Assembly (NCBI GenBank): GCA_027365225.1
Contig: DAHXNV010000001.1
Location: 58,004-122,003, forward strand
Origin: Gammaproteobacteria bacterium
Lineage (GTDB): Bacteria > Pseudomonadota > Gammaproteobacteria > Steroidobacterales > Steroidobacteraceae
Length of the DNA: 64,000 bases
Direction: 5' to 3'
The notes under the pieces were generated by a model. It had not been told where the DNA came from. It did no database searches and worked only from the letters and a program-made list of their open reading frames with translations. Positions 1 through 64,000 of the stretch are shown piece after piece; within the stretch, counting starts at the first letter, position 1, and every line of letters starts with the position of its first letter. The position numbers and the translations under genes are program-made.

Positions 1-555
1 CTCGATCCAGCCCCGCACACTCAACGGTCGGGCTGCGGCGCGCCAGGACTCGCCCAGCCGCTCGCGCAACTCGTGCGTGGCGCGGGGCGCGGTCCGCAGC
101 TCCTGCAGCAGCTGGCGCTGCTTCGGGGCCCGCGCCGGCTCGCCCCGCGCGCAGGCTTGCTCGCCGGCGGATGTGATTCGCCAGCATTCCTCGCTGGCCT
201 GAGTGCTGGCCCCGGTGCGCAGCGCCGTGGGCAGCGCGCTCGCCACGACTTCTCCGATGGGGTGATGATAGTAACCTGCCGCCCATTGCAGCAGCTGCAG
301 CAGGTCGGAATCGACGATCGGCCGCTCGTCGAGCACATCAAGGATGCTTTTGAGCTTCTCCTCGGGCACGTCCGAGCGCTCAGCGCAGCCCATGACGACC
401 CCGATCATCCGGTGCGGTCCGAACGGAACGCGCACCCGCATCCCCGCGCCAGCGGCGCGGTGTCCCTGAAGGTCCGTCGTTGCCCGCGCCCGGTAGTCGA
501 ACAGCCGGCGCACGGGCGTGGGGAGGGCCACACGCAGAACAGAGGCGGAGGACAT
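1..555 (-). CDS. priA: Primosomal protein N' (PriA), N-terminal part, runs off the left edge
   Basis: Minus-strand reading from ATG at 555: MSSASVLRVALPTPVRRLFDYRARATTDLQGHRAAGAGMRVRVPFGPHRMIGVVMG..., typical PriA N-terminus. Open to the window edge, so absent from the ORF track. Confidence 0.85.
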   Translation of the reverse strand, partial: MSSASVLRVALPTPVRRLFDYRARATTDLQGHRAAGAGMRVRVPFGPHRMIGVVMGCAERSDVPEEKLKSILDVLDERPIVDSDLLQLLQWAAGYYHHPIGEVVASALPTALRTGASTQASEECWRITSAGEQACARGEPARAPKQRQLLQELRTAPRATHELRERLGESWRAAARPLSVRGWIE

Positions 556-641
556 GGAAGATATTGAAAAACCAGGAATAATCCGCATCGCGCGCGGCGC
601 GTCGCCGTCAACCGACAGGCGATGCGCGCGTTATACGGGGC

Positions 642-1262
642 ATGCCTGAGTCTGTTACGCTCGTCCCGCCTTATAGCATGCCGGCTGCCGCAGGCGGCGA
701 TGTGGATCTTCCGAATTCGAATGCCCAGATCCTAGAACGCACGCTTGGCCTGTTTCTGGCGAGCGTCGAACTCAGGGCATTCCGGATCGCCCGCGCGGCT
801 TTGCGCGACGAGGACGATGCGCTCGATGCGGTGCAGGACGCGATGCTGCACCTGGTGCGCGCCTACGCGCATCGTCCGCCGGAGCAATGGAAGCCGCTGT
901 TCTACCGGATTCTCGAGAACCGCATTCGTGACATGCAGCGGCGGCGCAGCGTGCGCAATCGGGTGATGTCATGGCTGCCTTTCGCGGCCGATGGGGACGA
1001 CACCGCCGATCCCATTGCCGAGGCGGTCAGCCCGCAGATGCCGCCGGAGCGGCGGCTGGAGCTCGATGAGAGCCTGGCCGCGCTGGAGCGGGCACTGGCG
1101 GCGCTACCGCGCCGCCAGCAACAGGTGTTTCTCCTGCGTACGCTGGAGGGTCTCGATGTCGCGCAGACGGCGCACGCCATGGGCTGCTCGCAAGGCAGTG
1201 TCAAAACCCATTACTTCCGGGCGCTGCGCGCGCTGCGGGCCCAGCTCGGAGATCTCGAATGA
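642..1262 (+). CDS. RNA polymerase sigma factor, sigma-70/ECF type
   Basis: Region 2 (DEDDALDAVQDAMLHLVRAY) and region 4 (LEGLDVAQTAHAMGCSQGSVKTHYFRALRALR) recognisable. Confidence 0.88.
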   Translation: MPESVTLVPPYSMPAAAGGDVDLPNSNAQILERTLGLFLASVELRAFRIARAALRDEDDALDAVQDAMLHLVRAYAHRPPEQWKPLFYRILENRIRDMQRRRSVRNRVMSWLPFAADGDDTADPIAEAVSPQMPPERRLELDESLAALERALAALPRRQQQVFLLRTLEGLDVAQTAHAMGCSQGSVKTHYFRALRALRAQLGDLE

Positions 1263-1690
1263 CCGCCCGGAATGACGATCTGGCCGGGTTTGAGCGGCGG
1301 GTGCGGGCTGTCCTGGAGCACGATGCGGCCGGGGCGAGCGGGCGCGTTCGGTCGCGGCTGACTCAAGCGCGTCACGTAGCCCTGGCCGGTGCTCGTGCAC
1401 GGCGCGAGATGCCGTCCGGGCGGCTGCCGCGGCCGCGGGCCTGGCTGCCGGCGACTGTCACCGCGGCGGCGGCGCTGGCGGCTGTTTGGCTGTTGCGGCC
1501 GTACCGGGCCGCGCAACCGCGCGCACCCCGGATCGTGACCGCGCAGAACGTGCAGCTGCTGACGGATCGCGATGGCTTGGCATTGGTCGAGGGTGGGGAC
1601 GGCGAGTTCTACGAGTGGGCCGTGGCGCAGGCACGGAGTACGCCGGTTTCGGCTGCCGGCGAGGCCGGACCGGGCAAGCATGGCGGTTGA
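1259..1690 (+). CDS. DUF3619-like protein with one TM segment, downstream of the sigma factor
   Basis: Overlaps the sigma factor stop; central TM segment; C-terminal NVQLLTDRDGLALVEGGDGEFYEWA resembles DUF3619. Confidence 0.6.
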   Translation: MTARNDDLAGFERRVRAVLEHDAAGASGRVRSRLTQARHVALAGARARREMPSGRLPRPRAWLPATVTAAAALAAVWLLRPYRAAQPRAPRIVTAQNVQLLTDRDGLALVEGGDGEFYEWAVAQARSTPVSAAGEAGPGKHGG

Positions 1691-1997
1691 GCGTTGTCAT
1701 GGGGCGATTGCCGCGATGCTCCTGGCCGGCGCGCTCTTGCCGCTGGCGCGCGCGGCGCCACCGCCGGCGGCGCACCCGGCGCACCCGGCGCACCGGCCGG
1801 TGCCGCTGGCTCTGTTGGAGTTTCTCGGCGCCCGGGCACCTGCGAGCCCTGCACGCAAGTCCGACAGTAGCCGCTGGCTGCAGTATCTGTCACGGCTCAA
1901 TCTGGGCAAGACCGTGCACGCTGCCCAGACCCCGGCACCGGCACGGCGCAAGCCTGCGCGCGGGTCGTCCTCTGTGAAGAAGGAACGCGGCCGATGA
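1680..1997 (+). CDS. Small secreted hypothetical protein
   Basis: ATG at 1680 overlapping the preceding stop; signal-peptide-like N-terminus MAVERCHGAIAAMLLAGALLPLARA; overlaps the next CDS by 4 nt. Confidence 0.5.
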   Translation: MAVERCHGAIAAMLLAGALLPLARAAPPPAAHPAHPAHRPVPLALLEFLGARAPASPARKSDSSRWLQYLSRLNLGKTVHAAQTPAPARRKPARGSSSVKKERGR

Positions 1998-2677
1998 ATA
2001 GGGTGTGGCGCATCGCTCTGCTTGTTCTGCTGCTCGTGTCGGGGCCGGCGTGGGGCGTGGCGGCGCACACGGCGCACGGCGCGGTGTCCTGGTCGGCGCT
2101 CTCGAGCGCTCAGCAGCATTTGCTGGCGCAATTACGGGGCGAGTGGGCGCGGCTGCCGGCGGCGCGGCAGCGCGCGCTCGCGCGCGGCAGCCGGATCTGG
2201 CTGCATATGTCGCGGGCGCAACGGCGGCAGGCGCAGCAGCGTTTTCGCAAATGGCGGCAGTTGACGCCGCAGCGCCGGGAGCTGCTGCGGCGCCGCTGGC
2301 GGCAGTTTCGGGCGCTGCCGGCCTCGCAGCGTGCCGCAATCCGCCGCAGTTTCCAGCAGTTCGAGCGCCTGCCCGCATGGCGCCGGCAGCAGCTGCGCCA
2401 GCACTGGGAGCGCGCGACACCCGCGCAACGCCAGATGATGATCGCAACCATGCGCCGGGAAATGCGCCATCAGCGCATGCTGCAGCAGCGGATGCTCGGG
2501 CCGCACACGATCCCCCGGTTGCGGCCGAATCCGCCCTTTGATTTTGGCCGCAGGCGCTTCGGACCGGGGGGATTCGGACCCCCACACGGCAATTTCGGCG
2601 GCGTTCCGGGCGGGATGCCCCACGGCATGCCCGGAATCGGCATGCCGCACCGATTCATGATGCCGCCGCGTCCCTAG
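1994..2677 (+). CDS. DUF3106 domain-containing secreted protein
   Basis: Signal peptide, then repeated LPxxQRxxLRRxWxxFxxLP units and a Gly/Pro/His/Met-rich tail. Confidence 0.75.
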   Translation: MNRVWRIALLVLLLVSGPAWGVAAHTAHGAVSWSALSSAQQHLLAQLRGEWARLPAARQRALARGSRIWLHMSRAQRRQAQQRFRKWRQLTPQRRELLRRRWRQFRALPASQRAAIRRSFQQFERLPAWRRQQLRQHWERATPAQRQMMIATMRREMRHQRMLQQRMLGPHTIPRLRPNPPFDFGRRRFGPGGFGPPHGNFGGVPGGMPHGMPGIGMPHRFMMPPRP

Positions 2678-2700
2678 GGGGCGGTCCGGCCGAGTGTCGC

Positions 2701-4092
2701 CTAGCCCGCCTTGACCGCCTGAATCAGCTCCGCGGCCGCTTTCTGCGCATCGCCGTAGAGCATGCGGGTATTGTCGAGGTAGAACAGGGCGTTCTCGATG
2801 CCCGAGAAACCCGCGCCTTGACCGCGCTTGATCACGATGACGTTCTTGGCCCGATCGGCGTTCAGGATGGGCATGCCGTAGATGGGGCTCGACTTGTCGG
2901 TTCGGGCCACCGGATTGACCACGTCATTGGCCCCGATGATCAGTGCCACGTCGGTGGTGTCGAACTCGGCATTGATCTCATCCAAGTCCCCGATCAGGTC
3001 GTAGGGCACGCCGGCCTCGGCCAGCAGCACGTTCATGTGCCCGGGCATGCGTCCGGCCACCGGATGGATGGCGAAACGCACCGTCACGCCCCGGTCGATC
3101 AGCAGTTGGCACAGCTCCCAGATCTTGTGCTGCGCCTGCGCCACCGCCATGCCGTAGCCCGGCACGACGATCACCTTCTCGGCGTAGGCGATCATCACGC
3201 CGGCATCGGCGGCGTCAATGGGCTTGAGCGAGCCGGCGATCGTCCCGCCCTGGGCCGCGCTTTCACCGAAATTGGAGAACAACACATTGGCCAGCGAGCG
3301 GTTCATCGCCTTGGCCATCAGCTGGGTGAGGAGCGTGCCGGCCGCCCCGACCACCATGCCGGCGATGATCATCGCGGCATTGCCCAGCACGAAACCCTCG
3401 AAGGCGACCGCGAGGCCGGTGCATGCGTTGTAGAGGGAAATGACCACCGGCATATCCGCCCCGCCGATCGGTATGGTGACCAGAACACCGAAGGCGAGCG
3501 CCAGCGCGAAAAAAGCGATCACCAGCTGCATCGGGGCGTCGCCGCGCAGTGCGATCATCCATGCCCCGACCACGACGGTGGCGAGCAGCACCAGGAAGTT
3601 GACGATCTGTTGGCCGCGATAGCGCAGCGACTTCTTGATCAGGCCCTGTAGCTTGGCGAAGGCGATGAGGCTGCCGCTGAACGATACCGCGCCGATCAGG
3701 GCACCGATCACCGCCAGCACCACGGGCGCCGGCGCGAACGGGTGGCCGCGCACCAGCTCCTGGCAGGCGATGGCGGCGGCCGCCCCGCCGCCCATGCCAT
3801 TGTAGAGAGCCACCATCTGCGGCATCGCGGTCATCGGTACACGCTTGCCGCTCCACCAGGCCGCCAGACCGCCCACGAAAATCGCGGTCAGGATCAGGAT
3901 GTCATTGTGCATTCCCGGCCACAGGAACGTGACCAGGCCGGCAATCAACATGCCCACGCCCGCCCAGATGATTCCGCCGCGCGCCCCTTTGGGCGAACTC
4001 ATGCGCTTGAGGCCGATGATGAACAGCAGCGCGGCGGCGAAATACACCGCCTGAATCAGATCGCCGGTCACCGAGGCCGGTAGTGCGCTCAT
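2701..4092 (-). CDS. pntB: NAD(P) transhydrogenase subunit beta
   Basis: Full-length match to the PntB pattern (GYGMAVAQAQHKIWEL, GANDVVNPVARTDKSSPIYGMPIL). Confidence 0.95.
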   Translation of the reverse strand: MSALPASVTGDLIQAVYFAAALLFIIGLKRMSSPKGARGGIIWAGVGMLIAGLVTFLWPGMHNDILILTAIFVGGLAAWWSGKRVPMTAMPQMVALYNGMGGGAAAAIACQELVRGHPFAPAPVVLAVIGALIGAVSFSGSLIAFAKLQGLIKKSLRYRGQQIVNFLVLLATVVVGAWMIALRGDAPMQLVIAFFALALAFGVLVTIPIGGADMPVVISLYNACTGLAVAFEGFVLGNAAMIIAGMVVGAAGTLLTQLMAKAMNRSLANVLFSNFGESAAQGGTIAGSLKPIDAADAGVMIAYAEKVIVVPGYGMAVAQAQHKIWELCQLLIDRGVTVRFAIHPVAGRMPGHMNVLLAEAGVPYDLIGDLDEINAEFDTTDVALIIGANDVVNPVARTDKSSPIYGMPILNADRAKNVIVIKRGQGAGFSGIENALFYLDNTRMLYGDAQKAAAELIQAVKAG

Positions 4093-4391
4093 GCTCTGCC
4101 GCCTTTGCGCTTGTCCTGACTCGATTTGAACATCTCGAGCATCCGCTCGGTGGAGACGTAGCCGCCGACCACGTTGCCGGAGGCGAGCAGCACGCCGATG
4201 AAGCCTATCGTCCTCTCGAGCGGGGTATGGGCGTTGCCGAGCTCCACCATCGCGCCGACCAGCACGATACCGTGCACGAAATTCGAGCCCGACATCAGTG
4301 GCGTGTGCAGGATCACCGGCACGCGCGCGATGACTTCGTAGCCGGTGAAGGCCGCCAGCATGAAGATGTAAAGTGCGATGATTCCAGTCAT
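4089..4391 (-). CDS. pntAB: NAD(P) transhydrogenase subunit alpha part 2 (membrane domain)
   Basis: ALYIFMLAAFTGYEVIARVPVILHTPLMSGSNFVHGIVLVGAM; 4-nt overlap with pntB. Confidence 0.93.
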   Translation of the reverse strand: MTGIIALYIFMLAAFTGYEVIARVPVILHTPLMSGSNFVHGIVLVGAMVELGNAHTPLERTIGFIGVLLASGNVVGGYVSTERMLEMFKSSQDKRKGGRA

Positions 4392-4415
4392 GATTTCCCC
4401 CCGATTCGAGGCTGC

Positions 4416-5537
4416 TCAGCCTGTGATCGCCTTGCGGGTCGGCTCGTGGCGGATTTCACCGGCATGCGTGAGACACGACTGGGCGAAGACCTCGTCATTC
4501 CAGTCCACCTCGAGGGCTCCCTGCCTGATTGCCGGTGTCAGGAAATTGAACAGATTGCGCGCATACATTTCGCTGGCGTTGTAAGCCAACTGCGCCGGGA
4601 GGTTGACCGGTCCGATCACCTGCACGCCCCGATGGACGACGGTTTCCCCCGGGCGCGTCAGCTCGCAGTTGCCGCCTTGTTCGGCGGCAAGGTCCACGAT
4701 CACTGATCCGGGCCGCATCCGCTCCAGCGCGCCGCGCAGGATGATCTTGGGTGCGGGCCGGCCCGGGACGGCAGCAGTGCTGATCAGCGCATCGGCGGCG
4801 GCGATCCGCGCATCGAGCGCCTCCTGCTGGCTGCGCCGCTCGGCCTCGGTGAGTTCTCGCGCGTATCCGCCCGTGCCTTCGGCGCTGACGCCCGTGTCGA
4901 GGAATTTCGCGCCGAGGGATTTGACTTGTTCGCGTGTGGCGCTGCGGACGTCGTACGCCTCCACCATCGCCCCGAGGCGCCGCGCCGTCGCGATCGCCTG
5001 CAGTCCCGCCACGCCGGCGCCGATGACCAGCACCTGGGCGGGCCGGATCGTTCCGGCGGCGGTGGTCAGCATCGGCAGGAATTTCTGCAGGTGGTCGGCC
5101 GCGATCAGCACCGCCTTGTAACCGGCAACGGCCGCTTGTGAAGAGAGCGCATCCATCGATTGCGCACGCGAGATGCGCGGCACGAGTTCCATCGCGAAGC
5201 TGGTCGCGCCCGCGCGCTGCAGGGCCAGGATCTCCTCGCGCCGGGCGTGGGGCTGCAGGAAGCCGACGAGCACCGCGCCGGCTTTGAGCGAGCCAATCTG
5301 AGCTGCGGCGAGCGGCTGCACGGTGAGCAGCACGTCCGCCTGGGCGAGCACCCCGGCGGCATCGCTCCACTCGACGCCGCGGTAGGCCGAATCGGGAAAG
5401 TTGGCCCGTTCCCCGGCGCCCCGCTCGAGCAGGATCCGGGCGCCTGCCCGGATGAATTTCTCGGCCACTTCCGGTACCAGGCTGACCCGTGTCTCGCGGG
5501 GCGCCGCTTCGCGCAGCGCGCCGATAATGATTGGCAT
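4416..5537 (-). CDS. pntAA: NAD(P) transhydrogenase subunit alpha part 1
   Basis: MPIIIGALREAAPRETRVSLVPEVAEKF...; ORF extends to 5567 but the internal start at 5537 fits the family N-terminus. Confidence 0.93.
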   Translation of the reverse strand: MPIIIGALREAAPRETRVSLVPEVAEKFIRAGARILLERGAGERANFPDSAYRGVEWSDAAGVLAQADVLLTVQPLAAAQIGSLKAGAVLVGFLQPHARREEILALQRAGATSFAMELVPRISRAQSMDALSSQAAVAGYKAVLIAADHLQKFLPMLTTAAGTIRPAQVLVIGAGVAGLQAIATARRLGAMVEAYDVRSATREQVKSLGAKFLDTGVSAEGTGGYARELTEAERRSQQEALDARIAAADALISTAAVPGRPAPKIILRGALERMRPGSVIVDLAAEQGGNCELTRPGETVVHRGVQVIGPVNLPAQLAYNASEMYARNLFNFLTPAIRQGALEVDWNDEVFAQSCLTHAGEIRHEPTRKAITG

Positions 5538-5636
5538 CGATGGCCCTCGCAAAGCGGCAACCGGCACGGTTTACGGGGCGCCGGCCCCTGGAGTGTCTAC
5601 CCTACACGTTGGCACGTTGAACTCAAGTACATTCTT

Positions 5637-5652
5637 GCCTTAATCTTAAGGC
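5637..5652. promoter_or_regulatory. Perfect 7-bp-arm palindrome GCCTTAA-TC-TTAAGGC in the pnt/HNH divergent region
   Basis: Direct reading; lies 5 nt upstream of the 5657 start codon. Confidence 0.35.
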
Positions 5653-5656
5653 CGTC

Positions 5657-6331
5657 ATGATGGGCATCGACCTCGATCGGGCCGATCACGGTGTGATCGA
5701 CGACCCGCACATCATCCCGGCCGGAACGGCACGCGGGCTCTCCCAACTCGTGCTGCGTGCGGACGTATCCGGGATGCCGCTCGAGTGGATCGATTATCGG
5801 GAGGCGGCCCGGCTGTACACTCAGGGGCAGGTGGCGTACACCTGCGGCAGCCGGCTGTATACGCTGTTCGGCGGGATCAACGCGCTGACCGGCCGGCGCA
5901 CCGCGCTCGAGATCAACTCCATCGTCGCCACCGTGGGGCACACCGGCAACCCCGGCAGCACGCGCCACGATTACGTGCCGCCGCTGAACAACCAGACGCT
6001 GTTTCGCCGGGACGCCCACGTTTGCATGTACTGTGGGCTGCGTTTCCCGACCCGGGAGCTCTCGCGCGATCACGTCCGGCCATTCAGCCAGGGAGGCCTC
6101 GACATCTGGACCAACGTGGTGACGGCCTGCCGGCGCTGCAACAACCAGAAGGCCTCGCGCACCCCGGAGCAGGCGCACATGCAGCTGATCGCGGTGCCGT
6201 TCACGCCCACCTATGCCGAGTACGTCTTCCTGAAGGGGCGGCGTGTGCTGGCCGACCAGATGGAGTACCTGCTGGCGCACTTCCCGCGGTCGAGCCCGTT
6301 GCACGACCGTATCCAGCGCTGGCTGAGCTGA
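5657..6331 (+). CDS. HNH endonuclease
   Basis: CMYCGLRFPTRELSRDHVRPFSQGGLDIWTNVVTACRRCNNQKASRTPEQA: HNH core with two CxxC knuckles. Start uncertain. Confidence 0.88.
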   Translation: MMGIDLDRADHGVIDDPHIIPAGTARGLSQLVLRADVSGMPLEWIDYREAARLYTQGQVAYTCGSRLYTLFGGINALTGRRTALEINSIVATVGHTGNPGSTRHDYVPPLNNQTLFRRDAHVCMYCGLRFPTRELSRDHVRPFSQGGLDIWTNVVTACRRCNNQKASRTPEQAHMQLIAVPFTPTYAEYVFLKGRRVLADQMEYLLAHFPRSSPLHDRIQRWLS

Positions 6332-6379
6332 CGCGGGCTCGGCCGCAAGCTGCGCGCGCGGATGGTGGAATAGCCGACG

Positions 6380-7303
6380 TTGGTTTACCTCATCGACGCT
6401 TCGGTCTACGTTTTCCGCGCCTATCACTCGCAATTGCCCGACATGCTCGACATCGAGCAGCGGCCGGTGCACGCCGTATTCGGCTTTGCCCGCTTCCTCG
6501 GCGACCTGCTCGAGCGGACTCGGCCGGAGCTGATTGCGGTGGCCTTCGACCGGCGGCTCGCCTCCTCCTACCGCAACGACATCTATCCGCCCTACAAGGC
6601 CAACCGCGAGCCCGCGCCGCCGGATCTGGCGGCCCAATTCGATTACTGCCGCGAGCTGTGTGCCCGGCTCGGCCTCGCGGTGTTCGTCGATTCGCGCTAC
6701 GAGGCGGACGATCTGATCGGGACGCTCTCGTGCCTGATGCGCCGGCAGGGGATTCCCTCGGCGTTCATCACGCGTGACAAGGATTTCGCCCAGCTGGTGC
6801 GCGTGGGTGATCTGTACTGGGATTTCGGCGCCCGCGGCCAGCTGGGCTATCACGAGGTCGAGCGCCGCTTCGGGGTACGGCCGGAGCGCTTCGCCGATTA
6901 CCTGGCGCTCACCGGAGATGTATCCGACAACATCCCGGGCGTGCCTGGCGTCGGACCGAAGACCGCCTCGGCGCTGATGCGCGCATTCGGCTCGATCGAC
7001 GAGTTGTATGCCGGACTCGGGCGGGTGACGGCGCTCGGCCTGCGCGGCGGCCGCGAGCTGCGGGAGCGGCTGCGCGAGCATCGCGAGATGGTGTATCTGG
7101 CGCGCCGTCTCACCCGCATCGTATGCGACATGCCGCTCGAGGTGACGCCTCGGGATCTGCGGCCGCGCGTGCCGGATCTGGCGGCGCTGGGCATGCTCTA
7201 TGATCGGCTGCGATTCGGCCAGCTGCTGCGCTGTCAGGGCGAGCGTCTGGCTGCCTGGGTTGCCGAGCGGGGCGGCGGGTCTGCGCCGGGCGATGATGCG
7301 TGA
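6380..7303 (+). CDS. 5'-3' exonuclease (PolA N-terminal/Xni type), TTG start
   Basis: LIDASVYVFRAYH, YEADDLIGTL, ITRDKDFAQLV, LTGDVSDNIPGVPGVGPKTASALM. Confidence 0.88.
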   Translation: MVYLIDASVYVFRAYHSQLPDMLDIEQRPVHAVFGFARFLGDLLERTRPELIAVAFDRRLASSYRNDIYPPYKANREPAPPDLAAQFDYCRELCARLGLAVFVDSRYEADDLIGTLSCLMRRQGIPSAFITRDKDFAQLVRVGDLYWDFGARGQLGYHEVERRFGVRPERFADYLALTGDVSDNIPGVPGVGPKTASALMRAFGSIDELYAGLGRVTALGLRGGRELRERLREHREMVYLARRLTRIVCDMPLEVTPRDLRPRVPDLAALGMLYDRLRFGQLLRCQGERLAAWVAERGGGSAPGDDA

Positions 7304-7385
7304 GCCTGGCATGCAGTGGTTCTGCATGATTTCCTGAGCGGTTCAGTTATGCTCGGCGCTCTTTGATCGGTCGATGGGGGCAAGC

Positions 7386-9614
<2,229 letters not shown>

Positions 9615-9698
9615 CGTGCGGATATTTCGGAGGCAGGCCAGACGCACGCCGCTGCACGATTCACCGGCGTGTCGCGGCAGCGTCAGCCGCCCCGAGAA

Positions 9699-9989
9699 TC
9701 AATGCGGCGTCAGCGGCTCGTAACGGCGCTCGCCACTTGCGGGGTCATAAAGGACCTCCATCGGTTGGCCCGTGGCGGGGTCCTCGAACCGCTCTCCGGT
9801 GCGTTCCCAGCGTCCGGCCACCGGTAGTTGCTTGCGGTAGCGCCAGCGCTCGAGGGCGGTGGCAATCGTCGCCAGGGTGCCGAACGCGAGCAGCTGCGCT
9901 CCGCCGTCCGTGCGCCCCAGCAGCAGCAGCGTGCCCCCGGCCAGGGCCGTGAGCACGCCTACGGCGAGGACCGCGGTGCGCAGCATCAT
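9699..9989 (-). CDS. Small membrane protein, hypothetical
   Basis: Two predicted hydrophobic segments; overlaps the YbjQ-like gene by 4 nt. Confidence 0.55.
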   Translation of the reverse strand: MMLRTAVLAVGVLTALAGGTLLLLGRTDGGAQLLAFGTLATIATALERWRYRKQLPVAGRWERTGERFEDPATGQPMEVLYDPASGERRYEPLTPH

Positions 9990-10309
9990 GGGGATTTCTC
10001 AATGTCCACCGCGGTGCCGTAAGCGACGATCTCGGTCATGGTCTGCCCGATCTCGGAGGAGTCGAAGCGCATCATGACGACGGCGTTCGCCTGCATCAGC
10101 GTCGCATTCTTCACCATGCGGTCGACGGCATGCCGACGCGCGTCCTCGAGCAGCTGCGTGTACTCGGAGATCTCGCCGCCGGCGAGCGAGCGCAGCCCCG
10201 CCATGATGTTGCCGGCTAGGCCGCGGCTGCGAACCACGACGCCGAACACCTGGCCTTTGACGGCGGTGACGCGATAGCCCGGGACATTCTCGGTTGTGAC
10301 GATCAGCAT
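9986..10309 (-). CDS. YbjQ/UPF0145 family protein
   Basis: MLIVTTENVPGYRVTAVKGQVFGVVVRSRGLAGNIMAGLRSLAGGEISEYTQLLEDAR... matches the YbjQ pattern; internal start chosen. Confidence 0.88.
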   Translation of the reverse strand: MLIVTTENVPGYRVTAVKGQVFGVVVRSRGLAGNIMAGLRSLAGGEISEYTQLLEDARRHAVDRMVKNATLMQANAVVMMRFDSSEIGQTMTEIVAYGTAVDIEKSP

Positions 10310-10521
10310 CGGCGGCGACTCCTGTGCGGGTGTGCGCGGCGCCCGACGGGGCGCACCGTGGGGGCCTCGAGAGAATCGTAACACCGGGCATCGCGGGGCG
10401 TGCGCCGCGCACCAAGAGCGCAAATCTGCACGTTTTCGCCACCTATACCCCTGGCAGGGCCGTACCGGAAGCGCCTACTCTGTTCCGGTCCCTCAGGGAT
10501 CAATCCGCGGGAGCGGCGCGC

Positions 10522-10881
10522 ATGGGCGAAAATATCCGGGTGACTTTCCAATCCGAGCACGACTGGGAGCGAGCCCGCGTGCAATGGGTCGAGGATCTGC
10601 TGGCGGTCGGCGCCTTGTTCGGCGACGACGAGTCGCTGCTGCGCGCCAAGGCGAACCGCGTGCATCAGTTGCTGCGGCGCATCGTCGAGGATGTCCCGGC
10701 GGTGCGCATCACCGCCAGATTGCCCGACGGCGTGCCGCCGGAACAGATCCCGTTGCTCAGCGCCGCGATCCGCGAGGCGGCGCTGAAGGCAATCGAGGCG
10801 AGCATGAATCATTCGGTACGCCTGGTCATGGCGGCCATCTTCGATCTGTGCACCTCCAAGTTGCGCCGTGAGCCGTCCTAG
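10522..10881 (+). CDS. Conserved hypothetical protein
   Basis: ATG at 10522 after GGGAGCGGCGCGC; coherent protein MGENIRVTFQSEHDWERARVQWVEDLLAVG... Confidence 0.55.
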   Translation: MGENIRVTFQSEHDWERARVQWVEDLLAVGALFGDDESLLRAKANRVHQLLRRIVEDVPAVRITARLPDGVPPEQIPLLSAAIREAALKAIEASMNHSVRLVMAAIFDLCTSKLRREPS

Positions 10882-10889
10882 CGTGCGGC

Positions 10890-11963
10890 TCAGGCCGAGC
10901 TGTCGCGCGGCACCGCCGCCGGCAGCAAGCCGAGGTCGACCTCCGTCCAGCCTTGGCTGTGCCGGGCAAGGAGATTGGCGAGCAGCGCCGCGTGCTCCGG
11001 ACGGGCGTTGAGCGCCGGGACGTAATCGAATCGTTCGCCGCCGGCGCGCATGAACGCCGCGCGGTTCTCGACATCGATCTCCTCGAGAGTCTCGAGGCAG
11101 TCGACCGCGAAACCCGGACAGATGACCGTGACATCTTTGATGCCGCGGCGCGGCATGGCGGCGAGCGTCTCCATGGTATAGGGGCGCAGCCACTCGGCCC
11201 GGCCAAAGCGCGACTGGAACGTGACGGTCCACTCACCTTCGGTGAGCAGCAGCTCTTCGGCGAGCAGGCGCGCGGTTTTCTGACACTTGCAGAAGTATGG
11301 ATCGCCCTGATGGAAGTAGCGCTCGGGAATGCCATGGAACGAAATCAGCAGGTGAGCCGTCCGGCCATGCGCGCGCCAGTGCTGCACGACACTCTCGCGC
11401 AGCGCATCGATGTATTCGGGCTGATCGTGGTATTCGGCGATGAAGCGCAGCTCGGGCAGCCAGCGCCAGCGGGCGAGTTCCGCGTTGACCTGATCATAAA
11501 CCGCGGCCGTCGTGGCACCGCAGTACTGCGGGAACAGCGGCAGCACCACGATCCGATGGGCGCCCGCCGCGCGCAGCCGTTGCAGGGACTGGGACACGGT
11601 CGGAGTGCCGTACAGCATCCCGAACTCGACCGAGAACGGCGCCATCATCCGCTGCGCGAGGACGCTGCTCAGCGCGGCGCGCAGCTGCTGCGACTGCTCG
11701 CGCAACGGGGAGCCTTGCGCCGACCAGATTTTGCGGTACTTGGGCGCCACCCGCCCGGGGCGCAACGGCAGGATGAATCCGTAAAGGATCGGCAACCACA
11801 ACGTCCGGGGCAGCTCCACCACGCGCGGGTCGCGCAGCATCCGCGCCAGAAAGCGCCGCACGTCGCGCGGCGTGGGAGACTCGGGTGTGCCGAAGTTCAC
11901 CGCGAGGATGCCGATGCGCTCGGCCATGTCGCGGTGGAAATCCAGGGACCCTTGATAGCGCAT
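10890..11963 (-). CDS. hemH: Ferrochelatase
   Basis: AVNFGTPESPTPRDVRRFLARML, LISFHGIPERYFHQGDPYFCKCQKTA, CPGFAVDCLETLEEI. Confidence 0.93.
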   Translation of the reverse strand: MRYQGSLDFHRDMAERIGILAVNFGTPESPTPRDVRRFLARMLRDPRVVELPRTLWLPILYGFILPLRPGRVAPKYRKIWSAQGSPLREQSQQLRAALSSVLAQRMMAPFSVEFGMLYGTPTVSQSLQRLRAAGAHRIVVLPLFPQYCGATTAAVYDQVNAELARWRWLPELRFIAEYHDQPEYIDALRESVVQHWRAHGRTAHLLISFHGIPERYFHQGDPYFCKCQKTARLLAEELLLTEGEWTVTFQSRFGRAEWLRPYTMETLAAMPRRGIKDVTVICPGFAVDCLETLEEIDVENRAAFMRAGGERFDYVPALNARPEHAALLANLLARHSQGWTEVDLGLLPAAVPRDSSA

Positions 11964-12152
11964 ACGGCGCACGATAGCGCAGCGAGCCGGTGCCGAGCCA
12001 GGGGGGTTGCGGGAACTCCCTACCCGCGGCCGGCGATAGCCGCTCGTTGCAGCGGTCATTCGCCTCAGGCGGTTGCGCATCCGTCCCGCAAGCCAGGTCG
12101 GATCACGTGCCGCTGCCAAGCTAAGCCTTGGCCGTCGAGTCTCCTCTTTGCA

Positions 12153-12863
12153 TCATCCCCGCGAGGGGTCCGTGGCCCCGCCGGCTCCGTCCCGATCGTT
12201 GCGCTGGAGGTGCTGCTCGAGGAACTGCAGTGTCCGTTCCCGGGCCAGCTCGGCGGCGGCAGGGTCGTAGGAGGCTCGCAGGTCGCAATTGAAACCGTGA
12301 CCGGCCCCCGGGTAGATGTAGAACGTTCCGCCGGGGTGCAGCGCCTTGATGCGATCGACCTCGTGAGGCGGGATGCTCTGGTCGGCGCTACCGAAGTGAT
12401 ACAGAACCGGACAACGCGGTGGCGATCCCGCATCCTGGACGCGGCCGTAGTAGACGACCGCGCAGTCGATCGGCAGGAGGCAGGCGGCCCGGTAGGACTG
12501 GGCGCCGCCGAAACAGTAGCCCACGGTGGCGACGCGTCCGGCATGCTTGACGACCGCGACGGCCGCAGCCAAGTCCTTCAGCGTCTGCTCGGGATTCAGC
12601 TGCTGCGCATAACCGCGGCCTTCGTCGACTTCAGGCGGGCTGTAGCCGAGCTCGATGCCGCGGCGGACGCGGTCGAACAGCGCCGGGGCGATCGCCGTAT
12701 AGCCCGCCTGCGCGAATCCGTCGGTCACGGCGCGGATATGCCCGTTGACCCCGAAGATCTCCTGGATCACGACCACCCCGCCCCGTGACTTGGCGGGCGG
12801 CGCGGCGAGATAGGCCTGCAGTTTGTGCCCGTCGCGGGCCATGAGGGGGGTGAATTCGCCCAT
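12153..12863 (-). CDS. Dienelactone hydrolase family protein
   Basis: VVVIQEIFGVNGHIRAVTDGFAQAGYTAIAPALFDR, VGYCFGGAQSY, YPGAGHGF. Confidence 0.88.
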   Translation of the reverse strand: MGEFTPLMARDGHKLQAYLAAPPAKSRGGVVVIQEIFGVNGHIRAVTDGFAQAGYTAIAPALFDRVRRGIELGYSPPEVDEGRGYAQQLNPEQTLKDLAAAVAVVKHAGRVATVGYCFGGAQSYRAACLLPIDCAVVYYGRVQDAGSPPRCPVLYHFGSADQSIPPHEVDRIKALHPGGTFYIYPGAGHGFNCDLRASYDPAAAELARERTLQFLEQHLQRNDRDGAGGATDPSRG

Positions 12864-13032
12864 TGATTCTGTCCTTTGGTCCGCGCCATTCGCCGCTGAA
12901 TTCAAAAGGATAGCGTGCGAACCCTGGTGCGGCAAAAGCGTCGCCGGCCCGCGGCGCAATTGCCCCGGTGGGAGCCGCGCATGATAGCCTAGCGGCCGGA
13001 TTGGGTCGCCGGGCGTCTCGTGGGAGGGGTCT

Positions 13033-14319
13033 ATGCTGGTCGGCTCGGCCGTACGGCGAGTGGCCATCTTGGGGGGGGTGCGTATACCGTTCGCCCGCGC
13101 CCACGGCGTCTACTCGTCCGTGGGAAACCGGGAGATGCTCACCGCAGTGCTGAGCGCGCTCGTGGCGCGTTTCGAGCTGCAGGGGGCGCGGCTCGGGGAG
13201 CTCGCCGCCGGCGCGGTCATCAAACATCCGCGGGACTACAATCTGACTCGCGAGTGCGTGCTCTCATGCGGCCTGGATCCTCGCACTCCCGGGTTCGACC
13301 TGCAGCGCGCCTGCGGCACCGGCCTGGAGGCGGCGCTCGCGATCGGCAACAAGATCGCCCTCGGCCAGATCGATGTGGGCATCGCCGGCGGCACCGACAC
13401 CATCAGTGATCCGCCGATCACGTACCCGCGCGCCTATCAACAGCTGTTGCTCGCGAGCTTCCGAGGCCGGACGTTCGCGCAGCGCTCGCGGCCGTGGCTG
13501 CGCCTGCGGCCCCGGTATTTCAAACCCGTGCTGCCGACGGTGACCGAGCCGCGCACCGGATTGTCGATGGGACAGAGTGCCGAGTTGATGGCGCAGCGCT
13601 GGGGAATCACTCGAGCGGCGCAGGACCGGCTCGCCTACGAGAGCCACATGAAGGCGGCGGCCGCCTGGCGCGAGGGATTCTACCAGGATCTGGTCGAGCC
13701 TTTTCTCGGGTTGCGGATCGACAACAACATCCGGCCGGACTCCTCGACGGCGAAGCTCGCAACGCTGCGCGCCAGTTTCGACCCGCGTGCCGGTACGCTC
13801 ACTGCCGGCAACAGCACGCCGCTGACCGACGGTGCGAGCGCCGTGCTGCTCGCCTCGCAGTCCTGGGCCGAGCAACACAAGCTTCCCGTGCTCGCCTACC
13901 TGCGCTACGGCAAGGCTTGGGCGGTCGACTACGCCGGCGGGCGGGAGGGCTTGCTGATGGCGCCGGCGTATGCCGTCGCGGCAATGCTGCGGGATGCGGG
14001 GCTGAATCTGCAGGACTTCGATTATTACGAGATTCACGAAGCGTTCGCGGCGCAGGTGCTGTGCACGCTCGCGGCCTGGGAGTCGGAGCGGTTTTGTCGC
14101 GAGAACCTCGGCCTGGATGCGCCGCTCGGCTCGATCGAGCGCACGCGCATGAACGTCAAGGGCGGCAGCCTCGCCATCGGTCATCCGTTCGCGGCTACCG
14201 GTACGCGCATCCTGGCGACGCTGGCAAGGCTGCTCGCCATGGATCCGGCCGCCCAGCGTGGCCTGGTCTCGGTCTGCACGGCCGGCGGTATGGGCGTCGC
14301 GGCGATTCTAGAGAGGTAA
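13033..14319 (+). CDS. Acetyl-CoA C-acyltransferase (thiolase, FadI-like)
   Basis: Thiolase signatures LQRACGTGLEAAL, NVKGGSLAIGHPFAATGTR, CTAGGMGVAAILER. Confidence 0.88.
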   Translation: MLVGSAVRRVAILGGVRIPFARAHGVYSSVGNREMLTAVLSALVARFELQGARLGELAAGAVIKHPRDYNLTRECVLSCGLDPRTPGFDLQRACGTGLEAALAIGNKIALGQIDVGIAGGTDTISDPPITYPRAYQQLLLASFRGRTFAQRSRPWLRLRPRYFKPVLPTVTEPRTGLSMGQSAELMAQRWGITRAAQDRLAYESHMKAAAAWREGFYQDLVEPFLGLRIDNNIRPDSSTAKLATLRASFDPRAGTLTAGNSTPLTDGASAVLLASQSWAEQHKLPVLAYLRYGKAWAVDYAGGREGLLMAPAYAVAAMLRDAGLNLQDFDYYEIHEAFAAQVLCTLAAWESERFCRENLGLDAPLGSIERTRMNVKGGSLAIGHPFAATGTRILATLARLLAMDPAAQRGLVSVCTAGGMGVAAILER

Positions 14320-14463
14320 CCGGGCCGCCGACAGCGGGGGTCCGGCGGAGCGGGGCGCGTTGCGCGCTCCGCGCTTGAACAAACACAGACGTGCCTCAGC
14401 ACGCGGGGAGGTTTGAATGAACGGCATTGCAGTCGATGCCGCGGCGATCGCGCCGCCGTGCCT

Positions 14464-16263
14464 ATGAACCGCGGCCTTCACGAGGGCAGCACGGCCCTGC
14501 GGGCCGATCTCGGGGCGCTGCTGGCGCGGATGCCGCTGTTCAATGCCCTGGCGCCGACCGTGCTGCGGCAGATCGCCGATGCGGCGCAATGGCTGTCGCT
14601 GCCCGGCGGCGCGGCTCTGTTCGCCGCCGGCGAGCCCGCCGATGCGCTCTACGTCGTGCTCAGCGGGAGTCTGGCGGTTCTGACGGCCGACGGCCGGGTG
14701 CAGGGCCGCTTTCTGGCGCGGCTGGCCGCCGGCGACACTGTCGGGGAGATGGGCCTGATCTCGGGGCGCCCGCGCACCGCGCACGTCGTGGCGCTGCGCA
14801 ACACCGAGCTGGCGCGGATCCCGGCCTGCGCATTCAACGACGTACTGCGGCGCGATCCGCAGGCCATGTGGCGTATCGCGCAGCTGATGGTCGAGCGGCT
14901 GGAGCGGATGGATGCCATGCCCCGGGCGCATCTGCGCGGCGCCTCCACCTTCACGGTGCTGCCGCAGAGTCTGGAGGTGGATGTTGCGGGATTTTCCACC
15001 GCGCTGATCAAGGCGCTCGCCGAGTTCGGGCGCGCGGAGCTGGTCTGGAGCGTGCGCGCCGGCACGCACACCAGCGAGTGGTTCAACAACATCGAGTCGA
15101 CCAACGACTTCGTCGTCTACGTGGCCGATCCCATGCCGAGCCGCTGGACGAAGCTGTGCGAGCGACAGGCGGACGCGCTGTTGCTGCTGGCGCGCGCGGA
15201 CAGTCCGGCGGGCAGCTGGGGCGCGCTGCGTTGGCCGCACGATCACAGTCTCACTCCGCAGCGTTGGGAGTTGATCCTGGTGCACGACACCAGGATCGAG
15301 ACCGGCGCCGCCGCCCGTTGGCTCGCCAATCTGCCCGACATCCCGCATCACCACGTGCAGTCCCCGGCCGATTATGCGCGGCTCGCGCGGCTATTGACCG
15401 GTCGCGCCGTGGGGCTGGTGCTCTCCGGCGGCGGCGCGCGCGGCTTTGCGCACATCGGTGCCGTCAAGGCGCTGCGCGAGGCGGGGATCCCGATCGATCT
15501 GGTCGGCGGGACCAGCATGGGCGGCATCCTTGGCGCCGCCGTCGCCGGCCATTGGAGCGTGACGGAGCTGACCGACCGGTTCCGTCACTACTTCGTCGAG
15601 TCCGGGCCGCTGCGCGACTACACGCTGCCGTTCGTGTCGCTGGTATCCGGACGCAAGGTGAGCCGAATGTTGTTCGAGGCGTTCGGCGAGCTTGCGATCG
15701 AGGATTTGCCGCTCTCGTTCTTCTGTGTCTCGTCCAATTTGACTACCGGTTACCCGCACGTGCACCGGCGCGGCGAGCTTTGGCGGGCGCTGCGCGCCTC
15801 GGTCTCGGTGCCGGGCGTGCTGCCGCCCGTGGTGCACGCCGGGCAGGTGCTGGTCGACGGCGGGGCCATGAACAACCTGCCCGTGGATGTCATGCTGGAG
15901 CTTGGCCGCGGACCGGTGATCGGCTGCGATGCGGGGGCGGATCGGGCTTTCACGACCCGAGGCGATGAGCTCGACGTGCCCCGGCCGTGGCAGCTCTTGT
16001 CCTGGATCCGGGCGCGGCGGCAGCTGCCGAATATCTTTCAGATTCTGTGGCGCAGCGGCATGGTCAACAGCACGACGCTCACGGCCGCGCAGCGCAGCAG
16101 GACGGATCTGCTGCTGCGCCCGCCGCTGGCCGAGATCGACATGCTCAACTGGAAGGCATTCGAGCGGGCGATTCAAGCCGGCTACGACTACACCGCGCGT
16201 CAGCTCGATGACTTGCCCGAGGAATCTCCGCTCTGGCGCAGCACGGGGCCGACCGGCCCGTGA
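14464..16263 (+). CDS. Patatin-like phospholipase with N-terminal cyclic-nucleotide-binding domain (NTE/RssA type)
   Basis: cNMP fold FAAGEPADALYVVLSGSLAVL...GDTVGEMGLISGRPRTAHVVA; patatin GGGARGFAHIGAVKAL, GTSMGG, DGGAMNNLPVD. Confidence 0.88.
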   Translation: MNRGLHEGSTALRADLGALLARMPLFNALAPTVLRQIADAAQWLSLPGGAALFAAGEPADALYVVLSGSLAVLTADGRVQGRFLARLAAGDTVGEMGLISGRPRTAHVVALRNTELARIPACAFNDVLRRDPQAMWRIAQLMVERLERMDAMPRAHLRGASTFTVLPQSLEVDVAGFSTALIKALAEFGRAELVWSVRAGTHTSEWFNNIESTNDFVVYVADPMPSRWTKLCERQADALLLLARADSPAGSWGALRWPHDHSLTPQRWELILVHDTRIETGAAARWLANLPDIPHHHVQSPADYARLARLLTGRAVGLVLSGGGARGFAHIGAVKALREAGIPIDLVGGTSMGGILGAAVAGHWSVTELTDRFRHYFVESGPLRDYTLPFVSLVSGRKVSRMLFEAFGELAIEDLPLSFFCVSSNLTTGYPHVHRRGELWRALRASVSVPGVLPPVVHAGQVLVDGGAMNNLPVDVMLELGRGPVIGCDAGADRAFTTRGDELDVPRPWQLLSWIRARRQLPNIFQILWRSGMVNSTTLTAAQRSRTDLLLRPPLAEIDMLNWKAFERAIQAGYDYTARQLDDLPEESPLWRSTGPTGP

Positions 16264-16376
16264 GCGCGGCTCGGTGTGTGGGCACGGGGACGGGCCGCAT
16301 CGCGATCGAGCGGGCCAATTCCCGCGCCCTCACTCGCGGCAACTATTTGCCGGGTAGTGGGTCAGTTTGGAAATTT

Positions 16377-17003
16377 CTAGAACGGATACCGCTCGATAAC
16401 CAAGTCCGCGTGTTCTCGCATCCCTTCCTTGATCCCGTGTGCCAGAGTTATCAGGAACAGCTGGGCCCCTTCTCGCCTAGCGAATTTCATGGCCGGGATA
16501 AAGTCACTATCTGCGGTAACCAGGACGATGACCTGCGCCTGACGCTTGAGCGTTAAGCTAGCGATGTCGAGTCCGATCCTCATATCGACACCCTTCTGTC
16601 GAATGCTTGGCATCACATCAGAGGATTCGATTTCTACGGTGGGACCCGCCCGGCTTGCTCAGGATTTTTGGCTTGAGATGCCACCCTTCGTGAAATAGCT
16701 CGCCGAAGCGTAGTGCGAAGAACGGCTCTTTCAAAAGAGCCGCTTGGGCGCTCTTGTTTCTCGCAGCAATTTCCGTTGCGCCAAAGTCCATAGCACCGCC
16801 CCGAGTGGTCTGGTGGCGATACCTTCCAGGGGCCTAGCGTCGTAATAGTAGATGCGATGAAGCCGCATCTGACCGAGACATGGAAGCTTCTGAATGCTGC
16901 TGGCAAAGGCGGAAATAGCGGCAGCGTTAGCGGGCGTCTTCTTCGTGCCAAGCTTGCGACGGATGAACCCGCCATCAAGCAGCATTGCGTACGATACGGC
17001 CAT
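16377..17003 (-). pseudogene. NYN domain (LabA/DUF88-like) gene with two compensating frame disruptions
   Basis: MAVSYAMLLDGGFIRRKLG...IYYYDARPLEG (frame 0) / GGAMDFGATEIAARNKSAQAALLKEPFFALRFGELFHEGWHLKPKILSK (other frame) / VEIESSDVMPSIRQKGVDMRIGLDIASLTLKRQAQVIVLVTADSDFIPAMKFARREGAQ (frame 0). SD GGGAGG precedes the ATG. Confidence 0.82.
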
Positions 17004-17248
17004 TTGGCCTCCCAAATAAAAAGGCCGCAAAGCGGGTGGGGGACGTGCCCCTCTTATATGACACCCACTAAGCAGCCGTTTCTTATCGGCGGTAATTCTA
17101 CGCCTGCCCTGCCGGATATGCGAGCGACGGAGTTCACTTTTCTAAGTATCTAACAACGCTGCAATTTCTTCTAGAGTCCAAAGCTTATCCGAGACCCCAG
17201 CCGCCATCGCTGGGGTGATCCGTAGCGTCTGATGGGTATTGGAATTCC

Positions 17249-17518
17249 CTATCTTCCCCAGCGCTTTTGGGCAGCCTTCTTCGCTATATCGGACCGCTGC
17301 TTTTTTGTCAGAGCCTCAGCCCTGGCTTTGCCGCCCTTCAGGCCACCCCGTCGGCCGAGCGACACGGCTGCTGCGTCCTTGCCCTCGTCCGTCTTGGGCA
17401 TCTCTGCCTGTCCCGTGGCGATGTCGGTGAGAAACTTGGCGAGCTGATTTACGTCACGAAGACGCTTGCTTGAGCGGTCTGGCATGCTCACACTATGGCC
17501 CTTGGAGCACCGCATCAC
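17249..17518 (-). CDS. Small basic conserved protein with KGGKARAEALTKKQRSDIAKKAAQKRW motif
   Basis: MPDRSSKRLRDVNQLAKFLTDIATG...AAAVSLGRRGGLKGGKARAEALTKKQRSDIAKKAAQKRWGR; widespread hypothetical family. Start probably an internal ATG. Confidence 0.7.
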   Translation of the reverse strand: MMRCSKGHSVSMPDRSSKRLRDVNQLAKFLTDIATGQAEMPKTDEGKDAAAVSLGRRGGLKGGKARAEALTKKQRSDIAKKAAQKRWGR

Positions 17519-17529
17519 AACGGGGCGTC

Positions 17530-17688
17530 ATGAAAAATGGGAAGCGGATGACTGGCGGGGCCGGCTGGGTCCTCCAAACCACAAAGGGCAGAGAGCGCGC
17601 ATTCAGGGCAACGCTCCTCAAGACGTTCAACCTTGGCCATCGGCGCATCGCTATCTTCAGCGTCCCAAAGCGCTTCGGCTCAAACTGA
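17530..17688 (+). CDS. Possible small ORF ending inside the right TIR
   Basis: MKNGKRMTGGAGWVLQTTKGRERAFRATLLKTFNLGHRRIAIFSVPKRFGSN; stop TGA comes from the TIR. No family recognised. Confidence 0.3.
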   Translation: MKNGKRMTGGAGWVLQTTKGRERAFRATLLKTFNLGHRRIAIFSVPKRFGSN

Positions 17689-18149
17689 CCCACTACCATT
17701 TGCCGGTATCGCTTTACGATCCTGTGTTCACGCCGCCCGACCGCAGACCTCTCGGCACCTGAGTTCTCCAGGGGCTGACGTTCGAAAATGTCCCAAACGC
17801 GCCAGCGCCTCGCTCGAGCGCGTATTGGCCACCTGCCCGGTACCGCTCACCGGAGAGCTGGCCGGACGATGCGTCGATGTCTAGCGGGGCGGGATGGACA
17901 AATGCCGCCATTGCGGCACTCTCACCCGACCGCAGAAGGCAAGGCGGAAATCAAGTGCTGCACGACGACAGGCGCCGAGGTTTTCCGCGAGCACCGGCTG
18001 CGAAACACCAAGCCAAGCAACGCCAAGTCCTCGGGCTACTCCTCGCGTTGCCTCAACGCCGACAATTTAACCCGTCCATGCTGCGAACGAACCGTCGTTT
18101 AAGACCCTAAGCGACCGCAAAGCTACGCCGTGGCTTATCCGAGTACTCG

Positions 18150-18812
18150 TCAGTTTTTCAGATAACTGAGGTAGGCCGCGAGGGCGGCAATTTGGGCTGC
18201 GGATAAATTGTGCGCAATATGCTTCATGGGGGCCGATGCGCCTGCTTTGAGCGGATTTTGCCCGCGTACTTTACTCCAATTCGTCAGCTCTCTCACGATG
18301 TATGAATCGAGCTGACCAGCCAGACGAGGGATTTTGTTCATGCCCTTGGCGCTGGGGCCGTGGCAACCGGAGCATGCGGGAATATTGTCGGTAGGAACAC
18401 CCTCCTCGTAGATTGTTCGGCCTGTTGCCACCAGATTCCTCGGGCCCTGTCCGATCGGCGCGGGGTTGAGACCGCTAAAGTGCGCTGCCAGAAGGAGGCG
18501 CATTGCCGGGCTGAGAGAATGCGCCGATGTTATACCTAAAGAACTGTTCTTATCCCGCATGGAGTGCGCAAACGCCAGCAGCTGTCTCTCGATGTATTCG
18601 GGTGTCTGGCCCGCGATACGCGGGATGGGAAGATATCCGCCGACCGTGCCTCGGCCGGACGGCCCGTGGCAGTCTTGGCAATATTGTATCTTGGCCCGAA
18701 GGTCGGCTGCAGAAATGGCCTTCGCCTCTGCGCCAGCCGTCAAACTTACCGTCGAGAGCAGTAGCGCGAGCAGTGCCCATGGCGTCGCCGCGAGCACACG
18801 GTTACACGTCAT
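18150..18812 (-). CDS. Diheme cytochrome c (c4-like)
   Basis: Signal peptide; two CXXCH motifs (CQDCH, CSGCH) in duplicated c4-like domains. Confidence 0.88.
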   Translation of the reverse strand: MTCNRVLAATPWALLALLLSTVSLTAGAEAKAISAADLRAKIQYCQDCHGPSGRGTVGGYLPIPRIAGQTPEYIERQLLAFAHSMRDKNSSLGITSAHSLSPAMRLLLAAHFSGLNPAPIGQGPRNLVATGRTIYEEGVPTDNIPACSGCHGPSAKGMNKIPRLAGQLDSYIVRELTNWSKVRGQNPLKAGASAPMKHIAHNLSAAQIAALAAYLSYLKN

Positions 18813-18859
18813 GTGGCAGCCTTTTTAACAACATGCCGATATGAAGACTATGAAACACA

Positions 18860-19462
18860 TCACTCCCGACCGGGTCCGCAGCCAGAGGCGCGACCTGGTC
18901 CGCAGCCGGACACCCAATTGCTGCCAATGGGGGTCTTGTTCCACGCCTTGAAATTTGCGTCCGAGACCGTCGATAGCTTTCGCAAGTAAGCCACAATGCT
19001 CCAAATCGTATTGTTTCGAACCGGTGGCCTGTCGGAGCCGAAACTCGGCATGGCGGTCATCTTGATGCCGTGTTTTATGACCCAGAATAGTTCCTCCGGC
19101 GTGAGCTGGTTGACTACCTTTCTGAGATCCGGTGGCGGGTTGAGCCCTTCGGAGAAGGTTGCCGACTCAACACCAGGCTCGCCATGACAGTAGACGCAAC
19201 CGATCGTGGCGTACGCCCGTGCGCCTGCCTGCACCGCGGCCGCATTGTCGAGCAACCCTGCCGGAGGACGCGTGGTCGCATGTCGCACGATGGACGCTTT
19301 GCGAACCTGCACGAGCGCCCAATTCACGATCGTCGGATCCGGGTGATCGGCCGCGACGTTGAAGAACCCGCCAAAGAAGAAGGCGGTCGAGCCAATGCCC
19401 GCCACGATCGCCAGCGCGCCGATCAGCGCCAAAGCGAAAAGTAGCGGTTTTCCTGAGCGCAT
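18860..19462 (-). CDS. Membrane-anchored monoheme cytochrome c
   Basis: N-terminal TM and CVYCHGEPGVE; MTAMPSFG axial Met candidate. Start uncertain (ORF extends to 19654). Confidence 0.82.
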   Translation of the reverse strand: MRSGKPLLFALALIGALAIVAGIGSTAFFFGGFFNVAADHPDPTIVNWALVQVRKASIVRHATTRPPAGLLDNAAAVQAGARAYATIGCVYCHGEPGVESATFSEGLNPPPDLRKVVNQLTPEELFWVIKHGIKMTAMPSFGSDRPPVRNNTIWSIVAYLRKLSTVSDANFKAWNKTPIGSNWVSGCGPGRASGCGPGRE

Positions 19463-19929
19463 CAAGGGAGTAAGCGTTTCGTCTGACCGAGGCGATTCAG
19501 CGCGGCCGGGCAAACTGCATTGGTCCCAGACGCAGGTTGGATCATGAGTGTATTCTAAGTTCATCGGCTCGCCGGCGTATGTGCGGCAACGTACTAATGA
19601 GGAGCGTGGTGGTCCGGTGCAGACGATGGCGAAACGCCGTTCCAGACGCCGCATTCGGCCCAGTCAACCCGCGTAAGTGCCGACAACTTGCGCGTCGCTC
19701 GTTATGTGAGGCGAGCCAAAGAGTGAGCGCGCGCAAAGCAATGGCGCAGCACTCGGATGAGCCACGTAACCAAATGCCATGGTGTCGTGAGCCGTGAGGA
19801 CTGACTGCGTATCAGAGGTTTCGTCAACGCGGCTCGGTCGATCAGTCTGCCGACTATCGGTCGCGTCGCGGTTCTGGATGAGCATGCCGAGGCTCTGGCC
19901 CGCGATCTCGGCCGGGACGTCGGGCGCAT

Positions 19930-20490
19930 CCGTGTCGATGTCACGGCGTTCATCGAGGTCGGACTGCTCGAGGGCCGTGCGGCAACCGCGCATTGGAGCT
20001 GCAGCGCGGCCTTTGTGCACCGCTTTGTCAATGTGCGCGTGGAAGCGGACCGCATCGATGACCTGCGATGTGAAAGTCCGTGCTTGGCCGAAAGTACCGC
20101 GGCGATGAATCTCGCCCTGGCTCTGGTCGCAGGGGATCTTGGCGAGGAGAGTGCCCGCCGCGTTGCGCAACAGCGGTGCCCCTGTCGCCGCCGACCCGGC
20201 GGGCAGTCGCGGGTCTCGCAGTTGCTGCAGATCGCGCGCGCCAACGGTCACCGTGCCGGGCTGCTGGATCATATCCGGCAACACCGGGGCCGCCGTCGTG
20301 ATGTCGCCGAAAGTACGCGCTTGAGTTGCGTGAGTCCGTGTTACGTCTCACGCCCGGGCCGCGCTGCACGGCGCGGGTGCGACCGTGCAACGCGTTGGCC
20401 TCGATCGCGGCTTCGGCGCAGTCGAACGCTCGCGCCGCAGTTTCCCTCGACTCCCCGGTACGGGTCCCTCGGCAGTGCTCGGGCGCGCGG
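19930..20490 (+). pseudogene. GlxA-family (DJ-1/AraC) transcriptional regulator remnant
   Basis: VTAFIEVGLLEGRAATAHWSCSAAFVHRFVNVRVEADRI, AAMNLALALVAGDLGEESARRVAQQ...RRPGGQSRVSQLLQIARANGHRAGLLDHIRQH, then in another frame RVTSHARAALHGAGATVQRVGLDRGFGAVERSRRSF. Confidence 0.75.
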
Positions 20491-20651
20491 GACGACCGCA
20501 ACGATTGCGTGGCGTCGGCGCATCGCCGCGGTGATGTTGCCGGGATCGCGCGTGATGATCAGGCCGGATGCAGGAGACCTGGTGTCTTGAAAGCAACCAT
20601 CGAGCGTGACAAACTGCAAGATCGGCCTGCCGGCGCGGAGGACGCGCGACC

Positions 20652-21251
20652 ATGATCACCCTGTTCCATCACCCCAAGACGCGCTCCACACGTTTCATCT
20701 TCTTGCTCGAGGAACTGGGGGTCCCGTATCAGATCCGGCGGGTCGAGGTCCGCAAGCGCGACGGCACGGGGGCGGTGGATCCGGCCAACCCGCATCCGCA
20801 CGGCAAGGTGCCCGCGATCGACGATGACGGGTCGGTCGTGTTCGAATCCTCCGCCATCACGCTGTATCTGACCGACCGGTTCCCCGAGCGCGGCCTCGGG
20901 CCGCAGGTCGGCGGCCGGGATCGCGGGGCCTATCTGTCGTGGCTGGCCTATTACAGCGGAGTGCTGGAGCCGGCCTTCGTGTCCAAATTCCTGCACGTCG
21001 AGGTCCCGCGCGGCACGGCGGGCTGGGTGGCAGTGGAGGAGGCGATGCCGGTGCTGGTCCGCAGGCTCGAGCACCGGCCATACCTGCTCGGCGAGCACTT
21101 CAGCGGCGCGGATGTGCTCTATGGGACGACCTTCGCGATGTTCGGTCAGAGTCCGTTGATGGACAAATCGCCGGTGATTGAAGCTTATGCGCAGCGCGTC
21201 ATCGCCCGTCCGGCCTTTCAGCGCGCCCAGGCGCGGGATGAGCAGGCATGA
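20652..21251 (+). CDS. Glutathione S-transferase family protein
   Basis: MITLFHHPKTRSTRFIFLLEELGVPYQI, NPHGKVPAIDDDGSVVFESSAITLYLTDRFPE. Confidence 0.88.
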   Translation: MITLFHHPKTRSTRFIFLLEELGVPYQIRRVEVRKRDGTGAVDPANPHPHGKVPAIDDDGSVVFESSAITLYLTDRFPERGLGPQVGGRDRGAYLSWLAYYSGVLEPAFVSKFLHVEVPRGTAGWVAVEEAMPVLVRRLEHRPYLLGEHFSGADVLYGTTFAMFGQSPLMDKSPVIEAYAQRVIARPAFQRAQARDEQA

Positions 21252-22804
21252 GGCGCCTTGCGTGCCGTAGCATGCCGCGATGCCCACGGTCTTGGCTGCC
21301 CGCGCTCGCCCTTGGTGCATTGGCGGCATCTGCGCCATGGGCTCGGGCGGTGCCGCGCGGCACGGCGCCGGTCCGCATCCTCGTGAACGGTGATGCGCCC
21401 GCCCATCCGTTCCCGCACTTCTGGGAACAGATGTTCGGTTCGGGCCGCGCGATTCTGTCGCTGCGCGCCGATTACCGGCGCGATCTGCGTCAGGTCAGGC
21501 GGGCGACGGAGCTGCGCCTCATCCGCTTTCACGGCATCTTCGATCGCGGGGTGGGGATCGTTCACCTCGATGCGCGCGGCAGGCCGGTCTACAACTTCAC
21601 GAACGTCGACGCGATTTATGACGGGTTGCTGAAGAACGGCGTCCGACCCTACGTCGAACTCAGCTTCATGCCGCCCGCGCTCGCGGCGCATCAGGTCAGT
21701 AATGGCTTCTGGTACCACCCGATCGTGTCCCCGCCGAAGAGCTGGGCGCTGTGGCGGCAGCTGATCCAGCACTTCGCGCGCCACTTGATCCATCGCTACG
21801 GCATTCAGCAAGTCTCGCATTGGTACTTCGAGGTCTGGAACGAGCCGAACCTCTCGTTCTGGGCCGGTACCCCGAAACAGGCGACGTATTTCCACCTGTA
21901 CGACGTGACGGCCCGGGCGCTGAAGAGCGTCAGTCCGCGACTGCGGGTGGGCGGGCCGGCCACGGCGCAGACCGCGTGGATCGGCGCGTTCATCCGCCAC
22001 TGCGTGCGCCGTCACGTTCCGGTGGACTTCGTCTCGACGCACGTCTACGGCGATGACACTGCGGAGAACGTCTTCGGTAAGCACGAGCACATTTCGCGGC
22101 GCGACATGGTGATCCGCGCCGTCGAGAAGGTGCACCGTCAGGTCGCGGACTCGCCATTGCCGCATCTGCCGATCATCTTCAGCGAATTCAACGCCACCTA
22201 TACCGGCAATGAGATCGACGTCACCGATTCGCCCTACATCGGACCGTGGCTCGCCAATACCATCCGTGCCACCGCAGGCCTCGTTCACCTCATGTCGTAC
22301 TGGACGTTCTCCGACGTGTTCGAGGAGCAGGGGGTGATCAGCACGCCGTTTCACGGCGGTTTCGGCTTGATTGCCGTGGGCGACATTCCCAAGGCATCCT
22401 TCAACGACTTCAAGCTGCTGCACTGGCTCGGTGACCTGCGCCTCGCGAACCGATCCCACTCGGTGATCGTGACGCGTCGCCCCGACGGCATGCTTTCGAT
22501 CGCGGTGTGGAATTACGCGCCGCCCGGACCCGGCGGGCACACGCGCACGGACGTGCTGCAACTGCGGCACCTCGACGGTGCGCGCTACGCCTACATCTGG
22601 GTGGTCGATCGCAATCATGGCTCGGCGCTGACGGCCTGGCGGGCGATGGGCCGTCCGGCCTACCCGACTTTCGAGCAATTGCGGGTCCTGCGCGAAGCTG
22701 CGCGCTTGCCGCCGCCGCGGATCGTGGCGCTGCACGGCGCGTCTGCTCGGCTGAGCCTGCGGCTGATTCCACACGCGCTCGCGCTCGTGAGGCTCGAACG
22801 CTGA
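21248..22804 (+). CDS. Glycoside hydrolase family 39-like (beta-xylosidase type)
   Basis: Signal-like N-terminus; WYFEVWNEPNLSFWAGT acid/base motif and LPIIFSEFNATYTG nucleophile region. Confidence 0.8.
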   Translation: MRRLACRSMPRCPRSWLPALALGALAASAPWARAVPRGTAPVRILVNGDAPAHPFPHFWEQMFGSGRAILSLRADYRRDLRQVRRATELRLIRFHGIFDRGVGIVHLDARGRPVYNFTNVDAIYDGLLKNGVRPYVELSFMPPALAAHQVSNGFWYHPIVSPPKSWALWRQLIQHFARHLIHRYGIQQVSHWYFEVWNEPNLSFWAGTPKQATYFHLYDVTARALKSVSPRLRVGGPATAQTAWIGAFIRHCVRRHVPVDFVSTHVYGDDTAENVFGKHEHISRRDMVIRAVEKVHRQVADSPLPHLPIIFSEFNATYTGNEIDVTDSPYIGPWLANTIRATAGLVHLMSYWTFSDVFEEQGVISTPFHGGFGLIAVGDIPKASFNDFKLLHWLGDLRLANRSHSVIVTRRPDGMLSIAVWNYAPPGPGGHTRTDVLQLRHLDGARYAYIWVVDRNHGSALTAWRAMGRPAYPTFEQLRVLREAARLPPPRIVALHGASARLSLRLIPHALALVRLER

Positions 22805-22879
22805 GCACGGGGCTGCACCGCCGCCGGCGCGCGGTCTTCGCTGAGCGCCGGACAGGCGAGATGCACGGACTGCGCCCAC

Positions 22880-23587
22880 ATGCCCAATGATGCCTCGCCG
22901 GCGCGCACCGCCGCGCTGGCTCTCTTGTGCCGTAAGCCCGTGCCCGGTGCGGGTAAGCGGCGCCTCGCCCGGTGTCTGGGCGAGGCCTGGACGCTGGCCG
23001 TGGCGGCCGCGCTGCTCGAGTGTGTGCTGGAAGACGCGGCCGCGTGGCCGGATGAATTGATCATTTCACCGGCCGAGGCGCGCGATGCGCAGTGGGCCCA
23101 AGGCCTGATGTCCCGGCCCGCATGGGTCGTGCCGCAGCCGGGCGGCAATCTCGGCGAGCGGATTGCCGCAGTCGATGCGGTTGCACGCGCGCGCGGCTGC
23201 GATCGGGTGTTGTTCATCGGCAGCGATGCGCCTTCGATGCGGCTCGAGGACCTGATCGCGGCGCGTGCGGCGCTCGATCACAGCGATGTCGTTCTGATCC
23301 CTGCCGCCGACGGCGGGGTCACCCTGATGGGCGCGCGCGTCGAGTGGCCCGATCTGACCGACCTGCCCTGGAGTGAGCCGACGTTCGGTGCGGCGCTCGA
23401 GCGCCGCTGTCGGCAGTCCGGGCGAGCCGTCGCCAGACTCGCCGGCTCCTACGATATCGACACACCCGCGGATCTGGCCCGGGCCATGGACCAGCTGGCG
23501 CAGGATAACCGGCCGGCGCGGCGCCGCCTGCACGCGTTGCTGCGCAAGCTGTCGCTGTCGGCGCCCGGCGCCGGCGTGCCGTGCTGA
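22880..23587 (+). CDS. TIGR04282/DUF2064 family glycosyltransferase-like protein
   Basis: LCRKPVPGAGKRRLARCLGE, GCDRVLFIGSDAPSM, ALDHSDVVLIPAADGGVTLMG. Confidence 0.82.
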   Translation: MPNDASPARTAALALLCRKPVPGAGKRRLARCLGEAWTLAVAAALLECVLEDAAAWPDELIISPAEARDAQWAQGLMSRPAWVVPQPGGNLGERIAAVDAVARARGCDRVLFIGSDAPSMRLEDLIAARAALDHSDVVLIPAADGGVTLMGARVEWPDLTDLPWSEPTFGAALERRCRQSGRAVARLAGSYDIDTPADLARAMDQLAQDNRPARRRLHALLRKLSLSAPGAGVPC

Positions 23588-23597
23588 TGCGTCCGGT

Positions 23598-24443
23598 TCA
23601 CAGGGCGAGGAAGTCGAGGATTTCCTTCTGCGCCGCGCTCAGGTGCTCGCGCGGCGTGACCACCGCTGCGCGCAATGCCCGGCGGCATGGCCGTGATTCG
23701 TCGTCGCGGTAATCGGCGACTGCGCGCGCGAGCAGTTGTTGGACACGCGTCAGGCTGTCGCGAAATTGGCTCATCACCTGGTCCACCGAGACGTGTTGCC
23801 CCGGATCATCCAGCCAACAATCGTAATCGGTCGCCACAGTCACGGTGCAGTAGCCGAGTTGGGCCTCCAGCGCGAGGAACGCCTCCGGTATGTTGGTCAT
23901 GCCGACCAGGTCGGCGCCCGCGCCGCGCAGCCAGAAGCTTTCGGCGCGTGTGCCGAGGCGTGGGCCCTCGACGCAGGCATAGGTCTTGTCCCTATGCAGC
24001 CGCAGACCGAGCATGTCGGCCGTGCGGGCGAGCAGCGCGCTCGTGGTCGCGCAGGAGGGATTGGCCGTCGAGACGTGGGCCACCATGCCTTGGCCGAAGA
24101 AGCTCGCCACGCGTACCCCTTTGGTGAAATCCAGGTACTGCGCGGGCAGGGCGAGATCGCCCGGCCGAATCTCCTCGCGCAGGCTTCCGACCGCGGACAC
24201 GCCGATCACGGTGCGCACCCCGACGCTCTTCAGCGCCCAGATATTGGCCCGGTAGTTGATCTCACTCGGCAGCAGACTATGCTGCAGACCATGGCGGGCC
24301 AGGAACGCCACCGGCCGGCCGCCGAGCCGGCCCAGCATCACGGGCGAGGAAGGGTGTCCATACGGGGTTTGAAGCTGCCGCGACTCGTCCACTTCCAGTC
24401 CGCTCATGCGATACAGACCCGTACCACCGATGATGCCGATCAT
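23598..24443 (-). CDS. S-methyl-5'-thioadenosine/thioinosine phosphorylase
   Basis: IGIIGGTGLYRMSGLEV, RHGLQHSLLPSEINYRANIWALKSVGVRTVIGVSAVGSL, EGPRLGTRAES. Confidence 0.88.
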   Translation of the reverse strand: MIGIIGGTGLYRMSGLEVDESRQLQTPYGHPSSPVMLGRLGGRPVAFLARHGLQHSLLPSEINYRANIWALKSVGVRTVIGVSAVGSLREEIRPGDLALPAQYLDFTKGVRVASFFGQGMVAHVSTANPSCATTSALLARTADMLGLRLHRDKTYACVEGPRLGTRAESFWLRGAGADLVGMTNIPEAFLALEAQLGYCTVTVATDYDCWLDDPGQHVSVDQVMSQFRDSLTRVQQLLARAVADYRDDESRPCRRALRAAVVTPREHLSAAQKEILDFLAL

Positions 24444-24536
24444 AATGATTCTCGGTTGCGCGGCTCGCCGCGAGGCTGCAAGATGCCTGAATCGGCGCTG
24501 GGCAACAAGTGCCGCGTCTAACTCGGGGATCCGTCC

Positions 24537-25331
24537 ATGAGCACCACTGCATTCCCCTCATTGAATCCCCCGCGGTGGCCCGGACGTGTGACGCACCTGG
24601 GCCTGTGGATTCTGGGCGCAGGGCTGCTCACCGCCGGTATCTCCGGCCCGCTGAACCGCTTCGCGCTCTCGAGCGTCGGTGCGGCGTTGATGACGCTGAT
24701 GATCGGCTTCGTGCTGATCGTGGCGGGCACCGCCGTCACGATCATTGGCGTGCTGTTCGGGACGTTGAAGCACGCGCGCATCCCCGGCACCGTTGCCGTG
24801 GTAGGCATCGTGATCGGACTCTCCCTGAGCGCCTACGTGACATCGTGGCTGTATCGGGCCGAGCACACCCCTCCGATCAACGACATCACCACCGATACGG
24901 CCAATCCGCCGAAGTTCGTCGCGGTCATTCCGTTGCGCGAGCGTGCGCACGCGAGCGTTTCGCCGCGCTACATTCGCGAGGAGCGTCTCGGGGACAAGAC
25001 GATCGATGTGCCGGCGCTGCAGGCGAAGTACTACCCGTACATCAAGCCGCTGTTCATGAGTCTGCCCCCGGCGCAGGCGCTGGCCAAGGCCCGGCGCGTG
25101 GCGCGGGCGCTGGGCTGGCGCATCGATGCGTACGTGCCGGCTGACGGGCGCCTGGAAGCCACCGCGCACACGTTCTTCTTCGATTTCAAGGACGATGTGG
25201 TGGTGCGTGTGCGGCCGCACGGTTCCGGTTCGCGCATCGACGTCAGAAGCGAGTCACGAGTAGGCGTGGGCGACGTCGGTACCAATGCGGCGCGAATCCG
25301 GGCGTTCCTCGATCGCATGAAAGCATCTTGA
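24537..25331 (+). CDS. DUF1499 domain-containing membrane protein
   Basis: Three TM segments then a DUF1499-like domain (ARALGWRIDAYVPADGRLEATAHTFFFDFKDDVVVRVRPHGSGSRIDVRSESRVGVGDVGTNAARIRAFL). Confidence 0.82.
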   Translation: MSTTAFPSLNPPRWPGRVTHLGLWILGAGLLTAGISGPLNRFALSSVGAALMTLMIGFVLIVAGTAVTIIGVLFGTLKHARIPGTVAVVGIVIGLSLSAYVTSWLYRAEHTPPINDITTDTANPPKFVAVIPLRERAHASVSPRYIREERLGDKTIDVPALQAKYYPYIKPLFMSLPPAQALAKARRVARALGWRIDAYVPADGRLEATAHTFFFDFKDDVVVRVRPHGSGSRIDVRSESRVGVGDVGTNAARIRAFLDRMKAS

Positions 25332-25341
25332 TTCCAGGACC

Positions 25342-26934
25342 ATGCAGCGCATGAACGGTCCGGGTCGCGATACCGTGTTCGAGCGGCGCCTGGCTGCCCT
25401 GATCAACAGCGGTCAACCCGAGATCCTGCAGGGTGGTCTGCGTGGCGTGGAGAAAGAATCGCTGCGCGTGATGCCCGACGGGCGGATCGCGCCGACGCCA
25501 CATCCGGCGGCGCTCGGCTCGCCACTCACCAGCGAGCATATCACCACGGATTATTCCGAGGCGCTGATCGAGCTGGTCACCCCGACCTTCACCACCACCT
25601 GGGAACTGCTGCAATACCTGCTCGATCTGCACCAGTTCGTCTACCGCCACATCGGCGATGAGCTGCTGTGGGCGACGAGCATGCCCTGCCGGATCGAGCG
25701 TGACGAGGAGATTCCGATCGCGCGCTACGGGAATTCGCACATCGGACGCATGAAAAGCATCTATCGCGAAGGTCTGGGACTGCGTTATGGACGCATGATG
25801 CAGGCCATCTCGGGGGTGCATTTCAACTACTCGTTCCCGACCGGCTTCTGGCCCGTCTATGCGGCGGCGCTGCAATCGAGCACGCACGGACAGGAATTCG
25901 TCTCCGCGCGCTACTTCGATCTGTTGCGCAATTACCGCCGGCACGGCTGGCTGGTGCTGTACCTGTTCGGCGTCTCGCCGGTGTTGTGCGAGTCGTTCCT
26001 GCGGGGGCGGCCGCACTCGATGGCCGAACTGACACCGGGTACCGTTTTCGAGCCCTACGCCACCAGCCTCAGGATGAGCGATATCGGCTATCGCAATCGC
26101 ACTCAGTCCGAGCTGAACGTGTCGATGAACAGCGTCGAGGAATACATCGATGATCTGAGCCGGGCGATCAGCACGCCGCACCCGCCCTATGCCGCTCTCG
26201 GGGTGCGGACCGGCGAAGTCTACCGGCAGCTCAACGCGAACCTGCTGCAGATCGAGAACGAATACTACAGCTTCATCCGGCCCAAGCGTGTCGCCCGTTC
26301 CGGGGAGCGACCCACCCAGGCGCTCAAGCGCGCGGGCGTGCAGTACGTCGAGGTGCGCGCGCTCGACGTGAGCGCCTTCGATCCGGTCGGTGTCAACCAG
26401 AACAAGCTGCGTTTTCTCGAGGCGTTCGTGGCCCTGTGCCTGCTGAAGGAGAGCCCACCCATCGCCGCCGCCGAGCAGCATGCGCTCGATCACAATCACC
26501 TCGAGGTCGCGTATCGCGGCCGCCAGCCCGGGCTGACTCTGTGGCGCGACGGGCACGAGCTTGCCATGCGGGAATGGGCCCGGGAGCTGCTCGATGAGAT
26601 GGCCGGTCCGTGCGAGATCCTGGATCGCGGCAATCCGCTGCGGCCGTATTCCCTGGCGCTCGAGGTGCAAAGGGCCAAGCTCGAGGACGTCGCGCGTACG
26701 CCCTCGGCGCGCTTGATGGCCGAGCTCGCAGCCACCGGCGAGAGCTTCTCGCAGCTGGCCTTGCGGATGTCGAGCCAGCACAAGGCGTATTTCCTGGACA
26801 TGTACCCGCCGAACGAGGCGCGGCTGGCGGAATTATCCCGTGAGGCTCGCGAATCGCTCGAGGCGCACAGGGCCGCCGAGGCGGCCGATCAGGGCACGTT
26901 CGAGGACTATCTGGCGCGCTACTTCGCCCCCTGA
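25342..26934 (+). CDS. gshA: Glutamate-cysteine ligase
   Basis: GVEKESLRV, ITTDYSEALIELVTP, GVHFNYSFP, QLNANLLQIENEYYSFIRPKR; E. coli-type GshA. Confidence 0.93.
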   Translation: MQRMNGPGRDTVFERRLAALINSGQPEILQGGLRGVEKESLRVMPDGRIAPTPHPAALGSPLTSEHITTDYSEALIELVTPTFTTTWELLQYLLDLHQFVYRHIGDELLWATSMPCRIERDEEIPIARYGNSHIGRMKSIYREGLGLRYGRMMQAISGVHFNYSFPTGFWPVYAAALQSSTHGQEFVSARYFDLLRNYRRHGWLVLYLFGVSPVLCESFLRGRPHSMAELTPGTVFEPYATSLRMSDIGYRNRTQSELNVSMNSVEEYIDDLSRAISTPHPPYAALGVRTGEVYRQLNANLLQIENEYYSFIRPKRVARSGERPTQALKRAGVQYVEVRALDVSAFDPVGVNQNKLRFLEAFVALCLLKESPPIAAAEQHALDHNHLEVAYRGRQPGLTLWRDGHELAMREWARELLDEMAGPCEILDRGNPLRPYSLALEVQRAKLEDVARTPSARLMAELAATGESFSQLALRMSSQHKAYFLDMYPPNEARLAELSREARESLEAHRAAEAADQGTFEDYLARYFAP

Positions 26935-27011
26935 ACGGCCGCGCCCGCCCCGAGCCGCAATCTCCCCGATGAGCCATTGCAGATAAGAGCCGGGTAAGGG
27001 ATTCTTAGGGG

Positions 27012-27932
27012 ATGAATGCACTTTCCGTCCAGGAATTGACCAAGACCTACGGCAACGGCGTCCAGGCCCTCAAGGGGATCGACCTTGCCGTCGAGGAGGG
27101 GGACTTCTTCGCGCTGCTCGGGCCGAACGGCGCCGGCAAGACCACCCTCATCGGCATCGTCACCTCGCTGGTGCGCAAGAGCGGCGGCCAGGCCACCATC
27201 TTCGGCTACGACCTCGACCGCGAATTGGAGGCGGCCAAGAGCTGCATCGGCGTGGTGCCGCAAGAGATCAACTTCAATCAGTTCGAGTCGCCCGAGACCA
27301 TCGTGATCAATCAGGCGGGCTTCTACGGCATTCCCCGCCCGGTGGCGCGCGTGCGGGCGCAGTTGTACCTGAAACAGTTGCAGCTGTGGGACAAGCGCAA
27401 GCATGCCTCGCGCGCACTCTCCGGAGGCATGAAGCGCCGGCTGATGATTGCCCGGGCACTGATGCACGAGCCGCGGCTGCTGATACTGGACGAGCCCACC
27501 GCCGGCGTCGACATCGAGGTTCGCCGCTCGATGTGGGAATTCCTGCGCGAGATCAATCAGCGCGGCACGACCATCATCCTCACCACGCACTATCTCGAGG
27601 AAGCCGAGACGCTCTGCAGGAACATCGCCATCATCGACCACGGCCGGATCATCGAGCGGGACCGGATGAGCAATCTGCTGCGAAGGCTGCATACCGAGAC
27701 GTTCGTGCTTACCCTGCGCCATCCGCTGCAGCAAGCGCCACTGCTGCCGGCATACACTGCGAAGCTCGTCGACGAGCACACCGTCGAGGTCGAGATCTCC
27801 ATGGAGCAGAACGTCAATGATCTGTTCGCGCGCCTCTCCGAGCTCGGCATTGAAGTGATCTCGATGCGCAACAAAGTGAATCGCCTGGAGGAGATCTTCA
27901 TACGCCTGGTGGAGAAGGGAGCGGCTGCATGA
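27012..27932 (+). CDS. ABC transporter ATP-binding protein (YadG-like)
   Basis: Walker A GPNGAGKTT, LSGGMKRR signature, Walker B LLILDEP. Confidence 0.9.
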   Translation: MNALSVQELTKTYGNGVQALKGIDLAVEEGDFFALLGPNGAGKTTLIGIVTSLVRKSGGQATIFGYDLDRELEAAKSCIGVVPQEINFNQFESPETIVINQAGFYGIPRPVARVRAQLYLKQLQLWDKRKHASRALSGGMKRRLMIARALMHEPRLLILDEPTAGVDIEVRRSMWEFLREINQRGTTIILTTHYLEEAETLCRNIAIIDHGRIIERDRMSNLLRRLHTETFVLTLRHPLQQAPLLPAYTAKLVDEHTVEVEISMEQNVNDLFARLSELGIEVISMRNKVNRLEEIFIRLVEKGAAA

Positions 27933-28741
27933 GCACCGTGGTCGAACGCGCGACGCGGCGTCCGCTGGCGCTCGGCCGGGCGCGCTGGATCGGCTTCGAG
28001 ACCATCCTCATCCGGGAGTTCCAGCGGATTGTCCGCATCTGGCCCCAGACCATCGTGCCCTCGGCCGTCACCGCGACGCTGTACCTGGTGATCTTCGGCA
28101 GCGTCATTGGCCGGCGGATCGGCACCATGGACGGCTTCGCCTACATGGTGTACATCGCGCCGGGCCTGATCATGCAGGCCGTGATCATCAACTCGTACAA
28201 CAATGTGGTGTCGTCCTTCTACGGGGCCAAATTCGGCCGGCACATCGAGGAGCTGCTGGTCTCGCCGTTGCCGAGCTGGATCATCGTGTCGGGCTACGTG
28301 GCCGGTGGCATCATGCGCGGGGCCATGGTCGGCCTGGTGGTGAGCGGCGTGTGGATGTTCTTCACCCGCCTGCCGGTCTTGCATCCCACGATAATCGTCG
28401 CGGCGGCGGTGCTGACTTCGGTCACGTTCTCGCTCGGCGGCTTCCTCAATGCGATGTTCGCCAAGAGTTTCGACCAGATCAGCATCATTCCGACGTTCGT
28501 GCTCACGCCACTGATCTACTTCGGCGGGGTGTTCTATTCGATCAACACGCTGCCGGTATGGGCTCGGCACCTGTCGCTGGTCGACCCCATCTTGTACATG
28601 GTCAGCTCGTTTCGCTTCGGGTTCCTCGGCGTGTCCGCCGTCGGCGTCTGGGACGCGTTCACGATCATGATCGTGGCGGTTACCGTCCTGTTCCTCGCCG
28701 CGATCCTGCTGTTGGATCGCAGCTCGGGCATCCGCGAATGA
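27929..28741 (+). CDS. ABC transporter permease (YadH-like, ABC-2)
   Basis: Overlaps the ATPase by 4 nt; six hydrophobic segments; FLNAMFAKSFDQISIIPTFVLTPLIYFGGVFYS. Confidence 0.9.
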   Translation: MSTVVERATRRPLALGRARWIGFETILIREFQRIVRIWPQTIVPSAVTATLYLVIFGSVIGRRIGTMDGFAYMVYIAPGLIMQAVIINSYNNVVSSFYGAKFGRHIEELLVSPLPSWIIVSGYVAGGIMRGAMVGLVVSGVWMFFTRLPVLHPTIIVAAAVLTSVTFSLGGFLNAMFAKSFDQISIIPTFVLTPLIYFGGVFYSINTLPVWARHLSLVDPILYMVSSFRFGFLGVSAVGVWDAFTIMIVAVTVLFLAAILLLDRSSGIRE

Positions 28742-28763
28742 GGACCCCGCGCCCCTGAGCGGG

Positions 28764-30008
28764 ATGCGGCCCGGCCGCCCGCCCGTCCACAGTGGGGGCG
28801 CTCGGGGCGCCCGAACGAGCCGCACGCCGTGCGCCATGGCCGTTCGAGGCCGCTCCCGCGCGCCCGCCGCGCGGACAGTACGCTACACTGGCCGGCAAGG
28901 GCCGAGCGGACCGGCAGAGGCGCAGGTGCAGAGTAAACGGGCGCGGGGCGCGGACAGTTTGCAGGGGACATGCGAGGCGGCGGTGCTGCCGGCGCCGGAG
29001 GACGGCTTTCAGCCGCCGTTGTGGCTGCGCAGTGGTCATCTGCAGTCCATGCTGGCGAGCCTCTCACTGCGCCGCGGGGCGATCGTGCGCCGCGCCGCGC
29101 CTTTGCTCGCGGTGCAACAGGAGTTGTTGCTCGAGTGCGGCGAGGGCGTGCGCCTGCAGTGCTGGCGCTCCACGGGTGCCCCGGGAGGCGATCCGGTGGT
29201 CGTCTTGCACGGCTGGGAAGGCAGCGCCGATTCGCTCTACGTGCTGTCGCTTTCGCAGCAACTCTACGAGCGCGGATTCGACGTGTTTCGGCTCAATTTG
29301 CGCGACCACGGCGAGACCCACCACCTGAATCCTGGCTTGTTCCACTCCTGCCGTCTGGCCGAGACGTGCGGCGCCTTGCGTGCGCTGCGGCGGCTGACCG
29401 GGCGGCCCATGCGGCTGGTCGGCTTTTCCCTCGGCGGTAACTTTCTGCTGCGTGCGGCCGCCGAGGCGCGCGCCGCCGATCTGGATCTGCTGTCGGTCGT
29501 TGCCGTCTCCCCGGTCCTCGATCCACATGCAACCCTGCGGGCGCTCGAGTCCGGCCTGCGAGCCTATGCGCTGTATTTCGCGCGCAAGTGGTGGCGCTCG
29601 CTGCAAAAGAAGCAGGCCACGTGGCCGGCCGAGTACGATCTGCGCGATCTGCGCGGCCTGTATGACCTGCGCCGCCTTACCGCCGAGCTGATCCGGCGGT
29701 ATACCGATTTTCCCAGCCTCGATGCGTACCTCAGCGGATACGCGCTGGTCGGCTCGCGGCTCGCGAGCCTCGATGTTCCGGCGCTGATCATCACGGCGCT
29801 CGACGATCCAATCATTCCGGCACGGGACCTCGCGCACCTGGCCTGTCCGCCGGGGTTGCGAATCGTCGTGACTCGCCGCGGCGGGCATTGCGGATTTCTC
29901 GATCGCTTGACCGGCCCGACTTGGGCGGAGCGGCGGATACTGGCGGAGCTGACCGCGGGCGATACGATTCCGACGGGCTGCAAAGCTTCAGCTCAAGAAC
30001 TAACTTGA
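28764..30008 (+). CDS. Alpha/beta hydrolase, YheT family; start uncertain (likely downstream)
   Basis: PPLWLRSGHLQSMLASL, VVLHGWEGSADSLYVL, GFSLGGNFLLR, TRRGGHCGFL. Confidence 0.85.
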   Translation: MRPGRPPVHSGGARGARTSRTPCAMAVRGRSRAPAARTVRYTGRQGPSGPAEAQVQSKRARGADSLQGTCEAAVLPAPEDGFQPPLWLRSGHLQSMLASLSLRRGAIVRRAAPLLAVQQELLLECGEGVRLQCWRSTGAPGGDPVVVLHGWEGSADSLYVLSLSQQLYERGFDVFRLNLRDHGETHHLNPGLFHSCRLAETCGALRALRRLTGRPMRLVGFSLGGNFLLRAAAEARAADLDLLSVVAVSPVLDPHATLRALESGLRAYALYFARKWWRSLQKKQATWPAEYDLRDLRGLYDLRRLTAELIRRYTDFPSLDAYLSGYALVGSRLASLDVPALIITALDDPIIPARDLAHLACPPGLRIVVTRRGGHCGFLDRLTGPTWAERRILAELTAGDTIPTGCKASAQELT

Positions 30009-30130
30009 ACGCGAGCGCGAGCGTGCCACGGGTCCGGATCCCTCGTCCGGCGGACTGGCCGCTCCCTATTCCGTCGTAGCACACCGGCCCGGCGGCCGTG
30101 CGCGGCAGAGACAGGGCGTACACTGGGTTC

Positions 30131-31453
30131 ATGAAACGGACGGCCCTGGCACGCGCTGCGGTGTATTGTCCTGCCGAACCGGCGGGGCGCGCGCAGGTGC
30201 ACGCCCGGCGGCTCGCCAACGGCATGCAGGTCATCGTCTGGCCGGTGCATCACATTCCCAACGTGGCGCTCAATCTGTGGGTCCGGGCGGGCAGCCGCAA
30301 CGAGCGGCCGGGAATCACGGGGTTGGCGCATTTCTTCGAGCACATGATGTTCAACGGCACGCGCGCCCGTGCGCCGGGAGAGTTCGATCGGCTGATGGAG
30401 GCGCAGGGCGGCGCCAACAATGCCTTCACCAGCGACGACGTCACCGTCTACGAGGACTGGTTTCCCGCCAGCGCCCTGGAGCTGGTTGTCGCGCTCGAGG
30501 CGGATCGGGTGGCGAACCTGACCTTCGCGCCGCAGCTGATCGAGAGCGAGCGCGGCGTCGTGGCCTCGGAGCGGCGTCTGCGGGTTGAAGACAATAATCA
30601 CGGACTGCTTGCCGAGCAGGTGCAGGCGGCCGCGTTTACCACGCATCCCTACCGATTCCCAACCATCGGTTGGCCCGAGGACATTCGCGCGTGGCGGCTG
30701 GAGGATCTGCAGAGCTTCCATCGCACCTACTACGCACCGAACAACCTGACATTGACGCTCGCCGGAGACGTCAACCCGGACGAGGTGCTGGAGTTGGTGC
30801 GCCGGCATTTCGAGCCGATCGCGGCCCAAGCGCCGCCGGCGCCGGTCGCGGCGCGCGAGCCGCCGCAACTTGCCGAGCGGCGCGTGCGCATGTGGCGCAA
30901 GGTCCAGACACCGCTGGTGCAGTGCGCCTACAAAGCGCCCGCGGCAGCCGATGAGCGGGCGAGTGCGATTCACCTGTTGATGTCGGTGCTGATGGAGGGC
31001 GATGCCTCGCGTCTGCACCGGGCGCTGGTCGAGGAGCAGGGCCTCGCGATCGAAGTGGGCGGGCACTGGCAGGAGGGCTTCGATCCGGGACTGCTCTGGG
31101 TCTCGCTCACCTTGCCGCAGGATACCGACCCGGATCAGGCGCTGAGCGCTCTCGATGCGCAGCTGGCGCGGGTGATCGAGGACGGCGTGACGCGGGCGGA
31201 GCTCGATCGGGCGCGTAATCTTGCGATGGTGGGATTCTGGAAGCGTCTGGCGACCATCGAGGGCAAGGCGCACTTGCTCGGGGAGTACGCCGTGTTCCAC
31301 GATCGGTGGACGGCGCTGTTCGATACGCCGGCACGGCTCGCGACCGTGTCTCGCGAGGAGCTGCGCGCGACGGCCGCGGATATCCTCCGCGCCAGCCGGC
31401 GTACCGTGGGCATCCTGGCCGCAAGCGCTGCGACGCCGCCGGCCGGCCGCTGA
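30131..31453 (+). CDS. M16 family zinc metallopeptidase
   Basis: LAHFFEHMMFNGT (HxxEH) with downstream glutamate (LIESERGVVASER); VWVRAGSRNE. Confidence 0.9.
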   Translation: MKRTALARAAVYCPAEPAGRAQVHARRLANGMQVIVWPVHHIPNVALNLWVRAGSRNERPGITGLAHFFEHMMFNGTRARAPGEFDRLMEAQGGANNAFTSDDVTVYEDWFPASALELVVALEADRVANLTFAPQLIESERGVVASERRLRVEDNNHGLLAEQVQAAAFTTHPYRFPTIGWPEDIRAWRLEDLQSFHRTYYAPNNLTLTLAGDVNPDEVLELVRRHFEPIAAQAPPAPVAAREPPQLAERRVRMWRKVQTPLVQCAYKAPAAADERASAIHLLMSVLMEGDASRLHRALVEEQGLAIEVGGHWQEGFDPGLLWVSLTLPQDTDPDQALSALDAQLARVIEDGVTRAELDRARNLAMVGFWKRLATIEGKAHLLGEYAVFHDRWTALFDTPARLATVSREELRATAADILRASRRTVGILAASAATPPAGR

Positions 31454-32809
31454 ATGGTACGCGTGCCGGCTCACGAGCGCCTGGAGCTCGAGAACGGGAC
31501 GACGCTGCTGCTGCTGCCGCGCCGCGAAGTGCCGCTGCTCGCCTGCCAGCTGCTGGTGCGCGGCGGCGCGCGCGGCGATCCGCCAACGCTCCCGGGGGTC
31601 GCCTCGCTGGTGGCGGCCCTGCTGGAGAAGGGCGCCGGCCGGCGCGATGCGTACGGGTTCGCCGAGGCCGTCGAGGGCGCCGGCGGCAGCTTTACCGCCG
31701 GCGCGGCTGCCGAGGCGATCACCGTGCGCAGCCAGTTCATGGCGCGCGACCAGGGTCTGATGCTTGAGTTGCTTGCCGATGCGTTGCGCGCGCCGCGGCT
31801 TGCCCCCGAGGAATTCGCGCATCTGCGCGACCGGCAGATCGAATTCATCAAGGCGGTCAAGGACTCAGAGCCCGCCGAGTTGCTCGACGCGTACGGCCGG
31901 GCGCTGCTGTTCGGCGGCCATCCGTACGGACGTGCGGTCCACGGCAGCGAGTCATCCCTGGCCGCCATCACCCTCGCGGATGCGCACGAGTACTACCGGA
32001 GGCACTTCGGCGCCGAGCGGCTGCTGCTCGTCCTCGCCGGCGATCTCGACCTGCGCCGCGCCGAGGCCGCGGTGCGCGCGGCCCTGGCCACTTGGCCGCG
32101 CACGCCCGCGCCCCTGCCGCCACTGGCTTCGCCGCCCGCCGCGTCCGCCCGGCGCGTCTTGTTGGTCGACGCGCCGGGCGCGGCGCAGAGCCATTTCTGG
32201 ATCGGTGCGCCGGGTGTGAACAAGCGCTATCCGCGCCGGGCCGCGCTCGATCTGGTGAACACTCTGTTCGGCGGGCGGTTCACCTCGCTGCTCAACGTCG
32301 AGCTGCGCGTCAAATCGGGATTGTCGTACGGCGCCCGCTCGGGATTCGTGCGCGGCAGCGCGGGCGGGGATTTCACCATCCGCTCATTTGTCGAGACCGC
32401 CAACACGGGCCAGGCAATCCGCCTGGCGCTGCAGGCGCTGGAGCGCCTTCGCGGCGAGGGAGTGAGCACCGAGATGCTGCAGTCCGCTCGTGCGTACACG
32501 CTCGGTCAGTACGCCCTCGGGCTGGAAACGGCGGCCGATTGGGCCGCGGCGCTTGCGGATGTCGAGTTTTTCGGGTTGGGCACCGGCTACATCGACGACT
32601 ACGCCGTTGAGCTCGCGGCGGTGGATCGCGACGCGGCGCGAGCGGTGATCGCCGAAGCGTTTCCCGATCCGCGCAACACCATGCTGGTCGTGATCGGGGA
32701 CGCGGCACGTATTGGCGCGCAGCTCGAGGGCTTCGGGCCGATGGTGCGGCTGCGGCTGAACGATCCGCAGTTCAGTCCCGAGACGGCGGGAGACGAAGCC
32801 GGTCCATGA
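31454..32809 (+). CDS. M16 family peptidase-like protein, inactive-partner type
   Basis: M16 fold but no HxxEH; LNVELRVKSGLSYGARSGF R/Y-containing segment. Adjacent to the active-type M16 gene. Confidence 0.88.
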   Translation: MVRVPAHERLELENGTTLLLLPRREVPLLACQLLVRGGARGDPPTLPGVASLVAALLEKGAGRRDAYGFAEAVEGAGGSFTAGAAAEAITVRSQFMARDQGLMLELLADALRAPRLAPEEFAHLRDRQIEFIKAVKDSEPAELLDAYGRALLFGGHPYGRAVHGSESSLAAITLADAHEYYRRHFGAERLLLVLAGDLDLRRAEAAVRAALATWPRTPAPLPPLASPPAASARRVLLVDAPGAAQSHFWIGAPGVNKRYPRRAALDLVNTLFGGRFTSLLNVELRVKSGLSYGARSGFVRGSAGGDFTIRSFVETANTGQAIRLALQALERLRGEGVSTEMLQSARAYTLGQYALGLETAADWAAALADVEFFGLGTGYIDDYAVELAAVDRDAARAVIAEAFPDPRNTMLVVIGDAARIGAQLEGFGPMVRLRLNDPQFSPETAGDEAGP

Positions 32810-33030
32810 GGGGGTATGGGCCGCCCCGTCTCCCGCTCCCGTCGGCATCCCGGCCGCCCAAGCTCCTCCTGTTAGGTTGCGCCCGGAGTGGATTCCGGGA
32901 GACGGAGTGGGCTCGCGAGGCATGAGCGCGCGTTCCGTCTCCCGGACCCGTCCGATGCGCAGAGTGTCGCGCAGATTCCGGAAGGCGAGGCGCGCTCATG
33001 AGGGGGTATGAGGGGACGCCCCGCCTCCCG
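32800..33030. repeat. Cluster of inverted and direct repeats between convergent genes
   Basis: CCGGGAGACGGA (32895-32906) vs TCCGTCTCCCGG (32934-32945); CATGAGCGCGC (32921-32931) vs GCGCGCTCATG (32990-33000); CATGAGGGGGTATG at 32805-32818 and 32997-33010. Confidence 0.7.
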
Positions 33031-33036
33031 GATCCG

Positions 33037-33600
33037 TCAATTGCCGCGTGCGTGCACCTCCGTGGTGTGGAATCTCACAGCTGCCTCGTTGCGGGCGAGG
33101 AAGCCGGCTTCGGGCGCGATTGCCATCGCCTTGGCCAGATCGGCGCGGGCGCCCGCCCGGTCATTGGAAAACCAGCGCATGACGGCGCGGTCCGAGTAGG
33201 CGACCGCCAGGCGCCGATTCGGGCTGTCGCCGCTCGAGACGGCCCAGGGCGCGGTTTGGAAATGCGGCGCGTCTGCCGAGTAGACGGCGGCGTCGCAAGC
33301 GACTCTCGCCTGAGGCCACTTGCGGGTCATTGCGTCGGCAACGCAGCGGTTGGCGTTGACGGCTCCCGGATCGAGCGCGCCGGCTCCATGCTCGCGCAGT
33401 TGACGCAGCGCGGTCGGATAGCGGCCCAACAGCAGGTCGCGTCCGCCCGGCGCGCTGGCGTAGACTTTCAGCACGAATGGAACGACTCGAGCGCCCGCGA
33501 ATGCGGTCGCCGAGAGCGCCAGCGTCACCCCGGCGCACAGCGCCAGAGGCAACGAGCGGCGTATGCGGTTCCGTGGTGACATGTTTTCTCCGCTGTTCAT
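33037..33600 (-). CDS. Secreted hypothetical protein (TPR-like content)
   Basis: Signal peptide RSLPLALCAGVTLALSATAFA; DRAVMRWFSNDRAGARADLAKAMAIAP TPR-like helix pair. Confidence 0.6.
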   Translation of the reverse strand: MNSGENMSPRNRIRRSLPLALCAGVTLALSATAFAGARVVPFVLKVYASAPGGRDLLLGRYPTALRQLREHGAGALDPGAVNANRCVADAMTRKWPQARVACDAAVYSADAPHFQTAPWAVSSGDSPNRRLAVAYSDRAVMRWFSNDRAGARADLAKAMAIAPEAGFLARNEAAVRFHTTEVHARGN

Positions 33601-33699
33601 GGTTTGCGATGAACGCTCCAGCAGAGCGTCCGAAGCCACGATACGAGCAAGCTGTTTGGCTCACAAACGAGAAGATTTGCGGCGTGCATGCGCAATTGT

Positions 33700-34629
33700 T
33701 CACTCGTATGCCGCGGGCCGAGGCGAGGCGGGGAACTGCTCGCGCATCCACGCGGTGAACGCGCGCACGTCGGGCCGGTCGGCATCCCTGGGCCGATTGA
33801 CCAGATAGTACGAATCGCCCGTGGACAGCTCGACGGCGAAGATGCGCGCCAGCGTGCCGGAACGGAACCAGGCGTCGCAATGTGCAGTGGGTACCAGTGC
33901 CACACCGAGACCACGTTCCGCGGCGCGGACCACCGCGTGCATGGTGTCGAACTCCAGGACACTTCTGGGCTCCGGCGCATCGAGTCCGACCTCATGCGCC
34001 CAACTGCTCCAGGCATCGGGGGAAGGTTTGTGCACGATCAGCGCCAACTCCTGGAAGACCCCGCCGCCGAGGCGCGCCACAGCCGGCAGGTGCGCCGGAG
34101 AGCACGCGGCGGTCAGCGACAGCGCAAAGAGGTGCGCGGACTGCAGGCCCTGCGGCGGGGCATCGCGCAGCAAGATCGACACGTCCGCGTTGGCCGGATG
34201 CAGCGCTGGACGCGGATCATGCGTATCGATCCCTATGTCGATCCGCGGATGCCGGTCGCAAAAGGCCCCGAGCCGCGGCAGGAATAGCTCGCTGGCGAAG
34301 AACGCGGGCAGCTGGATGCGCAGCGTGCGCCGGCCGCCACCACGGGCGATCCGCGCCACGCTGAGGTCGAGCGCCTCGAGCAGCGGCTCGGTTTGCTCCA
34401 GCAGCGTGCTGCCCGCATGTGTCAGCTCGAGCGAGCGGGGTTTGCGCTCGAAAAGGCGCACGCCGAGCGCGGCTTCCAGCTCCTTGATCTGATGGCTGAC
34501 GGCCGAAGGTGTCAGGAACAGCTCGTCGGCCGCGAATTTGAAGCTGCGATGGCGCGCGGCTACGCAAAAGATCCTGAGGCTTCGGGTCGGCGGAGGGCGG
34601 GAGAGGCGCATGGGTGCAATGGGCGACAC
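33700..34629 (-). CDS. LysR family transcriptional regulator (GcvA-like)
   Basis: LRIFCVAARHRSFKFAADELFLTPSAVSHQIKELEAALGVRLFERKPRSLELTHAG. Confidence 0.9.
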   Translation of the reverse strand: MSPIAPMRLSRPPPTRSLRIFCVAARHRSFKFAADELFLTPSAVSHQIKELEAALGVRLFERKPRSLELTHAGSTLLEQTEPLLEALDLSVARIARGGGRRTLRIQLPAFFASELFLPRLGAFCDRHPRIDIGIDTHDPRPALHPANADVSILLRDAPPQGLQSAHLFALSLTAACSPAHLPAVARLGGGVFQELALIVHKPSPDAWSSWAHEVGLDAPEPRSVLEFDTMHAVVRAAERGLGVALVPTAHCDAWFRSGTLARIFAVELSTGDSYYLVNRPRDADRPDVRAFTAWMREQFPASPRPAAYE

Positions 34630-34814
34630 GTCGTGTGTTCTGGACGCTGCAAGCGCCGTGCCAGCACGCCTCGAGGCAAGAAAATGCAGCCTCTACCGGT
34701 TGTGCGGCCGCGGGCGCCGCGGCGATGCACGGATTTGGACCGATTTCAGTCCGTCTCGCACCAACTCGATACGTCGCCATGCGCCGCGGCTCGCCGCGCG
34801 GATCGTGCCGAGGC

Positions 34815-35465
34815 TCAGGATCCGCAATCGGCCGTGCCCGTGGACAGGAACGTGATCTCCTCGCGCGTGTTCGGGCGCCCGAGAATGCGGTTGCGCTCCG
34901 GAAAGCGCCCGAAGCGGGCGACGGTCGCATGATGGCGTTTGGCCAGCGCGTGCACGTCGGCGAGGAAGGGCTGGAATTGGCTCGGAGCCTCTTGCACGAG
35001 CCGCCGGTAGGCTGAGAGTGACTCCTCTTGGACGTCGAGCCGCTCGGCGTGCTGCAGCGGCATGCACAGGAAGGCCCGCTCGATGGGCGAGAGCGCCGCG
35101 TCCGCGGCCGCCTGAACGGCACGCAGGGTCAGGGCGAGCGCCCGCTCATCGGTGGCGAAGGCGCGCGGCGTGCCACGGAAGGCGCTGCGCGGAAACTGGT
35201 CGAGCAGCAGGACCAGCGCCAGACAGCGGCGGGGACTGGCTGCCCACGCATCGAGCTCGCCGCGCTCGGCCTGCTGCATCTGGGTGCCGAAGCGCTCGCG
35301 GACCATCGCGTCGGTTGCCGCCTGCTGCTGCGGCGTGGTGCCGACTGCGAACCAGAGCCTCTGGCGATCACTGACCGTCTGCGGCGTCAGCGGCGCCGGA
35401 CCGAACCAGAAGCGGTTGACCGCGAGTGCCTCCTGCGCCTGGCCGGTGCCTCGGCGTGCGCCCAC
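34815..35465 (-). CDS. DUF924 family protein
   Basis: FWFGP...RQRLWF...CLALVLLLDQFPRSAFRGTPRAFATDERAL...YRRLVQEAP; start uncertain. Confidence 0.85.
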   Translation of the reverse strand: MGARRGTGQAQEALAVNRFWFGPAPLTPQTVSDRQRLWFAVGTTPQQQAATDAMVRERFGTQMQQAERGELDAWAASPRRCLALVLLLDQFPRSAFRGTPRAFATDERALALTLRAVQAAADAALSPIERAFLCMPLQHAERLDVQEESLSAYRRLVQEAPSQFQPFLADVHALAKRHHATVARFGRFPERNRILGRPNTREEITFLSTGTADCGS

Positions 35466-35470
35466 GCTGC

Positions 35471-35851
35471 CTACTCGCAGAGGCTTTCCAGATAACCTTG
35501 CGCGACGGGCGAGAGCCGCTTCAGCGCCAGCGCGCGCGCCTTGGGTGCATCCACGATGTACTCCAGGGGCCCGGAGACGAGCATCTGACGGATGCCGGGA
35601 TGGCGCGCCGAGACCCTTGCCATCTTGTTGAGTACGGTGAAGCCGCGGTTGATTTTCTGGCGAGGCGCGCGGTTCTGTTCGATGGTGCGGGCGAGGTACT
35701 GGCCGAAGCGCACGTAGAGAAAATAGTCATCATCGCCCACTTGAAAGCGGGCTTCGGCGAAGAAATCGGGAAAATTCTTTTCCAAATACGAATTGACGCT
35801 GCACAGAGCGGGGCGAGGATCGCGATCGGGCGACGCAGTTTGCTGCTTCAT
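35471..35851 (-). CDS. Conserved hypothetical protein
   Basis: MKQQTASPDRDPRPALCSVNSYLEKNFPDFFAEARFQVGDDDYFLYVRFGQYLARTIEQNR...; internal start after a long non-conserved lead. Confidence 0.55.
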   Translation of the reverse strand: MKQQTASPDRDPRPALCSVNSYLEKNFPDFFAEARFQVGDDDYFLYVRFGQYLARTIEQNRAPRQKINRGFTVLNKMARVSARHPGIRQMLVSGPLEYIVDAPKARALALKRLSPVAQGYLESLCE

Positions 35852-35996
35852 TTCGCGGATCACACCTCCAGAGGGTCCAGACCGCCATCGTTGGACGTCG
35901 CGAGCGGCACCACACCCCGCGGCGCGGCGCGAATGGTGCGCGAGAAGGCCGCGCGATGCAAGCGAAATCATGGCAGAGCTGTGCGTGGCGCGCGGA

Positions 35997-37169
35997 TCAA
36001 CCGGAGGGTCCTGGATCGCGCCGCCGCCGGGCGCGCGCCACCATCTGAAAGGCGAGCACGACGGCGACCAGGAAGGCCAGGGCGCTGGTTGCAAGCGTCA
36101 GATTCAGCATCTGTTCCAGCGTCTCGTCACGCACGTGAGCCCCCCGATCGGATGTTTGTGTGACCTCGAGATGGGCAATGACATCGTGGTCCGCCCTGCC
36201 GCGGATCGGCACGCTGACCGTGAGGGGCGCGTCGTGGCCCGCCTCGACCAGCCGGCGGAACAGGAGGGTGAGCATGCCGGCGTGCGGTGCCGGAATGCCC
36301 GGTACGATCGGCTTGGCCGCCTGGGCCAGCAGCGCGCCGGAGGGCGTGGTCACCGTAAGACGCAGTCCCGGCCGCAGCAAGCGGTGCAGGTAGACGGGGA
36401 GTGCCGCCGACGCCAGAACCAGTCCGCCTCGGGGGCGCAGGTTGTGCGGGTTCAGCATCCCGTAGACGAACGGTCTCGCCCCGCGGCGCACGCGATCATC
36501 GATCTGCACGCCGAAGGGTCCACCGACCATCGACAGCGGCATCGCGAACTCGACGTCGTAGCCGCCCGGTTCCAGTTGCAGCGCTCCGACGATGCGCGGA
36601 TCCAGGATCGCCCACTGTCGGCCGTACTCTCCGGTGATGATGCGGTCGGCTACCAGCGGTCCGGCGCCCTCGAGCGGTAGAAATTCCGAGTGCGGCCGCC
36701 CTTGCGGCCCGGCGAAGCCGATCCAGATGCGGTCGCCTATGGCGGCGCGATCGAGCGGATTGACGAGCGGGGTATCGAACACGGGCTGGGGGTCCGAGAT
36801 GCGCAGCAGCACATACAGCATTCGATTGGTGACACCGGTGAGAATGTCGAAATGATGGTTGCCGCTGCCGTAGCGGCGCCACGGGCGAGTCGCAGGCCAG
36901 CCTTGCGGATAGGCGTCGAAGTCGACCGGCGCCGGCAGCGGAACCGGCGTCAGCGTGTCCGGTCCGGGGTGGCGCGCTTCGGCCGCAAACCGGTAGATCA
37001 GGCGCGTACGGCCCTGGAGCGAGGCGGCCAGGGTGTGCGCGAGCGAGCTCAGGTCCAACCGCTCGCTGCGGCGCAGCTCGGCTTGCATCTGGCGCGCGTA
37101 ACGGACCCCGTCCCAGGGCAGCACCAGGGACACCAGCGTGAGGAGCAACAGCGAGAGCCAAGGCCGCAT
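35997..37169 (-). CDS. Stand-alone two-TM periplasmic sensor protein, resembling a histidine-kinase sensor half without kinase domains
   Basis: N-terminal TM, about 300-aa extracytoplasmic region, TM2 (LATSALAFLVAVVLAFQM), then stop; no HAMP/HisKA/HATPase. Confidence 0.6.
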   Translation of the reverse strand: MRPWLSLLLLTLVSLVLPWDGVRYARQMQAELRRSERLDLSSLAHTLAASLQGRTRLIYRFAAEARHPGPDTLTPVPLPAPVDFDAYPQGWPATRPWRRYGSGNHHFDILTGVTNRMLYVLLRISDPQPVFDTPLVNPLDRAAIGDRIWIGFAGPQGRPHSEFLPLEGAGPLVADRIITGEYGRQWAILDPRIVGALQLEPGGYDVEFAMPLSMVGGPFGVQIDDRVRRGARPFVYGMLNPHNLRPRGGLVLASAALPVYLHRLLRPGLRLTVTTPSGALLAQAAKPIVPGIPAPHAGMLTLLFRRLVEAGHDAPLTVSVPIRGRADHDVIAHLEVTQTSDRGAHVRDETLEQMLNLTLATSALAFLVAVVLAFQMVARARRRRDPGPSG

Positions 37170-37245
37170 CGAATCGTTTCAGCACTCTTTCAGCCGGCGC
37201 GTTTATAGTGGCGTCACCGCCTCATATGCGCGTACAGCCACGATC

Positions 37246-38535
37246 ATGAAGATACCTGAGATTTTGATCGTCGAGACCATTCATCAGCCCGGCAGCCTCG
37301 CCAAAGTGCTGCAGGTGATCGGCGATGCGGGTCTGACCATCCAGCATTTGACCGCCATACGGCGCGTGGAGGGCAAGACTCTCTGGGAAATTACCCTGGA
37401 GATGGACGAACAGGCCGACCGAAGTCTCTACACGCGGATCGACCAGTTGCCCAATGCCCGCTTCATCGGTAAATCCGATCGGGTATTCAATCGCCATCGC
37501 GGCGGCAAGATCCGCACCGTGGCGAGCCTGCCGATCAACACGCTGCAGACGCTGCGCGACATCTACACCCCCGGGGTCGCGCGGGTGTGCCTGGCCATTC
37601 AGCAGGACCCGCAGCTCGCCCACGAATACACGAGCATCGACAGCACGGTGGCGGTGATCACCAACGGCACGGCGGTGCTCGGCCTCGGCAACATCGGGCC
37701 GCTCGCCGGCTTGCCGGTGATGGAGGGCAAGGCGGCGCTGTTCGCCGATCTGGTGGGACTCTCGGCCGTGCCGATCCTGCTCGAGCAGACCCAGCCGGAG
37801 AAAGTCGTCGAGCTGATCTGTGGGATTCATTTGTCCTTCGGTGCGATCCAGCTCGAGGACTTCGCCGCTCCCGAGTGCTTCGCAATCGAGTCCCGGCTGC
37901 GCGAGCGGCTCGCCAAGCCGGTTCTGCACGACGATCAGCACGGGACCGCGGTGGTTGCGCTCGCCGCGCTGATCAATGCGGCACGCCGTGCCCGGCGCAG
38001 CCTGCCCGAGAGCACCGTGGGCCAGATCGGTCTCGGAGCGGCCGGCACGGGCATCGTGCGCCTGCTGCGCGCCTATGGCGTCAATCGGGTGCTGGGCGCG
38101 GACCGCAATCCGCAGGCGTTGGCGCGCATCAAGACGCTCGGGGCCGAAGCATCGACCCCGGAGTCGATCATGCGGGATGCGGACATCGTGGTCGCGACCA
38201 CCGGTGTCAAGGGGCTCATCCGACCCGAGTGGATCAGGCCGGGGCAGGTGATTCTGGCACTGTCCAATCCCGATCCGGAGATCGAGCCGAACCTGGCGCG
38301 CGAGCATGGCGCGGCCTTTGCCGCCGATGGCAAAGGGATCAACAACGTGCTGGCGTTTCCGGGGCTGTTCAAGGGGGCGCTCGCCGCCAAGGCCACGCGC
38401 TTCACGGACGCGATGCTCATGGCCGCGGCGCAGACACTGGCGGACTTGGCGGAAGACGATGCGCTCGTGCCCGGGCCGTTGGAAAAGAGCGTGCACGAGC
38501 AAGTGGCGGCGGCCGTCCAGGCCGCCGCCACTTAA
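37246..38535 (+). CDS. NAD(P)-binding malic enzyme with N-terminal ACT domain
   Basis: [33 protein letters not shown]; malic: [40 protein letters not shown]. Internal ATG 37246. Confidence 0.9.
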
Positions 38536-38543
38536 GTCCGCGC

Positions 38544-39428
38544 TCAGGCCGCCGCCGCCTCGGGGGTCATCAGACCGCGCAGCTTGCCGAGCGCAGTGGC
38601 TTCGATCTGGCGGATGCGCTCGGCTGAAATGCCGTATTCCCCCGCCAGCTCGTGCAGCGTCGCCTTCTCCTCACGGATCCAGCGGCGTTCGACGATGTCG
38701 CGGCTGCGCGCGTCGAGCCGATCAAGGGCGGTGCGCAGGCGCGACGTGGAATCCCGTTCCCATTCCGCTTCCTCCACCTGATCGGCCGGGTCGGCGTTGG
38801 GGGACGGCAGGTACGCAGCCGGACTGTAGGCTTCCTCTTCGTCCGCGTCGGGTGCCGGATCGAACGCGAGATCGTGCGCCGCCAGGCGCTTCTCCATCTC
38901 GGTGACCTCGCTTGTGCTGACGCCGAGGTCGCGCGCCACGGCGGCGGTCTCTTCCACGGTGAGCCACGCGAGGTTCTTCTTCAGGCGGCGCAGATTGAAG
39001 AACAGCTTGCGCTGGGTTTTGGTGGTGGCAATCTTGACCAGGCGCCAATTGCGCAGAACATATTCATGGATCTCCGCCCGAATCCAATGCACGGCAAAGG
39101 ACACCAGGCGAACGTTAAGGGTTGGGTCGAAACGCTTGACCGCTTTCATCAAGCCGACGTTGCCTTCCTGGATCAGGTCGCTGAAGGGCAGCCCATAGCC
39201 GCGATAGCCCCGGGCGATGTGCACGACGAAGCGCAAGTGCGCCAGAACGAGCTGGCGGGCGGCATCGAGATCCCCGTGTTCTCGAAAGCGCTCGGCGAGC
39301 GCGCGCTCAGCCTCGCGATCGAGCACGGGGATGCGCCTCACCCGCTCGACGTACGCATCGACGCTGCCAATCGGCCCGACGACCGCGAGGTCGCAGGGGC
39401 GGGCGATCACTGCGGTGCTTGTGGACAT
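38544..39428 (-). CDS. rpoH: RNA polymerase sigma-32 (RpoH)
   Basis: QLVLAHLRFVVHIARGYRGYGLPFSDLIQEGNVGLMKAVKRFDP, RKLFFNLRR (RpoH box-like), ISAERIRQIEATALGKLRGLM; SD GGGAG before ATG 39428. Confidence 0.93.
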   Translation of the reverse strand: MSTSTAVIARPCDLAVVGPIGSVDAYVERVRRIPVLDREAERALAERFREHGDLDAARQLVLAHLRFVVHIARGYRGYGLPFSDLIQEGNVGLMKAVKRFDPTLNVRLVSFAVHWIRAEIHEYVLRNWRLVKIATTKTQRKLFFNLRRLKKNLAWLTVEETAAVARDLGVSTSEVTEMEKRLAAHDLAFDPAPDADEEEAYSPAAYLPSPNADPADQVEEAEWERDSTSRLRTALDRLDARSRDIVERRWIREEKATLHELAGEYGISAERIRQIEATALGKLRGLMTPEAAAA

Positions 39429-39456
39429 CAATACTCCCATGCGCTGTAAGCAAATC

Positions 39457-39483
39457 TTAGCACTCGATGTCTTTGAGTGCTAA
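39457..39483 (-). promoter_or_regulatory. CIRCE operator (HrcA-binding inverted repeat) upstream of rpoH
   Basis: TTAGCACTC-GATGTCTTT-GAGTGCTAA; both 9-nt arms match CIRCE exactly with N9 spacer. Confidence 0.93.
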
Positions 39484-39638
39484 TCCGGGCCTGGGTTCCC
39501 GGGTAGCTCGCAAAACGGTATCGCTTAAGATCCCGCTCAACCGGGAGGCCTCAATACTTAGCCTTAATCATGACAATTCAGGTTCCCTCGCGCGAAGCCG
39601 GCTTTCGGGACTCGGAACGGCCGGCTACGCTCACCGGC

Positions 39639-40454
39639 ATGCCTGAGCTTCCCGAAGTCGAGACCACGCGTCGCGGTATCGCGCCGCACGTAACCGGGCG
39701 CACCATCGTGGCCCTCGAGCTCTACGAGCGGCGGCTGCGCTGGCCGGTGCCCCGCTCACTTGCGTTGCGGCTGCCGGGCCAGCGCATCGTGGGGACGGAT
39801 CGGCGCGCCAAATACCTGCTCATCATGCTGGAGCGAGGCACGGTGATCGTCCATCTGGGCATGTCGGGCTCGCTGCGGGTCCTGCCCGGCGACGCCCCCC
39901 GCACACGCCATGATCAGTATGACGTGCGGCTGGACTCGGGCCAGGTTCTGCGCTTCAACGACCCGCGCCGCTTCGGCAGTCTGCACTTCACGGAAGGCGA
40001 CCCCGAGCGCCACCGACTGCTCAGGGACTTGGCGCCCGAGCCGTTCGATTCGCGGTTCGATGCCGATTATCTCTGGGGCATCGCGCGGGGCCGACGGCTC
40101 GCGATCAAGCAGTTGCTGATGAACAGCCATCTGGTCGTCGGCGTAGGGAATATCTACGCCAACGAGGCACTCTTCCGAGCCGGCGTGCGCCCGGGGCGTG
40201 CGGCGGGCCGGCTCTCGCGGCTCGAGGCGCGGCGCCTCGTTGCAGCCATTCGAGCCGTTCTCACTGAGGCGATCCGGGCCGGCGGGACGACACTGCGCGA
40301 TTACGTCGGCGCCGACGGCGCACCGGGATATTTCCGCCAAAAACTGTTCGTATATGAGCGTGCCGGTACGCCGTGCCGCCGCTGCGGTACGCCGATCCGT
40401 CGCAGTACGCAGCAGGGCCGTTCGACGTATTTCTGCCCCGCGTGTCAGCGGTGA
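39639..40454 (+). CDS. mutM: Formamidopyrimidine-DNA glycosylase
   Basis: MPELPEVETTRRGIAPHV, zinc finger CRRCGTPIRRSTQQGRSTYFCPACQR. Confidence 0.95.
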   Translation: MPELPEVETTRRGIAPHVTGRTIVALELYERRLRWPVPRSLALRLPGQRIVGTDRRAKYLLIMLERGTVIVHLGMSGSLRVLPGDAPRTRHDQYDVRLDSGQVLRFNDPRRFGSLHFTEGDPERHRLLRDLAPEPFDSRFDADYLWGIARGRRLAIKQLLMNSHLVVGVGNIYANEALFRAGVRPGRAAGRLSRLEARRLVAAIRAVLTEAIRAGGTTLRDYVGADGAPGYFRQKLFVYERAGTPCRRCGTPIRRSTQQGRSTYFCPACQR

Positions 40455-40459
40455 GGCCG

Positions 40460-41550
<1,091 letters not shown>

Positions 41551-41602
41551 GCGATCTTTCGAGCCAGTGAACCAGAGCGCTACGATACACTAGCGCTCGC
41601 TC

Positions 41603-42592
41603 ATGTTCGGACGCGAATCCAAAGACGAGGCGCCAAAGGGCGCGCAGCGTCAGGGCTTTCTCCAGCGCCTGACCCAGCGCCTAGGGCGTGGCAGCCGGCT
41701 CACGTTTGATCTGCCGGGCCTGTTCCGCGGCCGCAAGATCGACGCCGAGCTTCTCGAGGAGCTCGAGACCCGGCTGCTCGGCGCCGACGTGGGCATCGAG
41801 GCGACGGAGTCCATTCTCGCCGGACTCAACAAGCGCCTGGCGCGCAAGGAGCTGGCCGACGTCGAGGCCCTGATTGCGGCACTGCGCGCGACGGTGGAAG
41901 AGATACTGGCGCCGTGCGCGCGGCCATTGGTGGTCGATCCGCTGCGCAAGCCGTTCTCCATTCTGGTCGTCGGCGTGAATGGCTCGGGCAAGACCACGAC
42001 GATCGGCAAGCTGGCCCGTCGCCTGCATCAGGAGGGCCACAGTGTGCTGTTCGCGGCCGGCGACACCTTCCGCGCGGCGGCCATCGAGCAGCTCGCGGTC
42101 TGGGCCGAGCGCAGCGGCGCGAGCTGTGTCGCGCAACACGCCGGCGCCGATCCGGCGGCGGTGGTGTTCGATGCGCTGCAAGCGGCACGGGCGCGCGGCG
42201 TCGATGTGATGATCGCCGATACCGCCGGCCGCCTGCACAGTCAGTCGCATCTGATGCAGGAGCTGAAAAAGGTCAAACGGGTGCTGCAGCGCGGCGATCC
42301 GGCCGCGCCGGACGAGGTTCTCCTGGTGCTCGATGCGAACCAGGGACAAAATGCTCTGACGCAAGCCGTACAGTTTCACGAGGCCGTGGGCGTCACCGGG
42401 CTCGCGATCACCAAGCTCGACGGGACCGCCAAGGGCGGGATCGTGATCGCCATTGCGCGCCGTCTGGGACTGCCCATCCGCTTCATCGGCATCGGCGAGC
42501 AAGCGGAGGATTTCGGCGAATTCGATGCGCGCGCCTTCGCGTCCGCACTGGTCTCGGGTGCGCACGAGCCCGCCGGGCAGGAGGGAGGATGA
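41603..42592 (+). CDS. ftsY: Signal recognition particle receptor FtsY
   Basis: [55 protein letters not shown]. Confidence 0.95.
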
Positions 42593-43281
42593 TCCGGCTC
42601 GAGCGGGTCAGCAAGCGCTATCCGAACGGACGCGAGGCGCTTACCAACGTGAGTTTCTTCGTCGACCGCGGGGAGCTGTTGTTCATCACCGGCCGCTCGG
42701 GAGCGGGCAAGAGCACTCTGCTGAAGGTGATCGCGCTGCTCGAGCGCCCGACGCGCGGCACCGTGACCATCAATGGCCGCAACATCGGCGCGCTCGGCGC
42801 GCGGCATATTCCGGCGTTTCGTCGCCAGCTGGGCATGGTCTTCCAGGATCACAAGCTGTTGGCGGACCGGCCGGTATTCGACAACGTCGCGCTGCCGCTG
42901 GTGGTGGCCGCAACGCCGTTCAAGGACATCGACAAGCGCGTGCGCGCGGCGCTCGATCAAGTGGGTCTGCTCGGCAAAGAGCGCATGTTGCCCCTGGAAC
43001 TGTCGGTCGGCGAGCAGCAGCGCGTGGGGATCGCGCGCGCGGTTGTGGGCAAGCCGCCGCTGATCGTGGCCGATGAGCCCACCGGCAATCTCGATCCGGA
43101 TCTGGCGCTGGAGGTGATGCGGCTGTTCAGACGGTTCAGTGAAGTCGGCGTGACCGTGCTCGTAGCCACGCATGATGTGCACATCGTGCGTGAGTTCGGT
43201 AGCCGCGAGATCGTCCTGACGAACGGCGAGCTGACCGGCGGCAGTGCCGATCCGCTGCCCTCGCTGGTTGCGAGCCGCTGA
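42589..43281 (+). CDS. ftsE: Cell division ATP-binding protein FtsE
   Basis: [57 protein letters not shown]; 4-nt overlap with ftsY. Confidence 0.95.
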   Translation: MIRLERVSKRYPNGREALTNVSFFVDRGELLFITGRSGAGKSTLLKVIALLERPTRGTVTINGRNIGALGARHIPAFRRQLGMVFQDHKLLADRPVFDNVALPLVVAATPFKDIDKRVRAALDQVGLLGKERMLPLELSVGEQQRVGIARAVVGKPPLIVADEPTGNLDPDLALEVMRLFRRFSEVGVTVLVATHDVHIVREFGSREIVLTNGELTGGSADPLPSLVASR

Positions 43282-43298
43282 GCCGCGGGCGCTTCGAC

Positions 43299-44210
43299 GT
43301 GCTGGACAGTCGCCAACTGCAAGCATTGCTCGGTGCCCTGGGGCGCCTGGCGCGCGCGCCTCTGGCAACGATGTTCACGCTGCTGGTGATCGGACTTGCG
43401 CTGGCGCTGCCGGGCGCGCTGGGATTGCTCGTGCGCAATGCCGAGGCGGTGAGCGGCGGCATCGGCCGCGCGGTCGATATGACGGTCTATCTGAAGAATG
43501 GCGTGCCGTTGTCCCGCGCGCAGCAGCTCGCCACGGCCGCCAGGTCCGAGCCCGGCGTGGCCAGCGTGACGGTCATCTCCGCGGGCGAGGGGCTGCGCCA
43601 GTTCCGCAAGTATTCGGGTTTCGGTGCGGCGCTGGCTGCGCTCAAGAGCAATCCGTTGCCCAATGTGTTGCGCGTCGTCCCACGGCCGCGTGCCAGCGGT
43701 CCTTTGGCGCTCGAGGCGCTGCGGCGCACTTTCGCCGCCTGGCCCGAGGTGGACATGGTCCAGCTCGACACGCAGTGGGTCATGCGGTTCGAGGCCATCG
43801 TCGCGCTGGTGCGGCGGCTCGTGTTGCTCGCGGCGGTCCTGCTCGGCGCCGGCGTGCTGGCCGTGGTAGGCAATACGATCCGGCTCGAGATCCTCAATCG
43901 CAGCGATGAGATCGAGGTTACCAAGCTCGTCGGAGGCTCGAACGCGTTTGTCCGCCGTCCGTTCGTATACACCGGCGCGCTGTATGGCTTGGGCGGCGCA
44001 CTGCTCGCGTGGCTCATCCTGGAGGGCGCGGTTCTCGCGCTGTCGGGGCCGGCGGCCCGCCTCGCGGAACTCTACGGCAGCGGCTTTGTGTTGCAGGGCC
44101 TTGGCGGCCGGGAGCTGGCCCTGCTGTTGGGCGGGGGCATGGCCCTCGGCTGGCTTGGGGCGTGGATCTCCGCCTTTCGTCATCTGCGCAGCTTCGAGCC
44201 TCGCGCCTGA
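43299..44210 (+). CDS. ftsX: Cell division permease FtsX
   Basis: ABC-type permease following ftsE; RLEILNRSDEIEVTKLVGGSNAFVRRPFVYTGALYGLGG. Confidence 0.93.
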   Translation: MLDSRQLQALLGALGRLARAPLATMFTLLVIGLALALPGALGLLVRNAEAVSGGIGRAVDMTVYLKNGVPLSRAQQLATAARSEPGVASVTVISAGEGLRQFRKYSGFGAALAALKSNPLPNVLRVVPRPRASGPLALEALRRTFAAWPEVDMVQLDTQWVMRFEAIVALVRRLVLLAAVLLGAGVLAVVGNTIRLEILNRSDEIEVTKLVGGSNAFVRRPFVYTGALYGLGGALLAWLILEGAVLALSGPAARLAELYGSGFVLQGLGGRELALLLGGGMALGWLGAWISAFRHLRSFEPRA

Positions 44211-44247
44211 TGCGGCTCGGGCCGGGCGCACTGGCCGGCGAGCGGTA

Positions 44248-44403
44248 TTACTTGATCTTGGCTTCTTTGTAGGCGACGTGCTTACGCGCCACCGGGTCGA
44301 ACTTGCGTACTTCCAGTTTGTCCGGATGCAGTCGCTTGTTCTTGGTGGTCACGTAGAAATGACCGGTTCCGGCGGACGACAGCAGCTTGATCTTATCGCG
44401 CAT
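44248..44403 (-). CDS. rpmG: 50S ribosomal protein L33
   Basis: Translated by hand: [51 protein letters not shown]; too short for the ORF track. Confidence 0.97.
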
Positions 44404-44419
44404 CGCGCAGCTCCTGATC

Positions 44420-44656
44420 CTAGACTTTCACGCCTTGTGCGCGCAGCTCCGCCACGACCTGCTCGATGCCTTTCTTCTCCATCGTGCGCAGTCCATGCGC
44501 CGAGACACGCAGCGACACCCAGCGCTTTTCGGCTTCCAACCAGAATCGCTGCGTATGCAGGTTCGGCAGGAAGCGCCGGCGCTTCTTGTTGTTTGCGTGA
44601 GAGACGCGATTTCCAACGGCCGGCCCTTTGCCGGTGACCTCGCAGACGCGCGACAT
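44420..44656 (-). CDS. rpmB: 50S ribosomal protein L28
   Basis: [39 protein letters not shown]. Confidence 0.97.
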
Positions 44657-44999
44657 ATGCTACGACCTTGCAAATCAAATACTTGTGGTGAGCGGCGATC
44701 CCCGCCCACGGGAGCCGAGCTTTATACCAGGAGTGCCCGGCCGCGGCAAGCTCGCCGTGGCACGGCAGCCATGCGCCGCGAATACCGGCCAGTACACCCT
44801 ATTGCCCGAGCCGGCGGTGCCCCGGGGGGGGCTGCACCCGTTGGCCACGCTCAGCCGCCAAGCGCGGGTGCTAACGGTTCTTCTTCATTCAAGAGCACGG
44901 GACCAAGCCTCGCGATACCTGGGACGTGTGGCCCGTACGCGATCGAAGCGAGCGGACCGCGCAGCGCAAGCAGGCGCGCGCGGCTGACCCTCGCTCGGG

Positions 45000-45155
45000 C
45001 TAATGCAGATTAAGAGTGCCGCTGCCAAATAATCCGAGCAGTCCGATGATGATCAGATAAATTGCGACGGTGTAGTTGAGCAGGCGCGGCACCGTGAGGA
45101 TCAGAATGCCTGCGATCAGTGACACGAGCGGTCCGATGGAGTAATGGAGATTCAT
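45000..45155 (-). CDS. Small (51 aa) DUF3096-like membrane protein
   Basis: Translated by hand: MNLHYSIGPLVSLIAGILILTVPRLLNYTVAIYLIIIGLLGLFGSGTLNLH; too short for the ORF track. Confidence 0.75.
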   Translation of the reverse strand: MNLHYSIGPLVSLIAGILILTVPRLLNYTVAIYLIIIGLLGLFGSGTLNLH

Positions 45156-45427
45156 GGATGGAGTCCCTAGTGACATGCGGAACCCACACAGGCTGTAATG
45201 CTACCCGAAGATCCGTCTGTGCGCCGGCGCACACCAACGTCACAGTCCTTGTCTGCGAAACCGTGCTCCGGGAAAGCAAGCCGCGAGATCGTGGACGAGA
45301 CTCCCGAACCGATCCGACCTTCCGGAATTGGGAATTGTGCGGGGTCAGGAGCTGTGCGCAGGGCGGGGACGTCGAGCGCGCTTTCAAGGGACCGTTACGA
45401 GCCGCAGCGGTTGTGCCGGCACGAGCC

Positions 45428-45982
45428 TCATGGCAGAGCGCCCGGCCGCGTGGTCCGTGCTGGAGCCATCATGGCGGCTGGCGCCTGCGGTTTCCGTGCG
45501 GGCAGGGATAGCAGATGGCTCACCACAACCCATTGGCTCACGAGCAGCAGCGCGAGGACAATCAGATACAGGACCGTTCGTGCGACCACCGTTGCCCGGT
45601 TCGGGAGGTTGATTACGCGCGATCCGCCAGGCGGGATTCGTTGCGCTGCGCTCGCGCCCGCCGACCGGCGCGGCAAGAGCGCGATGAGCTGCGCCGCAAT
45701 CATTCCGCTGTCCGGAGGCGTTGCAGATTCCGCGGGCAAGGCCGCGATCAGTCTCGCCAAGACCCGAGCAGCCGCCGCGCTTGAAAGCTGAGCGAGCCTG
45801 GCGGCCTCCTCCCAGGGGTCGATGTTCTGGCGTGCGAGGACCGATAGCACCGTCAGCGGCGCACCGTCGGCATTGTCGCGAACCGCCGCATAGAGAAAGG
45901 GATCAAAGCGGGATTCGCGGGCGGAAGTAGCAGTCGCGAGCGCCATTGCAGTCACCGCACGGGTTTTTAATTCATCCGCCAC
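45428..45982 (-). CDS. Hypothetical protein with one C-terminal TM segment
   Basis: Coherent soluble N-terminus plus VVARTVLYLIVLALLLVSQWVVVSHLL. Confidence 0.55.
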   Translation of the reverse strand: MADELKTRAVTAMALATATSARESRFDPFLYAAVRDNADGAPLTVLSVLARQNIDPWEEAARLAQLSSAAAARVLARLIAALPAESATPPDSGMIAAQLIALLPRRSAGASAAQRIPPGGSRVINLPNRATVVARTVLYLIVLALLLVSQWVVVSHLLSLPARKPQAPAAMMAPARTTRPGALP

Positions 45983-46095
45983 TGCGTCACGACAGTGGGA
46001 CCTGAAGACTCGGTCGAGAGGGCCGCAGTCTGCCGGGTCGGCCGCCGCCCGTCGGTGCGGCGACCCTCTTAGGAACTAATTAACAGCTTGAGCAG

Positions 46096-46650
46096 CTATG
46101 GCACGCGCCGTGTCGGTCCAATCGTGTAATTCGATTCGCCATGAAAGTCATGGGGCGTGAGATTGAGCGCCTGCATTTTCTTCCGGGTCACTTTGACTCC
46201 GAGCTTGTACGTTCGGCGATCCAAACGAGCTTTGACGGTCAACCCCGTCTTGGTCGTAGTCCCGGCAATCAGATTGACGATGGTACGGTAGTCCGTCAGG
46301 GGCCTGCTGCGCCAGTTGGCGGTGTTGAAAGAGAAGAGGCGGTGCTCGATCTTGTTCCATTTGCTGGTGCCTGGCGGAAAATGACACACCGTGATCGTCA
46401 AGTTCTCCTCCGTCGCAAAGTGTTGCAGCTGCCGCTTCCACAGGTGACAGCAATGACCGTTGTTGCCCCCGCTGTCGGCGCAGATCAGAAGACGGGAGCC
46501 TTCGGGTAACGGGGCTTGCCCATATATCGCCACCAGGCGCGGATGCTCTGCACGGCAAATTCGGCGGTGTCGCCGCTCATCCCGACATTGACCCAGCCCT
46601 TGTTCTCCCCGAAGTCGTACTTTCTTCCACGGTACTTATCAGATAAGTCC
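46096..46650 (-). pseudogene. ISAzo13-type transposase remnant (5'-truncated and frameshifted)
   Basis: Frame 1 KYRGRKYDFGENKGWVNVGMSGDTAEFAVQSIRAWWRYMGKPRYPKAPVF*, then frame 2 SRLLICADSGGNNGHCCHLWKRQLQ...CHFPPGTSKWNKIEHRLFSF...DFHGESNYTI. Confidence 0.85.
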
Positions 46651-47337
46651 ATGTTCGGCGAAGGAATAGCACTGGGTCGCGCCCACGATGATGTGGTCGA
46701 GCACCTGCATGTCCATCAAGGACAGTCCCGCCTTCAGGCGGCGCGTGATGGCCTCGTCCGCCGGGCTGGGCGTGAGCCCGCCCGAGGGATGATTGTGCGC
46801 CAGAATCACCGCAGTTGCATTGTGCAGCAGCGCTTGGCGCAGCACCTCGCGCGGATGCACTTGCGCGCAGTCGACCGTGCCGCGAAACAGTTCCTCGAAG
46901 GCGATCAGGCGGTGGCGGTTGTCCAGATGAAGACAGCAGAACACTTCGTAGGGGAGATCGCGTAGCTGCGCCTGCAGGAAGCGGAACGTCGCCTGCGGCG
47001 TCGTCAGCGGCTGTCCGCAGCGCAGCTCCTCCTGCAGGTGACGGCGGGCGAGCTCGACGGCCGCCTGGACGGTGGCATAGCGCGCCGGACCGATGCCTTT
47101 GCGCCTCCAGCGCCCGCGCTGCGCGGCGAGCAAGGCGCGCAGAGAGCCGAAGTCCCCGAGCAGATTGCGCGCCAGCTCGACTGCTGAGCAGCCGCGCGTC
47201 CCCGAGCCGATCAGCAGTGCGAGCAGTTCCGCGTCCGAGAGGGCGCGCGGGCCGCGCTCGAGCAGCTTCTCGCGCGGGCGCTCGGTGCGCGGCCAATCAC
47301 GGATGGACAGGACTGGCGCGGTGGATGTCGAGGGCAT
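46639..47337 (-). CDS. radC: DNA repair protein RadC (JAB/MPN+ domain)
   Basis: RPREKLLERGPRALSDAELLALLIGSGTRG, ILAHNHPSGGLTPSPAD, LDHIIVG. Confidence 0.92.
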   Translation of the reverse strand: MPSTSTAPVLSIRDWPRTERPREKLLERGPRALSDAELLALLIGSGTRGCSAVELARNLLGDFGSLRALLAAQRGRWRRKGIGPARYATVQAAVELARRHLQEELRCGQPLTTPQATFRFLQAQLRDLPYEVFCCLHLDNRHRLIAFEELFRGTVDCAQVHPREVLRQALLHNATAVILAHNHPSGGLTPSPADEAITRRLKAGLSLMDMQVLDHIIVGATQCYSFAEHGLI

Positions 47338-47482
47338 CGGCACACTCCATGGGAAGGAAGACGCATCCTGCGGCGGGAGCCCCCCATTGACCAGGGGGAA
47401 TAACCGGCCAGTTCGTGCACAAATGCGCAGTCTCGCATCCAGAGTTTGCGTCGCCGGGGAGCGGGGCCGGATAATCGGACGC

Positions 47483-48709
47483 ATGCTGCAAGGCAAACGC
47501 ATCCTGCTCGGGGTCACCGGTGGCATCGCGGCGTACAAAAGCGCCGAGCTGGTGCGCCGGCTGCGCGAGCGTGGCGCCGAGGTGCAGGTGGTCATGACCG
47601 CCGCGGCCCGCGAGTTCGTCGCTCCGCTCGTTTTTCAGGCGCTCTCGGGGCGGCCCGTGCGCACCGACCTCTGGGACAGTGCGGCCGAGGCCGCCATGGG
47701 GCACATCGAGCTGGCGCGCTGGGCCGAGCTGGTGCTCGTTGCGCCTGCCACAGCCGATTTCCTGGCACGTCTCGCGGGCGGTCGTGCGGACGACCTGCTG
47801 GCGACGTTGTGTCTCGCCACTGCCGCGCCGATGGCCGTTGCGCCGGCGATGAATCAGCGCATGTGGGCCAATCCGGCCACCGTGGCGAACGTCGAGCGGC
47901 TTCGTCAGCGCAACGTCCACATCCTGGGCCCAGGCGAGGGAGGGCAGGCCTGCGGGGAGGTGGGTGAGGGCCGCATGCTCGAGCCCAACGAGCTGGTCGA
48001 CTGTCTGCAGGAGTTCCTGCCCGGTGCCGGTCCCCTGCGCGGCCGGCGGGTGTTGATTACCGCCGGCCCGACGCGCGAGCGCATCGATCCGGTGCGATTC
48101 ATCAGCAACCGCAGCTCGGGGAAGATGGGCTTTGCGGTTGCGCAGGCTGCCCGCGAGGCCGGCGCCGACGTCGTGCTGGTGAGCGGCCCGGTGGCGCTGG
48201 CGACCCCGCCCGGCGTGCGGCGCGTCGACATCGAGAGCGCCGAGGCAATGCTCGCGGTCGTGCAGCGCGAGGTCGACCAGGCGGATATCTTCATCTCGAC
48301 GGCGGCGGTGGCGGATTATCGACCGGCGCGCCCCGCTGAGCAGAAGATCAAGAAGCACTCCGAGCACCTGCAGCTGGAGATGGAACGTACCGTTGATGTG
48401 CTCGCCAGCGTCGCCGCCCGCCCGCGCCGGCCCTTCGTCGTCGGATTCGCCGCCGAGACCGAGTCGGTGGAACAGAACGCGCGGGCCAAGCTGCTGAAGA
48501 AGAACCTCGACATGATCGCCGCCAACGAAGTCGGCCACACCAAGGGATTCGACTGCGAGGACAATCATTTGATCGTACTCTGGCGCGCCGCGCGCCGAGA
48601 CTTGGGCAGCGGGCCGAAGCTGCAGCTGGCGCGCGAGCTGGTGCGGCTGATCGCGGAATCCTACGCGGCGTCCGCGGATTCAACCGCGCGCGGCGAGGCG
48701 CAGGCTTGA
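47483..48709 (+). CDS. coaBC: Phosphopantothenoylcysteine decarboxylase/phosphopantothenate-cysteine ligase
   Basis: [60 protein letters not shown]. Confidence 0.95.
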
Positions 48710-49182
48710 GCGGCCCGGCCCGCGCGGCGCACCCCCTGAAGGTGCGCGTTCTCGATCCTCGCCTGGGAGGCGAGTTTCCGCTGCCGGCCTATGCGACTGC
48801 GGGCTCGGCCGGGATGGATCTGCGCGCCTGCCTGGATGCGCCATTGACGCTCGCACCCGGCCGGGCCGAACTCGTGCCGACCGGGCTCGCCATCCACATC
48901 GAAGATCCGACTCTGGCGGCCGTGATCCTGCCGCGCTCGGGCCTCGGCCACAAGCACGGCGTGGTGCTTGGCAACCTGGTCGGCCTGATCGATTCGGACT
49001 ATCAGGGCCAGCTGATGGTGTCGTGCTGGAATCGGGGCGGTGAGCCCTTCGTCATGCAGCCCGGGGAACGCATCGCCCAGCTGGTGATCGTTCCGGTGGT
49101 GCAGGTGGCGCTCGAGGTCGTCGCTTCCTTTGAAGCCAGCGCGCGCGGCGCGGGCGGCTTCGGTCATTCTGGCCGGGATTGA
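48706..49182 (+). CDS. dut: dUTP diphosphatase
   Basis: [60 protein letters not shown]. Confidence 0.95.
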
Positions 49183-49282
49183 CGCCGGTTCGAGCCGACG
49201 ACGCAATTCCATCGGCCTTCGCTCGGTGAGCGCCCGCCGGCGTGGCCGCAGCGGGTTCAATCTGAAGGCGACGCGCGCACAA

Positions 49283-50479
49283 TCAGCGGTCCTCGGCGGC
49301 TGATCCGGGGGCCGACAGCCGGTCCAGGCCGGCGCGCAGATCCGCTTTCAGGTCGTCGGGTTCCTCGAGCCCGATCTGCAGGCGCAGCGCGAACCCTTCG
49401 GGATTCCAGCGGGTCGCGGTACGGTACTCGCGGCAGTCGAACGGGATGATCAGGCTCTCGAATCCGCCCCAGGAATAGCCCATGCCGAAGATCGACAAGT
49501 GATCGAGCATGTCGGCGAGCCTCTCCCGGGTGAAGCCCGGCCGTAGAATGACGGAGAACACGCCGCTCGAGCCCTTGAAGTCACGCTTCCAGAGCGCGTG
49601 GCCCGGACAGGATGGAAAGGCAGGATGCAGGAGAGTCGCGACTTCCGGCTGCGCCTGCAGCCAGCGCGCCATCTCCAGACCCCTCGTCTGGGCCTCCTTG
49701 AGTCTGATGTGCAGGGTGCGCATTCCCCGCAGGGCGAGGGAACAGTCCTCCGGTCCCGGCAGCATGGCCATGCTTTGATGGGTTTTCTTCAGAGCCGGCC
49801 ACGCCTGCGCGCGCGCGCTCACCAGCCCGAGCAGCAGGTCGGAGTGTCCGCTCAGATATTTGGTTCCGGCTTCCACCGCCACATCGCAGCCGTGCTCGTG
49901 GGCGCAGAACAGCAGCGGCGTAGCCCAGGTATTGTCGATGATCGTCTTGATGCCGCGCCGGCTGGCAAATTCGGTGATCCGCGGAACGTCCTGTATCTCG
50001 AAGGTCTGCGAGCCGGGTGACTCGAGGAAGATGGTCGACGTGTTGGCTTTGATGAGCCGCTCGAGATCACCGCCCAACAGAGGATCGTAAAAGGTCGTTT
50101 CGATCCCGAATCGGGCCAGAAAGCCCGAGCACAGCGCGCGTGTCGGAACGTACACGCTGTCGGGCACCAGCAGATGGTCGCCCTGTTTGAGTGTGCTCAA
50201 GAGCGCCATCGCGACCGCGCCAAGTCCCGAGGGGCACAGTACGGTGCCGGCGGCGCCAGTGAGCGATGTCCAGGCGCTTTCCAGGCTCTCCACGGTCGGT
50301 GAGCCGGCGGTGCCGTAGGTGTAGCGGGCGCGGCCGTGCTCGAGGTCGTCCAGGGTCTTGAACAGAACCGTCGAGCCCCGGTAAGTCGGCGTATTGATGA
50401 AGCCGAAGTGCTCATCGGACATCCTGCCCAGCTTGGACAGCCGTGTGCCGATCCCCATTCGATTCCCAGTGTGTTGCAT
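49283..50479 (-). CDS. metC: Cystathionine beta-lyase (PLP-dependent)
   Basis: YTYGTAGSPTVESLESAWTSLTGA, TIIDNTWATPLLFCAHEHGCDVAVEAGTKYLSGHSDLLLG. Confidence 0.9.
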   Translation of the reverse strand: MQHTGNRMGIGTRLSKLGRMSDEHFGFINTPTYRGSTVLFKTLDDLEHGRARYTYGTAGSPTVESLESAWTSLTGAAGTVLCPSGLGAVAMALLSTLKQGDHLLVPDSVYVPTRALCSGFLARFGIETTFYDPLLGGDLERLIKANTSTIFLESPGSQTFEIQDVPRITEFASRRGIKTIIDNTWATPLLFCAHEHGCDVAVEAGTKYLSGHSDLLLGLVSARAQAWPALKKTHQSMAMLPGPEDCSLALRGMRTLHIRLKEAQTRGLEMARWLQAQPEVATLLHPAFPSCPGHALWKRDFKGSSGVFSVILRPGFTRERLADMLDHLSIFGMGYSWGGFESLIIPFDCREYRTATRWNPEGFALRLQIGLEEPDDLKADLRAGLDRLSAPGSAAEDR

Positions 50480-50531
50480 AGAATGCCGCCGGCGTACAGC
50501 GTGGCTGTGCTGCGGCTATCATAGAGCCGCC

Positions 50532-51134
50532 ATGCCCGAAGCCAAGCCCCATGCGCCGTCTTGCGAGCGCAACCAGGGTCCGATCCTTAAGGTGCTGCGG
50601 CAGCACTTCGCCGACCGGCGCCGGGTGCTCGAGATCGGCAGCGGGACCGGACAGCACGCGGTGCATTTCGCGGGTGCGCTGCCGGAGCTCACCTGGCAGA
50701 CATCCGATCTCGAGGCCAATCTGGCGGGTATCCGCCTGTGGATCGATGCGGCGCGGCTGCCGAACCTTCCGCCTCCGTTCGCCCTCGATGTCTTCGGTCC
50801 CTGGCCCGATGCGCGATTCGATGCCGTGTTCACGGCAAATACGTTGCACATCATGAGCTGGGCGGGCGTGTGCGCGCTGTTCGCCGCGCTGGCGGCGATC
50901 CTCGAGGAGGGTGGTGTGTTGGCAGCGTACGGTCCTTTCAAATACGAGGGCGCCTTCACCAGCGCGAGCAATGCCGCGTTCGATGCGTGGCTCAAGCAGC
51001 GAGCGGCGCACAGCGGCATTCGCGATTTCGAGGCGGTGAATGCGCTGGCACGCTCATCCGGGATGACACTCCTGGAGGACCAGCCGATGCCCGCGAACAA
51101 TCGAACCCTGGTCTGGCGCAAGCTCGGGTCCTGA
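50532..51134 (+). CDS. DUF938 family methyltransferase-like protein
   Basis: CERNQGPILKVLRQHFADRRRVLEIGSGTGQHAVHFA...YGPFKYEGAFTSASNAAFDAWLKQR. Confidence 0.88.
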   Translation: MPEAKPHAPSCERNQGPILKVLRQHFADRRRVLEIGSGTGQHAVHFAGALPELTWQTSDLEANLAGIRLWIDAARLPNLPPPFALDVFGPWPDARFDAVFTANTLHIMSWAGVCALFAALAAILEEGGVLAAYGPFKYEGAFTSASNAAFDAWLKQRAAHSGIRDFEAVNALARSSGMTLLEDQPMPANNRTLVWRKLGS

Positions 51135-51192
51135 TCGACGTCGGCTGCGCGTAGTGAGATAATCGGCAGCCCTTGCGCCGGAGGTCGATTCG

Positions 51193-51762
51193 ATGAAATC
51201 AGCCAGGTGGCAAAGTCTCGCGTGCGTCTTGCTCGCACTGAGCGCTCCGGTCGCGCTCGCCGGCAGTTACAGCAACACGGTCGCACTGTTCAGGCGCGCC
51301 GGGGCAACCGCTGAATTTTTCAAGAGTAGCTACGGCTACGCCGTCTTTCCAACGATCGCCAAAGGCGGTTTCGGCATTGGCGCGGCCTATGGCGACGGGC
51401 GGGTCTATGAGCAGGGCCGGTACGTCGGCACCGCCTCCATGACGCAGGTCAGCTTCGGCTTTCAGCTCGGCGGCCAGGCCTACAGCGAAATGGTGTTCTT
51501 CGAGAATCCGGCGGCGCTGAAGCTGTTCGAATCCGGCAACTTCTCGCTGAGCGCGGACGTAAATGCCGTGGCGCTCACGGCCTCCGCCTCGGCGAGTGCC
51601 GGCACCGCCGGCGCCGCGGCCGGGGTCAGCGGCAACGAGCACCACGCGGTCGCCACTGGCCACTACGAGAACGGTATCGCCGTGTTCACCATCGCCAAAG
51701 GAGGCTTGATGTACGAGGCCGCGGTGGCCGGTCAGAAGTTCTCGTTCACGCCGGCGCATTGA
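51193..51762 (+). CDS. SYLF (lipid-binding YSC84-like) domain protein, secreted
   Basis: Signal peptide; SSYGYAVFPTIAKGGFGIGAAYGDGRVYEQGRYVGTASMTQVSFGFQLGGQAYSEMVFF. Confidence 0.88.
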   Translation: MKSARWQSLACVLLALSAPVALAGSYSNTVALFRRAGATAEFFKSSYGYAVFPTIAKGGFGIGAAYGDGRVYEQGRYVGTASMTQVSFGFQLGGQAYSEMVFFENPAALKLFESGNFSLSADVNAVALTASASASAGTAGAAAGVSGNEHHAVATGHYENGIAVFTIAKGGLMYEAAVAGQKFSFTPAH

Positions 51763-51916
51763 AACCGGCCCTCGTGCCGCCGTTGGCGCTTTGCGCCGTA
51801 TGCGGGTCCGAGTGGGATCGGCCCCGGTGCCGATCGCACCTCGAAGCCCGATTGCGCGCCAGTCACGCAAGCGTTACTTTGCATATCCTGACCCATCGAG
51901 AAGGATCGCCACACTC

Positions 51917-52564
51917 ATGACGAGCCTGATCCAGGACGCGAACCGTTCGCGATTCGACGCTATTGCCGCCCAATGGGATGAGTCACCGATGCGTGCGAAC
52001 ATGGCCAAGGCGGTGGCCGATGCGATCGCGGCCGCGGTGCCGCTGCAGCCACACTGGCGGGCCCTCGAGTACGGATGCGGCACGGGACTCGTCGGGCTGA
52101 GACTGCTGCCGCATCTGGGTCATGTGCTCGAAACCGATTTGTCGCCAGGCATGCTGGGCGTGCTCGAGGCGAAGGCGCGCGCCGCGGGCCTGGACAAGAT
52201 TGAAACACAGGTCCTCGACCTGACCGGCGGTGCGCCGCCCGCTTCGCGCTTCGATCTCATCTTCAGCAGCATGGCCCTTCACCATATCCCGGACGTTGCG
52301 GGGCTGGTGCACACGTTCTTGTCCATGCTGGCCCCCGGCGGCTGGGTCGCCCTGGCGGACTTGGACGCGGAAGACGGCAGCTTCCATGGGCCCGATGTAC
52401 CCGGGGTCCAGCACCACGGTTTCGAGCGCGAGACTCTGGAGCGCTGGCTGCGCGCGGCGGGATTTACCGCGGTGAGCACGCGCACGGCGCATACGGTCGA
52501 GCGGGAACGGGAGGCTCGGCAGCGCCGCTACCCGATCTTCCTCGCAATCGGGCAACGACCGTAA
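51917..52564 (+). CDS. Class I SAM-dependent methyltransferase
   Basis: ALEYGCGTGLVGLRLLP...VLETDLSPGML...FDLIFSSMALHHIPD. Confidence 0.86.
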   Translation: MTSLIQDANRSRFDAIAAQWDESPMRANMAKAVADAIAAAVPLQPHWRALEYGCGTGLVGLRLLPHLGHVLETDLSPGMLGVLEAKARAAGLDKIETQVLDLTGGAPPASRFDLIFSSMALHHIPDVAGLVHTFLSMLAPGGWVALADLDAEDGSFHGPDVPGVQHHGFERETLERWLRAAGFTAVSTRTAHTVEREREARQRRYPIFLAIGQRP

Positions 52565-52594
52565 GCGAGTTTCCCGCCCGGTGCGCGAGTGCGC

Positions 52595-53536
52595 TTAAAT
52601 CCTTCGGCCGTAGTACACCGCCGACACATGGGTGGCCTCGGCGAAGAACAGCCAGCGCTCGAGCAGCAGACCGACGCCGGTGCAAGCGACCGCCAGCGTC
52701 GTGGTTGCCATCGGAGCCAGTGTCAGCCCGGCCAGGATGCTCAAGGCCAGCGGTAGGGCAAACCCGATGATGAGGACGATGCGCCGCAGCTTTACGGCGT
52801 GCCGGCGAGCGATGGCGAATCCCATCTGGCGCAGGATGTAGTTTTCGGTGAAGTGCGGCGCGTCGAGCGGTCTCGCCTCGATGCCTTTGGGCAGGCCGAT
52901 CGCGGCGGCAAGCGTCGCGAGCGGCGTCTGTGCATCGATGTGTCGCCAGTAGGCGCGCTTGGCAATCAGCGCAATGCCCGCTGCCGCGGCGGCAGCCGCG
53001 CTTGCCGTCGCTCCGGGCGCTCCGAGATCCAGGGTACGGAGCGTCGCAAACAGCACCGCGCCGGAGAAGACGGCATAGAGCAGGTAATCCGCGGCGGTGT
53101 GCCGGTTGTGCCATTGGCGGATCGGCTTGAGGCTGGCGTAGATCATCGCCGTGCAATACACGGTGCCGAGCGAAGCCACGAGCGCCGTCGCGCCGAGCAG
53201 CCGCGTCCAAATGACCGGTCCGTCGCGCCAGAAGACGGCGGCGAAGGCGATGGCCACCGGGTAAGTGAGCACCGCGGCGACGCCTTCGCGCGACAGCCAC
53301 GAGGAGCGCCATTGGCTGAACGCGCGCCAGGCGCGCTCCTTGCGCTCCAGATGGAACATGGATGCGCCGAGGCCGAACGAAGCGAACAACAGGGAGGTGG
53401 CGACGCCGGCGGCGATCAGAACCCGCGCGTGTCCCGGCAGCAGCCCGAGCACCGAGTATGCCCCGAGCCACGCCAGCAGCCCGAACCCGAACCCGGTCGC
53501 GGTGGTGAGCAGCAGAACCGAGGCAGCCGGTCTCAT
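52595..53536 (-). CDS. soeC: DmsC/SoeC-like membrane anchor subunit
   Basis: About 8 TM segments; HLERKERAWRAFSQWRSSWLSREG motif; last gene of a molybdoenzyme operon. Confidence 0.75.
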   Translation of the reverse strand: MRPAASVLLLTTATGFGFGLLAWLGAYSVLGLLPGHARVLIAAGVATSLLFASFGLGASMFHLERKERAWRAFSQWRSSWLSREGVAAVLTYPVAIAFAAVFWRDGPVIWTRLLGATALVASLGTVYCTAMIYASLKPIRQWHNRHTAADYLLYAVFSGAVLFATLRTLDLGAPGATASAAAAAAAGIALIAKRAYWRHIDAQTPLATLAAAIGLPKGIEARPLDAPHFTENYILRQMGFAIARRHAVKLRRIVLIIGFALPLALSILAGLTLAPMATTTLAVACTGVGLLLERWLFFAEATHVSAVYYGRRI

Positions 53537-54273
53537 CGGCTGAGAGCCTTGTCGAGCAGGCCGAGCAGCGCCGCGCCGATGCCCTTGCCGCCGGGCGCGG
53601 GGGGCTTCGCCGGTGCGGTCGGGATCGTCGCCCGGCGGGGCGGAAGGTACTTGTTGGTCGGTCGATAGCCGAGTCCCGCGAGCAGATCGACACCGCCACG
53701 CTCCTTGACGAGCTGCGAGACCTTGCTGTCGGGGTCGGCGAGGTCCCCGAAGTGCCGTGCCCGTGACGGGCAGGTTGTGACACAGGCGGGCTCACGTTCC
53801 GCCGGTGGTAGATGTTCGTCATAGATACGGTCGACGCACAGGGTGCATTTGCGCATCACGCCCGCCTCCTCGTCGAGCTCGCGTGCACCGTACGGGCAGG
53901 CCCAGGAACAGAGCTGACAGCCGATGCATTTGTCGGTATCCACCAGAACGATGCCGTCCTGCACCCGTTTGTAGGATGCACCGGTCGGACAGACCGTGAC
54001 GCACAGTGCGTCTTCGCAGTGCAGGCAGGAGCGTGGGACGTTGACGGTCCGGGAGCACCCCTGTCCATCGGTTTCGTAGGAATGGATCCGGTTGAACCAC
54101 ACTCCATCGGGCTCGGGGCCGTACTTGTCGTAGTCGGGCAGGATCCCGGCCTCTCCGCCGGTGTTCCACTCCTTGCAGTTGACCGCGCAGGCATGGCAGC
54201 CGACGCACGTGTCGAGATCGATCACCAGGCCGAGCCGCTTCGCGCCCGGCGCTCTCTCGGGAAGCATGGTCAT
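53533..54273 (-). CDS. soeB: 4Fe-4S ferredoxin-type subunit (SoeB/DmsB-like)
   Basis: Four cysteine clusters (CVGCHACAVNCK, CLHCEDALCVTVCP, CIGCQLCSWACP, CTLCVDRIYD); SoeB-like overall. Confidence 0.8.
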   Translation of the reverse strand: MTMLPERAPGAKRLGLVIDLDTCVGCHACAVNCKEWNTGGEAGILPDYDKYGPEPDGVWFNRIHSYETDGQGCSRTVNVPRSCLHCEDALCVTVCPTGASYKRVQDGIVLVDTDKCIGCQLCSWACPYGARELDEEAGVMRKCTLCVDRIYDEHLPPAEREPACVTTCPSRARHFGDLADPDSKVSQLVKERGGVDLLAGLGYRPTNKYLPPRRATIPTAPAKPPAPGGKGIGAALLGLLDKALSR

Positions 54274-57077
54274 CGGGAATTCTCCCCGGCCAATCGTACC
54301 CGCAGCGGATTTGCTGCGGGGCGTGGTGAGGTCTCATCGTGCGCCTCGGGCCCGCAGGGCTCGACGGATACCGTCAGATCGAACCAGGCGGCCTGGCCGG
54401 TGACCGGATCGGAATTGGAGTGCTGCATTTCATCCTTCCGTTTCGGCAGGTATTCCGAAATGACGTGATTGAGCAGGAAGCCACGGCGGAACTCCGGTGC
54501 GTCGTGCTTCAGCGCCCAGGCGCCGGCGCGCTTGCCGATTGCATTCCAGGTCCACACGGTGTCGCGGTTGACGCCGGCCATGGTCCGCGCCCGGCATCTG
54601 AGGCTGCCGCTGCGCGAGCGGACCCATACCCAGTCCTCGTCGTGGACGCCCAGTCGAGCGGCCAGATCGCGGTGCAGATAGATGCGGTTTTCCGACAGCA
54701 CTTGCCGCAGCCACGCGTTGTGCGAGCCCCAGGAGTGGTACATCGCCATGGGCCGCTGAGTGATCGCGTGCAGCGGGAAGCGCACGCGGTCCGTCATCGC
54801 TTCTTCGAGCGGCACGTACCAGATGGGCAGCGGATCGAAGAAGCGCCGGATGCGTTCGCGCAGGCGCTGCGGCGGGCAGCGTACGCCGTGTCCCTCGGCG
54901 GCCAGACGGAAACGCTGCAGGGGCTCGCAATACAGTTGCAGGACGATCTGCGCCTCGTCGTCGATCAAGCCCATCGCCTTGGCACCGGTCAGGTAGGCTC
55001 GATTGGCATGCTTGAAGTAGAGCTGCTCGTGCGGCAATTCGTGCCGCCAGAAGCTGCCGTTCTCGACATAGCGCTCGAGCTGCCGCGGATTCGGCGCTCC
55101 TGTGCCGATCGCGCGGCCGTCCTCGCCACGGAAGCCAGCCAGCGGTCCGACGCCGGGTCGGCGCTCGTGGCGCACCATGTAATCGGCGTACGATGAATAG
55201 AGCGGCGTGCCTTGCTCGTCGGCGAAATCCGCCAGGCCGAGGCGCCCGGCAAGCTCGATGAGTACGTCCTGGAACGGCCGGACGTCTCGATCGGGCCGCA
55301 GTACGGGTATGCGGATCGCGTCCGCCGGACCATCCGCCGAGCCGATCGGCCGGTCGAGCAGCGAGATGCAGTCGTAACGCTCGAGATAGGTGGTATCCGG
55401 CAGCACCAGATCGGCATACGCGACGGTTTCCGACGCGAAGGCATCCGCGACGATGACGAAGGGGATCCGGTAGGCGCCCTTCCCATCACGCTCGCTGAGC
55501 ATCCGCGTGGTCTCACCGGGATTCATCGCCGAATTCCACGCCATGTTCGACATGAACAGGAACAGCGTGTCGATCACTTCCGGGCCGGCCTCGTATGCCC
55601 GCGTGATCGCCATGTGCATCAGGCCGTGAATGGCGATGGGGGCTTCCCACGAAAACGCCCGGTCGAGGCGCAGCGGCTCGCCGGCCTCGTCGACCAGCAG
55701 ATCCTGCGGTCCGCGCGGAAAACCGAGCGGGGGCGCATCGAGCGGGCCGCCCGGGGTACGGGGACGCCCGGGCGGCTCGCCCCCGGGAATCGGCTTCGGA
55801 TAGGGCGACTTGTAGCGCCAGGAGCCCGGCGTATCGATCGCGCCGAGCAACATCTGCAGCACATGAATTGCGCGGCAGGTGTGAAACCCGTTCGAATGCG
55901 CGGAAACACCGCGCATGGCATGCATCGCGACGGGCCGGCCCGTCATGGTTGCATGACGGCGCCCCGCCGTGTCCGTCCACGGTTGATCGATTACCACCGC
56001 CTGATTGAACGCGACTTCGGCGATTTCCGCAGCGATGCGGCGGATGGTGGCGGCGTCGATGCCGCAGCGGGAGGCAACCGCCTCCGGAGCATACTGCGGC
56101 GCGCAATAGCGCTCGGCGAGCAGCGCGAAGGCCGGGCGGGCGCGGCGTCCGTCCGGCAGTGCGAACTCGCCGATCAATGCCGGATCCGTCCCGACCGTCT
56201 GCGCGTCGAGGAAGGTGCCCGATGCGCGATCGAAGCACAGCTCGCGACCGGCCGCATCGCGGGCGATCAAGCCGTGCTCGGCCGCCCCGGGGGCATCGGT
56301 CACCAGATGGTGAGCGTTGGTGTAGCGAACGAGGAATTCCGTGTCGATCCGGCCTGCTTCGAGCAGGCAATGAATCAGCGCGAATACCAGCAGACCGTCG
56401 GTCCCCGGGGTGATGGCGAGGAATTCGTCCGCGATCGCCGAATACCCGGTTCGTACCGGATTGATCGAGATGATCTTCGCCCCGCGCGCCTTCAATCTGC
56501 CGAGGCCCAGCTTGATCGGATTGGAGTCGTGATCTTCAGCGACGCCGAACAGCAGGAACAGCCGCGCGTGCTCCCAGTCCGGCTCGCCGAACTCCCAGAA
56601 CGCCCCGCCAACCGAGTACAGCCCCGCCGCGGCCATGTTCACGGAGCAGAAGCCGCCGTGCGCCGCGTAATTGATCGTACCGAACATCCGTGCAAAGTGG
56701 CCCGTGAGCGACTGCGATTGGTCACGTCCCGTGAACAGCGCGAGGCGATTGGGGTCGGTGGCGCGGATCGCGGCGAGTCGATCCGTGGCGATCCGCAGCG
56801 CCTCATCCCAGGAAATCGCCTCGAACTCGCCGGAGCCCCGCGCGCCGGTGCGCCGCAGTGGCCTGGAGAGTCGCGCCGGGGAGATCGCCGTCATGATCCC
56901 GGCGGACCCTTTGGCGCAGAGCACGCCTCGATTGATCGGATGGTCGCGATTGCCCTCGATGTAGCGGAGCTTGCCGTTCTCCAGGTGCACTTTGATGCCA
57001 CAACGGCACGCGCACATGTAGCAGGTCGTGCGCGCGACGGTTCGCTCCGGCTCTGGTTGCTTCGCTGCAGGCCGCAT
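54270..57077 (-). CDS. soeA: Molybdopterin oxidoreductase catalytic subunit (SoeA-like)
   Basis: TTCYMCACRCGIKVHLENGKLRYIEGN 4Fe-4S motif, NRGVLCAKGSAG, long Mo-bisMGD body; no Tat signal at 57077. SoeA vs other DMSOR members not proven. Confidence 0.8.
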   Translation of the reverse strand: MRPAAKQPEPERTVARTTCYMCACRCGIKVHLENGKLRYIEGNRDHPINRGVLCAKGSAGIMTAISPARLSRPLRRTGARGSGEFEAISWDEALRIATDRLAAIRATDPNRLALFTGRDQSQSLTGHFARMFGTINYAAHGGFCSVNMAAAGLYSVGGAFWEFGEPDWEHARLFLLFGVAEDHDSNPIKLGLGRLKARGAKIISINPVRTGYSAIADEFLAITPGTDGLLVFALIHCLLEAGRIDTEFLVRYTNAHHLVTDAPGAAEHGLIARDAAGRELCFDRASGTFLDAQTVGTDPALIGEFALPDGRRARPAFALLAERYCAPQYAPEAVASRCGIDAATIRRIAAEIAEVAFNQAVVIDQPWTDTAGRRHATMTGRPVAMHAMRGVSAHSNGFHTCRAIHVLQMLLGAIDTPGSWRYKSPYPKPIPGGEPPGRPRTPGGPLDAPPLGFPRGPQDLLVDEAGEPLRLDRAFSWEAPIAIHGLMHMAITRAYEAGPEVIDTLFLFMSNMAWNSAMNPGETTRMLSERDGKGAYRIPFVIVADAFASETVAYADLVLPDTTYLERYDCISLLDRPIGSADGPADAIRIPVLRPDRDVRPFQDVLIELAGRLGLADFADEQGTPLYSSYADYMVRHERRPGVGPLAGFRGEDGRAIGTGAPNPRQLERYVENGSFWRHELPHEQLYFKHANRAYLTGAKAMGLIDDEAQIVLQLYCEPLQRFRLAAEGHGVRCPPQRLRERIRRFFDPLPIWYVPLEEAMTDRVRFPLHAITQRPMAMYHSWGSHNAWLRQVLSENRIYLHRDLAARLGVHDEDWVWVRSRSGSLRCRARTMAGVNRDTVWTWNAIGKRAGAWALKHDAPEFRRGFLLNHVISEYLPKRKDEMQHSNSDPVTGQAAWFDLTVSVEPCGPEAHDETSPRPAANPLRVRLAGENSR

Positions 57078-57143
57078 CGATGAGTGCGCCTTATTTCCTC
57101 CGAACGTGGCGCGATCATGGCCACGGTTCAGATATAAATCCAA

Positions 57144-57168
57144 TGCAAATACTACAACGGGTATTGCA
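57144..57168. promoter_or_regulatory. Palindromic operator candidate upstream of the soe-like operon
   Basis: TGCAAATAC-TACAACGG-GTATTGCA, near-perfect inverted repeat in an AT-rich stretch 67 nt upstream of the 57077 start. Confidence 0.5.
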
Positions 57169-57555
57169 CGTTTATATATATCAATCCGGGGCGCGCCCCC
57201 GGGGTGTTCGTCGTTTCGTCCACAGCGGATCGCGGGGGCCGCGGGGCTGGCGGATGAGACGTCTGTGCGCGCGAGGGTTCATCCGAACTGTACGCCCGTG
57301 AGCGCGCTCGAGCGGTCTGTGGACGCCTTGTGCTTCCCGAGTCGCCGGAAGGTGGACCGGCTCTCACGGGCACTCGGGGCTTGCGTACGCGGTCGAACGG
57401 GCCAGGGACGCAGCGCCGGCCGCGCTGCCGGGATTCATCGGCGCAGGGCGCGGGACGAGCGGCCTCGATCCTCTGCGCAGCGCGGCGGCTCGGCGGGCTG
57501 CTGCACCGCCGCCAGAGGCGACTCTCGGGCGCGCCAAAGCCGGACCAAGGGGTCT

Positions 57556-58323
57556 TCAGTGCACGTAGGAGCCGGCATTCACGTCGATCGTGCAGCCCGT
57601 CGCATGGTCGGCAAGGCCGCTGGCGAGAAATACGACGATAGGAGCTATGTCATCCGGTTCCGTCATCCGTGTGAGGGCAATGTCGCCGCTGGCGTGATCC
57701 TCTCCATATTGATCGATGAAATCGCTGGCCATGTCCGTTCGGGTGAATCCCGGTGCGACGTTGAACGCGAGTACCCCGGCCTTGCCGAATCCGCGGGCCA
57801 CGGACCGGGTCAGCGCCACCAGCCCCGCTTTGGAGGCGGCATACGCCAGATAAAGCGGCTGATCGCCACGAAACGCCGCGCGTGAACTGATATTGATGAT
57901 TCGTCCGCCGCCGTTGTCGAGGAAGTGCTGGATCGCGAGCTTCGAGAGAATGCCAGGCGCCCGAAGGTTGACGGCCATGGTGGCGTCCCATCCGGCAGCC
58001 CATCCGGCGAGGTCGGCCTCGAGCGGGGACGACACCGCGATGCCGGCGTTGTTGATCAGCGTGTGAATCCGGCCGAAGCGGCTCATCACGGCGTGCCAGA
58101 GCGCCGCACAGGCGGCGGTATCGGCGAGGTCCGCCTGAAAAGCCTCCGAGCCATGCCCAACCTCGGTCGCAAGGGTCGCTGCCCGAGCGCGCTGATCGCG
58201 ATAGTGAACCGCAACTCGCGCGCCCGCACTGCCCAGCGCGCGGGCGATGGCGGCGCCGATGCCTCGGCTTGCGCCGGTGACCAGAACGTTGGTGTTCGTC
58301 AGGTCGATCTGCACGGATGGAAC
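57556..58323 (-). CDS. SDR family oxidoreductase (FabG-like)
   Basis: NVLVTGASRGIGAAIARALGSAGARVAVHYRD, INNAGIAV, YLAYAASKAGLVALTRSVA; start uncertain (GTG 58323). Confidence 0.9.
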   Translation of the reverse strand, partial: VPSVQIDLTNTNVLVTGASRGIGAAIARALGSAGARVAVHYRDQRARAATLATEVGHGSEAFQADLADTAACAALWHAVMSRFGRIHTLINNAGIAVSSPLEADLAGWAAGWDATMAVNLRAPGILSKLAIQHFLDNGGGRIINISSRAAFRGDQPLYLAYAASKAGLVALTRSVARGFGKAGVLAFNVAPGFTRTDMASDFIDQYGEDHASGDIALTRMTEPDDIAPIVVFLASGLADHATGCTIDVNAGSYVH

Positions 58324-58408
58324 TGGCCTCTCGTGAACGGCACCGCGAGTGTACCACCGCGAAAACCGCGCGCCCCCGCCGGCCCGCGCGCGGCTCGAGC
58401 GATGCACC

Positions 58409-59311
58409 TCAGCCGTCGGAATCGGCCGCGCCGTGCGGCAGCTCGAGCAACCCCAGAAATGCCTCGGCGGGCGGCGCGGTATAGCCTTGCGGACGACGCA
58501 CGACGCTGAGCGGACGGCGAATGTCGAGCGACTTCACGGGCAGTCGAACCAGCTCGCCGGCCGCCAGCTCCCGGGACATGCATATGCGCGGCAGCCAAGC
58601 AATGCCGCCGCCGTGCACCGCCGCCTTCTTGATCGCCTCGGTGCTCCCCAGCTCCACGATGTTGCTCAGGGGGATGCCGTGCTGCTGCAGGCGCTTCTCA
58701 ACCAACTCCCGTGTGCCGGAGCCGACCTCGCGCATCAACAACGGCTGATCGGCGAGGTCGGCGGGGCAGAGGCGTCTCCTGCGGCTCAACGGATGATCCG
58801 CCGAGGCGATGGGCACGATCTCATCATCGAGGAATCGCTGGACCCGAAGATTCCGGCCGTGCAACGGTCCCTCGATGAAGCCCAGCATGAAGCGCAGGTC
58901 GGCCACGCCCTGCGCGACCTGCTCCGTGTTGCCGACGAACATGGATATTCTGACGGCAGGGTGGCTGCGGCGGAAGCGCGCCAGCAGGCTCGGCAGGATG
59001 TACGTGCCCACCGTATTGCTGGCTCCGATCGAAAGGTGGCCCTGGCGGGCCTCGGAGAGCTCCCGGACCGACATTTCGGCCGACCGCGCGATTTCGAAGA
59101 GTCGGGCCGCATAATCACGTAGCACTTCACCAGGGTGTGTCAGGCGCATGCCCCGCGGCAGGCGCTCGAACAACACGACGCCGATGCGCTGCTCGAATTC
59201 CTTCAGCTGGCGCGAAATCGCCGGTTGCGAAATATGCAGCCGTTCAGCGCAGGCAGTGATGCTGCCGGTCTGCGCGACGGTGTAAAAGATCTCGAGATGA
59301 TGCAGATTCAT
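58409..59311 (-). CDS. LysR family transcriptional regulator (CysB/CbbR-like)
   Basis: MNLHHLEIFYTVAQTGSITACAERLHISQPAISRQLKEFEQRIGVVLFERLPRGMRLTHPGE. Confidence 0.92.
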   Translation of the reverse strand: MNLHHLEIFYTVAQTGSITACAERLHISQPAISRQLKEFEQRIGVVLFERLPRGMRLTHPGEVLRDYAARLFEIARSAEMSVRELSEARQGHLSIGASNTVGTYILPSLLARFRRSHPAVRISMFVGNTEQVAQGVADLRFMLGFIEGPLHGRNLRVQRFLDDEIVPIASADHPLSRRRRLCPADLADQPLLMREVGSGTRELVEKRLQQHGIPLSNIVELGSTEAIKKAAVHGGGIAWLPRICMSRELAAGELVRLPVKSLDIRRPLSVVRRPQGYTAPPAEAFLGLLELPHGAADSDG

Positions 59312-59471
59312 AACGAATAGCTATGGCGATGCGACCTGCGAATTCTATTCGATATGGCGTGAACGGCGGCGCCAAATGCGCCGCGCCGGGCCAACTCGGC
59401 CGGTTGCTGCGGGCCGCGCCTGGCCGTGCCGATACCGGCCCCCGACACGCCGCAGCGGCCTCGGAGCGCAC

Positions 59472-59954
59472 TCAGAGCAAACAGCGCGTGATAAAGACCG
59501 CGAGCATCGTGAATACGATGATCAGGCGCAAGACCACCGAAAAGGCCAGTCCCACCCAAGTGCCGGCGCCTGCGCGAACGGACTGGCGCACCTGGCGTTT
59601 CGCCAGCAGCTCTCCGGCGGTGGCGCCGAGGAATGGTCCGAGCAACGCGCCCGCAAGTCCGAAAAAGATCCCGACCAGGATGCCGATGGCGGCACCGATC
59701 AGCGCGCCTTTGCTCGCCCCGAACCGCTTCGCCCCAATGAGGCTGCCCAGCAGATCGCCGAGAAGCGCAACGAGCGCGAGCAGTCCCAGGATGACCAGTG
59801 TCACCCAGCCGATCCGCCTGAAGCCATCCGCCCACGCGCCGAACAGCATGCCGGCAAGTACGAGGAACACTCCGGGGGAGACGGGCAAAAAGCTGCTGAG
59901 CACTCCGGCCAGGATCAGCACTGCGCAGATCACCCACAACAGGACGGGAACCAT
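59472..59954 (-). CDS. DUF456 family membrane protein
   Basis: Glycine-rich TM protein; GVFLVLAGMLFGAWADGFRRIGW...GASKGALIGAAIGILVGIFFGLAGALLGPFLGATAGELL. Confidence 0.85.
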   Translation of the reverse strand: MVPVLLWVICAVLILAGVLSSFLPVSPGVFLVLAGMLFGAWADGFRRIGWVTLVILGLLALVALLGDLLGSLIGAKRFGASKGALIGAAIGILVGIFFGLAGALLGPFLGATAGELLAKRQVRQSVRAGAGTWVGLAFSVVLRLIIVFTMLAVFITRCLL

Positions 59955-60290
59955 CGGTAGTCCATCGCGCTGACGCCGTGCAGCCCCAGCACCCGCTCAG
60001 ACTCGGGCGAGGGCTGGAATCAACGGCAATGCCCCTGAGAATACCTATCCGCGCAAACCAAGCGCTAGCCCGCGAGCGCGTCAGGTCCTCGATCACGGCT
60101 CGCGCGAGTTCCCGCAGCGAGCGACCGGCTGGCCGCCGCACGCAAGCCCGGCCGGGTCGGATCCCGTACGGCGAGGAACGTATGCCTCGGCGGTATGCCG
60201 CCATGGCCGCGAGCACAGTCGGGCATCGGTGCAGGTGCGTCACAGGCCAATGGCTGGGCTGCGCGTCGACATCCGCGCGCCCCGTAGGGT

Positions 60291-62102
60291 TCAGAATGGG
60301 AAGTACCGTGGCAGCAAGATCGTGAACAGCCCGCCCATGAGCAGCAGCAGCGGCAGTCCCACCCGCAGGAAGTCCCCGAACTTGTAACCCGCGGCGTTCA
60401 TGACCAGCACATTGGTCTGGTAGGCCATGGGTGTGGCGTAGCCGAGATTGGCGCCGAACAGGACCGCCAGCAGGAAAGGCTCGGGCGACAGATGCAGCCC
60501 GTGCGCGATCTGAATCGCCAGCGGTGCCCCGACCAGCGCCGCGGTGGTGTGCGAGGCCGCATTGCCGAGCACCGCCACGAAGAACAGTACCAGTGCCAGC
60601 GTGACGCTCGGCGGCAGGCTCGCGGTCGCCCCCACGACCGCGTGGGCGAGGAACTGTCCCGCATCGGTCCGCATCAGCGCAGTGGACAGGGCAAAGCCCG
60701 AGGCGATCAACAAAATGACCGCGGGGCTGACGCCGCCGCCGATCTCGTCCCACTTCAGGCAGCCGCTCGCGATCATGCCGAGCACCCCGATCGGCGCGGT
60801 GATCTCGATCGGCAGCCAGCGCAGGGCCGCCGGCAGCACGATGACCACCATCCACAGCAGCGCGAGATTCGCCTTGCCACTGCGGGGCAGATCGGTGGTG
60901 GCATCCAGAATCGCGAACTGCTGAGTCAGCCGCAGCGCCTCGACGGCCTCCTTGCCGCCCTGCACGAGCACCACATCACCGGGCTGGAGCAACTCCTCGT
61001 CCATCATCCGGGCCGCCAGGCGCGCGCCGCGCCGATAGATCCCGAGTGGGATGACGTTGAATCGCGCCTTGAACGCCGCGTGGCGCAGGCTGTGACCGGC
61101 GAAACGCGACGCGGGCAGAATGGCGATTTCGGCAAGTTGCTGATCGTCGAGCGGCGCCGCATCGCCCTCCCAGGGCTTCTCGCCGATGAATAGTTTCGCG
61201 CTCAGGGTCTTCTCGGCGGCCTTGAGCAGCTCGGGCCGATCCGCGACCATCAGCCGATCGCCGCCGCGCAGCTCCAGGGTGGGATTTGGCACCAGCTCGA
61301 CGCCGCCGCGCACCACCGCGAGCACCGACATGCCGCCGAGCGCCTCGACGGCCTTAGCAAGCGGCTTGCCCGCCGTCGAGCTCTCTTCGCTCAATTCCAG
61401 CGCGGCGCGGAACTGCCGCTGGGAGGCCTGCTCGAACGCGTGGTCGCGCTCGGGCAGCAGCCTGGGCGCGATCAGCCACAAATATACGAGGCCGACCGCG
61501 GCGGGAATGAGCGCGAGGGAAGTGAAGGCGAACATGCCCATGGGCGGCAGACCGGCCTGCTTGGCGACCTCGAGCACCAGCAGGTTGGTCGAGGTGCCGA
61601 TGGTCGTCCCCATGCCGCCGATCAAGGCGGCAAAGCCGAGCGGCATCAGCATCTTCGAGGGGCTGCGCCCGCTGTCACGGGCCATCCGGGTCAATACCGG
61701 AATGAGCAGCACCACGATAGGCGTGTCATTGACGAACGCGCTGAGCGCTGCCGTGAGGGCCAGCACCAGCAGCAAGGTGAACACGGGCGAGAGTTTCCAC
61801 AGCCGGGAGAGCACCCGGGTCAGGGGCGCGAGCGCGCCGGTGCGCACGAGCGCTTGACCGGCGATCATCAACGAAACGATCGCCACCAGTGCGCCGTTGG
61901 CAAAGCCGCGGTAGAACACCATGGGGGAAAGTTTCCCGTGCGCACCGTGGTAGGGCCACAGCGCAAACACCAGCAGCAAAGTGAGCAATACGCCGAGGCT
62001 CGTGGTCTCGATCGGCACGCGCGGGCGACTGTAGAGGACGAGCGCGGCGACCAACAGCACGATGACGAATACGCCGTGCCAACTCAAGGTCAGGGTATGC
62101 AT
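60291..62102 (-). CDS. SLC13/DASS-family permease with RCK_C (TrkA-C) domains
   Basis: ALSAFVNDTPIVVLLIPVL, GGMGTTIGTSTNLLV, two RCK_C-like segments, GNAASHTTAALVGAP. Confidence 0.9.
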   Translation of the reverse strand: MHTLTLSWHGVFVIVLLVAALVLYSRPRVPIETTSLGVLLTLLLVFALWPYHGAHGKLSPMVFYRGFANGALVAIVSLMIAGQALVRTGALAPLTRVLSRLWKLSPVFTLLLVLALTAALSAFVNDTPIVVLLIPVLTRMARDSGRSPSKMLMPLGFAALIGGMGTTIGTSTNLLVLEVAKQAGLPPMGMFAFTSLALIPAAVGLVYLWLIAPRLLPERDHAFEQASQRQFRAALELSEESSTAGKPLAKAVEALGGMSVLAVVRGGVELVPNPTLELRGGDRLMVADRPELLKAAEKTLSAKLFIGEKPWEGDAAPLDDQQLAEIAILPASRFAGHSLRHAAFKARFNVIPLGIYRRGARLAARMMDEELLQPGDVVLVQGGKEAVEALRLTQQFAILDATTDLPRSGKANLALLWMVVIVLPAALRWLPIEITAPIGVLGMIASGCLKWDEIGGGVSPAVILLIASGFALSTALMRTDAGQFLAHAVVGATASLPPSVTLALVLFFVAVLGNAASHTTAALVGAPLAIQIAHGLHLSPEPFLLAVLFGANLGYATPMAYQTNVLVMNAAGYKFGDFLRVGLPLLLLMGGLFTILLPRYFPF

Positions 62103-62361
62103 GAGCACCTGGTTATTGAACCGATCATTATCGCAAGCGCGCCTGCCAAGGCGCATTCGTACACGGTCGACGGGCCGGGTGCAAGCCGCGCCGCCCGGCG
62201 GCGGCCATTGAGCGACGTTTCAGCTCGGCCGATCGGTGGGCGCATCTGGCGTATCGAGGTGACCGGGTCCGGCATATCGTGCCGCTGCTCGAGAACAACG
62301 AACAACCGGTCAGCAGCACGCGGCCGCCGGCCTCGGCAGCTACGCGTCCACGGGAGGCCTT

Positions 62362-62430
62362 GTGAGCATCATCATCTGGCTGGTCGTCGGTCTGATTACC
62401 GGCTGGGGCGCCGGCAAGGCGCCGGGTCCG
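62362..62430 (+). pseudogene. GlsB/YeaQ/YmgE-type membrane protein, truncated after about 23 aa
   Basis: GTG start; MSIIIWLVVGLITGWGAGKAPGP matches the family N-terminus, then unrelated sequence. Confidence 0.55.
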
Positions 62431-62488
62431 ATCTTAAGCAACAGGGACATGCCGTCGCTACAGCTTGCCTGGCATTGCCTGGAAGTGC

Positions 62489-62516
62489 AGCGGGCGATGG
62501 GAATCGAACCCATATG
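62489..62516 (-). other. 3' fragment of a tRNA-Gly-like gene (T arm plus acceptor strand)
   Basis: Minus strand ...ATGGGTTCGATTCCCATCGCCCGCT: T stem/loop and CGCCCGC acceptor; no matching 5' half nearby. Confidence 0.55.
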
Positions 62517-62639
62517 GGAATTTGGACAAATCAATATCTTGGGTTGCGGCATGGCCATGTCGCACGTTCTAGCGAGGGACTGCCCGGGTAGCTGCTAGCC
62601 ACAGGCCCGGTATCCAGCCTTGCAGTCATGGCGGTAACG

Positions 62640-64000
62640 ACATGATTGATGCGTAGGTAGGAAAATCGAGAGAGGTGAAATAGCGATGCAATATCGCCGT
62701 GAAGGAAGTAGCCCCGAAAAATGTACTTGGAATGAGCCGATGGCGTCTAAGTGTTCGCAGGCCATGGTACGGCAGACGAAAAGGCGAGTCTGTCGCACTC
62801 ACCCGGGGTCGCAGGCCTTACCGAGCCCGATGTACAGAACGTACGGTAACCATGGAGATCCTGGCGGGAGTGCCGACGGAGTGGCACAGCTTTTGACAAG
62901 CCTAAACAGCGAGGAAGAAGCGAGAACCGGCAGGAAGTCTGAGTCGCCCATAGTAGCGATGAAATCCGGTAATGCGGATGGAGCGAAGGGGCGGCAGTAC
63001 TGGGATAGCGAATCACTGGCAAACATGCCCCGACACCGAGCGGACTCTGCGCATGAACACTGAGTTGATTCGCTTCACGCAATGGGTCAGAGACCAGCCG
63101 CAGAAGCGCTTCACGGCGCTGATGGGGTTGCTGGCTGCGGAGGAAGGACTCGCCGAGAGCTATCATCGGCAGCCGTCTAAGAAGGCGGTGGGGGTGGACG
63201 GGATCAACAAGGCGGACTACGGGCGCGAGCTCAAAGCGAACCTTGCCGATCTGTCGGCACGACTGAAGCGGATGGGGTACCGTCCGAAACCGTCGCGCCA
63301 AGTGTACATCCCGAAGTCCTCCGGCCATGGCCGGCGCCCGATAGGAATCCCTTGCCTCGAGGATCGGATCGTTGAGGATCGACTCAGTCGTATCCTGCAA
63401 GCGGTCTGGGAACCGGAGTTCAGGGATTGTTCCTATGCATTCAGACCGGACCGCAACGCGCATCAGGCGCTGGTCCGGCTGGAGCACATCATCACCGAGG
63501 AGCGGACACAGTGGGTGTACGAGGCGGATCTGAAGAACTTCTTCGGGTCCGTTTCGCACGACCACATGATGCGGTTTATCGAGCACCGGATAGGGGATTC
63601 GAACCTGTTGAGGCTCATCCGGCGTTTTCTCAAGGCGGGAGTGATGGACGAGGGCGTGTTTCACGCCAGCGACCAAGGCACCCCGCAGGGAAATTTGGTC
63701 AGCCCCGTGCTGTCCAACATTTACCTGCACTATACGCTGGACGAGTGGTTCGAGCGGCGCTTTGCTCGCCAATGCCGGGGCAAGGCGTTTCTGGTGCGTT
63801 CGGCAGACGACTTTGTGGCTTGTTTCGAGTTCGAAGCCGACGCACGCGCCTTTGAGCACTCGCTCAAGGAGCGTCTGCAGAGCTTTGGGCTGGAAATTGA
63901 GCCGACGAAGACCGCGTTGCTTCGCTTCGGTAATCTCGCGCCGATCCTCTGTAAACGGGACGGCCTGAAACGGCCGCGTACGTTTTCATTCCTTGGGTTC
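62640..64000 (+). mobile_element. Group II intron, 5' RNA portion and RT ORF; 5' boundary uncertain, 3' end beyond the window
   Basis: Structured non-coding leader (AAGTCTGAGTCGCCCATAGTAGCGATGAAATCCGGTAATGCGGATGGAGCGAAGGGG) directly before the maturase ORF. Confidence 0.75.
63053..64000 (+). CDS. ltrA: Group II intron reverse transcriptase/maturase, partial (C-terminus outside window)
   Basis: GVDGINKADYGRELKANL..., RRPIGIPCLEDRIVEDRLSRILQAVWEPEF, GTPQGNLVSPVLSNIYLHY, LVRSADDFVACF. Open to the right edge, so absent from the ORF track. Confidence 0.92.
   Translation, partial: MNTELIRFTQWVRDQPQKRFTALMGLLAAEEGLAESYHRQPSKKAVGVDGINKADYGRELKANLADLSARLKRMGYRPKPSRQVYIPKSSGHGRRPIGIPCLEDRIVEDRLSRILQAVWEPEFRDCSYAFRPDRNAHQALVRLEHIITEERTQWVYEADLKNFFGSVSHDHMMRFIEHRIGDSNLLRLIRRFLKAGVMDEGVFHASDQGTPQGNLVSPVLSNIYLHYTLDEWFERRFARQCRGKAFLVRSADDFVACFEFEADARAFEHSLKERLQSFGLEIEPTKTALLRFGNLAPILCKRDGLKRPRTFSFLGF

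Follow-up and report, generated by a model that had tools for sequence, protein, structure and literature searches.

A 1,345-bp unit in a Steroidobacteraceae genome as a very probable deletion derivative of IS1-like transposons with passenger genes

The window, i.e., the whole 64,000-bp stretch of DNA that was analysed, contains a 1,345-bp unit that very probably belongs, as a non-autonomous copy with an internal deletion, to a widespread group of IS1-like transposons that carry passenger genes. Given a transposase remnant lies between its two genes, one for a KGGKARA-type small basic protein (KGG) and one for an NYN (LabA-like) protein, the unit would be an internal-deletion derivative.

Ends, insertion site and genes of the window unit

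The order read in the window is ATTTGCCG (left 8-bp target-site duplication, TSD; 16345-16352), GGTAGTGGGTCAGTTTG (left 17-bp terminal inverted repeat, TIR; 16353-16369, plus strand), the interior, CAAACTGACCCACTACC (right 17-bp TIR; 17681-17697, minus strand) and again ATTTGCCG (right TSD; 17698-17705), and the length of 1,345 bp is measured between the outer TIR ends. Both TIRs are identical, as are both direct repeats. When the 17-mer was searched for across the window with at most three mismatches, only these two matches were found, against 0.03 expected from shuffles, and no shuffled window reached two. This bears out the sequence-only reading of the same DNA, which had described perfect 17-bp TIRs, an 8-bp duplication and a unit of this length. 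The unit is a single copy in its own genome (a 1.96 Mb assembly, 65.6% complete), and no close DNA relative of it was found on plasmids.

Comparison of the flanking sequences indicates that the unit is a real insertion, located inside a decayed transposase gene that is IS4-like (family named by eye). The flanks were joined with one copy of ATTTGCCG removed (window 16297-16352 plus 17706-17739), and this query aligned without gaps across the junction to two sequences of the same genus, at 78% over 90 bp (L358) and 78% over 80 bp (L359), each with a single diverged target copy and without the insert; these are homologous transposase genes, and orthology of the loci is not proven. Given the matched stretch of L358 lies inside an intact transposase-like ORF, the target of the unit was a decayed gene of this kind, to which the left flank with its target copy belongs (16297-16352, minus strand). 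The comparison with an empty site that had been proposed earlier is hence favourable to an insertion at the level of homologous sites. An orthologous empty locus was sought and rejected: same-genus genomes retain the upstream patatin gene without the intergenic stretch, and the junction is covered only by the homologous transposase genes. In the right flank, a decayed copy of a CxxC-rich ORF is seen at 17788-17995 (83% identical over 209 bp); this ORF is present in two same-genus genomes (L365 and L366), and is 110 aa long in L366.

The KGG gene is an intact ORF (17249-17485/17518, minus strand; 78 aa if translation starts at the ATG at 17485). Between it and the NYN gene, at about 17142-17237 on the minus strand, lie the last ~30 codons and the stop of a transposase gene (HQTLRITPAMAAGVSDKLWTLEEIAALLDT), whose 5' part is deleted. 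This remnant matches an HMM of related transposases at model positions 247-276 (E 2.6e-10), its DNA is 72-83% identical to the 3' ends of other family transposases, and the deletion junction is ~20 bp past the KGG stop codon. As a complete transposase gene is absent and only model positions 247-276 are left, the unit is not an autonomous IS. The claim that no transposase-like ORF is present must be corrected, as it misses this C-terminal remnant of an IS1-like transposase, while that of a TIR-bounded unit without a functional transposase stands, on the evidence of the TIRs, the TSD and the joined flanks.

The NYN ribonuclease-type gene (16377-17012, minus strand) is broken into three stretches in two frames: an N-terminal piece (16734-17012), a middle piece in the other frame (16621-16793), and a C-terminal piece in the first frame again (16380-16658). 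These pieces match, in order, different parts of intact homologues of 221-251 aa (L337, L338 and L335), and together span most of the homologue length. Pfam NYN is matched by the C-terminal piece (E 9.7e-8), and the gene has a weak match to the PADLOC LabA-like NYN nuclease. Both frameshifts are, by eye, near G-rich runs. The gene is thus either a pseudogene or carries assembly errors, and its two frameshifts make it probably inactive here, unless they are such errors. The content of two genes reported from the letters alone is accurate for KGG, intact and on the minus strand, but NYN does not form a single ORF.

Elements sharing the ends and their transposase

The exact 17-mer TIR is present in many Pseudomonadota genomes; its matches amount to at least 118 genome-contig stretches, including Acidobacteriota, Planctomycetota, Nitrospirota, Chloroflexota and others, and at least 120 viral-contig stretches. 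Some single 17-mer matches in the collection scans are expected by chance, and one-mismatch matches were about as many as those of a control pattern, so the evidence is limited to exact matches or TSD-bearing pairs. Pairs were accepted with at most three mismatches per TIR and 140-9000 bp apart, and their flanks were compared for exact 8-mers. Identical flanking 8-mers were obtained for 52 of 99 distinct pairs, i.e., the window unit and 51 others, against none of the 99 in each of four shifted-flank controls, which answers the earlier suggestion to search for other TIR pairs. The 52 elements range from 152 to 4,362 bp, come from many phyla, and have the end consensus GGTAGTGGGTCAGTTTGAAAT, which is biased by the search pattern. 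Among the 45 elements of at least 300 bp, the 8-bp TSDs present a mild symmetric preference, starting with C/G then A/G and ending with C/T then G/C.

In terms of genes, a near-full transposase is combined with a complete KGG in 21 of the 52 elements and with no or partial KGG in two; six elements contain KGG without transposase, in six KGG is accompanied by a transposase fragment (the window unit, L386, L043, L036, L226 and L241), and three contain a transposase fragment without KGG, while 14 have neither in full and are mostly MITE-like units of less than 620 bp. Full-length relatives (e.g., L077, L078, L143 and L343) contain one transposase and passenger genes between IS ends, and L042 (1,365 bp) is a near-minimal element of KGG and transposase alone. 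A near-full family transposase is present in three of 31 other same-genus genomes, and one of these three, L404, is a complete element with its own TSD. Of the proposed spread through a helper IS with the same TIR, the existence of full transposons with the same ends elsewhere is supported, L404 included, but neither a helper transposase nor a second copy turned up in the genome that the window comes from, which is 65.6% complete.

In L386:3118-4459 (G071), a 1,342-bp element has KGG immediately next to a transposase fragment (model positions 163-293), which parallels the window unit. MITE-like units of ~150-520 bp with the same TIRs and perfect 8-bp duplications are found in several phyla (L081, L084, L086, L142, L159 and L164, and further L180, L215, L232, L247, L275 and L328).

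All 22 aligned family transposases match both Pfam IS1 (PF03400) and the NCBIfam IS1 model (best score 8e-21), with D67, D139 and E204 invariant among them. Their predicted fold is DDE/RNase H-like and resembles DDE transposases/integrases such as ISCth4. IS1 family elements have TIRs starting GGT..TG and target duplications of 8-9 bp; the family ends begin GGT..TG and the 52 elements have an exact 8-bp TSD, which fits. Plasmid copies are annotated by NCBI as 'IS1 family transposase', and the 15 transposase copies recovered by scanning genomes represent at least eight phyla. Judged by these matches, the transposase group is IS1-like, and it is placed as a distant branch because the NF033558 (IS1) scores of two members listed singly, 60.5 and 61 bits, are below the NCBI cut-off of 100. 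The IS1595 family, where passenger genes and 8-bp TSDs are reportedly known, is a very improbable home for the element: its NCBIfam model is matched weakly by eight of the 22 transposases (best 3.6e-8, and below cut-off in one member listed singly), whereas all 22 match the two IS1 models, with a better best score (8e-21 vs 3.6e-8), none has an IS1595 Pfam match, and the label of the plasmid copies is that of IS1.

The KGG protein and the cargo of the family

Of the 23 elements that hold a near-full transposase, 21 also have a complete KGG. Both genes lie on one strand in all 21, and the reading direction of KGG is inward from whichever TIR is nearer, with a start usually 60-330 bp inside the TIR. 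The window protein was aligned with 29 element-borne homologues, at 36-62% identity. When 299 genomes were searched with the KGG protein only, i.e., with no TIR information, nine genomes matched; the family TIR is adjacent in nine of nine, and seven have a complete TIR pair with a perfect 8-bp TSD. As the adjacent TIR is recovered in every case, the link between KGG and the TIR does not result from having searched by TIR. Most of the full-length KGG homologues encoded on viral contigs also have the TIR just upstream. Given full elements in many phyla encode both transposase and KGG, this protein is to be seen as the hallmark of the whole element family rather than as a partner of NYN.

No Pfam family matches KGG; its structure is predicted, with moderate confidence, to be helical, and no PDB match was found for the predicted fold. 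This small basic protein is most likely a DNA-binding transposition accessory or regulator, encoded next to one end of the element. A tblastn search of plasmids with the KGG protein of the window unit returned no match, and the plasmid elements were found later via the transposase. In the annotated plasmid records examined, KGG goes under the name 'histone H1' or 'hypothetical protein', which suggests the element group has probably been overlooked by annotation.

Several elements also contain a small coiled-coil and winged-helix-like protein, recognized by eye and through weak pairwise matches (L041:3198-3725, L404:3657-4133, L178:5847-6275, L040:5317-5784, L152:4514-5014, L225:6604-7005, L079:2842-3333 and L139:4864-5205). 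The KGG protein of L041 carries a similar-looking C-terminal domain as a fusion, a hint that both proteins work together. Many proviral contigs (L054-L067) carry a short protein that shares only the C-terminal KGGKARA...AIAKKAA motif, without the family TIRs; this is probably a different family.

With KGG and the transposase left out, Pfam and PADLOC matches point to defence- or toxin-antitoxin-type cargo in at least 14 elements, besides the window unit, whose TSD is confirmed. It comprises HTH-ImmA/IrrE proteins matching RmrA or PD-Lambda-2_B (L143, L241, L332, L343, L277, L211 and L345), Fic (L076 and L100), a HipA-like kinase with DUF3037 (L078 and L044, the latter by eye from the pooled count), an AAA ATPase (L132), SocA-like (L041) and PDC-M63B (L036). 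The family cargo further includes one PemK-like protein. RES/MbcA genes (Acidiphilium, L346) and Shedu (Methylocapsa, L344) were considered as cargo and left out of the count, as they are outside the TIRs. From this count we infer that the cargo may be enriched in defence genes. The NYN gene of the window would likewise be passenger cargo, of a putative RNase, toxin or defence type.

Origin of the window unit and relation to known systems

DDE transposases act on TIRs, and fill-in yields target duplications. The architecture of autonomous members is TIR, KGG gene, cargo, transposase, in some cases further cargo, and TIR, with an 8-bp target duplication produced on insertion. In the simplest history, an internal deletion would have removed the transposase gene from an ancestor with the order TIR-KGG-transposase-NYN-TIR, sparing only its last ~30 codons and leaving a junction ~20 bp downstream of the KGG stop codon. 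The unit now sits inside the decayed IS4-like transposase gene. Because the ends and the duplication are intact, the unit could still move in trans, through a related transposase acting on its TIRs; defective copies such as mobile insertion cassettes (MICs) and MITEs can be moved in this manner (PMC3129680). Counted against this very probable reading are the lack of a helper or second copy in the incomplete own genome, that an intact KGG-transposase-NYN element was looked for and not found, and that the uninterrupted sites are not proven orthologous.

A sub-case of this same explanation, whose probability overlaps with it, is that the unit is only a fossil: the deletion happened in place after an autonomous insertion, and the unit never moved as it is. 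This is possible, if somewhat doubtful. It agrees with the single copy in the 65.6% complete genome, the broken NYN gene and the truncated transposases in other family copies, yet the TIRs and TSD have remained perfect, as if the ends had decayed little, and the family abounds in MITE-like or transposase-less elements that have perfect TSDs, so that defective forms probably do move. The sequence-only reading had instead favoured a dedicated mobile insertion cassette, in which NYN and KGG form one module of an RNase and a basic partner, spread as cargo by a helper. The two genes do fill the unit on one strand, and transposase-less TIR elements with KGG and different cargo exist (L211, L041 and L225). 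However, KGG occurs with many unrelated cargoes or with the transposase alone (L042), whereas NYN was found in no other TIR element, its nearest homologues (L334, L335, L337-L339 and L373) having no TIR pair; moreover, the transposase remnant separates the two genes and the NYN frame is broken. The proposed pair is not sustained by these results, and a dedicated cassette is highly improbable.

Passenger-bearing ISs and transposase-less cassettes are already named kinds: the former are known as transporter insertion sequences (tIS; PMC3129680, PMC7986276, PMC9330008), and the latter as MICs, e.g., MIC231 (PMC3129680). Like tIS, the full-length relatives have a single transposase between short TIRs, are flanked by an 8-bp TSD, and carry genes that have nothing to do with transposition; unlike them, the group has an IS1-like transposase, a near-constant KGG and repeated toxin-antitoxin or defence-type cargo. 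The window unit shares with MICs its IS-type ends, passenger genes and absence of a functional transposase, but it retains a transposase remnant as a deletion derivative of its own family, and its movement in trans is only inferred. The group agrees with the IS1 family in a DDE transposase matching PF03400 and NF033558, GGT..TG ends and 8-bp duplications, and differs in a single-ORF transposase (~290 aa) below the NCBI IS1 cut-off (in the two members listed singly) and in the size and content of its elements, most of which measure 2-4.4 kb and include KGG as well as cargo. Finally, family units of ~150-620 bp share ends and perfect 8-bp TSDs as MITEs do, although the window unit, unlike MITEs, carries genes. 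In the open literature that was searched, we found general definitions and no description of an IS1-like group with the KGG hallmark and defence-type cargo, and this KGG-marked group is apparently undescribed.

A broader proposal, offered tentatively and falling just short of probable, is that these elements form an unnamed transposon superfamily spanning at least eight phyla, with an IS1-like transposase and a dedicated KGG-family DNA-binding accessory, whose main role would be to carry toxin-antitoxin and anti-phage modules, and which would include abundant transposase-less cassettes and MITEs on the same ends, the window copy being one relic. That toxin-antitoxin and defence genes pass from one genome to another is known, but the vehicle of many small modules is not. 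Given the group combines short exact ends and exact 8-bp duplications with an uncharacterised hallmark protein and interchangeable cargo, it provides both a simple sequence rule (TIR plus KGG) by which new candidates for defence cargo can be found and a transposition system of two proteins that lends itself to testing.
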